Below are positions 1 through 52,112 of a stretch of DNA of 52,112 nt, one piece after another; position 1 is the stretch's first letter, and each line of letters starts with the position of its first letter. The stretch comes from Candidatus Thioglobus autotrophicus (lineage in GTDB: Bacteria > Pseudomonadota > Gammaproteobacteria > PS1 > Pseudothioglobaceae), in contig JAKUUR010000011.1 of the NCBI GenBank assembly GCA_022448455.1, positions 1 through 52,112 of the forward strand, read 5' to 3'. The notes below the pieces were generated by a model. It worked only from the letters and a program-made list of their open reading frames with translations. It searched no databases and had not been told where the DNA came from. Position numbers and translations under genes: made by a program.

Positions 1-879
1 TTTGCCCTTAATTTTACAAACACCCTTTTTGGTGAATTCCTTAGGCCTGTTATAGGAGACCCCAAAGAGAGCGGTTTTTTTGGTAGATTCGCTGTTTCTT
101 TTGTTCTCGCAATTCTATTTGTCCTTAATTTGTTTGCAATTAGTTTCTTTAAATTAAAAATACAAATTGCAATTGTCTGGCTTGAATTATTTTTACTTTT
201 CTTGGCATTTGCCTATTCTTTTGATCTCAAAATGTCGTTTATCCAGAGTAGGATTCCACTCATGATCACTCGGGGGCTATTTACGACCATTTATATTTCA
301 GCAATCTCAATCGTTATTGCGACCGCAATTGCCATCATTGGTGCCATTGCAAAACTTTCGAATAACGGCTTTGCTTATGCGATTTCCAGTTTTTATACTT
401 CTCTGTTTCGAGGGCTTCCACTTCTTTTGCAACTTTTCCTAATCTATAAAGGGCTACCACAACTCGGTTTTATGGTCGACGCAGTACCTGCAGCCATCAC
501 CGCCCTGTCACTTTGTTATGGCGCCTATATGACAGAGATCTTCCGTGCAGGAATACAGAGTATCCCTAAGGGTCAATGGGAGGCTTCAAGAGCTCTTGGC
601 TTTAAGTTTGGTCTTATGATGCGTAAAATCATCCTACCCCAAGCTGTACCCATCATCGTCCCTCCAACAGGTAACCAATTTATCGCCATGCTAAAAGATA
701 GCTCTCTTGCCTCTGTTCTTGGAGTTTGGGAATTAATGTATCTCGCTAAAACCTTAGGGGCAAGAGATTTCAGACACATGGAAATGCTTCTGACAGCTGC
801 AATGATTTATTGGGCTCTAACGATTGTGCTCGAGGTGATTCAGGCTCGGATTGAAGAGAAATACAAACAAAAAAGTTAA
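1..879 (+). CDS. Amino-acid ABC transporter permease, 5' end cut by window edge
   Basis: Inner-membrane permease of a polar amino-acid ABC importer (HisM/GlnP superfamily). The reading frame is open back to base 1 with no stop, so the gene starts outside the window; the TTG at 130 is only an internal codon. The visible part begins with hydrophobic segments and then carries the HisM core. The EAA loop that docks on the ATPase is recognisable around [19 protein letters not shown], followed by A-S-R-A-L-G. The long N-terminal part ahead of the core resembles the larger AapM/BztC-type permeases more than the short 220-residue HisM type, but that is a judgement by eye. The stop overlaps the ATG of the ATPase gene by one base (TAATG), so the two are translationally coupled. 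Substrate cannot be read from sequence. Confidence 0.9.
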
Positions 880-1649
880 TGATGGATACAAAAACCAATA
901 TCCCAAATAACACAGAAGTGACTCCAATCATTTCTCTCAAGGGAGTCAATAAGTGGTATGGAGATTTCCAGGCCCTATCCAACATCGATCTCGAGATTAA
1001 ACTCAAAGAGAAGATTGTAATTTGTGGCCCTTCTGGTTCTGGAAAGTCTACCCTTATTCGTTGCCTTAACCGTTTGGAAGCACACCAACAAGGCACAATT
1101 CATGTTAGCGGTATAGAACTGCATGAAAGAATGAAAGATATTGATGTTGTTCGCCAAGACATAGGGATGGTCTTTCAGAGTTTTAACTTGTTTCCTCATC
1201 TGACGGTCTTAGAAAACTGTATGGCAGGTCCAAATTGGGTTCGCGGTATCGATAAAAGTGAAGCCAAAGAAAGAGCCATTGCAATGCTAGAACAAGTCAA
1301 AATACCAGAACAAGCAGACAAGTATCCAGATCAACTTTCGGGTGGTCAGCAACAACGTGTGGCCATTGCAAGAAGTCTATGTATGCAACCAAAGGTTATG
1401 TTGTTTGACGAGCCTACTTCAGCACTTGACCCTGAAATGGTATCAGAGGTCTTGGAGACAATGATTGAACTAGCAAAGAGCGGTATGACAATGATTTGTG
1501 TAACCCATGAGATGGGTTTCGCTCGTCAGGTTGCGGACAGAATTGTATTTATGGCTGATGGCGAAATTGTGGAACAAAATTCACCCGAAGAATTTTTCAA
1601 TAACCCACAACATGAACGCACTAAAGTTTTTTTAGATCAAATATTATAA
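879..1649 (+). CDS. Amino-acid ABC transporter ATP-binding protein (GlnQ/AapP type)
   Basis: Cytoplasmic ATPase that powers the preceding permease. 256 residues, normal for the GlnQ/HisP family. Walker A is GPSGSGKST at residues 50–58. The ABC signature LSGGQQQR lies near residue 154 and Walker B with the [10 protein letters not shown] switch follows it. The H-loop histidine is in VTHEMGFA. The start at 879 overlaps the permease stop; a second ATG lies directly after it and would remove only one residue. The substrate-binding protein and the rest of the permease system must lie to the left, outside the window. It converges with the threonine aldolase gene, whose stop is only 10 bases away. 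Confidence 0.95.
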
Positions 1650-1659
1650 TAAAAGACTG

Positions 1660-2724
1660 TCAGCTCTTAAAGTATTTTCCAAAAACTTCAATAACAGACC
1701 TAATATCCTTTTCAGTGATACCTAAATGGCATACCAGCCTGCCTCTGTCAAGACTTGAGATTCTAATATGATTATCAAATAGATACTGCTCTAGAGGTGC
1801 ACGATGCTGCTCTGGACAATTAACAAAAAGCATGTTGGTTTGGTTTTCACCGTAATCTACTTCTAACTCTGATATTTCAGACAAACCTTGAGCCAAAAGC
1901 TTTGCATTGTTATGGTCTTCTTGAAGTCTTGCAATATTGTTCTTAAGGGCATACATCCCGCACGCAGCAATAACTCCGACCTGCCTCATACTACCACCTA
2001 GAATTTTTCTTATGCGTTTCGCTTTTGCGATTATTTCATGGCTACTCACTAATAATGTCCCTACTGGCGCACCTAGACCTTTCGACAAACAAATAGAAAC
2101 GCTGTCACAGTTTTTGGTTAGTTCCTTGGGGGATAAACCAGTATGAATGTGAGCATTGAACAAACGAGCACCATCTAGATGAACACTCAAACCTCTTTCG
2201 TGAGCAGCTTTTGCTAAGGCATCAATTTGAGACTGTGGCTGAACCAGTCCTGCAGTGGGATTTTCCAAACAAAGCAACTTGGTGACTGCATAATGAGGGT
2301 CATCTTCCTTGATTTGATTAATCATATCTTCTATCACCATAGCACCAGATTCATTGATATCAATAGGACAAATGCCAACTCCGCCAAGGACGGATGCACC
2401 ACGCGCTTCATATAAATTAGTGTGGTACTCACGCCCAATAAGCACCTCATCTCCCCGTTGGCAATGGGAAAGTATTGCGGTTAAATTGCTCTGGGTGCCA
2501 CTAGGGAAAAATAAACTCGCCTCTTTGCCTAACAACTCTGCTGCATATTGCTGCAGTTCTAGTACTTCAACATCCTCGTCATATACATCGTCACCAAGCT
2601 TAGCTTTTGGGATGGCCTCAAACATGCCTGCAGTTGGCAATGTAACTGTATCACTTCGAAAGTCAATTGGTTTATCCTCAGAATAAACTGGCAATTTAGC
2701 ACTACTTTTCTTATAATTTTTCAT
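1660..2724 (-). CDS. ltaE: Low-specificity L-threonine aldolase family (PLP)
   Basis: PLP enzyme of the threonine aldolase family, which cleaves L-threonine, allo-threonine and other beta-hydroxy-alpha-amino acids to glycine plus an aldehyde. 354 residues. The opening SDTVTLPT, the DDVYDED motif near residue 45, HLDGAR (Asp184) and SICLSKGLGAPVG with the PLP lysine Lys215 are all characteristic. The usual ENTHGG-like segment reads ENPTAGL here, a small departure that could affect substrate choice. It is the last gene of a minus-strand trio: HemJ, then the 2OG dioxygenase (9 bases upstream), then this. The dioxygenase family makes beta-hydroxylated amino acids, exactly the class this enzyme cleaves; that link is inference. 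Confidence 0.9.
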   Translation of the reverse strand: MKNYKKSSAKLPVYSEDKPIDFRSDTVTLPTAGMFEAIPKAKLGDDVYDEDVEVLELQQYAAELLGKEASLFFPSGTQSNLTAILSHCQRGDEVLIGREYHTNLYEARGASVLGGVGICPIDINESGAMVIEDMINQIKEDDPHYAVTKLLCLENPTAGLVQPQSQIDALAKAAHERGLSVHLDGARLFNAHIHTGLSPKELTKNCDSVSICLSKGLGAPVGTLLVSSHEIIAKAKRIRKILGGSMRQVGVIAACGMYALKNNIARLQEDHNNAKLLAQGLSEISELEVDYGENQTNMLFVNCPEQHRAPLEQYLFDNHIRISSLDRGRLVCHLGITEKDIRSVIEVFGKYFKS

Positions 2725-2733
2725 CTTTTTTTT

Positions 2734-3390
2734 CTAAGGCTGATACTCTGGATAAGCCAGTGTTGCTACTAGATGAACTCTTGGCTTTACACCCCCATTA
2801 AGGGCAGTATGATAGCCTCGGGTATCAGTAAAATAAACAGAACCATCTGCGGGTAGATGGGTGCAGTGGTGGTTAATAATAAGCAAGGCTCCAGGGTTTG
2901 TATAAATTGGGATATGGATTCGTGGTTCAGGATCTCTATGCCAGGAGTTGCAATTAAAGCTGTCTTTTTCTAGAATACGAACCCTTCCAATCGGATATCG
3001 AGCCGATAGTTCTTTGTAAATTTTTTCAAAATAGGTTCCTTTAAAAACATCCACCAATTCAGTAAAAGCAGATTCGTCAATCAACTCATCTTTTGCTACT
3101 TCCTCATAACTCTCATCAATTCGAGTGTAATAGCGTCCAACTAAGTCTTTATCTGATTCCACTGTATGGTTTTTTCTTCGAGTCATAGCTAGCGCATGAA
3201 AACCTGACGCAGCAGTTTTAAATTCTGACTTGGCACTCACTACATCGAGTGCTTCACGTATTTTTTTAATATCAAACTTTAGTTTAAGTCGAATAATGTG
3301 TTCGTTCCCTTTGAACGATGCAACTGAGTGAATATCAACCTTTCTGTCGATATAAGCATTCAACTCTCTTGTGTCTTCAGTAATACTCAT
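2734..3390 (-). CDS. Asp/Asn beta-hydroxylase-like Fe(II)/2-oxoglutarate dioxygenase
   Basis: 218-residue soluble protein of the aspartyl/asparaginyl beta-hydroxylase fold (PF05118 type), a family that includes free amino-acid hydroxylases such as cis-proline hydroxylases. The iron triad is visible as His151-x-Asp153 (WHRDPE) and distal His194 (GYHTALNGG). Arg204, ten residues after the distal His, sits where the family binds 2-oxoglutarate. The strand RIHIPIYTNPG (157–167) is the family hallmark. The first 110 residues are less conserved. The gene lies 9 bases after hemJ and 9 bases before the threonine aldolase gene, so co-transcription is likely. The substrate is unknown. All catalytic residues are present, so I expect an active enzyme. 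Confidence 0.8.
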   Translation of the reverse strand: MSITEDTRELNAYIDRKVDIHSVASFKGNEHIIRLKLKFDIKKIREALDVVSAKSEFKTAASGFHALAMTRRKNHTVESDKDLVGRYYTRIDESYEEVAKDELIDESAFTELVDVFKGTYFEKIYKELSARYPIGRVRILEKDSFNCNSWHRDPEPRIHIPIYTNPGALLIINHHCTHLPADGSVYFTDTRGYHTALNGGVKPRVHLVATLAYPEYQP

Positions 3391-3399
3391 AAATTCAAC

Positions 3400-3825
3400 T
3401 TAAAAGGGCTTAACAACAGAAAGGATGATAATGCCAATAAGAACTGGAACTGGAAATTCATTGAACCAACGATAAAAAGTGTCAGACCGGGTATTTTTAT
3501 CCTCTGCAAAAACACCTACCAAATAGCCACAGTAAAAATGATATACAATCAATAGTCCTACTAATACTAACTTGGCTATAAGCCAATACTGATTGCTATA
3601 GACTTCCCAAGCATAGTTTTGAACCATCCATAAACCAAACACAGTTGTAATAATAAAGCTTGGCATCATAATACCTCTATAGAGTCTTCGCTCCATCAAC
3701 TTAAAACGCTCAATGCTAATCTCATCATCCGCCATAGAATGATAAACAAACAGTCGCGGCAAGTAAAACATGCCAGCAAGCCACGAAATGAAACCGAAAA
3801 TATGTATAGCCTTAACCCAAAGCAT
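3400..3825 (-). CDS. hemJ: HemJ-type protoporphyrinogen IX oxidase
   Basis: Small integral membrane protein with about four transmembrane helices (UPF0093/HemJ), which oxidises protoporphyrinogen IX to protoporphyrin IX in haem synthesis. The family pattern is clear: MLWVKAIHIFGFISWLAG with a conserved His, FYLPRLFVYH, ERRLYRGIMMP and a final WFNEFPVPVLIGI segment. I start it at the ATG at 3825 rather than the in-frame ATG at 3849, because GGAG sits five bases before it and family members begin with MLW-K; this gives 141 residues. First gene of the trio with the dioxygenase and aldolase. Another haem gene, hemC, is about 1.5 kb away. Confidence 0.85.
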   Translation of the reverse strand: MLWVKAIHIFGFISWLAGMFYLPRLFVYHSMADDEISIERFKLMERRLYRGIMMPSFIITTVFGLWMVQNYAWEVYSNQYWLIAKLVLVGLLIVYHFYCGYLVGVFAEDKNTRSDTFYRWFNEFPVPVLIGIIILSVVKPF

Positions 3826-3978
3826 CAAAACTCCAGAAAATAGATACATAATACCGTCTCAATACCATTAATGTCTAAGATTCATTAAAGAAGTTATGTG
3901 AAATAATCAACCATTGATTTGCACTTCTCTTGTTCAATGGCATAGTAAAATTTGCCTACCATTTAAAATTAGGTCAGT

Positions 3979-4932
3979 ATGCTCAACTTTTTTAAGAAAA
4001 ATCAAAACAAAGATATACAAACTGATACAAATAAAGCGTCCCTAAAAGATAGATTATCTAAATCAAAGCGTCGCCTTGGAGATGGACTTTCTTCAATACT
4101 GATTGGCAAAAAGCAAATCGATGACGAGCTTCTGGATGAGTTAGAAATACTTATGATAAGCGCTGATATTGGAATTCAAACGACCGATAAGGTCATCGAG
4201 TCGGTTCGAAAGAAGGCTTCTCGTAAAGAACTTAAAGACGGCGACAGTTTATATCAATTGATTAAAATTGAATTAGAAGCACTTCTCATAGATGACAACC
4301 TATTGGAGCCAGTTAGTGACAGCACTTTTGTGATTCTTGTCGTTGGCATCAATGGAGCAGGCAAAACCACCACGATAGGTAAACTTGCCAAATCATTTCA
4401 AAGTCAAGGAAAGTCAGTAATGCTGGCTGCAGGTGACACTTTCAGAGCAGCAGCAATAGAACAACTTCAGATATGGGGAGAGAGGAACGAAATACCCGTA
4501 ATTGCTCAAAAAACTGGCGCTGATGCGGCTTCGGTTGTCTATGACGCTTACCAGTCTGCAGTCGCAAAAAATATTGACATACTGATTGCAGATACAGCAG
4601 GACGACTCCATACCCAAGATTACCTAATGCAAGAGTTAGAAAAAATTAAACGCGTTCTGAAAAAACATAATGATGAAGCACCACATGAGACTTTGCTAGT
4701 GATAGATGGTGGATCTGGTCAGAACGCTGTTCAGCAAGCTAATGAATTCCATAAATCTATCGAACTTTCTGGAATCGCCGTGACTAAACTCGACGGCACC
4801 GCAAAGGGTGGTGTGTTATTCGCCATATCAGATTCACTAAATTTGCCTATACGCTACATCGGCATTGGTGAAGCTATTGATGATCTAAAACCTTTTCACG
4901 CCAAAGATTTTATTAATGCCCTATTTGATTAA
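3979..4932 (+). CDS. ftsY: Signal recognition particle receptor FtsY
   Basis: SRP receptor GTPase that delivers ribosome–nascent chain complexes to the SecYEG translocon. 317 residues: a short charged N-terminus, the helical N domain (about 20–105) and the GTPase G domain. GTP-binding elements are GINGAGKTTT (123–132), DTFRAA (153–158), DTAGR (205–209) and TKLDGTAKGG (269–278). The acidic A domain seen in E. coli is almost absent, as in many compact FtsY proteins. The closing-loop motif usually written D-A-T-T-G-Q-N reads DGGSGQN (243–249), a mild deviation. It diverges from hemJ and converges on phhB. The usual ftsE and ftsX neighbours are not downstream. Confidence 0.97.
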   Translation: MLNFFKKNQNKDIQTDTNKASLKDRLSKSKRRLGDGLSSILIGKKQIDDELLDELEILMISADIGIQTTDKVIESVRKKASRKELKDGDSLYQLIKIELEALLIDDNLLEPVSDSTFVILVVGINGAGKTTTIGKLAKSFQSQGKSVMLAAGDTFRAAAIEQLQIWGERNEIPVIAQKTGADAASVVYDAYQSAVAKNIDILIADTAGRLHTQDYLMQELEKIKRVLKKHNDEAPHETLLVIDGGSGQNAVQQANEFHKSIELSGIAVTKLDGTAKGGVLFAISDSLNLPIRYIGIGEAIDDLKPFHAKDFINALFD

Positions 4933-4972
4933 TGTCTTGACTTAGGCAATTTTCTTAATAAGTAAGTTAATT

Positions 4973-5263
4973 TTAGGATTGTATTGAGTTATTTATGCTG
5001 TCAATTTTCATAGCTAACTCTTTGTCCAGTATAGTAATTCCACCTTCACTGTGAGTCGACAAATTAATAATAACCCTGTTGTAAACATTTGACCATTCAG
5101 GATGGTGATCCATGGTTTCTGCAGTAATCGCTACCTCAGTCATAAAACCAAAAGCCTGAATAAACCCTTTAAATTTAAATTCTTTTGATAGTTGGTTATC
5201 AACAATCTTCCAACCATCAAGCTCTTTGAGTACATCATTTAACTCTGAATTAGTCAATATCAT
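4973..5263 (-). CDS. phhB: Pterin-4a-carbinolamine dehydratase
   Basis: 96-residue PhhB/PCD protein that dehydrates 4a-hydroxytetrahydropterin to recycle the pterin cofactor of aromatic amino-acid hydroxylases. The core FIQAFGFMTEVAITAE, then DHHPEWSNVYNRV with the paired histidines, and THSEGGIT is diagnostic. A perfect AGGAGG (5271–5276 on the minus strand) precedes the ATG by seven bases and lies inside the end of hemC, so translation should be strong and coupled to hemC. No phenylalanine hydroxylase gene is in the window, so the pterin partner is not evident here. Confidence 0.92.
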   Translation of the reverse strand: MILTNSELNDVLKELDGWKIVDNQLSKEFKFKGFIQAFGFMTEVAITAETMDHHPEWSNVYNRVIINLSTHSEGGITILDKELAMKIDSINNSIQS

Positions 5264-5266
5264 GAT

Positions 5267-6184
5267 CTAACCTCCTTCTAATAATTTTCCTGCACCGATA
5301 TCAAGAAGCTGGTTTGCAACCAATTCACCTAAAGCTTTGGGTTGAGAAATAGAACCAGTACTCTCTGCTCTTAATATAGAACCTGACTCCACGTTGCCTA
5401 CCAAACCTTTGAGTAACAATTCCTCTCCATTAGAGACAGCATAACCAGCGATTGCAACCGAACAGCCACCTTCAAGAGTAGCATTCATCGCCCTTTCAGC
5501 TAAAACTTCGGTCATCGTTTTGCTGTCGATGAGTGGCTTGATAAGCTCTCTGACAGCCTCGTCACCCTTTCTATTCTCTATACCTAAGGCACCCTGGCCA
5601 ACCGCAGGCAAAGAGGTTTGTGCATCAAGGGGTTGTTTAATTCTGTCTTCAAAACCAAGCCTTATGAGACCTGCACAGGCCAAAATGATAGCATCATATT
5701 CTCCCTTATCTAATTTCGTTAATCTAGTATTGACATTGCCACGCAAATCAAGAATCGCCAGGTCTGGCCTAATTGCTTTTAATTGAACAATACGACGCAA
5801 GCTGCATGAACCAACCCTTGAGCCTTGCGGGAGATCATTTATTTCATTAAAGTGATTTGAAACAAAAGCATCAAAAGGATTCTCACGAGCCAATATCGCC
5901 CCAATCTCGAATTCACCTGGTAATTCATAAGGGACATCCTTCATGGAATGCACAGCAATATCAGCCCTACCCTCCAACATACCAACCTCTAGCTCTTTAA
6001 TAAATAGACTCTTTCCACCAATCTTTGATAGAGGTGAATTAAGCATCTGGTCACCCTGAGTGCTCATTTTGACCAACTCAATGTCAAGCTCGGGGTAATA
6101 AAGTTGTAGTTGCGACCTCACAAATTCAGCTTGCCAAATGGCTAATGGGCTTTTACGAGTTGCAATTTTAAGTACTCTATCCAT
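5267..6184 (-). CDS. hemC: Porphobilinogen deaminase (hydroxymethylbilane synthase)
   Basis: Cytoplasmic enzyme that joins four porphobilinogen units into hydroxymethylbilane in haem synthesis. 305 residues, normal length. The N-terminal RKSPLAIWQAEFV, the catalytic-loop segment AVHSMKDVP (77–85), GSCSLRR (125–131) and LEGGCSVAIAGY with Cys241, which carries the dipyrromethane cofactor, are all present. phhB follows three bases after the stop. hemD does not follow, unlike the enterobacterial hemCD order. The gene diverges from argH across about 215 bases in which I found no clear regulatory motif. Confidence 0.97.
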   Translation of the reverse strand: MDRVLKIATRKSPLAIWQAEFVRSQLQLYYPELDIELVKMSTQGDQMLNSPLSKIGGKSLFIKELEVGMLEGRADIAVHSMKDVPYELPGEFEIGAILARENPFDAFVSNHFNEINDLPQGSRVGSCSLRRIVQLKAIRPDLAILDLRGNVNTRLTKLDKGEYDAIILACAGLIRLGFEDRIKQPLDAQTSLPAVGQGALGIENRKGDEAVRELIKPLIDSKTMTEVLAERAMNATLEGGCSVAIAGYAVSNGEELLLKGLVGNVESGSILRAESTGSISQPKALGELVANQLLDIGAGKLLEGG

Positions 6185-6400
6185 GATTCCAATTCAAATC
6201 TTTTGCCATTATTATTTTATCGAGTGTTGATTGGCAATGTTGGTTATCGGCAGGATTAATATCTCACAAAACAGTCGAGTCGGTGTATTTTCCGAAACCA
6301 AAAAATAGGTTTTATTATATTTTCAATAATTTATCATCGATATAGTGGAATAATGTGCTCTGAAAACGAAATTTGCTTTAATGATTTTAAAAATAGAATA

Positions 6401-7786
6401 ATGAACTCTGATAAAAACCATTTATGGGGTGGTCGCTTTAATGAGCCAACCGACGAATTTGTAAAAATTTTTAGCGCCTCCATTTCTTTTGACAAAATTT
6501 TAGCCCTCTACGACATTGAGGGTTCTCAAGCACATGCAACTATGCTTAGTGAGGTAGGCGTATTGACTGGTAATGAATTAAAGCAAATATCTGAAGGCTT
6601 GGACCAAATTAAGCATGAAATAACCAATGGCCAATTTGAATGGTCAGTTGATTTGGAAGATGTTCATATGAATATTGAAGCTCGGTTGACCGAAATCTGT
6701 GGTGATTCAGGTAAAAAACTGCATACAGGTCGTTCACGAAACGACCAGGTTGCAACTGATATTCGACTCTATCTTCGTGACCAAGTTCGCAACATTACTA
6801 CTGAAATTAAACGATTACTGAATGCTCTACTTGATCTTGCAGATCAAGAAAAGGGAACCATCATGCCGGGCTTTACTCACCTTCAGGCTGCCCAGCCTGT
6901 TAGTTTCGGTCACCACTTATTGGCTTACTTTGAAATGTTTAAACGTGACCATGAAAGACTTCAAGATGGATATAAACGTATCAACACAATGCCATTAGGG
7001 AGCGCTGCTCTTGCGGGTACAAGTTACCCAATCAATCGTGAACTAACCGCTGAAATTTTAGGTTTTGACCGAATTTGCCTAAATTCAATTGATGCAGTTA
7101 GTGACCGTGATTTTGCCATTGAGTTCACCGCTAATGCCAGCCTAATCATGATGCACCTCTCACGATTTTCTGAAGAGCTTATCCAGTGGTCAAGTGCACA
7201 ATTTGACTTTATCTCTCTTCCAGATAGTTTTTGTACAGGCTCGTCAATCATGCCGCAAAAGAAAAACCCTGACGTCCCAGAATTGGTTCGTGGGAAAGCC
7301 GGCAGAGTTTATGGCAATCTGGTTGCATTACTGACATTAATGAAGGGTCAACCTTTGGCTTATAACAAGGATAACCAAGAGGATAAAGAGCCACTATTTG
7401 ATACTGTTGAAACACTGCATGCTTGTCTTCGTGTTTTTGCTGATATGGTTCCAACTATTCAAGCAAAAAAGGAAAATATGTATCAATCTGCTCTAAAAGG
7501 TTATACCACAGCCACAGATTTAGCGGACTATCTTGTCAAAAAAGGAATGACATTTAGGGATGCCCATGAAATTGTTGGCAAAGCTGTCTCTTATGGAATC
7601 AATGAAAACAAGGACTTAAGTGAATTAAGTTTAAAGGAATTGAAAGTATTTAATTCTTCAATTGAGAGTGATGTTTTTGATGCCATCTCGCTAGAGGGAT
7701 CACTTAATGCACGAAATCATTTAGGTGGCACTTCACCAAAGCAAGTTTCACTAGCTATCAAAGCTGGTCGTAAATCGATTAAATAA
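6401..7786 (+). CDS. argH: Argininosuccinate lyase
   Basis: Last step of arginine synthesis: argininosuccinate to arginine plus fumarate. An upstream in-frame ATG at 6353 exists, but I choose the ATG at 6401 because it gives [13 protein letters not shown], the normal family N-terminus, and 461 residues, the usual length. The fumarase/aspartase superfamily signature [12 protein letters not shown] and the segments [21 protein letters not shown] and TPGFTHLQ-like ([13 protein letters not shown]) are all present. The stop overlaps the ATG of fmt by one base (TAATG), so the pair is coupled. argG is not adjacent. An ArgE-like gene lies at 15.96 kb, but in a catabolic setting. Confidence 0.96.
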
Positions 7787-8715
7787 TGCGCATTGTTTTT
7801 TCTGGAACACCAAAATTTGCCGTTAAATCTCTCTCCGTTCTGAATCAATCAGAACACGAAGTTGTCGCAGTTTATTGTCAACCAGACCGACCCAAAGGTA
7901 GGGGCAAGGTATTGACTGCATGCCCAGTGAAGATTTTTGCTGAAGAAAATAATCTGTTAGTTATTCAGCCAGAAGATTTAAAGGATAAGCAAAGCCAAAC
8001 CCAACTTGCTTTATTAAATCCCGACATTATGGTGGTGGCCGCTTATGGACAAATCCTACCTAAAGATGTATTACAAATTCCTAAGCTTGGATGCCTTAAT
8101 ATTCACGCCTCCCTGCTGCCGCGTTGGCGAGGCGCAGCTCCTATAGAGAGAGCTATTCTTGAAGGTGATAAAGAAACTGGAATTTCGATTATGAAAATGA
8201 ATGAAGGGCTCGATACAGGAGATATCTTGTTTGAAAAAAAGTGCACAATCTCTAATCATGAAACAGCACAAACTCTCCATGATACTTTATCAAACATAGG
8301 CGCCAACGCCATTCTTGAAACCTTAAATATGTTGCCTACATTGAAAGCCAGACCACAACAAAACAATGACGCCACTTATGCAGAGAAAGTAACAAAAGAT
8401 GAGGCACAAATAGATTGGCATCAAAGTGCTGAGCAAATTAGTCGTGCGATTCGAGCGTTTAACCCTCGTCCTATTGCATATACCAATGCCATGGCTAATC
8501 AATTTAAAAACAGAGTGCTTAGGATTATTGAAGCAGAGGTTGTGAATAGACAAACTGCTAACTCACCAGGTGAGGTAATTGAATATGACAAAGACGTATG
8601 CTATGTTGCCACCTCTAGTGGCGTAATAAATCTAAAGAAAGTCCAACTTTCTGGAAAAAAAGAGGTTTCCATTAAAGACTTTAATAATGCTTATCAATTA
8701 ATTAAGCTTAACTAA
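7786..8715 (+). CDS. fmt: Methionyl-tRNA formyltransferase
   Basis: Formylates initiator Met-tRNA using 10-formyltetrahydrofolate. 309 residues with the N-terminal formyltransferase domain (1–190) and the C-terminal OB-like domain. The catalytic set is visible: Asn105 and His107 in LNIHASLLPRWRGAAPI, and Asp143 in GLDTGDILF. The usual partner def (peptide deformylase) is not adjacent; instead fmt is fused by a one-base overlap to argH. It converges with trmL. Confidence 0.96.
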   Translation: MRIVFSGTPKFAVKSLSVLNQSEHEVVAVYCQPDRPKGRGKVLTACPVKIFAEENNLLVIQPEDLKDKQSQTQLALLNPDIMVVAAYGQILPKDVLQIPKLGCLNIHASLLPRWRGAAPIERAILEGDKETGISIMKMNEGLDTGDILFEKKCTISNHETAQTLHDTLSNIGANAILETLNMLPTLKARPQQNNDATYAEKVTKDEAQIDWHQSAEQISRAIRAFNPRPIAYTNAMANQFKNRVLRIIEAEVVNRQTANSPGEVIEYDKDVCYVATSSGVINLKKVQLSGKKEVSIKDFNNAYQLIKLN

Positions 8716-8745
8716 TACAACTTTCATGTGAATTGATATACAACA

Positions 8746-9201
8746 CTAGGTACTGCCATTAAAATCCAGCTGCCTCCATGCCTCATACGCAACTATAGAA
8801 ACGCAGTTAGATAGATTCAAACTGCGAGAGCCTTTTTGCATTGGAAGAGTAATACCGTCATAATGGTCTAGTATCTCTTTTGGTAGACCACGTGTTTCTG
8901 GACCAAATAAAAATGAATCATTTTCTTGATATTTTACTTTTGTATAGTTTTGACTTACTTTTGAGCTAACAGCAAATAATCGCATTGGTTTTGCTTCATT
9001 TATATAATGATTAAAACTTTCATACTCAAAGACTCTGGCTAATTCTTTATAGTCTAGCCCTGCTCTCCTGAGACGTTTATCAGTCATCTCAAATCCGTAA
9101 GGTTTAATTAAATGTAGGCTTGTGCCCATATTGGCGGATAGTCGGATTATGCTTCCTGTGTTGGTTGGTATCTCAGGCTCAAATAATACTAAATTTAACA
9201 T
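8746..9201 (-). CDS. trmL: tRNA (cytidine/uridine-34 2'-O)-methyltransferase
   Basis: SPOUT-class RNA methyltransferase that 2'-O-methylates the wobble base of certain leucine tRNAs. 151 residues, matching TrmL/YibK. Key segments are LFEPEIPTNTGSIIRL at the N-terminus, LRRAGLDY in the middle, and the C-terminal knot region LFGPETRGLP followed by LPMQKGSRSLNLSNCVSIVAYEAWRQ. It converges with fmt and diverges from clpB. Confidence 0.93.
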   Translation of the reverse strand: MLNLVLFEPEIPTNTGSIIRLSANMGTSLHLIKPYGFEMTDKRLRRAGLDYKELARVFEYESFNHYINEAKPMRLFAVSSKVSQNYTKVKYQENDSFLFGPETRGLPKEILDHYDGITLPMQKGSRSLNLSNCVSIVAYEAWRQLDFNGST

Positions 9202-9219
9202 AATATTTTATTTTTTTCG

Positions 9220-9247
9220 CTTGAAATAACTTAATCATCCCATAGAT
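9220..9247 (+). promoter_or_regulatory. Sigma-32-type heat-shock promoter for clpB
   Basis: CTTGAAA at 9220–9226 and CCCATAGAT at 9239–9247 are separated by 12 bases. This closely matches the RpoH consensus (CTTGAA, then CCCAT-like). It would start transcription near 9255, about 30 bases before the clpB ATG. ClpB is a classical sigma-32 target, so motif and gene agree. Confidence 0.72.
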
Positions 9248-9284
9248 AGCAAGTAACTTAATAAAAAACATTAATTCAAATTTT

Positions 9285-11855
9285 ATGAATATTGATAAAT
9301 TAACAACCCAATTTCAACAAGATTTAGCATCAGCTCAGTCTCTTGCTAATGCTCATAATCATAGTGTGATTGAACCACTTCATGTTCTAAGAAGTATGTT
9401 GCAAGACAATACAAGCAGTGTTAGTAGCTTATTGACAAATCGTAAAGTTGATCACGCTAAACTAACTAAGGAAATTGATAAACAAATCAATCTTCTGCCT
9501 GCAATTGATAAACCAACTGGCGATATAAATATATCTCAAAACTTATTACGCCTGTTAAATCAGACCGACAAGTTGGCGCTAGATAGAGGTGATAGTTATC
9601 TTTCTACTGAATTATTTTTATTAGCAATTATCAAAAACAATGACCAAACAACAAAAATATTAAAAGATTTTGGTGTTAACGAACAACTTTTAAATACAGA
9701 AATAGAAAATCTTAGAGGAAATGAAAAAGTGAATGATCGAAACGCAGAGACTCATAGAGAGTCACTTAATAAATATACCTTAGACCTAACTGAGCAAGCA
9801 ATAAAAGGGAAGCTAGACCCTGTAATCGGTCGTGATGGAGAAATTCGACGTGCAATTCAAGTGTTGCAACGCCGTACTAAAAACAACCCAGTACTTATTG
9901 GTGAGCCAGGTGTAGGTAAAACAGCTATTGTTGAGGGTTTAGCGCAACGTATTATTAACGGAGAAGTTCCAGAAGGGCTCAAAAGCAAACGTGTCCTTGC
10001 GTTGGATATGGCAGCGCTTGTAGCGGGCGCAAAATATCGAGGTGAATTCGAAGAACGCTTAAAAGCTGTCCTCAAAGAACTTGAATCAGAACAAGGGCAG
10101 GTTATTCTTTTTATTGACGAGCTACACACTGTTGTTGGGGCAGGAAAAACTGAAGGCGCTATGGATGCCGGAAATATGCTTAAACCAGCCCTAGCACGTG
10201 GTGAACTTCATTGTATCGGTGCAACTACTCTCAATGAATATCGTCAATTTATCGAAAAGGATTCTGCACTTGAGCGTCGTTTTCAAAAAGTTCTCATAGA
10301 TGAACCAAACGAAGAAGACACAATCGCGATTCTTAGAGGTCTAAAAGAACGTTATGAAGTTCACCATGGCGTTGAAATAACTGACCCAGCAATTATAGCT
10401 GCAACAAAACTTTCACAACGCTATATCAGTGACAGGAAATTGCCAGATAAGGCCATAGACCTTATTGATGAGGCAGCGTCTCAAATACGTATGGAAATTG
10501 ACTCTAAGCCAGAATCAATGGACAAGCTTGATCGAAAATTAGTGCAACTTAAAATTGAAAGAATGGCTTTAAAGAAAGAAAAAGACAAGGCATCAAAAAA
10601 GAGACTTAATGAACTGGAATCTAATATAAAAAAATTAGAAAAAGAATATAGCGACTTTGATGAAGTTTGGAAACGGGAAAAACTAAAAGTTCAAGGCTCT
10701 CAACACTTAAAAGAAGAACTTGAACAAGCAAAGAATAATCTAGAGATAGCCCAAAGAAGTAATGACTTGGCAAAAATGAGTGAACTTCAATATGGCATTA
10801 TCCCTGACTTAGAAAATGGTATTTCTCAATGTGATAACGATGAAAACAATCAAATGACACTGCTAAGAAATACAGTTACTGAAATAGAAATTGCCGACAT
10901 TGTGGCTCTCTGGACAGGTATCCCTGTTGATAAAATGATGGCTGGCGAAAGGGACAAGTTATTGAAAATGGAGGAAATATTACATCAACGTATTGTCGGT
11001 CAAGATGAGGCTGTTAAAGTTATTTCGAATGCTGTTCGCCGAGCCCGCGCAGGCCTCTCTGAACCTGGTCGACCTGATGGCTCTTTTTTATTCATGGGAC
11101 CAACTGGTGTTGGAAAAACTGAACTAACGAAAGCACTTGCAGATTTTCTTTTTGACACCGATAAAGCCATTATTCGTATGGATATGAGTGAATTCATGGA
11201 GAAGCATTCTGTTGCAAGAATAATAGGTGCACCTCCAGGTTATATCGGCTACGAACAAGGAGGTGTTTTGACGGAAGCTGTTAGACGCAAACCTTATTCA
11301 ATAATATTACTAGACGAAATTGAAAAAGCACACCCTGATGTATTCAACATTCTTCTTCAGGTGCTTGACGATGGCCGCTTAACAGATGGCCAAGGTCGAA
11401 CAGTCGACTTTAATAATACCGTCATCGTAATGACCTCTAACTTAGGCTCTAATCTAATTCAAGAAAATCCAGAAAAAGATATAAAAAACCAGTTAACTGG
11501 ACTTTTGAACCGACACTTTAGGCCTGAGTTTATTAATAGAATTGATGAAATTGTTATTTTTAATAATCTTGAAAAATCACAGATTAAAAGTATCGCTAAA
11601 CTTCAGATAGAACAACTTCAGTCAAGATTGTCTGAAATTGGACTATCAATTAAAGTAAATGACGATATTATTAATCAGATTGTTGAAAATGGCTACGATC
11701 CAGTCTACGGCGCTAGACCAATTAAGAGGACTATTTTGAAAATGCTTGAAAATCCTCTTTCTCAAAAAATTCTTTCTGGCGAGTTCGAATCAGGTGATAC
11801 TGTTTTAGTTAACTCAAAAAACGACAAAGTTAACTTTAGTTCTCAAAAAAATTAA
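9285..11855 (+). CDS. clpB: Chaperone ClpB (Hsp104-type disaggregase)
   Basis: Hexameric AAA+ disaggregase that works with DnaK to rescue aggregated proteins. 856 residues, full length. Order: N domain (1–145), first AAA+ with GEPGVGKT (206–213), coiled-coil M domain (about 400–525, many Lys/Glu), second AAA+ with GPTGVGKT (about 605–612) and [16 protein letters not shown]. The family's C-terminal signature [13 protein letters not shown] is present. The final residues are short and polar. It sits directly behind a sigma-32-type promoter. rnfE follows on the same strand after about 65 bases. Confidence 0.98.
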
Positions 11856-11921
11856 AGATTCTCTAACACCTGATAATTTCAAGGCATAGCAAAACCAGCT
11901 TGTTGATATAATAGCTACCTT

Positions 11922-12608
11922 ATGCAAGAATACTTAAAAATTACTAGGAATGGTCTTTGGAACAATAACCAAGCATTGGTCGCTTTGTTGGGCTTGTGCC
12001 CACTTCTAGCAGTAACCAACAATGTGACTAACGCAATCAGCTTAGGCATAGCAACAACATTTGTGTTGGTTGCTTCTAACCTTAGCGTCTCATTATTTCG
12101 TAACCACATCAGAAAAGAAGTAAGAATTCCAATCTTTATTTTATTGATAGCTTCTTTTGTGACGGTAGTAGACCTTATTATGCAGTCATTCTTTTACGAC
12201 ATGTACTTAATACTCGGTATTTTTGTTCCTCTTATCGTTACCAACTGTGCTATATTGGCACGTGCTGAAGCTTTCGCTTCAAAGAACACCTGGGATAGAT
12301 CTGTTATTGATGGATTGATGATGGGTGTTGGCTTTTCAATAGTATTAGTATTGCTAGGAGCGATGAGAGAAATCCTAGGAAGTGGAACACTATTTGATCA
12401 AGCGGATCTGATTTTTGGTGATCTGGGTTCTGGTTTGAAAGTGACTTTTTTTGATCAATACCAAGGAACACTAATCGCTTTATTACCGCCAGGTGCTTTT
12501 ATCGGCTTGGGTTTGATTGTTGCACTTAAAAACTTAATCGATTCAAGACAAATGACCGCCCAAACTGTGGCTAACTCTAAAGCGACTCTAGAACCTCAAA
12601 CAAACTAA
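11922..12608 (+). CDS. rsxE: Rnf/Rsx electron-transport complex subunit E
   Basis: Integral membrane subunit of the Rnf ion-pumping ferredoxin:NAD+ oxidoreductase, or of its Rsx version that reduces SoxR. 228 residues with about six transmembrane helices. Diagnostic parts are NGLWNNNQALVALLGLCPLLAV, VPLIVTNCAILARAEAFAS and GAMREILGSGTL. The NqrD paralogue is similar, but the N-terminus and LARAEAFA segment fit RnfE better. It stands alone between clpB and prmC; rnfABCDG are not in the window, so they must be elsewhere if this subunit is functional. Confidence 0.9.
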   Translation: MQEYLKITRNGLWNNNQALVALLGLCPLLAVTNNVTNAISLGIATTFVLVASNLSVSLFRNHIRKEVRIPIFILLIASFVTVVDLIMQSFFYDMYLILGIFVPLIVTNCAILARAEAFASKNTWDRSVIDGLMMGVGFSIVLVLLGAMREILGSGTLFDQADLIFGDLGSGLKVTFFDQYQGTLIALLPPGAFIGLGLIVALKNLIDSRQMTAQTVANSKATLEPQTN

Positions 12609-12617
12609 AGTTACTCC

Positions 12618-13412
12618 ATGTCTGGGAGAAAAACGATTAATGATTTTCTTAGGGAAGATCTGATTGATATTACTCAGCTATTGACCTTGGTGCTTGGTCA
12701 AAATAAAGAGCAACTTTATACTTACTCAAATTACAAGCTTACCAACAAAGAACTGAAAAGGCTTGATGAACTTATTCAGCAAAGACAGCAAGGAAAGCCT
12801 TTTGCTTATTTAAGCGGATCACAGGGTTTTTATCATCTAGACTTCAAAGTGTCTCCCGCTACCTTGATTCCAAGACCTGAAACTGAACTTTTGATCGATA
12901 TTGCAGTTGAATTGTTTGAGTCTAACCAAAAAATCCATGTTCTGGATTTGGGAACAGGAAGTGGTGTCATAGCAATTACTCTTGCCGATAAATGTCCTTC
13001 ATGGCAACTAAGTGCAACCGATAAATCTAATAATGCTTTAAAAATTGCAAAGCTAAATACCACCAGAAAAATTGACTTTTATTGTGGCAACTGGTTTGAA
13101 GCATTACCCAACAAAAAATTTGACCTAATTATTAGTAATCCACCATATATAGCTGAAAATGACCCACACCTAGAAGACCTTAAGCATGAGCCAATAGAGG
13201 CGCTCATATCAGGAAAAGACGGCTTAGACGACATCAGAGAAATCATTAAGCAGGCACCTCAAAATCTAAATCTAGGGGGTTACATACTCCTTGAACATGG
13301 TTACAATCAAAAAATAGAAATTACTAAATTATTAGAAAACTCATTCATCAATATAAAAACCTTTAAAGACTACAACAGTGTCGACCGCGCAATACTTGCA
13401 CAGTATTCATAA
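12618..13412 (+). CDS. prmC: Peptide chain release factor N5-glutamine methyltransferase
   Basis: SAM-dependent enzyme that methylates the GGQ glutamine of release factors RF1 and RF2. 264 residues: a helical N-terminal domain, then a Rossmann methyltransferase domain. The SAM site VLDLGTGSG begins near residue 108, and the NPPY active-site motif is at 174–177 (ISNPPYIAENDP). It starts 9 bases after rsxE. The usual prfA neighbour is absent. Its 3' end is very AT-rich, in sharp contrast to the next gene. Confidence 0.94.
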   Translation: MSGRKTINDFLREDLIDITQLLTLVLGQNKEQLYTYSNYKLTNKELKRLDELIQQRQQGKPFAYLSGSQGFYHLDFKVSPATLIPRPETELLIDIAVELFESNQKIHVLDLGTGSGVIAITLADKCPSWQLSATDKSNNALKIAKLNTTRKIDFYCGNWFEALPNKKFDLIISNPPYIAENDPHLEDLKHEPIEALISGKDGLDDIREIIKQAPQNLNLGGYILLEHGYNQKIEITKLLENSFINIKTFKDYNSVDRAILAQYS

Positions 13413-13415
13413 AAA

Positions 13416-13439
13416 ATTTCATTTAAATTGAAATATAAT
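13416..13439 (+). promoter_or_regulatory. Inverted repeat with TATAAT at the edge of the accessory region
   Basis: ATTTCA and TGAAAT flank seven bases (13416–13434), forming a 19-base inverted repeat. It runs into a perfect TATAAT at 13434–13439. I see no good -35 hexamer, so this could be an activator-dependent promoter with an overlapping operator for the monooxygenase gene. AT-rich chance palindromes are common, so confidence is low. Confidence 0.35.
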
Positions 13440-13468
13440 CTTAGTATGAATAAACTACTCCAAAAATT

Positions 13469-14719
13469 TTGGCTGAAAAAATAGATACACTCGTGGTTGG
13501 TGGTGGTCAGGCAGGTATAGCCATGAGTGAGCATCTGAGCAACTGCAAGGTGCCTCACCTCGTTCTTGAGCGACACCGGATTGCGGAACGCTGGCGTTCG
13601 GAAAGATGGGATTCTCTGGTTGCTAATGGTCCGGCCTGGCATGATCGATTACCAGGGATGGAGTTCGCGGATTTCGATCCCAATGCTTTTCCTTCTAAGG
13701 AACGGGTTGCGGACTATTTAGTCGCTTATGCAGATATGATCAATGCGCCTATCCGTTGCGGTGTAGAGGTAAGAGAAGTGCGAAGAAATGTTGGCCGTCC
13801 AGGCTTTCGTGTCGAAACCTCGGATGGTGTGATCGAAGCCGACAGTGTGGTTGCCGCCACCGGATCTTTTCAAATCCCTGTGATTCCAGACCTAGTTCCT
13901 GCAGATGTAGAAATCACGCAGATCCATTCCAGCGCCTACCGCAATCCAGACCAATTGCCTGAGGGTGCGGTGCTAGTAGTCGGAGCAGGATCATCAGGGG
14001 CACAGATCGCAGATGAACTATTGCTTTCAGGTAAATCTGTTTACCTCTCTGTCGGCCCGCACGACCTTCCTCCTCGAAGCTATCGTGGACGTGATTTTGT
14101 TTGGTGGCTGGGGGTTCTCGGTAAGTGGGAGGCCGTGACCATGGAACCAGGTATGGAACATGTCACCATTGCGGTAAGCGGAGCTCGTGGTGGTCATACG
14201 GTTGATTTCCGGCTTCTTGCTAGGCAAGGGATAACGCTCGTTGGTAGGACAGAATCCTTTAAAAATGATGTGATGCATTTCGCGATGGATCTTGCGGATA
14301 ATATTGTGCGAGGGAATGCGTATACCCTTTCGCTGCTTGACGAAGCCGACGCTTATGTGGTAAGAAATAGTCTTGACTTTCCAGAGGAACCTGAAGTCCG
14401 CAAAATCGAACCAGACCCGCCGTGTGTGACTGATCCCGTTCTTGAGTTGAATCTGACAGAGGCTGGAATAACTTCAATACTTTGGGCAACAGGTTTTGAT
14501 GTTGATTACAGCTGGTTAAAGGTTGACGCCTTCGATGAAGAAGGCAAGCCGAAACATGAGCGTGGCATTTCGGTCGAGCCTGGGGTTTATTTTCTGGGAT
14601 TGCCGTGGCAGTCACGAAGAGCGTCCTCGTTCATCTGGGGCGTCTGGCACGACGCCAAGTTTCTGGCTGACCAGATATCCATACAACGCAATTATCTGGC
14701 GTACGATGCTTCAGGTTAA
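13469..14719 (+). CDS. Flavin-containing monooxygenase-like FAD/NAD(P) oxidoreductase
   Basis: 416-residue two-dinucleotide-fold flavoprotein related to class B monooxygenases (CzcO/TrkA-type). FAD fold at GGGQAG (11–16), ERWRSERWDSL (40–50), ATGSFQIP (130–137), the linker QIHSSAYRNP and the NADPH fold GAGSSG (172–177); near the C-terminus is ILWATGFDVDY. The best start is a TTG at 13469, with no strong ribosome site. A nearby ATG at 13446 lies in another frame and stops after 12 codons. Base composition differs sharply from its neighbours: I counted 34/60 GC at 13561–13620 and 35/60 at 14101–14160, against 14/60 at 13321–13380 in prmC. This points to recent transfer. First gene of a plus-strand run with RidA, DUF1028 and ArgE-like genes. 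Substrate unknown. Confidence 0.82.
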   Translation: MAEKIDTLVVGGGQAGIAMSEHLSNCKVPHLVLERHRIAERWRSERWDSLVANGPAWHDRLPGMEFADFDPNAFPSKERVADYLVAYADMINAPIRCGVEVREVRRNVGRPGFRVETSDGVIEADSVVAATGSFQIPVIPDLVPADVEITQIHSSAYRNPDQLPEGAVLVVGAGSSGAQIADELLLSGKSVYLSVGPHDLPPRSYRGRDFVWWLGVLGKWEAVTMEPGMEHVTIAVSGARGGHTVDFRLLARQGITLVGRTESFKNDVMHFAMDLADNIVRGNAYTLSLLDEADAYVVRNSLDFPEEPEVRKIEPDPPCVTDPVLELNLTEAGITSILWATGFDVDYSWLKVDAFDEEGKPKHERGISVEPGVYFLGLPWQSRRASSFIWGVWHDAKFLADQISIQRNYLAYDASG

Positions 14720-14790
14720 CGAGAGCCTGAAAGTGCATCAAACCTTGATAATAGTGACTTAGGGTTAAATAGATTTATAATGGAGACATT

Positions 14791-15204
14791 ATGACACATC
14801 AACGAATTAGAAAATTTAACACCGCAGAAATGTATCCTGGTAAAGGGATGAATAATGACCTCTGTATGGCTGTGAGAGCCGGCAACCGAGTATTTTTAAG
14901 AGGGCAAACAGGTTTTGACTTGGATGGCAATATGACGGGTGTTGGCGATGCTGCTGCACAAGCAGAAAATGCGATGAGTTGTGTCAAGATATTGCTTAAA
15001 GAGTCAGGCGCCAAGTTGGAACATATCTGCAAAGTCACAATCTATATCACCGACCGATCTTATCGTGAAGAAGTGTATGAGGTAGTCGGTCGTTGGCTTA
15101 AAGGTGTTCACGTATGTTCTACTGGATTAATTGTAAAAGGATTAGCATTGCCAGAGATGGTGATGGAAATTGACGTTGAGGCAATCATTCCTGACGGTGA
15201 ATAA
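14791..15204 (+). CDS. RidA/YjgF-family protein without the RidA arginine
   Basis: 137-residue Rid-superfamily protein. True RidA hydrolyses reactive enamine/imine intermediates made by PLP or flavin amine-converting enzymes. The fold is recognisable: VFLRGQTGFDLDGN, AQAENAMSCVKILLKESGAKLEHICKVTIYITD and LALPEMVMEIDVEAII. Aligning on the LP and EI-VEAI blocks, the position of E. coli Arg105, needed for imine hydrolysis, falls on Gly or Thr here. It therefore belongs to one of the variant Rid subfamilies, whose reactions are poorly known. A GGAGA site precedes the ATG. It lies between a flavoprotein gene and an ArgE-like gene, and faces a PuuB-like amine oxidase, so a role in imine handling is plausible but unproven. 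Confidence 0.85.
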   Translation: MTHQRIRKFNTAEMYPGKGMNNDLCMAVRAGNRVFLRGQTGFDLDGNMTGVGDAAAQAENAMSCVKILLKESGAKLEHICKVTIYITDRSYREEVYEVVGRWLKGVHVCSTGLIVKGLALPEMVMEIDVEAIIPDGE

Positions 15205-15277
15205 TTCTCAACATCATTAATAAAGTTCTTTTTATTGACGCATAAAGTCAAGAAGACAACTAAATGGAGGGCGGGTT

Positions 15278-15955
15278 ATGACTTTTTCTGTTGCGGGTTT
15301 TTGTGAAAGAACGGGTATGGTTGGCGTTTCTATCACCTCGTCTAGTATTTGTGTAGCAAGCCGCTGCCCCTGGGTTCATGCAGGCGTTGGAGCAGCAAGT
15401 ACTCAAAATATTACTGACCCAAGCTTGGGTAATTCAATGCTAGATTTAATTGCTCAGGGTTCAAGTCCCGAGCAAGCAGTGCAAATAGTTACTAAGGGAC
15501 GAAAATTTATCGATTATCGGCAATTGGCAGTGATTGATATTAAAGGTCGAAGTGCTAGCTTTACTGGCTCAGAAACCCTTGGTACTAATGCAGTGGTTAG
15601 GGGTGATGGTTGCATTGCAGCGGGAAATCTGTTGATCAGTACTGAAGTGCCTCAGGCTATGGCTGATAGTTTTTCTAAGCACTCCCACTTACATCTGGCT
15701 GAGCGCTTATTGTTGGCCTTACAGGCTGGCCTTGATGCTGGCGGTGAAGAGGGTCCTGTGCACTCGGCTGGAATTAAGGTTGCACATGAACATCCTTGGC
15801 CATTAGTGGATTTACGAGTGGATTGGGCTGATGAGGATCCTATTGATCAGCTGATAGAGCTGTGGCGGGACTTCGAAGGACAAATGATGGATTACAATAC
15901 TCGTGCCATAGATCCTCGAAGTGCACCAAGTTATGGTGTTGCTGGAGATCTCTAG
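15278..15955 (+). CDS. DUF1028-family protein, possible Ntn-type hydrolase
   Basis: 225-residue member of the uncharacterised DUF1028 family. Family features are the opening MTFSVAGF, TGMVGVSITSSSICVASRCPWVHAGVGAASTQ-like strand pairs, then GNSMLDLIAQGSSPEQAV and AAGNLL. The start is well supported by GGAGG seven bases ahead. If the initiator Met is removed, Thr2 becomes the first residue, and the two-layer strand pattern resembles N-terminal nucleophile amidohydrolases; I infer a possible amidase on that basis only. The C-terminal 60 residues include VDLRVDWADEDPIDQL. It ends one base before the ATG of the ArgE-like gene, so the two are very likely co-translated and act in one pathway. Confidence 0.8.
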   Translation: MTFSVAGFCERTGMVGVSITSSSICVASRCPWVHAGVGAASTQNITDPSLGNSMLDLIAQGSSPEQAVQIVTKGRKFIDYRQLAVIDIKGRSASFTGSETLGTNAVVRGDGCIAAGNLLISTEVPQAMADSFSKHSHLHLAERLLLALQAGLDAGGEEGPVHSAGIKVAHEHPWPLVDLRVDWADEDPIDQLIELWRDFEGQMMDYNTRAIDPRSAPSYGVAGDL

Positions 15956-15956
15956 T

Positions 15957-17153
15957 ATGTCGTCTAGCACTACATCAGAAAAAGAAACAATCACAGTAAT
16001 TGAAGCTACAGCGATTGAGCTGCTGAGGACCTTAGTTGGGTTTGACACCACCAGCTATAAGTCCAACCTTGAATTAATTGAATTCATTCAATCTTATTTG
16101 ACAAATTATGGCATTCAATCGACTTTGGTGCATGACGAGAGTGGCAAAAAGGCCAACTTATATGCAACGATTGGACGCACAGATATTGGTGGGATTATGC
16201 TATCAGGGCACACTGATGTTGTGCCGGTGGCTGGCCAAGACTGGGATACTGATCCATTTTGTTTGATAGAATCTGACGATAAGCTATATGGACGTGGCAG
16301 TGCTGATATGAAAGGTTTTATCGCTTTAGTATTAAGCCGCGTGCCAGATATGTTATCTGCCAATCTCAGTAAACCCATCCATTTGGCTTTTTCTTACGAC
16401 GAAGAAGTCGGATGTGTTGGCGTCCAGCGCTTATTAGATCTAATGGAACGTCAGCCAATAAAACCAAGTTGTTGTATCGTTGGTGAGCCAACTAGTATGG
16501 AAGTTGTTATTGGACACAAAGGCAAGTGTGCTCGTCGTGTGCAAGTAAAAGGTTATGCATGTCATTCTGGGCAATCACCTTTTGGAGTTAATGCGATTGA
16601 CTACGCAGCGGAATTAATTGTATACATTCGACAATTGGCGCGGAAAAAAGAAAAAAATGGACCCTTTGATAAAGACTATGAAGTGCCTTACACAACACTT
16701 CATACTGGAGTTGTACAAGGGGGAACAGCGCTTAATATTGTGCCCAATTTCTGTCAGTTTGATTTTGAAATCCGTCATCTGTATGAAGAAGATCCGCAGC
16801 ATTTATTAGATAAAATAGAAGCCTATGCACGAGATCATCTACAAACCGAGATGCGCTCGATTGCAGCTGATACAGGTTTTGATTTTGAAACGCTAGCAGC
16901 TTATCCAGGTTTGTTAACCAATCCAGGTATAGAGTTTGTTACTTATGTAAAGCGATTGCTTGATAATGATGCTCATAGTAAAGTGACATTTGGCACCGAG
17001 GGCGGGTTGTTTCAAAAACGTCTTGGTATCCCTACTTTGGTCTGCGGACCTGGTAGTATCGACCAAGCGCATAAGGCTAATGAATATATCAGTCTTGAAC
17101 AGTTACAAATAGGCGGTAAATTTTTGGATTGTTTAATACAATCTTTGGATTAA
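15957..17153 (+). CDS. argE: ArgE-like M20 deacetylase (acetylornithine deacetylase family)
   Basis: Zinc metallohydrolase of the M20 family that removes acyl groups from N-acyl amino acids. I use the ATG at 15957, one base after the DUF1028 stop, rather than the in-frame ATG at 15921 inside that gene; this gives 398 residues. Metal motifs are SGHTDVVP, then GRGSADMKGF, the catalytic pair YDEEVGC and VGEPTSM. The dimerisation domain includes HSGQSPFGVNAIDYAAELI. The late FGTEGGLFQ and GPGSIDQAHKANE match ArgE. Family-level function is clear; the exact substrate is not. Its operon with DUF1028 and Rid-type genes suggests catabolism of an N-acyl compound, but it could also serve arginine synthesis together with argH. 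Confidence 0.88.
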   Translation: MSSSTTSEKETITVIEATAIELLRTLVGFDTTSYKSNLELIEFIQSYLTNYGIQSTLVHDESGKKANLYATIGRTDIGGIMLSGHTDVVPVAGQDWDTDPFCLIESDDKLYGRGSADMKGFIALVLSRVPDMLSANLSKPIHLAFSYDEEVGCVGVQRLLDLMERQPIKPSCCIVGEPTSMEVVIGHKGKCARRVQVKGYACHSGQSPFGVNAIDYAAELIVYIRQLARKKEKNGPFDKDYEVPYTTLHTGVVQGGTALNIVPNFCQFDFEIRHLYEEDPQHLLDKIEAYARDHLQTEMRSIAADTGFDFETLAAYPGLLTNPGIEFVTYVKRLLDNDAHSKVTFGTEGGLFQKRLGIPTLVCGPGSIDQAHKANEYISLEQLQIGGKFLDCLIQSLD

Positions 17154-17167
17154 TGCTTTTAATAATT

Positions 17168-18499
17168 TCAAATAGGTTTTTGCCGTCCTTCGACTCTATC
17201 CTGCAATGATTTCCAAAAATAAGCCGCTGTGATGACTGGCTTCCTGAAACTTTGAAGTTTGATCGGTTTTATCGTTGTAAGCGGAAGCATACCTGGAATT
17301 TGATCACCATCTGTTACAAGTTCAGCAAGCCATTGACCCATTAAAGTGGCCATGCCAACTCCTCGACCATTATAACCAAGACCACTATATACTCCTGGCG
17401 CCATTTCGTGAATGTGTGGCAATCCACTCATTGTCAGCGCGATTTTGCCACTCCAATAAAATTCAAACTGCGGCTCTGTTATCTGAGGATACAAACTTTG
17501 TATGCGTCTGACAATATGTGAGAAATCTCTAATGGATTTTCCCTCATAAATGTTGCCACTTCCACCAAGTATTAGTCTTCCTTCGTGATCGAGACGAAAA
17601 TAGTTCAACAGGCGTTTGGTATCAGAAGCAACATGGCCATGTGGCAAAATACTCTGCCGTAGCTTGTTACTCAATGGCTGAGTCGCAACCTGGAAGCTAT
17701 GCAGGGGAATAATGCTTCGATTGAGACCAGGCCAAAGCCCAGGATTATTGTTCAGATCAGAGTAGCCATTGGTACAAATTAAAATACGATTGGCATTAAT
17801 ACTAGCTTTCTGAGTGGAGGCCTGCCAACGATCTTGTAACGGTTTGATCTTGTTGACTAGAGCATTAGAGTAGATTTTAACACCTTGTCTAATCGCCGCT
17901 TTTGCCAAACCACGGGCATAGCTCAAAGGCTGCAGACTACCACCACGCTTATCCAGTAAAGCAATAAAATAACTATTAGTACCAAGGTATTCTGCTGTTG
18001 TTTCTTTATCCAACAACTCAACTGGAGCACCGAGTTTGGATAGTAGTTCTACACGACTACGAATTACACCGCAGCTGGTATTTGAAAATGCAGGCTGAAT
18101 AAAACCATTGCGGTTCGCTTTACAATCTATCTGATACTTTTTTATCAAGTTAAATACAAGATCGGCCGAACCATTGGTTGCATTAATGACCGCATTCCCT
18201 TTTTCGTCGCCAAGCTTCTTCCTAACTTCTTCTGGGTAGAGTTTGAGTCCTGGAATAACCTGGCCGCCGTTGCGTCCCGAAGCGCCGTATCCGGGCTCGA
18301 CTGCATCAACTACGACCACATCCTGCTCCAATTCACTCAAATGCAGAGCCGCAGACAATCCGGTAAAGCCAGCACCTATAATCAATATATCACAGTCCAA
18401 ATTATCTTCAAACGAATCTATTTCTAACTGAGTTGAGGTAGCTTGCCATAGCGACTTGAACTCATCACCGACACTGTTTGAAGTTTTATGGCTAATCAT
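17168..18499 (-). CDS. PuuB/OrdL-like FAD-dependent amine oxidase
   Basis: 443-residue DAO-superfamily flavoprotein similar to gamma-glutamylputrescine oxidase and related amine/sarcosine oxidases. It has an N-terminal extension of about 35 residues carrying SLWQATSTQ, then IIGAGFTGLSAALHL for FAD, EPGYGASGRNGGQVIPG (typical of PuuB) and, near the end, SGLGYNGRGVGMATLMG. Such enzymes oxidise primary or secondary amines to imines or aldehydes with release of hydrogen peroxide. It overlaps the end of the upstream EamA gene by 8 bases, so both come from one mRNA. It converges on the ArgE-like gene with 14 bases between stops. Confidence 0.88.
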   Translation of the reverse strand: MISHKTSNSVGDEFKSLWQATSTQLEIDSFEDNLDCDILIIGAGFTGLSAALHLSELEQDVVVVDAVEPGYGASGRNGGQVIPGLKLYPEEVRKKLGDEKGNAVINATNGSADLVFNLIKKYQIDCKANRNGFIQPAFSNTSCGVIRSRVELLSKLGAPVELLDKETTAEYLGTNSYFIALLDKRGGSLQPLSYARGLAKAAIRQGVKIYSNALVNKIKPLQDRWQASTQKASINANRILICTNGYSDLNNNPGLWPGLNRSIIPLHSFQVATQPLSNKLRQSILPHGHVASDTKRLLNYFRLDHEGRLILGGSGNIYEGKSIRDFSHIVRRIQSLYPQITEPQFEFYWSGKIALTMSGLPHIHEMAPGVYSGLGYNGRGVGMATLMGQWLAELVTDGDQIPGMLPLTTIKPIKLQSFRKPVITAAYFWKSLQDRVEGRQKPI

Positions 18500-19427
18500 T
18501 GACTAATTTAATTTGCGAGAGCATTACCCCTGTGATTACTATTATAGCTCCAACTGTTTGCTGCCAGTTCCAACTTTCACCCAGTAAAAAAAGGAAAAGC
18601 ATCACATAAAATGGTAGGGCATTCAAATGAAATGAAGCTATACCAATTCCAAGCCCACTTACTCCCCTTATCCAGAAAATTTGCGATATTGCGAATCCAA
18701 TCCAAGAATAGATAAGTACTAGACCAAAATGTCTTATTGTAATTTCAGGATATGGTCCAATTAATTGCAATAAAAAATTACAAATAACATATAAAACAAG
18801 GGTAAAGATTGCCATTCCAAAAGTTGTTATAGTCGTTTGTCCAAGAGAGGTCATTCCTGGAAGATTTTTTACTGTTGCACGTGACCCCCAAGCAAATATA
18901 GCTGCAGGTATAAACACAAGCAACGCCCCTAAACGAAGTCCGAAACTAACACCTTCAAAAGTTGCCCCTGTTGCCAAAAAGCCACCAAATAAAACTAAAA
19001 TAATTCCTATCAAAAACCATTTAGTAATTCTCCGACCGTCAAAGATAACCTCTAAAGTCACTGCCGCCAATGGCATTGTAGCTGCAGCAAGCGCAGCGAT
19101 TACGGGCGTTGTTAATGATTGTACAAAAAGCAACAAAAAAGAGCCTATCCCAAACCCTATTCCACCAATCCAGAATCCTTTAATCCAATTTGCGGTTCTT
19201 AAAACACTACTTCCTTCAAGAGCAATCCAAATAAAAAATAATAAGACAAATGCAAATACATTTCTAACAGTTATAACAGTCACAACATCCCAATCATCCA
19301 ACAAATATTCTGCTGCAGGAAATCCTAATGCAAAAATACTAATAGCGGCAACAAGGATAGCGTTCGATTTAATGATTTCAGAATCCTCATGTTTTGAGAT
19401 CTCTGAATGATATTTTTTCCAAAGCAT
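18492..19427 (-). CDS. EamA/DMT-family transporter
   Basis: 311-residue inner-membrane protein with about ten predicted transmembrane helices arranged as two EamA repeats, typical of drug/metabolite exporters such as RhtA or YdcZ relatives. A hydrophilic N-terminus of about 20 residues precedes the first helix. Conserved-looking spots are TPVIAALAAATMPL at the end of the first repeat and GIASFHLNALPFYVMLFLFLLGESWN in the second. It is first in the minus-strand pair with the amine oxidase, and divergent from doeA over 111 bases. It might export or import the oxidase substrate; family members carry many different solutes, so nothing more can be said. Confidence 0.85.
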   Translation of the reverse strand: MLWKKYHSEISKHEDSEIIKSNAILVAAISIFALGFPAAEYLLDDWDVVTVITVRNVFAFVLLFFIWIALEGSSVLRTANWIKGFWIGGIGFGIGSFLLLFVQSLTTPVIAALAAATMPLAAVTLEVIFDGRRITKWFLIGIILVLFGGFLATGATFEGVSFGLRLGALLVFIPAAIFAWGSRATVKNLPGMTSLGQTTITTFGMAIFTLVLYVICNFLLQLIGPYPEITIRHFGLVLIYSWIGFAISQIFWIRGVSGLGIGIASFHLNALPFYVMLFLFLLGESWNWQQTVGAIIVITGVMLSQIKLVND

Positions 19428-19548
19428 TCTTTTTTTAGGCAGTTTTTCTTAAATAGATAACAGGCGCAATATTACAGTGAGAAAGAACATCAAAAAAAAA
19501 TAATTTTAATAATTTTTTTGGTTGCATAAATTAGGGAGTTGAGACATA

Positions 19549-19578
19549 ATGAGTTTCTCATTTTTGAATTCAAATTAA
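19549..19578 (+). other. Possible 9-codon leader ORF upstream of doeA
   Basis: ATG at 19549 opens a nine-residue frame (MSFSFLNSN) whose TAA at 19576–19578 overlaps the doeA ATG as TAATG. AGGGAG at 19533–19538 lies ten bases before its ATG, whereas doeA itself has no visible ribosome site. This would allow doeA to be translated by coupling to the leader. The leader lacks an obvious run of regulatory codons. A chance origin is possible for so short a frame. Confidence 0.35.
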
Positions 19579-20762
19579 TGACTATGAAACAGAGTAGGAG
19601 AAGGTTTGATAAGTCTGAATACTTCGAAAGACAAAGAAAAACTAGAGTCGCTATGGAGTCTGAAGGTGTCGACCTGTTGATCGTTTATGATCCCGCCAAT
19701 ATGTGCTGGCTTACCGGTTACGATGGTTGGTCATTTTATGTGCACCAATGTGTCGTAATCAGTACTGATGGTCTACTTTTTTGGTACGGCAGAGGCATTG
19801 ATGCTAAAGGTGCTGAGCTTACAACAGACCTTGACCTAGATGACATTGTTCCCTATCCAGACGATTATGTGATGAGTACTGAGCGTCACCCGATGGAGTT
19901 TCTCGCAACTATATTAAAAGATAAGGGGTTAAACAAAAGAAGAATTGGCTTAGAAAAAGATAATTATTATTTTTCAGCTCGAGCTGCTGAATCTTTATAT
20001 AGTAGCCTTCCGGATGCAATTTTTAGTGATCAAACTGGTCTAGTGAATTGGCAAAGAGCAGTCAAGTCAGATACTGAGATTACCTATATGAGGCGTGCGG
20101 GAAAAGTCATAGAGGGCGTCTACGAGCGAGTCATGAAAGTTGTTAAGCCTGGTATGAGGAAAAATGATTTAGTTGCTGAAATAATGCATGCAGGCGTCCA
20201 AGGCCACCAAGGTCATTATGGCGACTACACTTCGTTCGTGCCTCTTATTGGTGCTGGTGATGAAGCGGCAGCTTGTCACATGACTTGGAATGATCAACAA
20301 TTGAATAACAATGAAGGCATGTTTTTGGAATTGGCTGGCGCTTATGCCAGATATCATTGCCCTTGCTCAAGGACTTTATTTTTGGGTAGCCCTCCGCAAC
20401 AATACTTGGACATTGAAAAGGTGATTTCTGAGTGTATTGAAAATGCTATTTCGATGTTTAAACCCGGCAATACCTGTGCTGAAATATCCGATAACTTTAC
20501 GGCAACTCTAAAAAAATACGGTTATGAAAAAAATAACCGCTGTGGCTACCCCATTGGACTCAGCTACCCGCCCGATTGGGGTGAGCGTACAATGAGTCTG
20601 CGTGGGACTGATCAAACCATTCTCCAGGAAAATATGACATTTCATTTTATGCCAGCTATCTGGTTTGATGACTGGGGCTTTGAAATGACAGAAAGCATTC
20701 GGGTTGGAGAGAATGGTGGAGAATGCTTGTCCAAGGTTCCTAGACAATTATTGGTTAAATAG
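19578..20762 (+). CDS. doeA: Ectoine hydrolase
   Basis: Creatinase/aminopeptidase-P-fold enzyme (also named EutD) that opens the ectoine ring to N-acetyl-diaminobutyrate. The run NMCWLTGYDGWSFYVHQ at about residues 41–57 is the hallmark of this family, and DNYYFSARA, LVNWQRAVKSDTEI and ARYHCPCSRTLFLG also fit. I use the ATG at 19578 (394 residues, close to the roughly 400 of characterised DoeA); a TTG at 19539 in the same frame would add 13 residues. doeB starts 7 bases after its stop. It is transcribed away from the EamA/amine oxidase pair. Confidence 0.9.
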   Translation: MTMKQSRRRFDKSEYFERQRKTRVAMESEGVDLLIVYDPANMCWLTGYDGWSFYVHQCVVISTDGLLFWYGRGIDAKGAELTTDLDLDDIVPYPDDYVMSTERHPMEFLATILKDKGLNKRRIGLEKDNYYFSARAAESLYSSLPDAIFSDQTGLVNWQRAVKSDTEITYMRRAGKVIEGVYERVMKVVKPGMRKNDLVAEIMHAGVQGHQGHYGDYTSFVPLIGAGDEAAACHMTWNDQQLNNNEGMFLELAGAYARYHCPCSRTLFLGSPPQQYLDIEKVISECIENAISMFKPGNTCAEISDNFTATLKKYGYEKNNRCGYPIGLSYPPDWGERTMSLRGTDQTILQENMTFHFMPAIWFDDWGFEMTESIRVGENGGECLSKVPRQLLVK

Positions 20763-20769
20763 TAATATT

Positions 20770-21768
20770 ATGAGAGATAACCCAATTAGCACTTCAATAA
20801 ACTTTGACAAGGATGGCATTCAGCACGGCTTTTTGAAGGCCCCTTACTCGAGCAATAAATCTGCCTGGGGCGCAGTGATGATTCCAATTACTCAATTCAA
20901 AAATGGTGATGGACCTTCAGCGATATTGACTGGAGCCAACCATGGGGATGAATATGAAGGTCCAATCGCTTTATTTAATTTGAGCGCTCGTGTAAATATT
21001 GATGACATTCAGGGTCGTGTAATTATTATTCCTGCAATGAATTACCCAGCATTTCAATCTGGTGATAGGGTTTCCCCAATTGACGACATAAACTTAAATC
21101 GCACTTTTCCTGGCAAGCCAGATGGCACAGTAACACAAATTATTGCCGACTATTTTTCTCGAACTCTATTGCCAATGGCCGAATACGTGTTAGACATCCA
21201 TTCTGGCGGAAAAACGCTAGATTGTCTCCCCTTTGCAGCGTCTCATGTTTTGGATGACAAAAACCAAGAAAAAGCTTGCGAGTCTGCTGCTATGGCATTT
21301 GGTGCACCGTATCTACTTAAAATGCTAGAACTTGACTCTGGGGGTATGTACGACTCTCAAGTTGAATCGATGGGTAAAATATTCGTTACAACAGAGCTTG
21401 GTGGAGGTGGAACAAGTTCACCCATAACGGTAGAAATAGCAAAACGAGGGGTCAATAATTTTCTAGTTCATTCAGGCATTATGGAAGGAAAACTTAACCC
21501 TTCTCCAACGCCAACTGTGTCACTAAATATGCCTGATGAAAGATCATTTGTCTGTTGTGAACATCGAGGCCTAGTAGAGCCACTTGTTGCTCTAGGTGAC
21601 AAGGTCAATGAAGGCGACCTACTTGCAAAGATTCATAACATCGACAGAACGGCGACAACACCACATGAGTACTATGCTAAAAGAGACGGAATGGTAATCA
21701 TCAAACATGCACCATCAATAATAAATATTGGTGACAATCTTAATGTGATTGCAGAGGTTGTTAACTGA
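20770..21768 (+). CDS. doeB: N-acetyl-L-2,4-diaminobutyrate deacetylase
   Basis: Zinc carboxypeptidase-fold deacetylase of the succinylglutamate desuccinylase/aspartoacylase family (EutE/DoeB), which removes acetate from the DoeA product to give diaminobutyrate. Zinc ligands are His58 and Glu61 (GANHGDEYEG) and His144 (LDIHSGG). NLNRTFPG (108–115) carries the substrate-binding arginine, and ELGGGGTSS lies about residue 220. The C-terminal part forms the usual small barrel domain. I use the ATG at 20770, just after the doeA stop, giving 332 residues; earlier in-frame codons lie inside doeA. Identification as DoeB rather than another AstE/AspA relative rests on the adjacent doeA. Confidence 0.88.
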   Translation: MRDNPISTSINFDKDGIQHGFLKAPYSSNKSAWGAVMIPITQFKNGDGPSAILTGANHGDEYEGPIALFNLSARVNIDDIQGRVIIIPAMNYPAFQSGDRVSPIDDINLNRTFPGKPDGTVTQIIADYFSRTLLPMAEYVLDIHSGGKTLDCLPFAASHVLDDKNQEKACESAAMAFGAPYLLKMLELDSGGMYDSQVESMGKIFVTTELGGGGTSSPITVEIAKRGVNNFLVHSGIMEGKLNPSPTPTVSLNMPDERSFVCCEHRGLVEPLVALGDKVNEGDLLAKIHNIDRTATTPHEYYAKRDGMVIIKHAPSIINIGDNLNVIAEVVN

Positions 21769-21801
21769 CCACACGAAACAAAATAGGCTAAAGAAAAAAA
21801 A

Positions 21802-22293
21802 CTATTTAACGACTCCAGATCTACGAATTAAACTATCCGGCACAACTTCTGTATCTTTAATTTTGTCAAGGACTGCATAACTAAAATAGCGTCTGAGTCC
21901 AATGTCGGCCTTCAAGACTCTTTTTAAAAAATCTTGATAGTCTGAAACATCTTTGACAAGAACTTTCAAAATATAATCTAGACCTCCACCCACTGACCAG
22001 CATGAAAGCACTTCATCAAAACCCATAATGGCATCTTCAAAACGAGCAAAATCACCCTCTTTGTGACTTTCCAGTTCAACCTCAGTAATCACTAGATGAA
22101 AATTTTTTAGGAATGGAGAAGACAATCTTGCGCCGTAACTCTCAATAATGCCTTCTTCTTCTAGCCTTTGAAGTCTGTCCCAAGAAGGTGTAAGTGACAA
22201 GTTAAGCCTATCAGCTAGGGCAGTTTTTGTAATTCTACCTTCTTCTTGGAGAATAGAAAGTATTTGAATGTCTCTTTCATCAAGTTTATACAT
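21802..22293 (-). CDS. doeX: Lrp/AsnC-family regulator, DoeX-like
   Basis: 163-residue feast/famine-type DNA-binding protein. The winged helix-turn-helix is at about 4–60 (DERDIQILSILQEEGRITKTALADRL followed by LSLTPSWDRLQRLEEEGII), and the effector-binding RAM domain follows. Ectoine-degradation operons in other Proteobacteria carry an AsnC-type regulator (DoeX) that senses pathway intermediates, and this gene sits directly beside doeAB and the EutA-like gene, so the same role is likely. A 20-base inverted repeat begins seven bases before its start codon and could be its own operator. It converges on doeB. Confidence 0.85.
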   Translation of the reverse strand: MYKLDERDIQILSILQEEGRITKTALADRLNLSLTPSWDRLQRLEEEGIIESYGARLSSPFLKNFHLVITEVELESHKEGDFARFEDAIMGFDEVLSCWSVGGGLDYILKVLVKDVSDYQDFLKRVLKADIGLRRYFSYAVLDKIKDTEVVPDSLIRRSGVVK

Positions 22294-22300
22294 AGGAAGA

Positions 22301-22320
22301 TTATCTCATAAAAGAGATAA
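22301..22320. promoter_or_regulatory. Perfect 7-base inverted repeat upstream of doeX
   Basis: TTATCTC, six bases (ATAAAA), then GAGATAA. It lies immediately upstream of the doeX start codon (complement of 22291–22293). The size and AT-rich centre fit a binding site for an Lrp/AsnC dimer, suggesting autoregulation. I found no second full copy in front of doeA; one half-site GAGATAA occurs at the doeB start (20774–20780), probably by chance. Confidence 0.5.
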
Positions 22321-22378
22321 AAATGCGAGTTTTTCAGAATAATAAACAATATAAATACTGTTTTATCCCATTAAATCT

Positions 22379-23113
22379 TTAATTAATTCTGTTAGTCAGT
22401 ATATGTAAGATTTGTTCAAAAGTGGACTGATTGGAAGTAAAGACCGGTTTCCCAATAGCCCTTTCGATTTCAGGAATAATTTCGGTAGACCTTAGTGCTG
22501 TGCAGGAAATAAATAAAGCATCGGCCTTCTCATCAATGGCTAACTTTGCTGCAGCAATAATATCACCAGGGATCACCATAGCAACATCTCTATCATCATC
22601 CATATCCATATGCATTGCAGATAGAATTTCCAAACCTTGTCGCTTCAAATAATCAGCCAATAAGGTTGACACGTCATTGTTGTAGGGTGTTAATAGGCTA
22701 ATCTTATTAATACCTTTAAGCTTAATATCTCCAACCACAGCCTGAGATGTAGTGAGAACTTCTGCACTCGACTTGCTCTTTTGGATGGCTAATTTAACAG
22801 CATCATCCCCTAATATGGAAGAAGAAGAGGTGCAATTAAAAACAACCAGATCAAGATCATAGCCAGGCAGTATCTCATTGGAAACTTGAGTCAAATCGCC
22901 TTCAATAGCTGCCAAGGAATCCGGCGTCATCGGGTTAGCAAAATGAATTCTATTAAAATAAAAGTCAAATTCTGGCTGATGTTCATTGTAAAGACGCACA
23001 AAATCACGTTCAAAAGTGAAATCAGTGTTGAGTACAATTAAACCAACGGCAGGTCTGACAATGTTGTTAGATAAATTCTTTGGGATTCGGTATTTTGTTG
23101 AATTAATCGTCAT
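22379..23113 (-). CDS. eutA: EutA-like Asp/Glu racemase-superfamily protein
   Basis: 244-residue protein of the maleate isomerase/arylmalonate decarboxylase branch of the Asp/Glu racemase superfamily. The two catalytic cysteines are visible as Cys94 (VFNCTSSSS) and Cys204 (FISCTALRST). PVFTSNQ near the end is typical. Sinorhizobium-type ectoine and hydroxyectoine utilisation clusters contain a member of this family, EutA, believed to act on the hydroxyectoine branch, so I name it by context. EutB and EutC, which usually go with it, are not in the window. It shares orientation with the downstream doeX and the upstream SMR gene. Confidence 0.75.
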   Translation of the reverse strand: MTINSTKYRIPKNLSNNIVRPAVGLIVLNTDFTFERDFVRLYNEHQPEFDFYFNRIHFANPMTPDSLAAIEGDLTQVSNEILPGYDLDLVVFNCTSSSSILGDDAVKLAIQKSKSSAEVLTTSQAVVGDIKLKGINKISLLTPYNNDVSTLLADYLKRQGLEILSAMHMDMDDDRDVAMVIPGDIIAAAKLAIDEKADALFISCTALRSTEIIPEIERAIGKPVFTSNQSTFEQILHILTNRIN

Positions 23114-23126
23114 AATTAATAACTAT

Positions 23127-23456
23127 TCAGTGTTGAATAGATTTAGAAAATAAGTGCATCACAACTACACCTGAAATAATTAAAGCCATACCAATCATAG
23201 ATGCAAGGTCTGGTACCTCTTTGTAAACAAATGCAGCAATGATGGCAACCAAAACAATTCCAAGTCCCGACCAAACAGCATACACTACGCCTAGAGGCAA
23301 GTCCCTTAAAGCAAGTGTCATTAGCCAGAATGAAATAATATAGAAAATTACAAGAAAAGTTGTGGGTATGAGTTTTGAAAACTCTTCTGTGACCTTAAGA
23401 AGACTTGTACCAGCAACTTCAGCTGCAATTGCTAATGCTAAATAAAAATAACTCAT
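23127..23456 (-). CDS. Small multidrug resistance (EmrE-type) transporter
   Basis: 109-residue four-helix SMR protein that works as a dimer. Glu13 in AIAAEVAGTS is the proton- and substrate-binding carboxylate, and the third-helix segment YAVWSGLGIVLVAI matches the EmrE/Qac type rather than the SugE/Gdx type. These exporters move quaternary ammonium compounds; some have been reported to move betaine-like osmolytes. It lies 13 bases upstream of the EutA-like gene in the same direction, so it could belong to the ectoine unit. Its natural substrate is unknown. Confidence 0.85.
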   Translation of the reverse strand: MSYFYLALAIAAEVAGTSLLKVTEEFSKLIPTTFLVIFYIISFWLMTLALRDLPLGVVYAVWSGLGIVLVAIIAAFVYKEVPDLASMIGMALIISGVVVMHLFSKSIQH

Positions 23457-23525
23457 TTGACCCCTTAAGAATCCAACAAAAACCAGAGTATAACCTGCAG
23501 ACCACTACGATATCAATAAAAGTAT

Positions 23526-23872
23526 GAAGTTGGTCTGTAAGCCGGGTTCTGTTTGACCGAAGTCACGATAGTCATTCATCTAAGATAATTGTCACCAAGT
23601 ATCTTTAGCACTCTACCCGAAGACAGCGCGAGTCACGCCTAAGCCTTCCTATTTGAGCTTGCTCCAAGTGGGGTTTACCTTGCCACACTTATTGCTAAGT
23701 GTGCGGTGCGCTCTTACCGCACCATTTCACCCTTACCTATCAGATAGGCGGTATTCTTTCTGTTGCACTTTCCGTCGCATCACTGCGCCTAGCCGTTAAC
23801 TAGCACTTCACTCTTTGGAGCCCGGACTTTCCTCTTAATGCGTCTGCATTCAGCGACTATCCGACCAACTTC
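23526..23872 (-). ncRNA. rnpB: RNase P RNA (bacterial type A)
   Basis: Catalytic RNA that trims the 5' leader of tRNAs. The ends pair perfectly: GAAGTTGGTC at the 5' end (complement of 23863–23872) with GACCAACTTC at the 3' end, forming helix P1. Close to the 5' end is the conserved GAGGAAAGTCCGGGCTCC, further in GGTAAACCCC, then GGGTGAAATGGTGCGGTAAG, and near the 3' end AGAACCCGGCTTA. Length about 347 nt is normal. Exact ends are estimated from P1. Confidence 0.96.
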
Positions 23873-23880
23873 AAAGGAAA

Positions 23881-23886
23881 ATTATA
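23881..23886 (-). promoter_or_regulatory. Candidate -10 box for rnpB
   Basis: TATAAT on the minus strand, eight bases upstream of the RNA 5' end, is correctly placed to start transcription at helix P1. No strong -35 hexamer is visible at 16–18 bases upstream. Confidence 0.55.
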
Positions 23887-23938
23887 CGCTAGGATTGATG
23901 AATTTAAACGAAGTGCTTGTATTCTCTCTCGACTTCGA

Positions 23939-25435
23939 CTAATTGGACTCTGTAAGAGGGATGTTATCGAAAACCTTGTGAATATTATGGCCTTCAGTGT
24001 CAACTGCTACAGTGACCGGCATATCTTTAACTTTAAGCTCGTAAATCGCCTCCATACCAATATCCTCAAAGGCAACGATTTTAGCTTTTTTTATGGACTT
24101 GGAGATCAAATACGCCGCTCCGCCAACTGCAATCAAGTAACTTGCCTTATGTTTTTTAATGCTCTGTATTGCGGACTCGCCTCTTTCAGCTTTACCAATC
24201 ATGCCAAGAATCCCTGTATTTTCCAGCATCATGTCGGTAAATTTATCTAGTCGAGTCGCAGTAGTCGGTCCAGCTGGTCCAATCACCTCATCTCCAACTG
24301 CATCCACTGGACCCACATAGTAAATAAATTTATTTTTAAAATTAACATCTCTTGGCAAACCCTCACCGCTCTCAATCATCATATTTAAGCGTTTATGTGC
24401 AGCATCTCGACCGGTGATCAAGGTACCCGTTAGTAATAAATTATCACCAATATTCCAGCCCTGCATTTGCTCACGAGTCAAATTATCTAGATCAACTTTT
24501 GTGTATTGTGAAACATCCATCTCCAAATCCGGATAGAGATCAATATCCACCTCAGGCAATTCGGCAACACCTGAACCGTCAAGGGTAAAATGAACATGCC
24601 TCGTTGCAGCACAATTTGGGATCATGGCAACTGGTTGAGAGGCTGCATGCGTTGGATAATCATGAATCTTTACATCAAGAACAGTTGTCAGACCACCCAA
24701 CCCTTGTGCACCAATACCAAGTTCATTAATCTTATTATATAAGTCAATTCTGAGTGCCTCAATTTCAGTGTGTTGGCTTTTTTCTTGTAATTCATTGATA
24801 TCGATCGGCTCCATCAAAGAAGATTTTGCCATTAGCATGGCCTTTTCTGCGGTTCCACCAACGCCGATACCGATAATGCCAGGGGGGCACCAACCAGCAC
24901 CCATCGTTGGTATTGTTCTCATCACCCAGTCTGTTAAATTATCATCAGGATTAAGGACACTGAACTTGGCTTTATTTTCGGAACCGCTACCTTTTGCGGC
25001 AACAACAATATCTAACTTAGCACCCGGCACAAGCTTTGTATGAATAACTGCTGGGGTGTTGTCTTGAGTATTTTTTCTAGTAAACAAGGGGTCACTAACT
25101 ATCGATGCTCTTAGTCGGTTATCAGGGTCATTGTAGGCTCTTCGAACGCCTTCGTTGACCATCTCTTCCAAAGAAAGGTCAGTGTCCCATTGAATCTCCA
25201 TACCAACCTCAATAAACACATTAACGATTCCAGTGTCTTGACAAATTGGTCGCTTTCCTAGGGCGCACATTTTTGAATTGATTAGGATTTGTGCTATCGC
25301 ATTTTTAGCGCTTTTATTGGTCTCTTTTTCATATGCCAAAACCATCGCTTTGATAAAATCGGGTGCATGATAATATGAAATATATTGCAGCGAAGAATAA
25401 ATACTTTCTATGAAATGTTCTTGTTTTATTTTCAT
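23939..25435 (-). CDS. fumA: Fumarate hydratase, class I (iron–sulfur)
   Basis: TCA-cycle enzyme interconverting fumarate and malate with an oxygen-sensitive [4Fe-4S] cluster. 498 residues with the alpha and beta parts fused in one chain. Cluster cysteines are Cys65 (RPICQDTGIV), Cys183 (GAGWCPPGI) and Cys275 (IPNCAATRH). The C-terminal beta part has LLTGTLITGRDAAHKR and IGPAGPTTATRLDKF. The symbol is for the class; FumB and tartrate dehydratase relatives cannot be told apart fully by eye. It diverges from mreB. Confidence 0.93.
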   Translation of the reverse strand: MKIKQEHFIESIYSSLQYISYYHAPDFIKAMVLAYEKETNKSAKNAIAQILINSKMCALGKRPICQDTGIVNVFIEVGMEIQWDTDLSLEEMVNEGVRRAYNDPDNRLRASIVSDPLFTRKNTQDNTPAVIHTKLVPGAKLDIVVAAKGSGSENKAKFSVLNPDDNLTDWVMRTIPTMGAGWCPPGIIGIGVGGTAEKAMLMAKSSLMEPIDINELQEKSQHTEIEALRIDLYNKINELGIGAQGLGGLTTVLDVKIHDYPTHAASQPVAMIPNCAATRHVHFTLDGSGVAELPEVDIDLYPDLEMDVSQYTKVDLDNLTREQMQGWNIGDNLLLTGTLITGRDAAHKRLNMMIESGEGLPRDVNFKNKFIYYVGPVDAVGDEVIGPAGPTTATRLDKFTDMMLENTGILGMIGKAERGESAIQSIKKHKASYLIAVGGAAYLISKSIKKAKIVAFEDIGMEAIYELKVKDMPVTVAVDTEGHNIHKVFDNIPLTESN

Positions 25436-25454
25436 ATTTATTTAGTTGTGGGTA

Positions 25455-25483
25455 TTGTCTAATGAAACCAAGCAGGTTATATT
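25455..25483 (+). promoter_or_regulatory. Candidate sigma-70 promoter for mreB
   Basis: TTGTCT (25455–25460) and TATATT (25478–25483) are 17 bases apart, and match the consensus hexamers at 4/6 and 5/6. The start would fall near 25490, about 38 bases before the mreB ATG. Confidence 0.5.
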
Positions 25484-25527
25484 ATATCTTCTAACCATTT
25501 TAATCAATATCTAGCTAGGAATTTCTT

Positions 25528-26559
25528 ATGTTTAATTTTTTCAAAGGCCAAAACCTTTCTATCGACCTGGGCACCGCTAACACACTTATCTATATGGATG
25601 GCAAGGTGGTCTTAAATGAACCCTCAGTTGTTGCCCTTCGAACCGATAAAGGAACCTCAGAGTCGACAGTTATTGCTGTAGGTCAGGAAGCAAAAAACAT
25701 GCTTGGCAGGACCCCAGGATCCATTGAGGCGATCAGACCAATGAAGGATGGCGTCATCGCAGACTTTAGCATTACTGAAAAAATGCTCCAATTCTTTATG
25801 AAAAAGGTACTCAAATCAAGTTTTTTTTCACCAAGCCCAAAAGTCCTCATTTGTGTACCCTGTGGCGCCACCCAAGTTGAGAGACGAGCCATCAAAGAAA
25901 GCGCTGTTGGTGCTGGAGCGAGAGATGTATACCTGATTGAAGAGCCAATGGCAGCGGCACTTGGCGCCGGCATGCCAATCGAAGAGGCCTCTGGCACAAT
26001 GATACTGGATATTGGAGGAGGAACTACTGAAGTTGCGATTATATCCTTAAATGGTATCGTTTATTCTGACTCTTTAAGATGTGGCGGTGATGTTTTTGAT
26101 GACGCCATCATCAAATTTGTCAGGAGGGTTTATGGAATCATTATTGGTGAGGCGACCGCTGAACAGATCAAGGAAGAAGTTGGAAGCGCCTTTAAATCAA
26201 AAATAGTTAAAAAAAATGAGTTTCGAGGTCGTGCTGTTGCCACAGGTTTGCCTCAAAGCTTTGAGATCACCAATAACGAAATCTTAGAAGCCCTAAGTGA
26301 GCCTCTTGGAATGATCGTTAACTGTTTAAGAACAGCATTAGAGCAAACGCCACCTGAACTGTCTTCTGATATTGCACAAAATGGTTTAGTTGTCACTGGT
26401 GGCGGTGCACTTTTAGAGGGTGTTGATAAATTAATCCACAATCAAACCCACCTCCCAGTCAGCATCGCCGATGACCCACTAACTTGTGTGGCTAGGGGTG
26501 GTGGCATAGCATTGGAAATGATTAACCAACTTGACATGGGGTTCTTGGCTGCAGAATAA
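25528..26559 (+). CDS. mreB: Rod-shape protein MreB (bacterial actin)
   Basis: Actin-like ATPase that guides the side-wall peptidoglycan machine and keeps rod shape. 343 residues, standard length. Phosphate 1 loop [10 protein letters not shown] lies near residue 12, phosphate 2 at [14 protein letters not shown], and the adenosine loop at VVTGGGALL. The N-terminal [14 protein letters not shown] includes the amphipathic membrane anchor typical of Gram-negative MreB. It starts the mreB–mreC–mreD–mrdA operon. Confidence 0.98.
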
Positions 26560-26584
26560 CTATAGATAAGTCGAACTGTAAATA

Positions 26585-27388
26585 ATGCGACTTTTTAAAC
26601 TACTTGTACCAATCCTAATCTCAATAATTCTTATTGTATTGGATGCTCGTTTCTCTTACTTAGATAGTTTCAAGCGTTTCACTTTAACTCTCCTCTCACC
26701 TATATACTTTGTTGTTGATCTGCCCAGTCATGTTGTCGATTGGGTAAACGATCAAGGCAGCGAAAAAGCGCAACTGGTTAGTGAAAACAAATACCTAGAA
26801 GGTAAAACAATTGAACTCAAAGCCAGACTACAAACCTACAACAATCTTGTTCTAGAAAATCAAAAATTGACCCAATTACTGGATGCCACTTATACGATTC
26901 CTGAACATAAAATAACCTTAGCACATGTTAAATCAATCTCCCAATCGAGATTAAAAAAACAAATAATCATTAACAAAGGCAGCAAAGATGGTGTTCGCAA
27001 TACACAGTTAATAGTTGGTTCTGATGGTGTCGTTGGGCAAGTAACTCAAGTAACACCTCTCTACTCAACAGTTCAACTTATAACTGACCCCACTCAACAC
27101 ATGCCCGTTAAAAATGTTAGAAACGGTATTAGAGGTGTCACCAAGGGCTTAGCGACTAATGAAAGAGGAATGATTGTTAAATTTATACCATTAGATTCTG
27201 ATGTCAAATTGGGTGACATTTTTGTAACAAGTGGTATTGGCACAACATACCCCCCCGGATATCTTGTTGGTAAGGTATCTAAAATTGATAAACCACCCAA
27301 TGAAGCTTTTTTAACAATAACACTCAAACCAATGCAAAACATGGATAAATTAGAATTTATTTTGATCATTTCACAAAAAAATGACTAA
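26585..27388 (+). CDS. mreC: Rod-shape protein MreC
   Basis: Bitopic inner-membrane scaffold that links MreB to the periplasmic PBP2–RodA complex. 267 residues: one N-terminal transmembrane helix (about 6–24), a coiled coil (about 60–100), and a periplasmic beta domain with VGSDGVVGQV, MPVKN and TSGIGTTYPPGYLVGKV. The mreD start overlaps its end by 8 bases. Confidence 0.95.
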   Translation: MRLFKLLVPILISIILIVLDARFSYLDSFKRFTLTLLSPIYFVVDLPSHVVDWVNDQGSEKAQLVSENKYLEGKTIELKARLQTYNNLVLENQKLTQLLDATYTIPEHKITLAHVKSISQSRLKKQIIINKGSKDGVRNTQLIVGSDGVVGQVTQVTPLYSTVQLITDPTQHMPVKNVRNGIRGVTKGLATNERGMIVKFIPLDSDVKLGDIFVTSGIGTTYPPGYLVGKVSKIDKPPNEAFLTITLKPMQNMDKLEFILIISQKND

Positions 27389-27848
27389 AAACAGCTCACT
27401 TTTATTACTAACTAAAATAACTATTATTGCACTGATCGTTGGCGCAATTTCATTGCCTACTATACTGGAAATAGTTTCCCCCTTCTGGATGTTGATTTTC
27501 TTTATTTATTGGGTCATATATACCGATACTAAAGCGATATACCTCTTTGCATTAATACTCGGTCTCTTAACAGACATATTACAAGGCAGCATTCTAGGTC
27601 AAAATGCTTTGGCTTTGCTGATTAGCTCCGCTTTCATTTTTAATGTCAAAAAATCATTTTATGTTTCAAACTTAACCACTCAACAAGTCTATGTTTTTAT
27701 CGCCTCGCTCATCTACTTAATCGCTCTAATATTGACTCATATAGCAATTCAGGGTTTCAATTTCAGCTGGCTGATAATACTTTCGCCTTTCACGGCTTCA
27801 ATTATCTGGCCTGTTGTTCGTCTATTCCTAGCAAAACTTAAACATTAA
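27381..27848 (+). CDS. mreD: Rod-shape protein MreD
   Basis: Integral membrane partner of MreC, 155 residues and about five hydrophobic helices. The segment GLLTDILQGSILGQNALALLI is the family's recognisable core. Sequence similarity in this family is low, but the position between mreC and the PBP2 gene supports the call. It overlaps mreC by 8 bases and is 13 bases from mrdA. Confidence 0.92.
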   Translation: MTKNSSLLLLTKITIIALIVGAISLPTILEIVSPFWMLIFFIYWVIYTDTKAIYLFALILGLLTDILQGSILGQNALALLISSAFIFNVKKSFYVSNLTTQQVYVFIASLIYLIALILTHIAIQGFNFSWLIILSPFTASIIWPVVRLFLAKLKH

Positions 27849-27861
27849 ATAGTCAACTAGT

Positions 27862-29718
27862 ATGGACAAAATTGCCAATACAAAAAGAGAAAGAAAGGTA
27901 TTCAGATCAAGAATTGTTATTGCTTCTGTTTTTATGATTGCAATGGCCTTGCTGCTCATCTTTAGACTCTTTAACCTACAAATCATTAACCATGACTACT
28001 ACACAGTGGAGGCTCTGGGTAATCAACTACAAATACTTCCTATTCAACCAATTAGAGGGGATATTCTAGATCGAAATGGTAAAGTCTTAGCAACAAACGA
28101 GCTCTCTTATAGGTTGACCATCACTCCTGAAAAAATTGATAATATTAATGACACCTTCATTGAACTACAAATAAGTGACCTCATTGACGAAGAAGACATA
28201 GAGAGATTCAATAAAAATTTAAGTCGTTATAAAAAATTTCACAATATTCCAATTAAACACAATCTATCTGAGGAAATAGCAGCAGGTTTCCTTGTTGAAA
28301 ACCAGTTGTCTGGTGTCGAAATTGAGCCCTATTTTCATCGGGTTTACCCCAATGGTTCTTCTAGTTCACACATAATCGGTTATGTCTCCTCTATGACCAA
28401 AGAAGATAAAGACTATTATGATAAAAATAATTACGCAGGCACCACTTTTGTTGGCAAAACAGGTATCGAAAAGCAGTATGAAAAACTACTACATGGTCTA
28501 TCTGGTGAAAAACAAATCGAAAGAAACGTTGATGGAAGAGTTGTAGATTCAAAAGTTATCAAAGCCTCTGGTCCTGGCCAAGATATTTATTTAAATATCG
28601 ATCTTGATTTACAGTTGGCAGCTGAATCACTTTTAGGTGATAGTCGAGGTGCACTGGCGCTTATCGATGTCAATGACGGCTCAATATTGAGCCTTGTTAG
28701 CACACCAACTTTTGATCCTAACTGGTTTGTTGGTGGGATTTCGATTGAACGATACCAGCAACTCAAAAATGACAAAGAACTACCACTTTTTGATCGTAGT
28801 ATCAAAGGCCTTTACCCACCAGGTTCAACCATCAAACCGATGATCGCTTTGGCTGGATTAGAACTCAATAAGATCACTATTAAAGATCAAATATTCTGCC
28901 CTGGCTATTACAAACTGCCAGATTACTCAAGAAAATTTAACGACTGGAAACGTTATGGGCACGGTAATATTGCACTAATAGAGGGAATCGCTCAGTCCTG
29001 TGACGTATTTTTTTATGATTTAGCTTATAAATTAGGCATTGATAATATTCATGATAGTCTTACTCACTTTCAGTTTGGCAACAAAACGGGGATTGACTTG
29101 CCAGGTGAATTGGGTGGCATTTTACCTTCAAGAGAATGGAAAAAAATTAACAAGGATGAGCCCTGGTATAGAGGTGAAACTCTAATCGCTGGAATCGGTC
29201 AAGGTTTTATGACAGCCAGCCCACTTCAACTAGCCTTGGCCACTGCTGCTATAGCGAATAAGGGACAACTATTAACGCCGCAACTATTGATGCATTCTCA
29301 AACAAAAAGTGGCGATATTTATGAAGATGATAAAAAGCCAGCACGTCAAATACCTATAAAAGATATTAACAACTGGGAGTTAATCATCGAAGGTATGAAG
29401 CAGGTCGTATATGGAAAACTGGGTACAGCAAGAAGACTGAACCACAAGCTTACATATACGCTGGCAGGAAAAACAGGAACTGCTCAGGTTTTTAGTCTCG
29501 ATCCAGAAGAAGAGTATATTGCGGAAAATATTGAAGAAAAATTAAGAGATCATGCGTTATTTACTGGTTTTGCTCCTATCGAAGATCCCCAAGTAGCAAT
29601 TGCTATTATTGTTGAAAATGCCGGAAGTGGTAGTGCAACGGCAGCGCCATTAGCTAGAGCGCTGCTAGATGTATATTTTAGTAAAAACCCTATAAAAGAA
29701 AACTCATCATCTGACTAA
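27862..29718 (+). CDS. mrdA: Penicillin-binding protein 2 (transpeptidase)
   Basis: Class B PBP that cross-links side-wall peptidoglycan. 618 residues: one N-terminal transmembrane helix (about 16–38), the pedestal domain and the transpeptidase domain. Active-site motifs are Ser322-T-I-K325 (PPGSTIKP), S-C-D at 379–381 and KTGT at 537–540. The usual downstream partner rodA is not present; the gene ends 12 bases before the convergent tgt. Confidence 0.97.
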   Translation: MDKIANTKRERKVFRSRIVIASVFMIAMALLLIFRLFNLQIINHDYYTVEALGNQLQILPIQPIRGDILDRNGKVLATNELSYRLTITPEKIDNINDTFIELQISDLIDEEDIERFNKNLSRYKKFHNIPIKHNLSEEIAAGFLVENQLSGVEIEPYFHRVYPNGSSSSHIIGYVSSMTKEDKDYYDKNNYAGTTFVGKTGIEKQYEKLLHGLSGEKQIERNVDGRVVDSKVIKASGPGQDIYLNIDLDLQLAAESLLGDSRGALALIDVNDGSILSLVSTPTFDPNWFVGGISIERYQQLKNDKELPLFDRSIKGLYPPGSTIKPMIALAGLELNKITIKDQIFCPGYYKLPDYSRKFNDWKRYGHGNIALIEGIAQSCDVFFYDLAYKLGIDNIHDSLTHFQFGNKTGIDLPGELGGILPSREWKKINKDEPWYRGETLIAGIGQGFMTASPLQLALATAAIANKGQLLTPQLLMHSQTKSGDIYEDDKKPARQIPIKDINNWELIIEGMKQVVYGKLGTARRLNHKLTYTLAGKTGTAQVFSLDPEEEYIAENIEEKLRDHALFTGFAPIEDPQVAIAIIVENAGSGSATAAPLARALLDVYFSKNPIKENSSSD

Positions 29719-29730
29719 CAATTAAAACAT

Positions 29731-30846
<1,116 letters not shown>

Positions 30847-30849
30847 TTA

Positions 30850-31293
30850 TTACTCTAAATATCGCCTAGGAAATGCTTTGTTAATTTGATCAAAATCAAA
30901 ACCTCTGGACTTTAAAAAGCGCTTTTGCTTTGCTTTGGTTTTGTAATCTAATGGTAAATTCTGACCAAACTTCTTTTCCCTAACCTCTTTCGCGAGCTCA
31001 AACCAATCAAAAATAGACAAGTCAAAGCTCTCAATACCTCGCTTCTTTAACTCAGAAGAAATTATTACAGGGCCTTTACCTTGGTTATAACGCATAAGGG
31101 TAAAAGCCTCAGAAAAACGCTCATCGCTCTGATATTTTTGCTCAATCAATAAGTCAATTGAGTGTTTGATGTCAGCATCGTCAAAACCTTTAAGTTGTAA
31201 TTTATTGGAGAGTTCTAATTGCGAATGTTCACGCCTTATCAACATCTTCAGCGCTGCTGAATAACACTTATTTTGTTGATTGTGAGTTGTCAT
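30850..31293 (-). CDS. recX: RecA regulator RecX
   Basis: Small helical protein that binds inside the RecA filament and limits its activity. 147 residues with three-helix repeats. Conserved-looking parts are [20 protein letters not shown] and the C-terminal [22 protein letters not shown]. Its start lies 26 bases inside the 3' end of recA, so it depends on recA translation. This overlap is longer than usual; a later in-frame start near MLIRREHS would remove it, but would lose conserved residues. Confidence 0.88.
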
Positions 31294-32287
31294 GCTCGCT
31301 ACTCAATAATTTTTCACGAATTTTTTCCTCAAGCATTTGACTCATTTCTGAGTGTTCTTTTAAGTAATCTCTGGCATTATCCTTACCTTGGCCAATTCTT
31401 TCTCCATCTACACTGTACCAAGCGCCAGCCTTTTCAACAAATCCAAGTTCTACACCCAAATCAATCACTTCACTTTCTCTTGAAATTCCTTGATCGTAGA
31501 GTATCTGAAATTCTGCCTTCTTGAATGGTGGGGCAACTTTATTTTTCAAAACCTTAACTCGGGTTTCATTGCCAAGCACTTCATCACCCTTTTTAATTGC
31601 ACCTATTCTACGAATATCTAAACGAACAGAAGCATAAAACTTAAGTGCGTTGCCACCTGTTGTGGTTTCTGGGTTACCAAACATAACACCAATCTTCATA
31701 CGAAGTTGATTAATAAAGATCACCATGGTATTTGTTCTCTTGATATTCGAGGTGAGCTTTCTAAGTGCTTGTGACATCAGCCTTGCTTGCAAGCCCATAT
31801 GGGATGCACCCATTTCACCCTCAATTTCTGCTTTAGGAGTTAAAGCTGCAACCGAATCTATAACAACGACATCTACACTACCTGATCGCACCAACATGTC
31901 TGTAATTTCCAGCGCCTGCTCACCTGTATCGGGCTGTGAAATTAAAAGCTCGTCAGTGTTCACTCCTAGCTTCTTTGCGTAAGTAGGATCAAGGGCATGC
32001 TCAGCGTCAATGAAAGCGGCCGTTCCGCCTAGTTTTTGCACTTCAGCAATCACGTGTAGAGTTAGAGTTGTTTTTCCGGAAGATTCTGGACCATAAACTT
32101 CAATGACTCTGCCTCTAGGTAAGCCACCTATCCCTAAGGCAATATCAAGACTTAGACTCCCTGTAGAAACTACCTCAATGTCTGTTCTTGACTCTTCATC
32201 TCCCAGAAACATGACTGACCCCTTACCAAACTGTTTTTCAATTTGACCAAGGGCCACTTTTAGTGCTTGTTTTTTCTGTTCATCCAC
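31268..32287 (-). CDS. recA: Recombinase RecA
   Basis: DNA-dependent ATPase for strand exchange and SOS signalling. 339 residues, normal length. Walker A is GPESSGKTT (66–74), and [16 protein letters not shown] and [12 protein letters not shown] are universal RecA segments. A GGAGAG site precedes the ATG. The 47 bases separating it from the divergent ribD contain no CTGT-N8-ACAG box. Confidence 0.98.
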
Positions 32288-32334
32288 ACCACTCTCCCGC
32301 GTAAAATGTCAATTAATTTATTGCAATTATTATA

Positions 32335-33378
32335 ATGGCTTTCTCTCGACAAGATATAGAATGTATGGCTCTCGCACTCAAACTTTCGAAGAAGGGTCGT
32401 GCATCTGTTGGCGCCAATCCAATGGTTGGTTGTGTGATAACGCGTGACGGTAAAATTGTTGCCAAAGACTACCATCGACAGTATGGAAAAGGTCACGCTG
32501 AAGTTAATGCTTTGGATCAAATTAAACACCGAGGTAAGAGTGCTAAATTATACGTGACACTTGAGCCTTGCTCTCATCAAGGGAAAACATCACCATGTAC
32601 AAATGCCCTCATAAAGGCTGGTGTAAAAAAGGTTGTTGTGGCAATGCTTGACCCAAATCCTGTGGTATCTGGAAGGGGCGTGAAATTACTCAAAGATGCT
32701 GGCATTGAAGTTGACATTGGGTTGTTGCAAAGTGAAGCAATGGAACTGAATAGAGGGTTTGTTAAAAGAATGGAAACTGGGATGCCATTCGTTACCACAA
32801 AAATTGCTATGAGTCTCGATGGCGGGACTGCAATGGGTAGTGGTGAAAGTCAATGGATTACTTCTGACGCAGCGAGACTTGATGTCCATAAACTACGCAG
32901 TAATAATCAAGCAATTATGACTGGTTCTGGCACAATCATAAATGATAATCCCAAGATGACTGCCAGGCTTAATGACTCTGAACCCAGCCCATTAAGGGTC
33001 ATTGTTGATAGTGGAAATAAGATCAACGACCAAAAACTCAAAATCTTTTCATCAGATGCCTCTACGCTTGTGCTTAATGATGGCAATTCAAAAATCTTAC
33101 CAAACGGCAAAATAGATTTAAAATTAGCTCTAATTAAGCTCGGAGAGATGGGTATCAACAACCTACTTCTTGAGACTGGTAGCGGATTAAATGGCGCTAT
33201 GTTAGAGGCCGGACTTATTGATGAATTTATTATCTATACTGCTCCAGTGATCCTCGGAAGTGATACCAAACCGATGATAGAAATACCACTGACAAAAATA
33301 TCTGAAAAAATTCAACTCAATATTCTTGATATTCGAAAAATTGGTGAAGATATTAAAATTAAAGCAGTTCTTAAATGA
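32335..33378 (+). CDS. ribD: Bifunctional riboflavin deaminase/reductase
   Basis: Second and third steps of riboflavin synthesis. 347 residues. The N-terminal deaminase zinc site is His54-A-Glu56 with Cys79 and Cys88 (LEPCSHQGKTSPC); the C-terminal NADPH reductase begins near 150 (VTTKIAMSLDGG) and includes ESQWITSDAARLDVHKLR. It overlaps coaBC by four bases (ATGA). No FMN riboswitch is possible in the 47-base leader. ribE and ribBA are not adjacent. Confidence 0.95.
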   Translation: MAFSRQDIECMALALKLSKKGRASVGANPMVGCVITRDGKIVAKDYHRQYGKGHAEVNALDQIKHRGKSAKLYVTLEPCSHQGKTSPCTNALIKAGVKKVVVAMLDPNPVVSGRGVKLLKDAGIEVDIGLLQSEAMELNRGFVKRMETGMPFVTTKIAMSLDGGTAMGSGESQWITSDAARLDVHKLRSNNQAIMTGSGTIINDNPKMTARLNDSEPSPLRVIVDSGNKINDQKLKIFSSDASTLVLNDGNSKILPNGKIDLKLALIKLGEMGINNLLLETGSGLNGAMLEAGLIDEFIIYTAPVILGSDTKPMIEIPLTKISEKIQLNILDIRKIGEDIKIKAVLK

Positions 33379-34568
33379 GCACATTAATGAACAAACGAAT
33401 TATTCTGGGTGTTAGTGGCTCAATTGCAGCCTATAAATCACCCGATATTGTCAGACGTTTACAGGATCTGGGTGCTGAAGTTAGAGTGATTTTAACTGGT
33501 GGTGGTAGAGAATTTGTGAGTGAGAGGTCCCTACAGACAGTTTCAAAAAATAAAGTTCATGACAACCTATGGGATTCGGAAGCAGAACTTTCAATGGGCC
33601 ATATTGAACTTGCAAAATGGGCTGATGTTGTTATCATCGCTCCTGCCTCCGCTAATACAATAGCCAAGCTCTGTCATGGTAAGGCAGATGACTTGCTTTC
33701 AACTGTTATTCTTGCTACCAGCGCTTCTGTTATGGTTGCGCCATCCATGAATCAACAAATGTATGCTTCATTAGCTATGAAGGATAATCTGGAATTGTTA
33801 CAAAAACGTGGTGTAAGAATTATAGACCCAGGATTTGGAGAGCAGGCTTGTGGTGATGTTGGTGAAGGCAGGTTAGCCGAACCAAGTGAAATTGCACGTC
33901 AAGCTTCTGAACTGTTTCAGAATAATGCACTTGGTGGGAAAAGGGTACTAATAACGATTGGTGGCACTGTTGAAGCAATTGATCCTGTTAGATTCTTATC
34001 AAACCACAGTAGTGGGAAAATGGGTATGGCGCTTGCATATGCATCTATACAAGCTGGTGCAGAAACAACGCTTGTTATTGGCTCAATTTCTGTTGATGTC
34101 GAAAAAAGAGCAAAAACTATCTTTGTGACTAGTGCAAATGAGATGCATGAAGCTGTTATGGCAAATATTCATGACCAAGACCTATTTATTAGTTGTGCTG
34201 CTGTTGCTGATTATAGGCCCACAAAAGTTAGCCCTAACAAAATAAAAAAAGACAGTGATAAGCAAACAATTGAGCTTGTCGCTAATAAAGATATATTGAG
34301 TGATGTTTGTCAATTAAAAGACAAACCTATTTGTATCGGTTTCGCGGCTGAAACTGAAAATTATATAAACAACGCAAACCAAAAACTCAAAAATAAGCAA
34401 TGTGATGCAATTATTTTGAACGATGTTTCTAATAGCGCAATTGGTTTTAAATCTGATGACAATGAGGTTTACTTTATAGCAAGAGATGGGACTGACAAAA
34501 TCAATAAAAACAGCAAACAAATTGTTGCTGAAAAAATTATCAAAAAAATTACAAAAGAATTCTTTTAG
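33375..34568 (+). CDS. coaBC: Bifunctional CoaBC (phosphopantothenoylcysteine synthetase/decarboxylase)
   Basis: Two steps of coenzyme A synthesis. 397 residues. The N-terminal flavin decarboxylase (CoaC) has GSIAAYKSPD, His76, Asn126 (PSMNQQM) and Cys159 (ACGDVGEGR). The C-terminal CoaB part starts near 190 with ITIGGTVEAIDPVRFLSNHSSGKMG. The start may be either the ATG overlapping ribD or the one four codons later. dut, often next, is not here; a long gene-free stretch follows. Confidence 0.96.
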   Translation: MSTLMNKRIILGVSGSIAAYKSPDIVRRLQDLGAEVRVILTGGGREFVSERSLQTVSKNKVHDNLWDSEAELSMGHIELAKWADVVIIAPASANTIAKLCHGKADDLLSTVILATSASVMVAPSMNQQMYASLAMKDNLELLQKRGVRIIDPGFGEQACGDVGEGRLAEPSEIARQASELFQNNALGGKRVLITIGGTVEAIDPVRFLSNHSSGKMGMALAYASIQAGAETTLVIGSISVDVEKRAKTIFVTSANEMHEAVMANIHDQDLFISCAAVADYRPTKVSPNKIKKDSDKQTIELVANKDILSDVCQLKDKPICIGFAAETENYINNANQKLKNKQCDAIILNDVSNSAIGFKSDDNEVYFIARDGTDKINKNSKQIVAEKIIKKITKEFF

Positions 34569-35023
34569 CCACTCAAAGTCGCGTCAAATCAAGGCTTAAC
34601 AGACTTACTCACAAAACTGTGGAAAACTCTGGTGATATCTCTTATTACTGTTTAATAATATGCACTAGAATAACAATTACTACGGTTTTGATTAATAAAT
34701 AATCATATCAAAATTTTCTATATAAATCAATGACTTATAATTTTGTCTTTTCGAGAATACATTTCAAGATAACTGAGTAAATTAGTTAATTTTCAAACAG
34801 CGGATAACTTTTATGTTTTTTCCTATGAAATAGGGCTTTATAGAGGGAATACGAAAAATTATTAATGTATTTTTATAATTTATTTATTATCTAAATAAAT
34901 GTGTAAATCTGAATAAAAATTATTGAACGAATATTGGTACTAAAATATGATGATTTGGTACTAAATAAGCAGCATTAGTTTGACTTGAGTTTATCGCTTA
35001 TTCTTTGGCATGTATTTTGACTA
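34569..35023. other. Gene-free 455-base stretch between convergent genes
   Basis: Lies between the 3' ends of coaBC and dnaE, so neither gene needs a promoter here. It is very AT-rich, has stops in all frames, and the longest ATG frames I found code for about nine residues. I see no tRNA and no clear GC-rich terminator hairpin. It does contain a pair of near-palindromic direct repeats (listed separately). A small RNA or matrix-like element cannot be excluded. Confidence 0.6.
34934..34965. repeat. Two copies of TTGGTACTAAA spaced 21 bases
   Basis: Identical 11-base copies at 34934–34944 and 34955–34965, start-to-start distance 21 bases, about two helical turns. Each is nearly palindromic around GTAC, so they look like tandem operator sites for one protein. 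They lie in the gap between two convergent genes, where no promoter is expected. Confidence 0.6.
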
Positions 35024-38000
35024 TTAATATTGAATTTTGTATTTTCCTTGCCCAAGATTTTTATCAAGAGCGTCTAATAGATCTCTTTGAAGAGAAACAT
35101 CATATTCTGACTTAAGTGGAATGTTGCCAGAGGCATCATTAGAATAATATTCAATCATAACTGGGCATTTACCGTGGAACTCTTTCAATAACTGACAGAT
35201 TTCTACATACTCTAGCTTATTATTTTTACTCAGCGACAACTTTAAATACTTAGCATACTTCACTTGAACCTTTTCAACGGGCTCAATATGATCAATCACA
35301 ACCTGCCATTGGTCTCTAAAATCTTTATTAACTTTACCACTAATAACTACAACCTCATCCAAAATCAGCTGATCACTATTTGCTCCAAGTGCTTGTGAGA
35401 AAAGTACAGCATTAATTTGCTTAACGCCATCCTCAATAATTAAACTTGCCATCTGCCCTCTTTGAGTTTTGCGATAATTAACTTCCGAGATCAATGCAAG
35501 AATACGTACTTCACGATTATTTCTAAAAACAATATCCTTTGGCAAAGTACAAACTATCGGTTTTAAATCGGCTTTATATAAATCAGTTGGGTGTCGATCG
35601 AGGTAATAACCCATCACACTTTTTTCGAGCATCAATTCTTTCTTCAAGGGTAAATATTCTCCTTTCATATATTTTTTTTCATATTCAATATGACTTTCAA
35701 CTTCAGAAAACAGACTCACTTGCCCTTTTGAAAAATCATTTTGTCTCTGTTCTGCCTGCTTGATAGCTCTTGGATAAGTGGCAATCAATATCGCTCTTTT
35801 AACGCCAAAAATATCAAATGCACCACTATATATGAGAGCTGCAATAGCTCTTCGATTTAAGTATTTCTTTTCTAACCGTAAGCAAAAATCAAAAATATCA
35901 TTATAATTTCCATTGTTTTCACGCTCTAAGACTATCTCTCTTACGAACGACTCACCCACCCCTTTTATCGCTCCCAGACCGTAAATTATTGTCTTGTTGT
36001 CAGTAATACTAAATTCATACTCAGATTGACAAATATTGGGCGCACTAACGATAAGCCCACTTTTCTTTGACTCACCTACTGTAAATGCAATACGGTCTGT
36101 ATCATCCATCATGCCAGATAGAACTGCTGCCATAAAGGGTGCTGGAAAGTGTGCCTTTAGCCATGCCGTTTGATACGAAATATAGGCATAGGCAACAGAA
36201 TGAGACTTATTGAAACCGTAACCTGAAAACTTATCAATCAAGTCAAATATTTCATTGGCCTTTTTTTCCTTAATATTTTTTTTACCGGCGCCTGTCACAA
36301 ATACTTGTCGCTGTTCTGCCATCTCTTCGACCTTTTTCTTTCCCATTGCGCGCCTTAATATATCCGCACCACCCAATGAATAACCCGCCATCACTTGCGC
36401 TGACTTCATGACCTGTTCTTGATATAGAAAAACACCATTAGTTGGTTTTAAAATTTCTTCAAGCATCTCGTGAGGATATCTCACTTTAGCGCCATGTTTT
36501 ACCTGGATATAATCATCTACCATTCCAGCATCTAATGGACCTGGTCTATACAAGGCCAACATTGCCACAATATCTTCAAAACAATCGGCTCGTAATTTTT
36601 TCAAATAACCGCGCATACCGTTAGACTCTAGTTGAAAGACACCTGTAGTATCACAGCGTTGTAATAATTTATATACTTCTGGATCATCTAAATCCAACCC
36701 ATCTATGTCTATTGGCTCTTTACTCAAACCTTTTTTTGCAATTATTTTAACTGCCTTATCGATAACAGTTAAATTGGATAAACCCAGAAAGTCAAATTTT
36801 ACTAAGCCAACAGCCTCTACGTCGTCTTTATCAAATTGAGAAACAACCACATCAGATTCCTCAGAGCCCTTATAAATTGGACAAAAATCACTAATCTTGC
36901 TAGGGGCAATTATTACACCACCGGCATGAGTGCCAACATTTCTAATCAATCCCTCTAAATCTTGAGAAAGATCAATGAGTGTTGAGACACTTTCCTCTGA
37001 ATCATAGCGTGATTTGAGTTCTGAAGAGTCTTTTAAAGCTTTACTTAAGGTCATTTTTAGTTCGTTGGGTATCAATTTTGATATTGTGTCACTGAAACCA
37101 TATGGGTGACCCAATACTCTTCCAACGTCTCTCACAACTCCTTTTGCTGCCATCGTGCCATAGGTAATAATCTGTGAGACTTTTTCCGAACCATACTTTC
37201 TGGCCACATATGCAATCACCTCATCTCGACGATCCGTGCAGAAATCAATATCAAAATCCGGCATCGAGACTCTCTCTGGATTTAAGAAACGTTCAAACAA
37301 AAGTTCGTGTTCAATTGGATCAACATTTGTAATGGAAAGTGCCCAAGCCACTAATGATCCAGCTCCAGAACCTCTGCCTGGACCAACAGGAATACCATTT
37401 TCTTTAGCCCAACGGATAAAGTCAGAGACAATCAAAAAATAACCAGGATAATCCATCTCTAAAATAACAGATATTTCAAAATTTAATCTTTCGATATAAA
37501 TATCTTCATCTACCGAGCGACCCTTAAGTCTTTCATTAAGACCTTTTTTTGACTCTTCTTTAAAAAATTCAGAAATAGATTGACCTTTTGGGGTTGGAAA
37601 GATGGGTAAATAATTTTTCCTAAACAATTCAAAATGCAGATTACAACGTTTTGATATCTCAACAGTATTGTTTAAAAGTTGTGGAAAGTCAGCAAATAGT
37701 TCTGACATTTCATCGGCGGTTTTTAAGTACTGAGACTCACTAAAGTTTTTTAATCGACGAGAATCATCCAAAAGCCCACCTTCAGCAATACAGATTCTAG
37801 CTTCGTGAGCCTCATATTCTTTTTTGTCTAAAAATTGAACGTCATTGTTAGCCACAATAGGAATATCTAATCGCAATCCAAGTTCAATGGTTAGGTGAAG
37901 GAGTTGCTCATCTGATGCTCTATCAGTTCTCTGAACAGACATATAGTAACGATCAGGAAAAATAGATTTCCAACTGAGAGCCTTTTCCTCTGCCAACTTT

Positions 38001-38434
38001 GAATCGTTGTCAAGAAGTAATTGAGCGATGTCAGAGCTTACAGATGTTGCAACCATAATCAAACCCCTCTGGTGATCTATAAGTTGCTTTTCTGCGACGC
38101 TCACACCCTCAATTCCCTGTTCATTTAAATATGCTTTTGAAATGAGTTCAGAGAGATTTAAATAGCCTTCATTATTTTGGCACAACAAAATAACATCGTA
38201 CTGACCTAAACTAAAAGCCACAGTTACTTTAGCCCCAATAATAGGTTTAACTCCAGCATCAATGGCTTTTTGATAAAATTTCACTGCTGAAAACAGACTC
38301 ATATCATCTGTCAAAGCCACGCTATTCATACCCGCTTGTTGAACACTTTCAACAAGTTTCGGTATACGAATCAAACTATTCTTAACAGAATACTCACTTT
38401 GACATTGAAGATGAACAAAATTTGATGAGTCCAT
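35024..38434 (-). CDS. dnaE: DNA polymerase III alpha subunit
   Basis: Replicative polymerase. 1136 residues, close to the E. coli length of 1160. Order: PHP domain (1–280), polymerase palm with the metal-binding PDFDIDFCTDRRDEVI near 390–405 and GPGRGSGAGSLVAW upstream of it, fingers, helix-hairpin-helix part, and OB/C-terminal region. In the PHP domain the usual HLRVHS reads HLQCQS, so this domain is probably structural and without exonuclease or phosphatase activity, as in E. coli. It is transcribed downstream of trpE across 141 bases with no feature I can name. Confidence 0.98.
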   Translation of the reverse strand: MDSSNFVHLQCQSEYSVKNSLIRIPKLVESVQQAGMNSVALTDDMSLFSAVKFYQKAIDAGVKPIIGAKVTVAFSLGQYDVILLCQNNEGYLNLSELISKAYLNEQGIEGVSVAEKQLIDHQRGLIMVATSVSSDIAQLLLDNDSKLAEEKALSWKSIFPDRYYMSVQRTDRASDEQLLHLTIELGLRLDIPIVANNDVQFLDKKEYEAHEARICIAEGGLLDDSRRLKNFSESQYLKTADEMSELFADFPQLLNNTVEISKRCNLHFELFRKNYLPIFPTPKGQSISEFFKEESKKGLNERLKGRSVDEDIYIERLNFEISVILEMDYPGYFLIVSDFIRWAKENGIPVGPGRGSGAGSLVAWALSITNVDPIEHELLFERFLNPERVSMPDFDIDFCTDRRDEVIAYVARKYGSEKVSQIITYGTMAAKGVVRDVGRVLGHPYGFSDTISKLIPNELKMTLSKALKDSSELKSRYDSEESVSTLIDLSQDLEGLIRNVGTHAGGVIIAPSKISDFCPIYKGSEESDVVVSQFDKDDVEAVGLVKFDFLGLSNLTVIDKAVKIIAKKGLSKEPIDIDGLDLDDPEVYKLLQRCDTTGVFQLESNGMRGYLKKLRADCFEDIVAMLALYRPGPLDAGMVDDYIQVKHGAKVRYPHEMLEEILKPTNGVFLYQEQVMKSAQVMAGYSLGGADILRRAMGKKKVEEMAEQRQVFVTGAGKKNIKEKKANEIFDLIDKFSGYGFNKSHSVAYAYISYQTAWLKAHFPAPFMAAVLSGMMDDTDRIAFTVGESKKSGLIVSAPNICQSEYEFSITDNKTIIYGLGAIKGVGESFVREIVLERENNGNYNDIFDFCLRLEKKYLNRRAIAALIYSGAFDIFGVKRAILIATYPRAIKQAEQRQNDFSKGQVSLFSEVESHIEYEKKYMKGEYLPLKKELMLEKSVMGYYLDRHPTDLYKADLKPIVCTLPKDIVFRNNREVRILALISEVNYRKTQRGQMASLIIEDGVKQINAVLFSQALGANSDQLILDEVVVISGKVNKDFRDQWQVVIDHIEPVEKVQVKYAKYLKLSLSKNNKLEYVEICQLLKEFHGKCPVMIEYYSNDASGNIPLKSEYDVSLQRDLLDALDKNLGQGKYKIQY

Positions 38435-38575
38435 TTAAAGTAGAAACTATGACAACATTTAGTCTTCATTTTACAAACAAAGTTATCACTGTCTTTGGGG
38501 ATTTTTTAAAATTAATAGCTCTTAATATGAAATCGTTAAAGACCAATAAGAACGAAAGTTTTTTATCGTCATTAC

Positions 38576-40030
38576 TTAAATATTTTTTGCAGCTTTAATT
38601 AAGGCTTGAGCTTTATCCATGGTTTCCTGCCATTCTAATTCTGGTACTGAATCATAAACTATCCCAGCACCAGCCTGAACATAGAGGACCTCATCTTTAA
38701 TCACCGCAGTCCTAATGGCGATAGCCAAGTCCATCCCACCATGCCAAGAAAGGTTACCAATGGCACCAGAATATATATTACGCTTCAAAGACTCTACCTC
38801 GTCAATAATCTCCATCGCCCTAACTTTTGGAGCACCACTCAAAGTACCAGCTGGAAAAGTTGCTCTTAACACGTCAATGGAACTCATTCCTTCTTTTAAC
38901 TCGCATACCACATTCGAAACAATATGCATCACATGAGAATATCGCTCAATAAACATTTTATCAGTGAGGGTTACACTACCTGTTTTGGCGATCCGACCTA
39001 AATCATTACGACCTAAGTCAATTAGCATTAAATGCTCCGCAATTTCTTTGTCATCTGACAATAGATCTTCTTCCAGTTGTTGATCCTCCTCAGCCGTTTT
39101 ACCTCGCGGGCGAGTTCCTGCTAGCGGTCTCACCGTAGCTATATTATTATTATCGACGCGAGTTAAAATTTCTGGAGACGAACCAACTATAGTGACATCA
39201 TCCAAATTCAAAAAATACATATAGGGTGAAGGATTAAGTATCCTTAGTTGCCGATACAGGTCTATTGGTTTGGCTTTGAATGGGCAGCTTAAGCGCTGAG
39301 ATGGGACCACTTGCATAACATCACCAGAAATTATATAGCGCTGAATATCTTCAACCGTTTTCATAAAATTATTTTTACCAAAACTTGAGACAAAATCATC
39401 AGTCTGAATTCCTGCTTGAGGACTTGGTACATGCTGGAATGACTTCTTGATATTACCTTCAATCAGATTAAGTTTTAATAGTGCATCTTCGTAAGTGCTT
39501 TCATCAGGATTAATGTGGGTGATGATGTGAACTTTACTGAATAAGTTATCAACAACCAATAGATCATTCGACACCATCAATAAGATATCGGCAACATTTA
39601 ACTCATCTCTTTTGTCAATACTTGCAAATCTTGGCTCAATATAACGAATAATTTCATAGCCAAAATAACCCACCAGGCCGCCATTAAAGTCGGGTAAATT
39701 ATCTAGTTTCGGAACATTAAATTGATTTTGGTAATTCTCAATCCATTCAAGGGGATCTTCAACTTCATACTTCTCCACTAGGTCACCATTTTTTTCAACC
39801 CTCACCTCATAATCATAAACCTTAATGACAGTTTCAGCAGTCAAGCCAATAAATGAATAACGACCCCATTTTTCGCCACCCTGCACTGACTCTAAAAAAT
39901 AGCTATAAGGTGAATTGGCAAGTTTTAGATACAAAGATAAAGCAGTATCGGTATCTACAACAATCTCTCTGGAGAAAGGTATGTGATTGAAACCTTGTTC
40001 AATTAGGCCAGTAAACTCTGATTTTTCCAT
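38576..40030 (-). CDS. trpE: Anthranilate synthase component I
   Basis: Makes anthranilate from chorismate, the first step of tryptophan synthesis. 484 residues. The N-terminal tryptophan-feedback site FLESVQGGEKWGRYSFIG and the chorismate-binding C-terminal part with RPLAGTRPRGK, EHLMLIDLGRNDLGR and TFPAGTLSGAPKVRAMEIIDE are present. No trpG, trpD or trpC follows; the gene stands alone between rpoC and dnaE. I see no leader peptide or attenuator in the 175 bases ahead of it. Confidence 0.96.
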   Translation of the reverse strand: MEKSEFTGLIEQGFNHIPFSREIVVDTDTALSLYLKLANSPYSYFLESVQGGEKWGRYSFIGLTAETVIKVYDYEVRVEKNGDLVEKYEVEDPLEWIENYQNQFNVPKLDNLPDFNGGLVGYFGYEIIRYIEPRFASIDKRDELNVADILLMVSNDLLVVDNLFSKVHIITHINPDESTYEDALLKLNLIEGNIKKSFQHVPSPQAGIQTDDFVSSFGKNNFMKTVEDIQRYIISGDVMQVVPSQRLSCPFKAKPIDLYRQLRILNPSPYMYFLNLDDVTIVGSSPEILTRVDNNNIATVRPLAGTRPRGKTAEEDQQLEEDLLSDDKEIAEHLMLIDLGRNDLGRIAKTGSVTLTDKMFIERYSHVMHIVSNVVCELKEGMSSIDVLRATFPAGTLSGAPKVRAMEIIDEVESLKRNIYSGAIGNLSWHGGMDLAIAIRTAVIKDEVLYVQAGAGIVYDSVPELEWQETMDKAQALIKAAKNI

Positions 40031-40145
40031 GGGTGCATTTTAACTTACCCAGATAATGAGTTGTTTGCTTTAGTTGAAGTGAACACTCGCTCTTTCTTAA
40101 GAGACTAACTCATTCTTATCACAATTTATAGGTATAAATAATATC

Positions 40146-40182
40146 GGCACCTCAATAAAATTAACTTTTTTTTTGAGATGCC
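40146..40182 (-). terminator. Probable terminator after rpoC
   Basis: On the minus strand GGCATCTCAA and TTGAGGTGCC form a ten-pair stem with one G–U pair and a 17-base A/T-rich loop, 24 bases after the rpoC stop. The following bases are AT-rich but not a clean T run, so efficiency may be moderate. Confidence 0.5.
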
Positions 40183-40205
40183 CACTTTACCTACTAACAG
40201 TATTC

Positions 40206-43200
40206 CTATTCCTGTACCTCAGCTGCAACTTCACTTAACTGTTCAGATAGTTCTTGCTCAGCTTCAGCGGCCTGCATTGATTCTTCTATACGACGCCTCC
40301 TTTTATCTTGATGATGCTTAAAGCCAGTACCAGCAGGTATCAAACGACCTACAATGACATTCTCTTTTAAACCTTTAAGGTCATCAACTCTTCCAGTAAT
40401 CGATGCTTCAGTTAAAACTCTAGTTGTTTCTTGGAATGATGCAGCCGATATAAATGACTCGGTTGATAGTGACGCTTTGGTAATACCCATTAGCAATCTC
40501 TGGAAGACAATCTCCTCTTTGCCCTGAGTTTTAAGTTGTTTATTTTTCTCAATAACACGCGCGTATTCAACAGTCTCATTGTTGACATAGTTAGAATCAC
40601 CATTATCTATAATTTCTACTTTTCTTAGCATTTGTTTGACAATAACTTCAATATGCTTATCAACAATTTTCACACCTTGTAGACGATAAACATTCTGAAC
40701 CTCGTTAACGATATAGTTCGCTAAAGCTTCAACCCCTAACAAACGCAGAATATCATGTGGATTTGATGGCCCATCGGAGATCATATCTCCCTTTTCTACA
40801 GTCTCACCATCAAATACATTGATTACACGCCAGTGATGAATCATCATTTCAGTTACTTCACCCTCTTCACTAGTAATTAACAAACGTACTTTTGATTTAG
40901 TTGGGCTGCCGAAACTCACAACACCTGCTGTTTCTGCTAGGATTGCATGATCTTTAGCCTTACGTGCTTCAAATAGATCAGCAACACGTGGCAAACCACC
41001 AGTAATGTCACTTGTTTTTGAAATGGCTTTAGGAATTTTAGCAAGAATTTCACCTGCTTCAATTAATTGACCATCTACCAAGGTAATTTTGACACCTGAT
41101 GGCAGATAATGCCTTGACAAAATAAGTTTTTTATCTTTTTTATCAACCAACTTAATCATTGGCTTCATGTCCTTGGCTGCCGGAGTCCTCTCACCTTCTT
41201 CAATCATTTCAAAGAAACTTAGTCCAGTTAATGGATCTGAATTTTTGACTACCGTCACTCCTTCAACAAAATCAATAAAAACTACACGACCAGAGTTTTC
41301 AGCAATAATTGGGTGAGTATGCGGGTCCCAATCGGCTATTTTATCTTTCGCTTTTACTTCACCGCCATCTTGGAAATGAACGATTGCACCATATGGCAAC
41401 TTGTATCGCTCTTTTACTTGTCCCAATTCACTACGAATTGAAGCCACAGAAGACCTTGAAATAACCACTAAATCACCATTAGAGTTAGTGATAGATTTCA
41501 TGTTTTCAAAATGGACAATACCATTGGTATTAATATTGATACTATTAACAGCCGTAGACGCGCTTGCCGCACCACCAATATGGAATGTACGCATTGTTAA
41601 CTGCGTACCAGGCTCACCGATTGACTGCGCAGCAATTACACCAACAGCTTCACCTACTCCTATCCTGTGACCCCGTGCCATATCATTGCCGTAGCAAGCT
41701 GAGCAAACTCCATAAGAAGTCTCACATGTAATAGCAGAACGGACTTTAACAAATTCAAAACCCAATTCATTAATCTGATCTGAATCATTCAAAGTAATTA
41801 AATGATCTTTATCTAAAAAGACTTCCTTCGTATTTGGAATAAGCACAACCTCAGAAATAACTCGGCCAATAACAGCCGAACCTAAAGTTTGAACCACATT
41901 GCCACCCTCAATTACTGCCTTCATGACCAAACCATTTTCGGTATTACAATTCTCTTCGGTGATTACTAAATCTTGACCAACATCAACCAGTCGACGTGTC
42001 AAATAACCTGAGTTAGCTGTCTTCAATGCAGTATCAGCCAAACCTTTTCGAGCACCGTGTGTTGAAATAAAGTATTGCATGTTATTCAAACCTTCACGAA
42101 AGTTACTGGTGATTGGTGTCTCGATGATAGACCCGTCTGGCTTCGCCATTAATCCACGCATACCAGCTAACTGCCTAATTTGAGCTGGAGAACCTCTAGC
42201 ACCAGAGTCTGCCATCATATAAATCGAGTTAAACGATGGCCTCTTCTCAGTATTGCCTTTAGCATCGGTTACTTCTTCGTAACCTACTTTGTCCATCATA
42301 GCCTTTGCAACGTCCTCTGAGGTGCGAGACCAAATATCAATAACCTTATTGTAACGTTCTCCATTAGTCAAAACTCCTGAAGAAAATTGCTGTTGCACAG
42401 CTTTAATTTGGGCATTGGCCTTCTCAATCATTTCCTCTTTCTCTTGCGGAATAATCATATCGTTTGAACAGAATGAGATGCCTGATTTTGTTGAAAACTC
42501 AAAACCCATATACATCATCTGATCGGCAAAAATAACCGTCTCTTTTAATTCTTGTGTACGGTAGCAAACATGGATTAAATTAGAAACTACTTTTTTTGTT
42601 AATGACTCATTGATTAGATCATAAGATAATCCTTTTGGTAAAATTCTTGAGAAAATTGCTCGACCAACAGTAGTGTCAACTATGCGTGTAGAGCTTGGCT
42701 TAAAACCACCCTCAGTTTTTTTATAATCCTGAACTCGTAATTTAATCCTTGCATGGAGAGCTACGCCCTCTCCATAGGCGTTAAGTGCCTCGTTAGTATT
42801 AGCAAAAATCATTCCTTCACCCTTTTGATTTACCTTCTCTCGGGTCATATAGTAAAGACCCAAAATAACGTCTTGCGACGGAATAATAATAGGGTCACCA
42901 CTGGCTAAATGAAGAATATTGTTTGAAGCCAACATTAAGGTTCTTGCTTCCAACTGTGCCTCTTCAGAAAGTGGTACATGTACCGCCATTTGGTCACCAT
43001 CAAAATCCGCATTAAATGCAGTACATACCAGAGGATGTAATTGAATTGCCTTGCCTTCAATTAAGAGTGGCTCAAACGCCTGTATGCCTAATCTGTGAAG
43101 CGTCGGCGCACGATTCAGTAGAACTGGATGTTGATGTACTACTCTTTCTAAGATATCCCATACTTCTGGGATTTCACTTTCAACCATTTTCTTGGCAGCT

Positions 43201-44387
43201 TTAATAGTTGACGCTAAACCATTAGCTTGTAGGCGATTGTAGATAAATGGCTTGAAAAGCTCGAGCGCCATCTTTTTCGGTAGACCACACTGGTGTAATT
43301 TAAGGTAAGGACCACAAACTATGACGGAACGACCCGAATAATCAACTCTCTTACCCAATAAATTTTGACGAAAACGTCCCTGCTTACCCTTAATCATGTC
43401 CGCAATTGATTTAAGGGGGCGTCGGTTATTACCCATCACCGCACGCCCACGACGACCATTATCAATTAATGAATCAACAGCCTCTTGAAGCATGCGTTTT
43501 TCATTACGAACAATAATCTCAGGTGCATCAAGTTCTAATAAGCGTGCAAGACGGTTATTTCTGTTAATCACACGACGGTACAAATCATTCAAATCTGAGG
43601 TCGCAAAACGACCACCATCCAATGGCACCAAAGGCCTTAAATCAGGTGGCAGGATAGGTAACACTTTTAACACCATCCATTCAGGCTTGTTACCAGATTT
43701 AATTAATGAGTCAACCAGCTTTAGACGCTTATTAATTTTTTTCAATTTGGTTTGTGATTTTGTGTTGAGTGCATCTTCACGGAGAGTTGCAGCTTCTTTT
43801 TCAAGTTGCATTTCGGAAAGAACATCATGCATAGCTTCGGCACCCATTTTAGCAACAAATTCATTATCACCATATTCGTCCAATGCATCGTAATACATTT
43901 CTTCCGTAAGTAGTTGTTTTTTTATCAAAGGTGTATTACCCGGATCAGTTACCAAGAATGCCTCAAAATAAAGTACTCTCTCAATATCTTTTAGTGTCAT
44001 ATCCATCAACAAACCTAAGCGTGATGGTAATGATTTTAAATACCAAATATGCGCAACTGGTGCAGCTAATTCAATGTGTCCCATCCTTTCACGGCGAACT
44101 TTGGAAAGTGTAACTTCAACACCACACTTTTCACAAACTACATTTCGAAACTTCATACGTTTGTACTTACCACACAAACATTCAAAATCCTTCATAGGGC
44201 CAAAAATTTTGGCACAAAACAAGCCATCTCTTTCTGGTTTAAATGTGCGATAGTTGATAGTTTCTGGTTTTTTTACCTCACCAAAAGACCATGAACGAAT
44301 TTTCTCTGGAGAAGCTAAACCAACTCTAATCGCATCAAAATCTTGATCTTTATTTTGCTGTTTTAAAATTTGTAATAAATCTTTCAA
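40206..44387 (-). CDS. rpoC: RNA polymerase beta' subunit
   Basis: Catalytic subunit, 1393 residues (E. coli 1407). The N-terminal zinc ribbon is [19 protein letters not shown], the catalytic NADFDGDQM lies near 460, and the second zinc site is [13 protein letters not shown]. The trigger-loop and bridge regions ([25 protein letters not shown]) are intact. The C-terminus is glutamate-rich. It starts 14 bases after rpoB. Confidence 0.99.
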
Positions 44388-44401
44388 GGGATTCTCCTAA
44401 T

Positions 44402-47400
44402 TTAATTTTGCTCAAGTTCAATGTCAATACCCAATGACCGGATTTCTTTCACCAGAACGTTAAATGATTCCGGCATCACCGCTTCAGCACGATTTTCACC
44501 ATCTACTATATTTTTGTACATTTTTGCTCTACCACTGACATCGTCAGATTTAACGGTTAGCATTTCACGAAGCGTATGAGCGGCGCCATAGGCTTCTAGA
44601 GCCCAGACCTCCATTTCACCAAACCTTTGTCCGCCGAACTGTGCTTTACCACTCAGTGGTTGTTGGGTCACTAATGAATAAGGTCCAGTTGAACGCGCAT
44701 GCATCTTGTCATCCACTAGATGGTTGAGTTTTAGCATGTGCATATAGCCAACGGTTACATCACGATCAAAGGCATCACCAGTGCGACCGTCAAATAATTG
44801 TATTTGACCGCTTTCAGGTAAACCAGCCATTTTCAGTAATGACTTGATATCCTCTTCTTTAATGCCATCAAAAACCGGTGTCGCCATTGGCACACCATTA
44901 CGAAGATTATTCGCCAACTCAAGTATTTCATCATCACTAAAAGACTTGAGGTCTTCACTTTTGCCGTAACTGTTGTAGATATCATCTAGCATTGAACGTA
45001 CTTGCTTAACTGTATCTTTACGGTGCTGATCAAGCAAATTACCTATCTTGTAGCCAAGACCTTTTGCAGCCCAGCCTAAATGTACTTCCAGCACCTGTCC
45101 AACATTCATACGTGAAGGAACACCGAGCGGGTTAAGAACTATATCGACAGGAGTGCCATCTGCCAAATGAGGCATATCTTCTACAGGTGAAACCCGTGAA
45201 ATAACGCCTTTGTTACCATGACGACCCGCCATCTTGTCACCCACTTGAAGGGTCTTGCGTGTCGCCACATAAACTTTAACCATTTTCATTACCCCTGGTG
45301 GCAATTCAGCGCCTTCTTCAATTTTTGCTTTTTCCTGCTCAAAGAACACTTCAAATTCTTCTTGCTTAGCTTTAGATTGCTTCACTAAGGAAGCAACCTC
45401 TTTATTGACTTCAGCATCTTTAACTTTTAGTTTTACTAGGTCAGTGTTTTCAAGAACTTTTAAATTTTTTGAGCTTAACTTGTCACCAACTTTAATATCG
45501 CCAACAGCTATGCTAGCCTTGTTACCAGAAAGCTTTAAGCGAATACGTCGGAAAATATCTCCATCAATGATATCAAACTCGTCGTCGATATCTTTTTTAA
45601 TATTCTCTAAACGCTCTTCGTCTATAATCATTGCACGGGAGTCTTTTTCAACTCGGTCACGAGTAAAAATTTGCACATCAATTACGACGCCTGATTTTGA
45701 AGCACCCATTCTCAACGAAGTGTCTTTTACATTATTAGCTTTTTCACCAAAAATAGCACGTAATAGCTTCTCTTCAGGAGAGAGCACAGTTTCACTTTTG
45801 GGAGTCACTTTACCCACTAAAATATCTCCACCTTTGACGCGCGCACCTACATAAACAATGCCACAATCATCTAACTTGGATAAAGCGGATTCACTTACGT
45901 TTGGTATATCTGCAGTAACTTCTTCTGAACCAAGCTTTGTATCTCTTGCATAAACTGTTAATTCTTCAATATGAATTGAGGTATAACGATCTTCCCGAAC
46001 AATCTTCTCAGAAATTAATATTGAGTCCTCAAAGTTGTAGCCATTCCATGGCATGAAAGCAATCATCATGTTTTGACCTAGTGCAAGCTCTCCTAAATCA
46101 GTTGATGGGCCGTCAGCCAGTACATCACCTGCAACAATTTTATCGCCTGGTTGAACGAGTGGCTTTTGATTAATGCAAGTATTTTGATTAGAGCGAGAGT
46201 ACTTGACCAAACTATAAATATCAACTCCCAGTTCACCGGCCTTAGCTTGCTTCGCATCGACACGTATTACAATTCTTGATGCATCTACTGTCTCAACAAT
46301 ACCGTCATGATTTGCTATTACACACACGCGTGAATCTGTTGCAACAACTCGCTCAATGCCCGTTCCCACCAATGGCTTCTCAGCGCGTAAGACTGGAACA
46401 GCTTGGCGCTGCATATTTGATCCCATTAATGCACGGTTGGCATCATCATGTTCAAGAAATGGAATAAGCGAAGCTGCAACAGATGCTATTTGTTTAGAAT
46501 CAATGTCAATCAATGTAACTTCTGACTTCTCTACCAACACAAATTCATTCTTATGTCGCCCAGTAACCAAGTCATCCACTAAATAACCTTTACTGTCAAC
46601 TGTAGAGTTTGCCTGCGCTATGGTATGGCTAATTTCATCAATTGCAGAAATATAAACAACTTTTTTGGTAACAAGACCATTTTTAACAACCTGATAGGGA
46701 GTTTCCAAGAAGCCATATTCATTTGTTTTAGCATAGACGGCCAATGTATTAATCAGGCCAATGTTTGGGCCTTCAGGCGTCTCGATTGGACACAAGCGGC
46801 CGTAATGAGATGGGTGCACATCACGAACCTCAAAACCAGCACGTTCACGTGTTAAGCCACCAGGCCCTAATGCGGAAATTCTGCGTTTATGGGTGATCCC
46901 TGATAAAGGGTTTACTTGGTCCATAAACTGTGACAACTGAGATGAGCCAAAAAACTCTCTAACTGCAGCCGAAACTGGCTTAGAGTTTATCAGATCTTGT
47001 GGTGTCAATTCATCGGTTTCAGCGAGATTAAGGCCTTCTTTGACTGCCTTTTCTACCCGAATAAGTCCTATTCTAAATTGATTTTCAATCATTTCACCAA
47101 TAGCTCTTACGCGTCTATTAGCCAAAGTATCTACATCATCAACGACGTCATGACCATTCTTGATATCAACCAACTTCTTGATAACTTGAATAATGTCATC
47201 ATGTGTTAAGACATGTTCACCCGTTTCAGAATTAATACCTAGACGTCTATTAAGCTTCATTCGTCCAACTCGAGATAGGTCATAGCGATCGTTCTTAAAG
47301 AATAGATTTGAGAACAGTGAATTTACCGCATCTTCTGTTGCAGGCTCGCCTGGACGCATAACATGGTAAATTGACATACGAGCTTCAATTTCTGTTTGAT

Positions 47401-48484
47401 TTTCATCAAGACGTAAAGTTTCTGAGATATAGATGCCATTCTCAGCATCATTAATATAAATAATATTAATTTTTTTAATCTTAGTTGTAGTCAAAACTTC
47501 AATGGATTCTTCAGTTATCACAGCATTGGATGACAACAAGATTTCACCAGTATCAGTATCAACCACATCCGAAGCAATCACTTTGCCCAAAAGATAGTCA
47601 AGTGGTGCACTTATAACATTAACACCAGCGTTCTCTAGCATATTTGCATGCTTTGCTGTAATGCGACGACCTTTTTCAACAACAACGTCTTTTCCTAACA
47701 TGATATCGAATTCAGCAATAATGCCTCTCAAACGTTGTGGTTGAATGACCAAATCACATGACTTAGTTTTTAATTTAACTCCAATGTGTCCAAAGAAAGT
47801 GTCAATAATATCATTCGTAGACATCCCCATTGCGCGCAACAAAGCGGTCACTGGAAGCTTTCTACGTCTATCAATTCGAACAAACAAGTGTTCATGATGA
47901 TCAAACTCAAAGTCTAACCATGAACCACGGTAAGGAATAATACGAGAAGAGAATAATATTTTACCCGATGAATGAGTTTTACCCTTATCGTGCTCAAAGA
48001 TAACACCTGGTGAACGATGCAGTTGAGAAACTACAACGCGCTCTGTACCATTAATAACAAAGGTTCCAGTATTTGTCATCAAAGGGAGTTGGCCTAAATA
48101 TACATGCTCTTCGATAACTTGTTTTACGCGACGCTTTTTCTTGAGTGTTGAACCATTTTTATCAAAAAGCACAAGGTTAAGTTTCACTTGCAGTGTCGCC
48201 GCATAGGTGACACCACGAAGCTTACACTCATTCACTTTGTATTTAGGTTCTTGAAGTTCGTAATCTACATATTCAATTTCAGCGTAACCATTCAACGCTG
48301 TAATTGGAAATACAGATTTGAATACAGAATGTAGACCGACATCTTTCTTTTCAATCTCCCCTTCTTGAATAAAAGTGTTAAATGAATTAATTTGAATGGA
48401 TAATAAATCTGGCTCTTTTAGAATCGATTCTCTTGTGCCAAAATTATTTCTGATACGCTTTTTCTCAGTGAATGAATAAGTCAT
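44402..48484 (-). CDS. rpoB: RNA polymerase beta subunit
   Basis: 1360 residues (E. coli 1342). The rifampicin-binding cluster reads [33 protein letters not shown]-like over its usual span, with the sensitive-type residues in place (Q-L-S-Q-F-M-D-Q, then H-K-R-R). GHGNKG-type segment [11 protein letters not shown] and the C-terminal [28 protein letters not shown] are present. A terminator-like hairpin lies between rplL and this gene. Confidence 0.99.
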
Positions 48485-48537
48485 GAATACCCCGTATTAA
48501 TCAATAAAATTTTTTCAAAATTATTTTCAATAAAAAC

Positions 48538-48566
48538 ACCAAAATCCCCTGCTCGGGGATTTTGGT
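48538..48566 (-). terminator. Attenuator/terminator hairpin between rplL and rpoB
   Basis: ACCAAAATCCCC and GGGGATTTTGGT form a perfect 12-pair stem around a five-base loop. On the minus strand it is followed by GTTTTTATTG. This is the form of an intrinsic terminator. In E. coli the same gap holds a partial terminator that sets the ratio of ribosomal protein to RNA polymerase mRNA, so the same role is likely. Confidence 0.8.
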
Positions 48567-48583
48567 ATATAGCATCGAACAAG

Positions 48584-48964
48584 TTACTTAAGTTCTACGC
48601 TAGCGCCAGCTTCTTCAAGCTGCTTTTGCAAGTCATCTGCTTCTGCTTTAGGTGCACCCTCTTTAATAGGTGCTGGAGCGCTTTCAACAAGGTCTTTTGC
48701 TTCTTTAAGACCTAAACCAGTGATAGTGCGAACAGCTTTGATAACAGCAACTTTCTTGTCACCAAAACTTGTTAAAACGACATCAAACTCAGTCTTTTCT
48801 TCAGCTACTGGACCGGCTTCAGCTGCTACAGCAACTGGCGCCGCAGCTACTACTGCTGCAGAAACACCAAATTTTTCTTCCATTGCTGAAACTAGCTCAA
48901 CAACATTCATAACAGACATGTCTGCAATTGCATTTAAAATATCTTCGTTCGTTAATTTCGCCAC
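48584..48964 (-). CDS. rplL: Ribosomal protein L7/L12
   Basis: Stalk protein that recruits translation factors. 126 residues: dimerising N-terminal helix pair, Ala/Val-rich hinge (about 36–55), and the C-terminal domain with [13 protein letters not shown] and [24 protein letters not shown]. Confidence 0.98.
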
Positions 48965-48988
48965 GATATTTACTCCTCTATAAAATTA

Positions 48989-49510
48989 TTATTGTTGTTG
49001 ATCACGAATAGCTGCAACAACTCGAGTTAGTTTGGTTGGAACCTCATTTAAAGTCCTTGCCAATTTCTCGGTTGGTGCAAGCATCAACGCCATCAACATA
49101 CTGATTGCTTGATCTTTAGTTGGAAGATCCGCGATGCGTTTTAGTTGATCTGCATCAACAAATTCACCCGAAACACCCAAACCTTTAACGACTAACGCTT
49201 CATTGTCTTTAATAAAGTCACGAAAAACGCGCGCTACGGCACCCGGGTCTTCTTGGGAAAAACCCAAAATGACTGGACCACTTAGAACCGGCGTGATACA
49301 CTCACATTCGGTTTCAGCTAACGCTCTCTTTGCTAACGTGTTTTTTACGACACGCAAAGAAACATCTGCATCTATAGCAGAGTTGCGTAAGTTAGTCATT
49401 TGTTCAACATTCAATCCACGATACTCGGCAACGCCAACAGACACCGCATTAGTAGCTACTGCATTGACTTGTTCGACAACTGCCTTTTTTGCTTCAAGAT
49501 CTAGAGCCAT
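48989..49510 (-). CDS. rplJ: Ribosomal protein L10
   Basis: Base of the L7/L12 stalk. 173 residues with [15 protein letters not shown] at the start and [14 protein letters not shown] in the rRNA-binding part; the C-terminal helix carries L12 dimers. Its 224-base leader holds the conserved autoregulatory RNA. Confidence 0.98.
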
Positions 49511-49559
49511 AGTCTCTCCTGAACAATTAAAAATAGAAAGTTATAAAACTACAACTTTC

Positions 49560-49665
49560 GCCACAGAGTATTTTCATACCCTCTACATAGGCAAATTGAA
49601 GGATCAATTTATTAAGCAGCAAGTTGCGTGCAACTCATCGCACCTATGGTCTTTGAGGCATAACT
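49560..49665 (-). promoter_or_regulatory. L10 leader (autoregulatory RNA of rplJL)
   Basis: In the rplA–rplJ gap the minus-strand RNA contains AGACCATAGGTGCG, then a downstream CCTATG that pairs with CATAGG (complement of 49643–49648 with 49586–49591). This matches the L10-leader arrangement, where the L10–L12 complex binds its own mRNA and blocks translation. Boundaries are approximate. Confidence 0.7.
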
Positions 49666-49734
49666 AGTAACTCTGTCGCCCAAAGAATTCAAAAAATTAA
49701 TAAGTATTCGTTAACTTATCAACTATAAAACTAA

Positions 49735-50430
49735 TTAAATATCAACACTTGCAACATCAACACTTAGACCTGGGCCCATAGTTGATGAAACGATCACTTT
49801 TTTCAAATAAACACCTTTTGCAGAACTCGGCTTGGTTTTTTTAAGTGCATCAATTAGAGCAATAATGTTCTCTTCCAAAGCCTTTAAATCAAAAGACGCC
49901 TTACCAACCGCTGCATGAACAATGCCAGCCTTATCAGCTCGATAACGAACTTGACCAGCCTTAGCATTGTTAACCGCTGTAGCAACATCTGGTGTTACTG
50001 TGCCAACCTTAGGGTTAGGCATCAAGCCACGCGGACCGAGCACTTGGCCAAGTCGTCCGACAACTCCCATCGCGTCAGGAGAGGCAATAACAACATCATA
50101 ATTGAGATCTCCATCCTGCATAGATTTCATCAAATCCTCCATACCAACAACATCTGCACCGGCGTCATTTGCTTTTTGTACGTTATCGCCTTGCGTAAAG
50201 ACCGCGACACGAACAATTTTTCCTGTTCCATTTGGAAGGACAACAGCACCGCGAACGTTTTGATCTGATTTTTTGGTATCAATACCAAGATTAATACTGA
50301 CATCAATGGACTCATCAAATTTTGCTGTTGCGCAATCCTTAACAAGGCTAAGGGCATCTGTCATTGAGTAGCGAACTCCTGTTTCAATTTTTGAATCGTT
50401 ATCTTTTTGTTTTTTTGTTAAGTTAGCCAT
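49735..50430 (-). CDS. rplA: Ribosomal protein L1
   Basis: 23S-binding protein at the L1 stalk and translational repressor of the L11 operon. 231 residues. Core segments are [38 protein letters not shown] and [19 protein letters not shown]. It starts two bases after rplK. Confidence 0.98.
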
Positions 50431-50432
50431 CT

Positions 50433-50861
50433 TTAACCCTCCACCACTAAGCCCATCGAGCGGGCTGTACCTGCAATAATTTGTACTGCTGCATCAATAT
50501 CATTTGCATTCAAATCTTTCATTTTTATGTTAGCTACCTCTTCTAATTGAGCGCGAGTTACTGTTCCAACTTTGTTCATATGTGGCTCACCGCTTCCTTT
50601 TTCAATACCTGTTACCTTGCGCAAAAGAACTGCCGCAGGCGGTGTTTTAGTAATAAATGTAAAACTACGATCGTTATAGACTGTGATGATGACCGGGACT
50701 GGCATACCCTTATCAAGATCTTGAGTTTGAGCGTTAAAAGCTTTACAAAAATCCATAATATTTACACCATGTTGACCTAATGCTGGACCAACTGGTGGTG
50801 ATGGATTCGCTTCTGCTGCAGGTACCTGCAACTTGATGTATAACTCAATTTTTTTTGCCAT
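50433..50861 (-). CDS. rplK: Ribosomal protein L11
   Basis: GTPase-centre protein, 142 residues. The N-terminal proline-rich [24 protein letters not shown] and the C-terminal rRNA-binding [12 protein letters not shown] are present. AGGAGA precedes the ATG. It is methylated by PrmA in many bacteria. Confidence 0.98.
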
Positions 50862-50930
50862 TATTCTATCTCCTATGGGTACAAACGCTGTTAGGCTCCC
50901 CTTTAGTTAAAACAGCCCGTCAAGGCCAAC

Positions 50931-51464
50931 TTAGGTTTTCTCCACTTGAGCAAACTCTAACTCAACTGCAGTGGTACGCCCAAAAATCAAAACTTCCACT
51001 GTCAGCAAACTTTTTTCATAATTAACACCCTCAACAGTACCATTAAATTCATTAAATGGACCATCTATAACCAACACTTCTTCGCCTGGCTGGAATGCCA
51101 CTTTCGGTTTAGGTTTATCAGCTCCTTCCTGAACACGTGCAAAAATTCTATCAACCTCTCTTTGAGTTATTGGAGAAGGTTTTCCTGAAGAGCCACCAAT
51201 AAAACCGATCACATTATTGGTGTTTTTAACTACCAACCAACTCGGCTCAGTAAGTTCCATATTTATTAACATATAACCTGGAAAAAATTTACGCTCGGTT
51301 TCCTTTTTCTTTCCACCTTTTAGTTCAACTACTTGCTCGGTTGGAATCATAATCTCTCCAACAAGTTCTTCGATACCTTCACGAGAGACAGCCTCTTCTA
51401 TGGCAGCTTTTACTTTTGCTTCATAGCCACTTCTTGCATGGATGACAAACCACTTCTTAGACAT
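50931..51464 (-). CDS. nusG: Transcription elongation/antitermination factor NusG
   Basis: 177 residues. NGN domain with WFVIHARSGYEAKV, PGYMLINMEL and FIGGSSGKPSPI, then a KOW domain with GEEVLVIDGPFNEFNGTVEGVN. It binds RNA polymerase and couples it to the ribosome or Rho. The gene follows secE by 13 bases. Confidence 0.98.
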   Translation of the reverse strand: MSKKWFVIHARSGYEAKVKAAIEEAVSREGIEELVGEIMIPTEQVVELKGGKKKETERKFFPGYMLINMELTEPSWLVVKNTNNVIGFIGGSSGKPSPITQREVDRIFARVQEGADKPKPKVAFQPGEEVLVIDGPFNEFNGTVEGVNYEKSLLTVEVLIFGRTTAVELEFAQVEKT

Positions 51465-51477
51465 GAAAACCCTTTAC

Positions 51478-51858
51478 TTAAAAATTTAACATTGAGATTG
51501 ATTGCACACCCCAAGTAAAGAATGCATCAACAATCCACAGAAAGATTGCAACAATAATAACGGCAATCAACACAAATCCGGTTGTTTTGATGGTTTCTTC
51601 TCGAGTTGGCCAAACAACTTTTCGTAATTCAATTCTGGTTTCCTTCACAAAGTGGAGAAATCTATCACCCTGTGCAGATTTAATAAACATAGTTGCCGCA
51701 ACAACAAATCCAAATAACATGATAAGGACTTTAAAGAGTGTCGTTAATCCGAGAGGATTTAAATAAAACACTGCCATTGAGAGCACCAATACAACAATTG
51801 ACAGGACAGTGTTTAATTGGACTGATTCTTTATTTAGATTGTCTATTTGCTTAGTCAC
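51478..51858 (-). CDS. secE: Preprotein translocase subunit SecE
   Basis: 126 residues with three transmembrane helices, the longer gammaproteobacterial form. The conserved cytoplasmic part ETRIELRKVVWPTREETIKTT and the last helix are essential for SecYEG stability. It lies 15 bases after tRNA-Trp. Confidence 0.97.
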   Translation of the reverse strand: MTKQIDNLNKESVQLNTVLSIVVLVLSMAVFYLNPLGLTTLFKVLIMLFGFVVAATMFIKSAQGDRFLHFVKETRIELRKVVWPTREETIKTTGFVLIAVIIVAIFLWIVDAFFTWGVQSISMLNF

Positions 51859-51873
51859 ATCTATCCTTTAATT

Positions 51874-51949
51874 TGGCAGGCAAGGAGGGACTCGAACCCC
51901 CAACCAACGGTTTTGGAGACCGCCACTCTACCAATTGAGCCACTTGCCT
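51874..51949 (-). tRNA. trpT: tRNA-Trp (anticodon CCA)
   Basis: 76-base cloverleaf. The acceptor stem AGGCAAG pairs with CTTGCCT, the CCA end is encoded, the anticodon loop reads CTCCAAA, and GGTTCGAGTCC is the T arm. It lies between tuf and secE, as in many Gammaproteobacteria. Confidence 0.97.
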
Positions 51950-51963
51950 TAATATTAATCCCT

Positions 51964-51992
51964 AAAAAACCTAGCCACAGAAAAACTGTAGC
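51964..51992 (-). terminator. Terminator-like hairpin between tuf and tRNA-Trp
   Basis: GCTACAG and CTGTGGC pair (one G–U) around TTTTT, and a T6 run follows after four bases. It lies about 20 bases after the tuf stop. It may end or thin tuf transcripts ahead of tRNA-Trp. Confidence 0.6.
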
Positions 51993-52010
51993 AACCATTT
52001 ATATTCATTA

Positions 52011-52112
52011 TTAATCAGTAATCTTCGAGACCACGCCAGCACCCACTGTGCGACCGCCTTCTCTGATTGCGAATCTTAAACCTTCCTCCATCGCAATTGG
52101 TGCAAGTAACTC
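52011..52112 (-). CDS. tuf: Elongation factor Tu, C-terminal end only
   Basis: The last 33 codons and the stop are visible; the rest lies beyond the window. The segments [20 protein letters not shown] and [13 protein letters not shown], read in succession, are the universal EF-Tu C-terminus (domain III). Position before tRNA-Trp and secE corresponds to tufB of enterics. Confidence 0.97.

Follow-up and report, generated by a model that had tools for sequence, protein, structure and literature searches.

Why does a gene for an Fe(II)/2-oxoglutarate (2OG)-dependent oxygenase sit immediately before a gene for a threonine-aldolase-family protein in Candidatus Thioglobus autotrophicus? The host is an ocean-dwelling relative of sulfur oxidisers, with a 1.7-Mb genome in 70 contigs (G000 here), and the pair lies near one end of the window, the 52,112-nt stretch of DNA that was analysed. 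A preliminary description had linked the two genes in a route from an amino acid to glycine, by hydroxylation and then cleavage. We examined that link through gene order, catalytic residues, predicted fold, adjacency across orders, an aldolase clade and neighbour enrichment, all obtained by computation; from these we infer the two reactions and their catabolic direction, the carbon hydroxylated (beta), the class of side chain and the import step.

Layout of the locus

The coordinates bore out the earlier placement of two open reading frames (ORFs) on the minus strand, the oxygenase 9 nt upstream of the aldolase (Table 1). The substrate-binding protein of the adjacent importer is encoded beyond the window. 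The HemJ-like gene on the other side is a conserved neighbour in the genus and is outside the proposed route.

Table 1. Genes and spacer at the oxygenase-aldolase locus (positions in the window)
Feature	Position	Strand	Basis
Permease of the polar-amino-acid-type ABC importer, truncated by contig start	1..879	+	Family matches, orthologues
ATPase of the same importer, convergent with aldolase	879..1649	+	GlnQ-like, below the equivalog cut-offs shown
PLP-dependent threonine-aldolase-family protein, 354 aa, ATG start, member of the oxygenase-linked clade	1660..2724	-	Pfam/NCBIfam, trees, Tyr100
Spacer from oxygenase stop to aldolase start, 9 nt	2725..2733	-	ORF coordinates
Fe(II)/2OG-dependent oxygenase, Cpz10-like, 218 aa, ATG start	2734..3390	-	ORF, phmmer, AlphaFold model, invariant residues
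HemJ-like protein, upstream of oxygenase	3400..3849	-	PF03653 over cut-off; HemJ TIGR00701 135 vs 138 bits

The oxygenase is closest to the beta-hydroxylase Cpz10

His151, Asp153, His194 and Arg204, named earlier as the iron and cosubstrate residues, proved invariant in 53 of 53 aligned sequences at identities down to 48%. They supply the HxD...H iron ligands and the 2OG-binding arginine, roles assigned by alignment with Cpz10 and from PMC9814697. At E 1e-3, no Pfam family and no NCBIfam model matched the oxygenase, the TauD-type trimethyllysine dioxygenase model TIGR02410 included. The aspartyl/asparaginyl beta-hydroxylase family PF05118 remained sub-threshold (15.9 vs 22.6 bits, residues 157-210 only), and we rejected membership of the AspH family because this gathering cut-off was missed.

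An AlphaFold model made with 53 sequences in the alignment (mean pLDDT 85.9) shares its fold with AspH (5jqy; Z 11.8, rmsd 3.5 over 147 residues). The label "AspH-like" in the preliminary description thus holds for the fold of the predicted model but not for the sequence family, and the nearest solved protein is another one, the caprazamycin beta-hydroxylase Cpz10 (7v4f/7v4m). A phmmer search of the PDB returned Cpz10 (1e-17) as the sole relative below E 0.9. The model matches Cpz10 7v4m with Z 20.4 and rmsd 2.2 over 164 residues at 30% identity; Cpz10 structures score Z 19.3-20.4 versus 11.9 for the next entry; the entries after Cpz10 are proline cis-4-hydroxylase, AspH and proline 3-hydroxylase, all at Z 11.7-11.9. 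In the Foldseek list, chains of the N-demethylase ALKBH5 appear from rank 7, below Cpz10 and proline cis-4-hydroxylase and above AspH. In both sequence and fold, similarity to the Cpz10-like group clearly exceeds that to other 2OG oxygenases.

Cpz10 beta-hydroxylates a 2-amino-butanoic acid (2-aminobutyrate) moiety; on free L-methionine it oxidises the sulfur instead, and other free amino acids are unreported as substrates (PMC9814697). It resembles the oxygenase in predicted fold, in HxD...H plus Arg and in having an amino-acid moiety as target, but works in antibiotic biosynthesis, is distant at the identity given above and leaves the first 29 residues of the oxygenase model outside the match. 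L-proline cis-4-hydroxylase (4p7w/4p7x) has a related fold (Z 11.9) and acts on a free amino acid, but shares 18% identity with the oxygenase and hydroxylates another carbon. We predict that the oxygenase is a Cpz10-like amino-acid beta-hydroxylase; judged from this analysis, hydroxylation of an amino acid is very probable.

The aldolase is a threonine-aldolase-family enzyme with a clade-specific tyrosine

The downstream protein matches Beta_elim_lyase (PF01212, 294 bits) and passes the NCBIfam cut-offs for GntG (NF041359, 391 vs 230) and for low-specificity L-threonine aldolase (PRK10534/NF007825, LtaE, 370 vs 312). Among solved sequences it is closest to L-allo-threonine and low-specificity threonine aldolases. 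The PLP lysine reported earlier is K215 in SICLSKGLG, a role that we take from family knowledge, and all 20 aligned aldolases have it. The preliminary description had also read the altered segment ENPTAGL as a hint of an unusual substrate. The motif is real, but ENP stands in place of ENT in 5 of the 20 aligned aldolases, namely the window's and four others at 93-96% identity, and the other 12 genus rows have ENT. Because the motif is limited to the window's own subclade, we rejected it as a mark of a new substrate.

Another residue follows the clade that we describe below. Tyr100, immediately before the conserved His101, is found in 48 of 52 clade rows versus 0 of the 12 nearest outside rows, 9 of which have Ala there. 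As for the chemistry of the family, according to the cited passages of PMC11016064 3-hydroxytrimethyllysine is split into glycine and an aldehyde by two threonine aldolases, Tha1 of mouse and eTA of E. coli, the latter with high activity.

The pair is conserved within the genus

Of 29 genomes of the genus, counting the window's, 23 have the oxygenase, the other copies being 77-97% identical to the window's; among 8 genomes from other genera of the family, none has it. By comparison of coordinates, the aldolase adjoins it in 22 of these 23, a count that includes G024, where the aldolase is a contig-edge fragment, and G009, where it is split over two frames. At the G009 locus (L073, G009:C4:462032-463076) an intact oxygenase stands beside the two-frame aldolase, which is either a decaying gene or an assembly error. 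In G007 the two genes lie on separate contigs and the oxygenase has a different neighbour; on its contig (L092) it is flanked by a LysR-cluster gene on one side and a Rieske-cluster gene on the other, with sarcosine-oxidase-like cluster genes nearby. In four genomes (G003, G017, G020 and G025) the oxygenase is absent and only 1-40 nt separate the HemJ-like gene from the aldolase that follows it; tblastn found no oxygenase remnant in them (best E 0.16). Since the aldolase persists there without the oxygenase, it has a use of its own.

Adjacency extends to several orders

A scan of named species genomes yielded at least 584 oxygenase relatives. We kept the best 80, a biased sample, of which 14 are in or close to the genus (L086-L099) and 66 are outside loci; every count over these 66 refers to the best 80 of at least 584. 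Judged by their titles, most of the 66 are alpha- or gammaproteobacterial, and some are MAGs of SAR324 and Acidimicrobiales. An adjacent aldolase is present in 25 of the 66: 22 called pairs (from 60 loci with a called oxygenase) together with L100, where the contig end truncates the aldolase, and with L116 and L127, whose oxygenase was lost by the ORF caller and whose pair was read from coordinates. Nine of the 22 called outside pairs overlap by exactly 4 nt. No adjacent aldolase was seen at the other 41 loci, among which two contigs end right past the oxygenase and four oxygenases were lost in ORF calling. Seven outside loci have an MmgE/PrpD gene immediately downstream of the oxygenase instead. 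Loci whose oxygenase the ORF caller lost (L115, L116, L127, L141, L146 and L163) were retained in the neighbour counts.

We also searched 25 outside oxygenase genomes whole, hand-picked as 6 with adjacency and 19 without. An aldolase match at E 1e-20 was found in 21 of the 25 and not in the remaining four, one of which is a 4.8-Mb assembly. Elsewhere the oxygenase family is patchy, since a "phylum" sample of 398 genomes gave a match at E 1e-20 in the window's own genome only, and a class sample of 369 genomes gave one other near-full-length oxygenase (G225), with the aldolase unmatched in the surrounding 18 kb. Among viral sequences, 21 stretches matched a pattern and 0 were confirmed with a single-sequence query; our search for plasmid relatives of the oxygenase found none.

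Conserved adjacency in related genomes was the check named beforehand, and its absence was to count against the link. Adjacency was found in nearly all oxygenase-bearing genomes of the genus and in 25 of the 66 outside loci. That objection fails because the pair is kept in the genus and in several orders, with a dedicated aldolase clade. The same cross-order adjacency, together with the overlaps and the clade, led us to reject chance adjacency of the two genes.

A dedicated clade of aldolases accompanies the oxygenase

In a tree of 71 aldolase rows, 52 rows form one clade (SH-aLRT 99), and a 53-row tree agrees (95); both are quick, midpoint-rooted trees with SH-aLRT values and without bootstrap. 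Rows came from several sources. The 25 aldolase loci of the whole-genome searches gave 18 "remote" rows and 6 rows already present as linked, L244 being dropped as a fragment. For background, 29 of 114 class genomes (own included) match the aldolase at E 1e-3; leaving out the window's own genome, 14 of these do so at E 5e-50 or better, of which 12 were placed and two (L177 and L180) were dropped with no aldolase ORF called. The truncated aldolase of L100 was too short for inclusion.

All 35 linked rows fall inside the clade, along with 10 of 18 remote rows, the four oxygenase-less genus rows, G032, a single near row and, of the 12 background rows, only G110. The other 11 background rows and 8 remote rows branch elsewhere. 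Two genomes (G786 and G805) have second aldolase copies outside the clade and their other copies inside. Across the 25 hand-picked oxygenase genomes, 16 hold a clade aldolase, adjacent to the oxygenase in 6 and elsewhere in 10 (of the 19 without adjacency); the remainder are 4 genomes with only non-clade aldolases, 1 with a fragment and 4 with no match.

Some clade and remote aldolases have other partners. In G032, from another genus of the family, the clade aldolase lies 19 nt before a HODM_asu-like haem oxygenase gene (L067, 7581-9513), whose product is haem N-demethylase-like (PF11927, 46 vs 25 bits); the arrangement looks as if the oxygenase partner had been swapped. In the SAR116 MAG G802 (L252, 5058-8280), a clade aldolase apart from the oxygenase lies between an aspartate-dehydrogenase-like gene, so named by eye, and an MmgE/PrpD gene. 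A remote aldolase of Kiloniella (L249) adjoins an importer that looks, by reading, to be of the phosphonate type.

Gene neighbours favour a cationic or methylated side chain

The amino-acid ABC importer described next door, on the opposite strand, is real: of 18 genus loci read, 15 have it beside the aldolase, one of the 15 with a 134-aa ORF in between. Its orthologues turn up at two outside loci, close to the pair in L101 and to the oxygenase in L146; that of L101 is 58-72% identical to the genus importer in permease and ATPase and 49% in the binding protein. The best family for the binding proteins of G021 (L076) and L101 is the lysine/arginine/ornithine type, at 96 and 127 vs 256 bits. The neighbouring importer is a probable uptake partner of the pair.

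At L101 the gene order is LysR, oxygenase, aldolase, aldehyde dehydrogenase, AraC regulator and MttB. The aldehyde dehydrogenase is on the same strand as the pair and is nearest to betaine-aldehyde dehydrogenase (442 vs 669 bits). After the pair in G001 come, instead of the importer usual in the genus, genes assigned by cluster similarity to MmgE/PrpD, an AraC-type regulator and an Opp-type importer. Over the 66 outside loci, MmgE/PrpD genes occur in 23 versus 0.5 expected and MttB genes in 14 versus 1.7 expected. Expected counts were derived from densities in 25 of these genomes, the 66 loci amounting to 0.93 Mb; the MmgE/PrpD density includes one match under Pfam's cut-off, and the Poisson values treat as independent loci that are not. 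Opp-type importer genes were seen in 13-16 of the same loci and LysR-type regulators in 15, with "Opp" and similar importer names given partly by reading or clustering. Neither the Opp-type binding protein nor the MmgE/PrpD protein (nearest IDS-epimerase and IRG1) indicated a substrate.

At the level of whole genomes, MttB is present in 25 of 25 hand-picked outside oxygenase genomes, a count without a baseline from oxygenase-less marine Alphaproteobacteria, and in 24 of 24 genus genomes versus 0 of 14 other class genomes, with oxygenase carriers not separated out. The window's genome has five MttB-family methyltransferases (contigs C10, C18, C23, C45 and C70). From gene context, namely the MttB and MmgE/PrpD neighbours, the lysine/arginine-like importer and the L101 dehydrogenase, we favour a substrate with a cationic or methylated (methylated-amine) side chain. 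Use of methylated amines fits the host, since the cited part of PMC12478193 assigns transcripts of the glycine-betaine demethylation gene mtgC partly to Candidatus Thioglobus.

Trimethyllysine as a candidate substrate

The boldest version, which we offer only tentatively and think rather unlikely, is that in marine bacteria the Cpz10-like oxygenase and its dedicated aldolase degrade a methylated basic amino acid, be it N-epsilon-trimethyllysine or a different one. With trimethyllysine, the products would be glycine and a trimethylammonio-aldehyde that could feed gamma-butyrobetaine, carnitine and glycine betaine catabolism. Trimethyllysine is consistent with carnitine-type logic, and G006 encodes a carnitine 3-dehydrogenase (708 vs 592 bits) and BKACE beside MttB (L198). 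If this version is true, the oxygenase would be a separately evolved hydroxylase for carnitine-type chemistry, working in the catabolic direction and belonging to a sequence family unlike that of the eukaryotic enzyme.

A TauD-type protein exceeds the TIGR02410 trimethyllysine-dioxygenase cut-off in 5 of 40 genomes, all of the genus: together with the oxygenase in G001, G006 and G028, and with the aldolase but no oxygenase in G003 and G017. No protein reached that cut-off in the 25 hand-picked oxygenase genomes outside the genus. Coexistence of this dioxygenase with the oxygenase in three genomes weakens the case for trimethyllysine in the genus but not elsewhere. The TauD-type protein (L220, 7087-8205 in G006) is itself unexpected if prokaryotes have no carnitine route. 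Also in keeping with carnitine-type logic, a separate locus of the window's genome (G000:C34; L218, 8978-10683) has a gene over the gamma-butyrobetaine dioxygenase cut-off; however, this gene exceeds the TmpA cut-off too and is followed by a TmpB-like HD gene that falls below its own (270 vs 300 bits), and the two together suggest use of 2-trimethylaminoethylphosphonate.

A proposed two-step route and its rivals

We propose that the two genes form a two-step unit for oxidative cleavage, in which an amino acid would be beta-hydroxylated and then cleaved by a retro-aldol reaction, and we put the probability of this reading at roughly 0.7. In this genus the importer would probably bring the amino acid into the cell. 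With O2, Fe(II) and 2OG, the oxygenase would then hydroxylate a free alpha-amino acid at its beta carbon, the side chain of that amino acid being most likely cationic or of the methylated-amine type. The threonine-aldolase-type enzyme would bind the hydroxylated product as a PLP aldimine, and retro-aldol cleavage of that aldimine would give glycine and an aldehyde. Given the Cpz10 precedent and threonine aldolase chemistry, beta-hydroxylation with retro-aldol release of glycine is the best mechanism. Chemically the linkage is well founded: PMC9814697 describes beta-hydroxylation of an amino-acid moiety by Cpz10, the closest solved protein, and the cited passages of PMC11016064 describe a threonine aldolase, in the same family as the window's, that frees glycine from a hydroxylated amino acid. 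A shared pathway is also the simplest account of the cross-order adjacency, the overlaps and the dedicated clade.

The methylated-amine setting admits another role for the oxygenase, as an N-demethylase that attacks N-methyl groups by hydroxylation, with loss of formaldehyde, during methylated-amine breakdown, the aldolase running in reverse to make serine from formaldehyde and glycine or serving the glycine pool. The presence of MttB in every hand-picked outside oxygenase genome and every genus genome searched agrees with such a role, as does the G007 contig (L092), where the gene beside the oxygenase clusters with the L134 Rieske protein (nearest GbcA, 135 vs 670 bits) and a gene nearby clusters with the L104 protein (nearest soxB, 78 vs 529 bits). 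The HODM-like gene adjoining the G032 aldolase and the place of ALKBH5 in the Foldseek list fit as well. The best structural matches are nevertheless amino-acid carbon hydroxylases, with Cpz10 far ahead and both Cpz10 and proline cis-4-hydroxylase ranked above ALKBH5, and we consider an N-demethylase improbable. We give equally little credence to an ordinary threonine aldolase that makes glycine from threonine, with an oxygenase acting on an unrelated small molecule and an operon shared for regulation only. In its favour are the LtaE equivalog score of the aldolase, the four genus genomes that have the aldolase but lack the oxygenase, and homoserine-dehydrogenase- and threonine-synthase-like genes (named by reading) a few genes away in many genus loci. 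Against it, the cross-order adjacency, 4-nt overlaps and dedicated clade would be hard to account for unless the two enzymes had an intermediate or substrate in common. An AspH-like role, with a residue of a protein as target, seems very unlikely: the distant fold similarity and the sub-threshold PF05118 match are set against a 218-aa protein in which no further Pfam domain was found, a closest structure that works on a small molecule, and linkage to an importer and an aldolase.

Relation to known systems and significance

Two-step oxidative cleavage of this kind has known counterparts. GntG, whose substrate is made by the hydroxylase GntD, belongs to guanitoxin biosynthesis, a separate pathway in a separate host, and the window's aldolase meets its family score. 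A retro-aldol role for GntG is stated in the cited part of PMC10367076. Steps 1-2 of carnitine biosynthesis follow the same logic, with 2OG-dependent beta-hydroxylation preceding a cleavage by an enzyme of threonine-aldolase or SHMT type that yields glycine and an aldehyde, according to the cited passages of PMC11016064 and PMC8085414. That route is eukaryotic and biosynthetic, however, and its dioxygenase is of the TauD type, whereas the window's oxygenase matched no NCBIfam family at E 1e-3. The E. coli threonine aldolase shares family, PLP lysine and equivalog cut-off with the window's aldolase, which differs in its clade-specific Tyr100 and its genetic tie to an oxygenase. Release of glycine by hydroxylation and retro-aldol cleavage is already known from carnitine biosynthesis, and a retro-aldol step from guanitoxin biosynthesis; within the open-access PMC literature, our searches turned up no description of a widespread catabolic unit of this kind in bacteria.

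If our reading is true, the pair would give ocean bacteria an O2-dependent exit from an amino acid. It would also suggest a function for an oxygenase that Pfam and NCBIfam models do not recognise at the cut-offs used, and would single out, within the "threonine aldolases", a subclade that may in fact act on something other than threonine.
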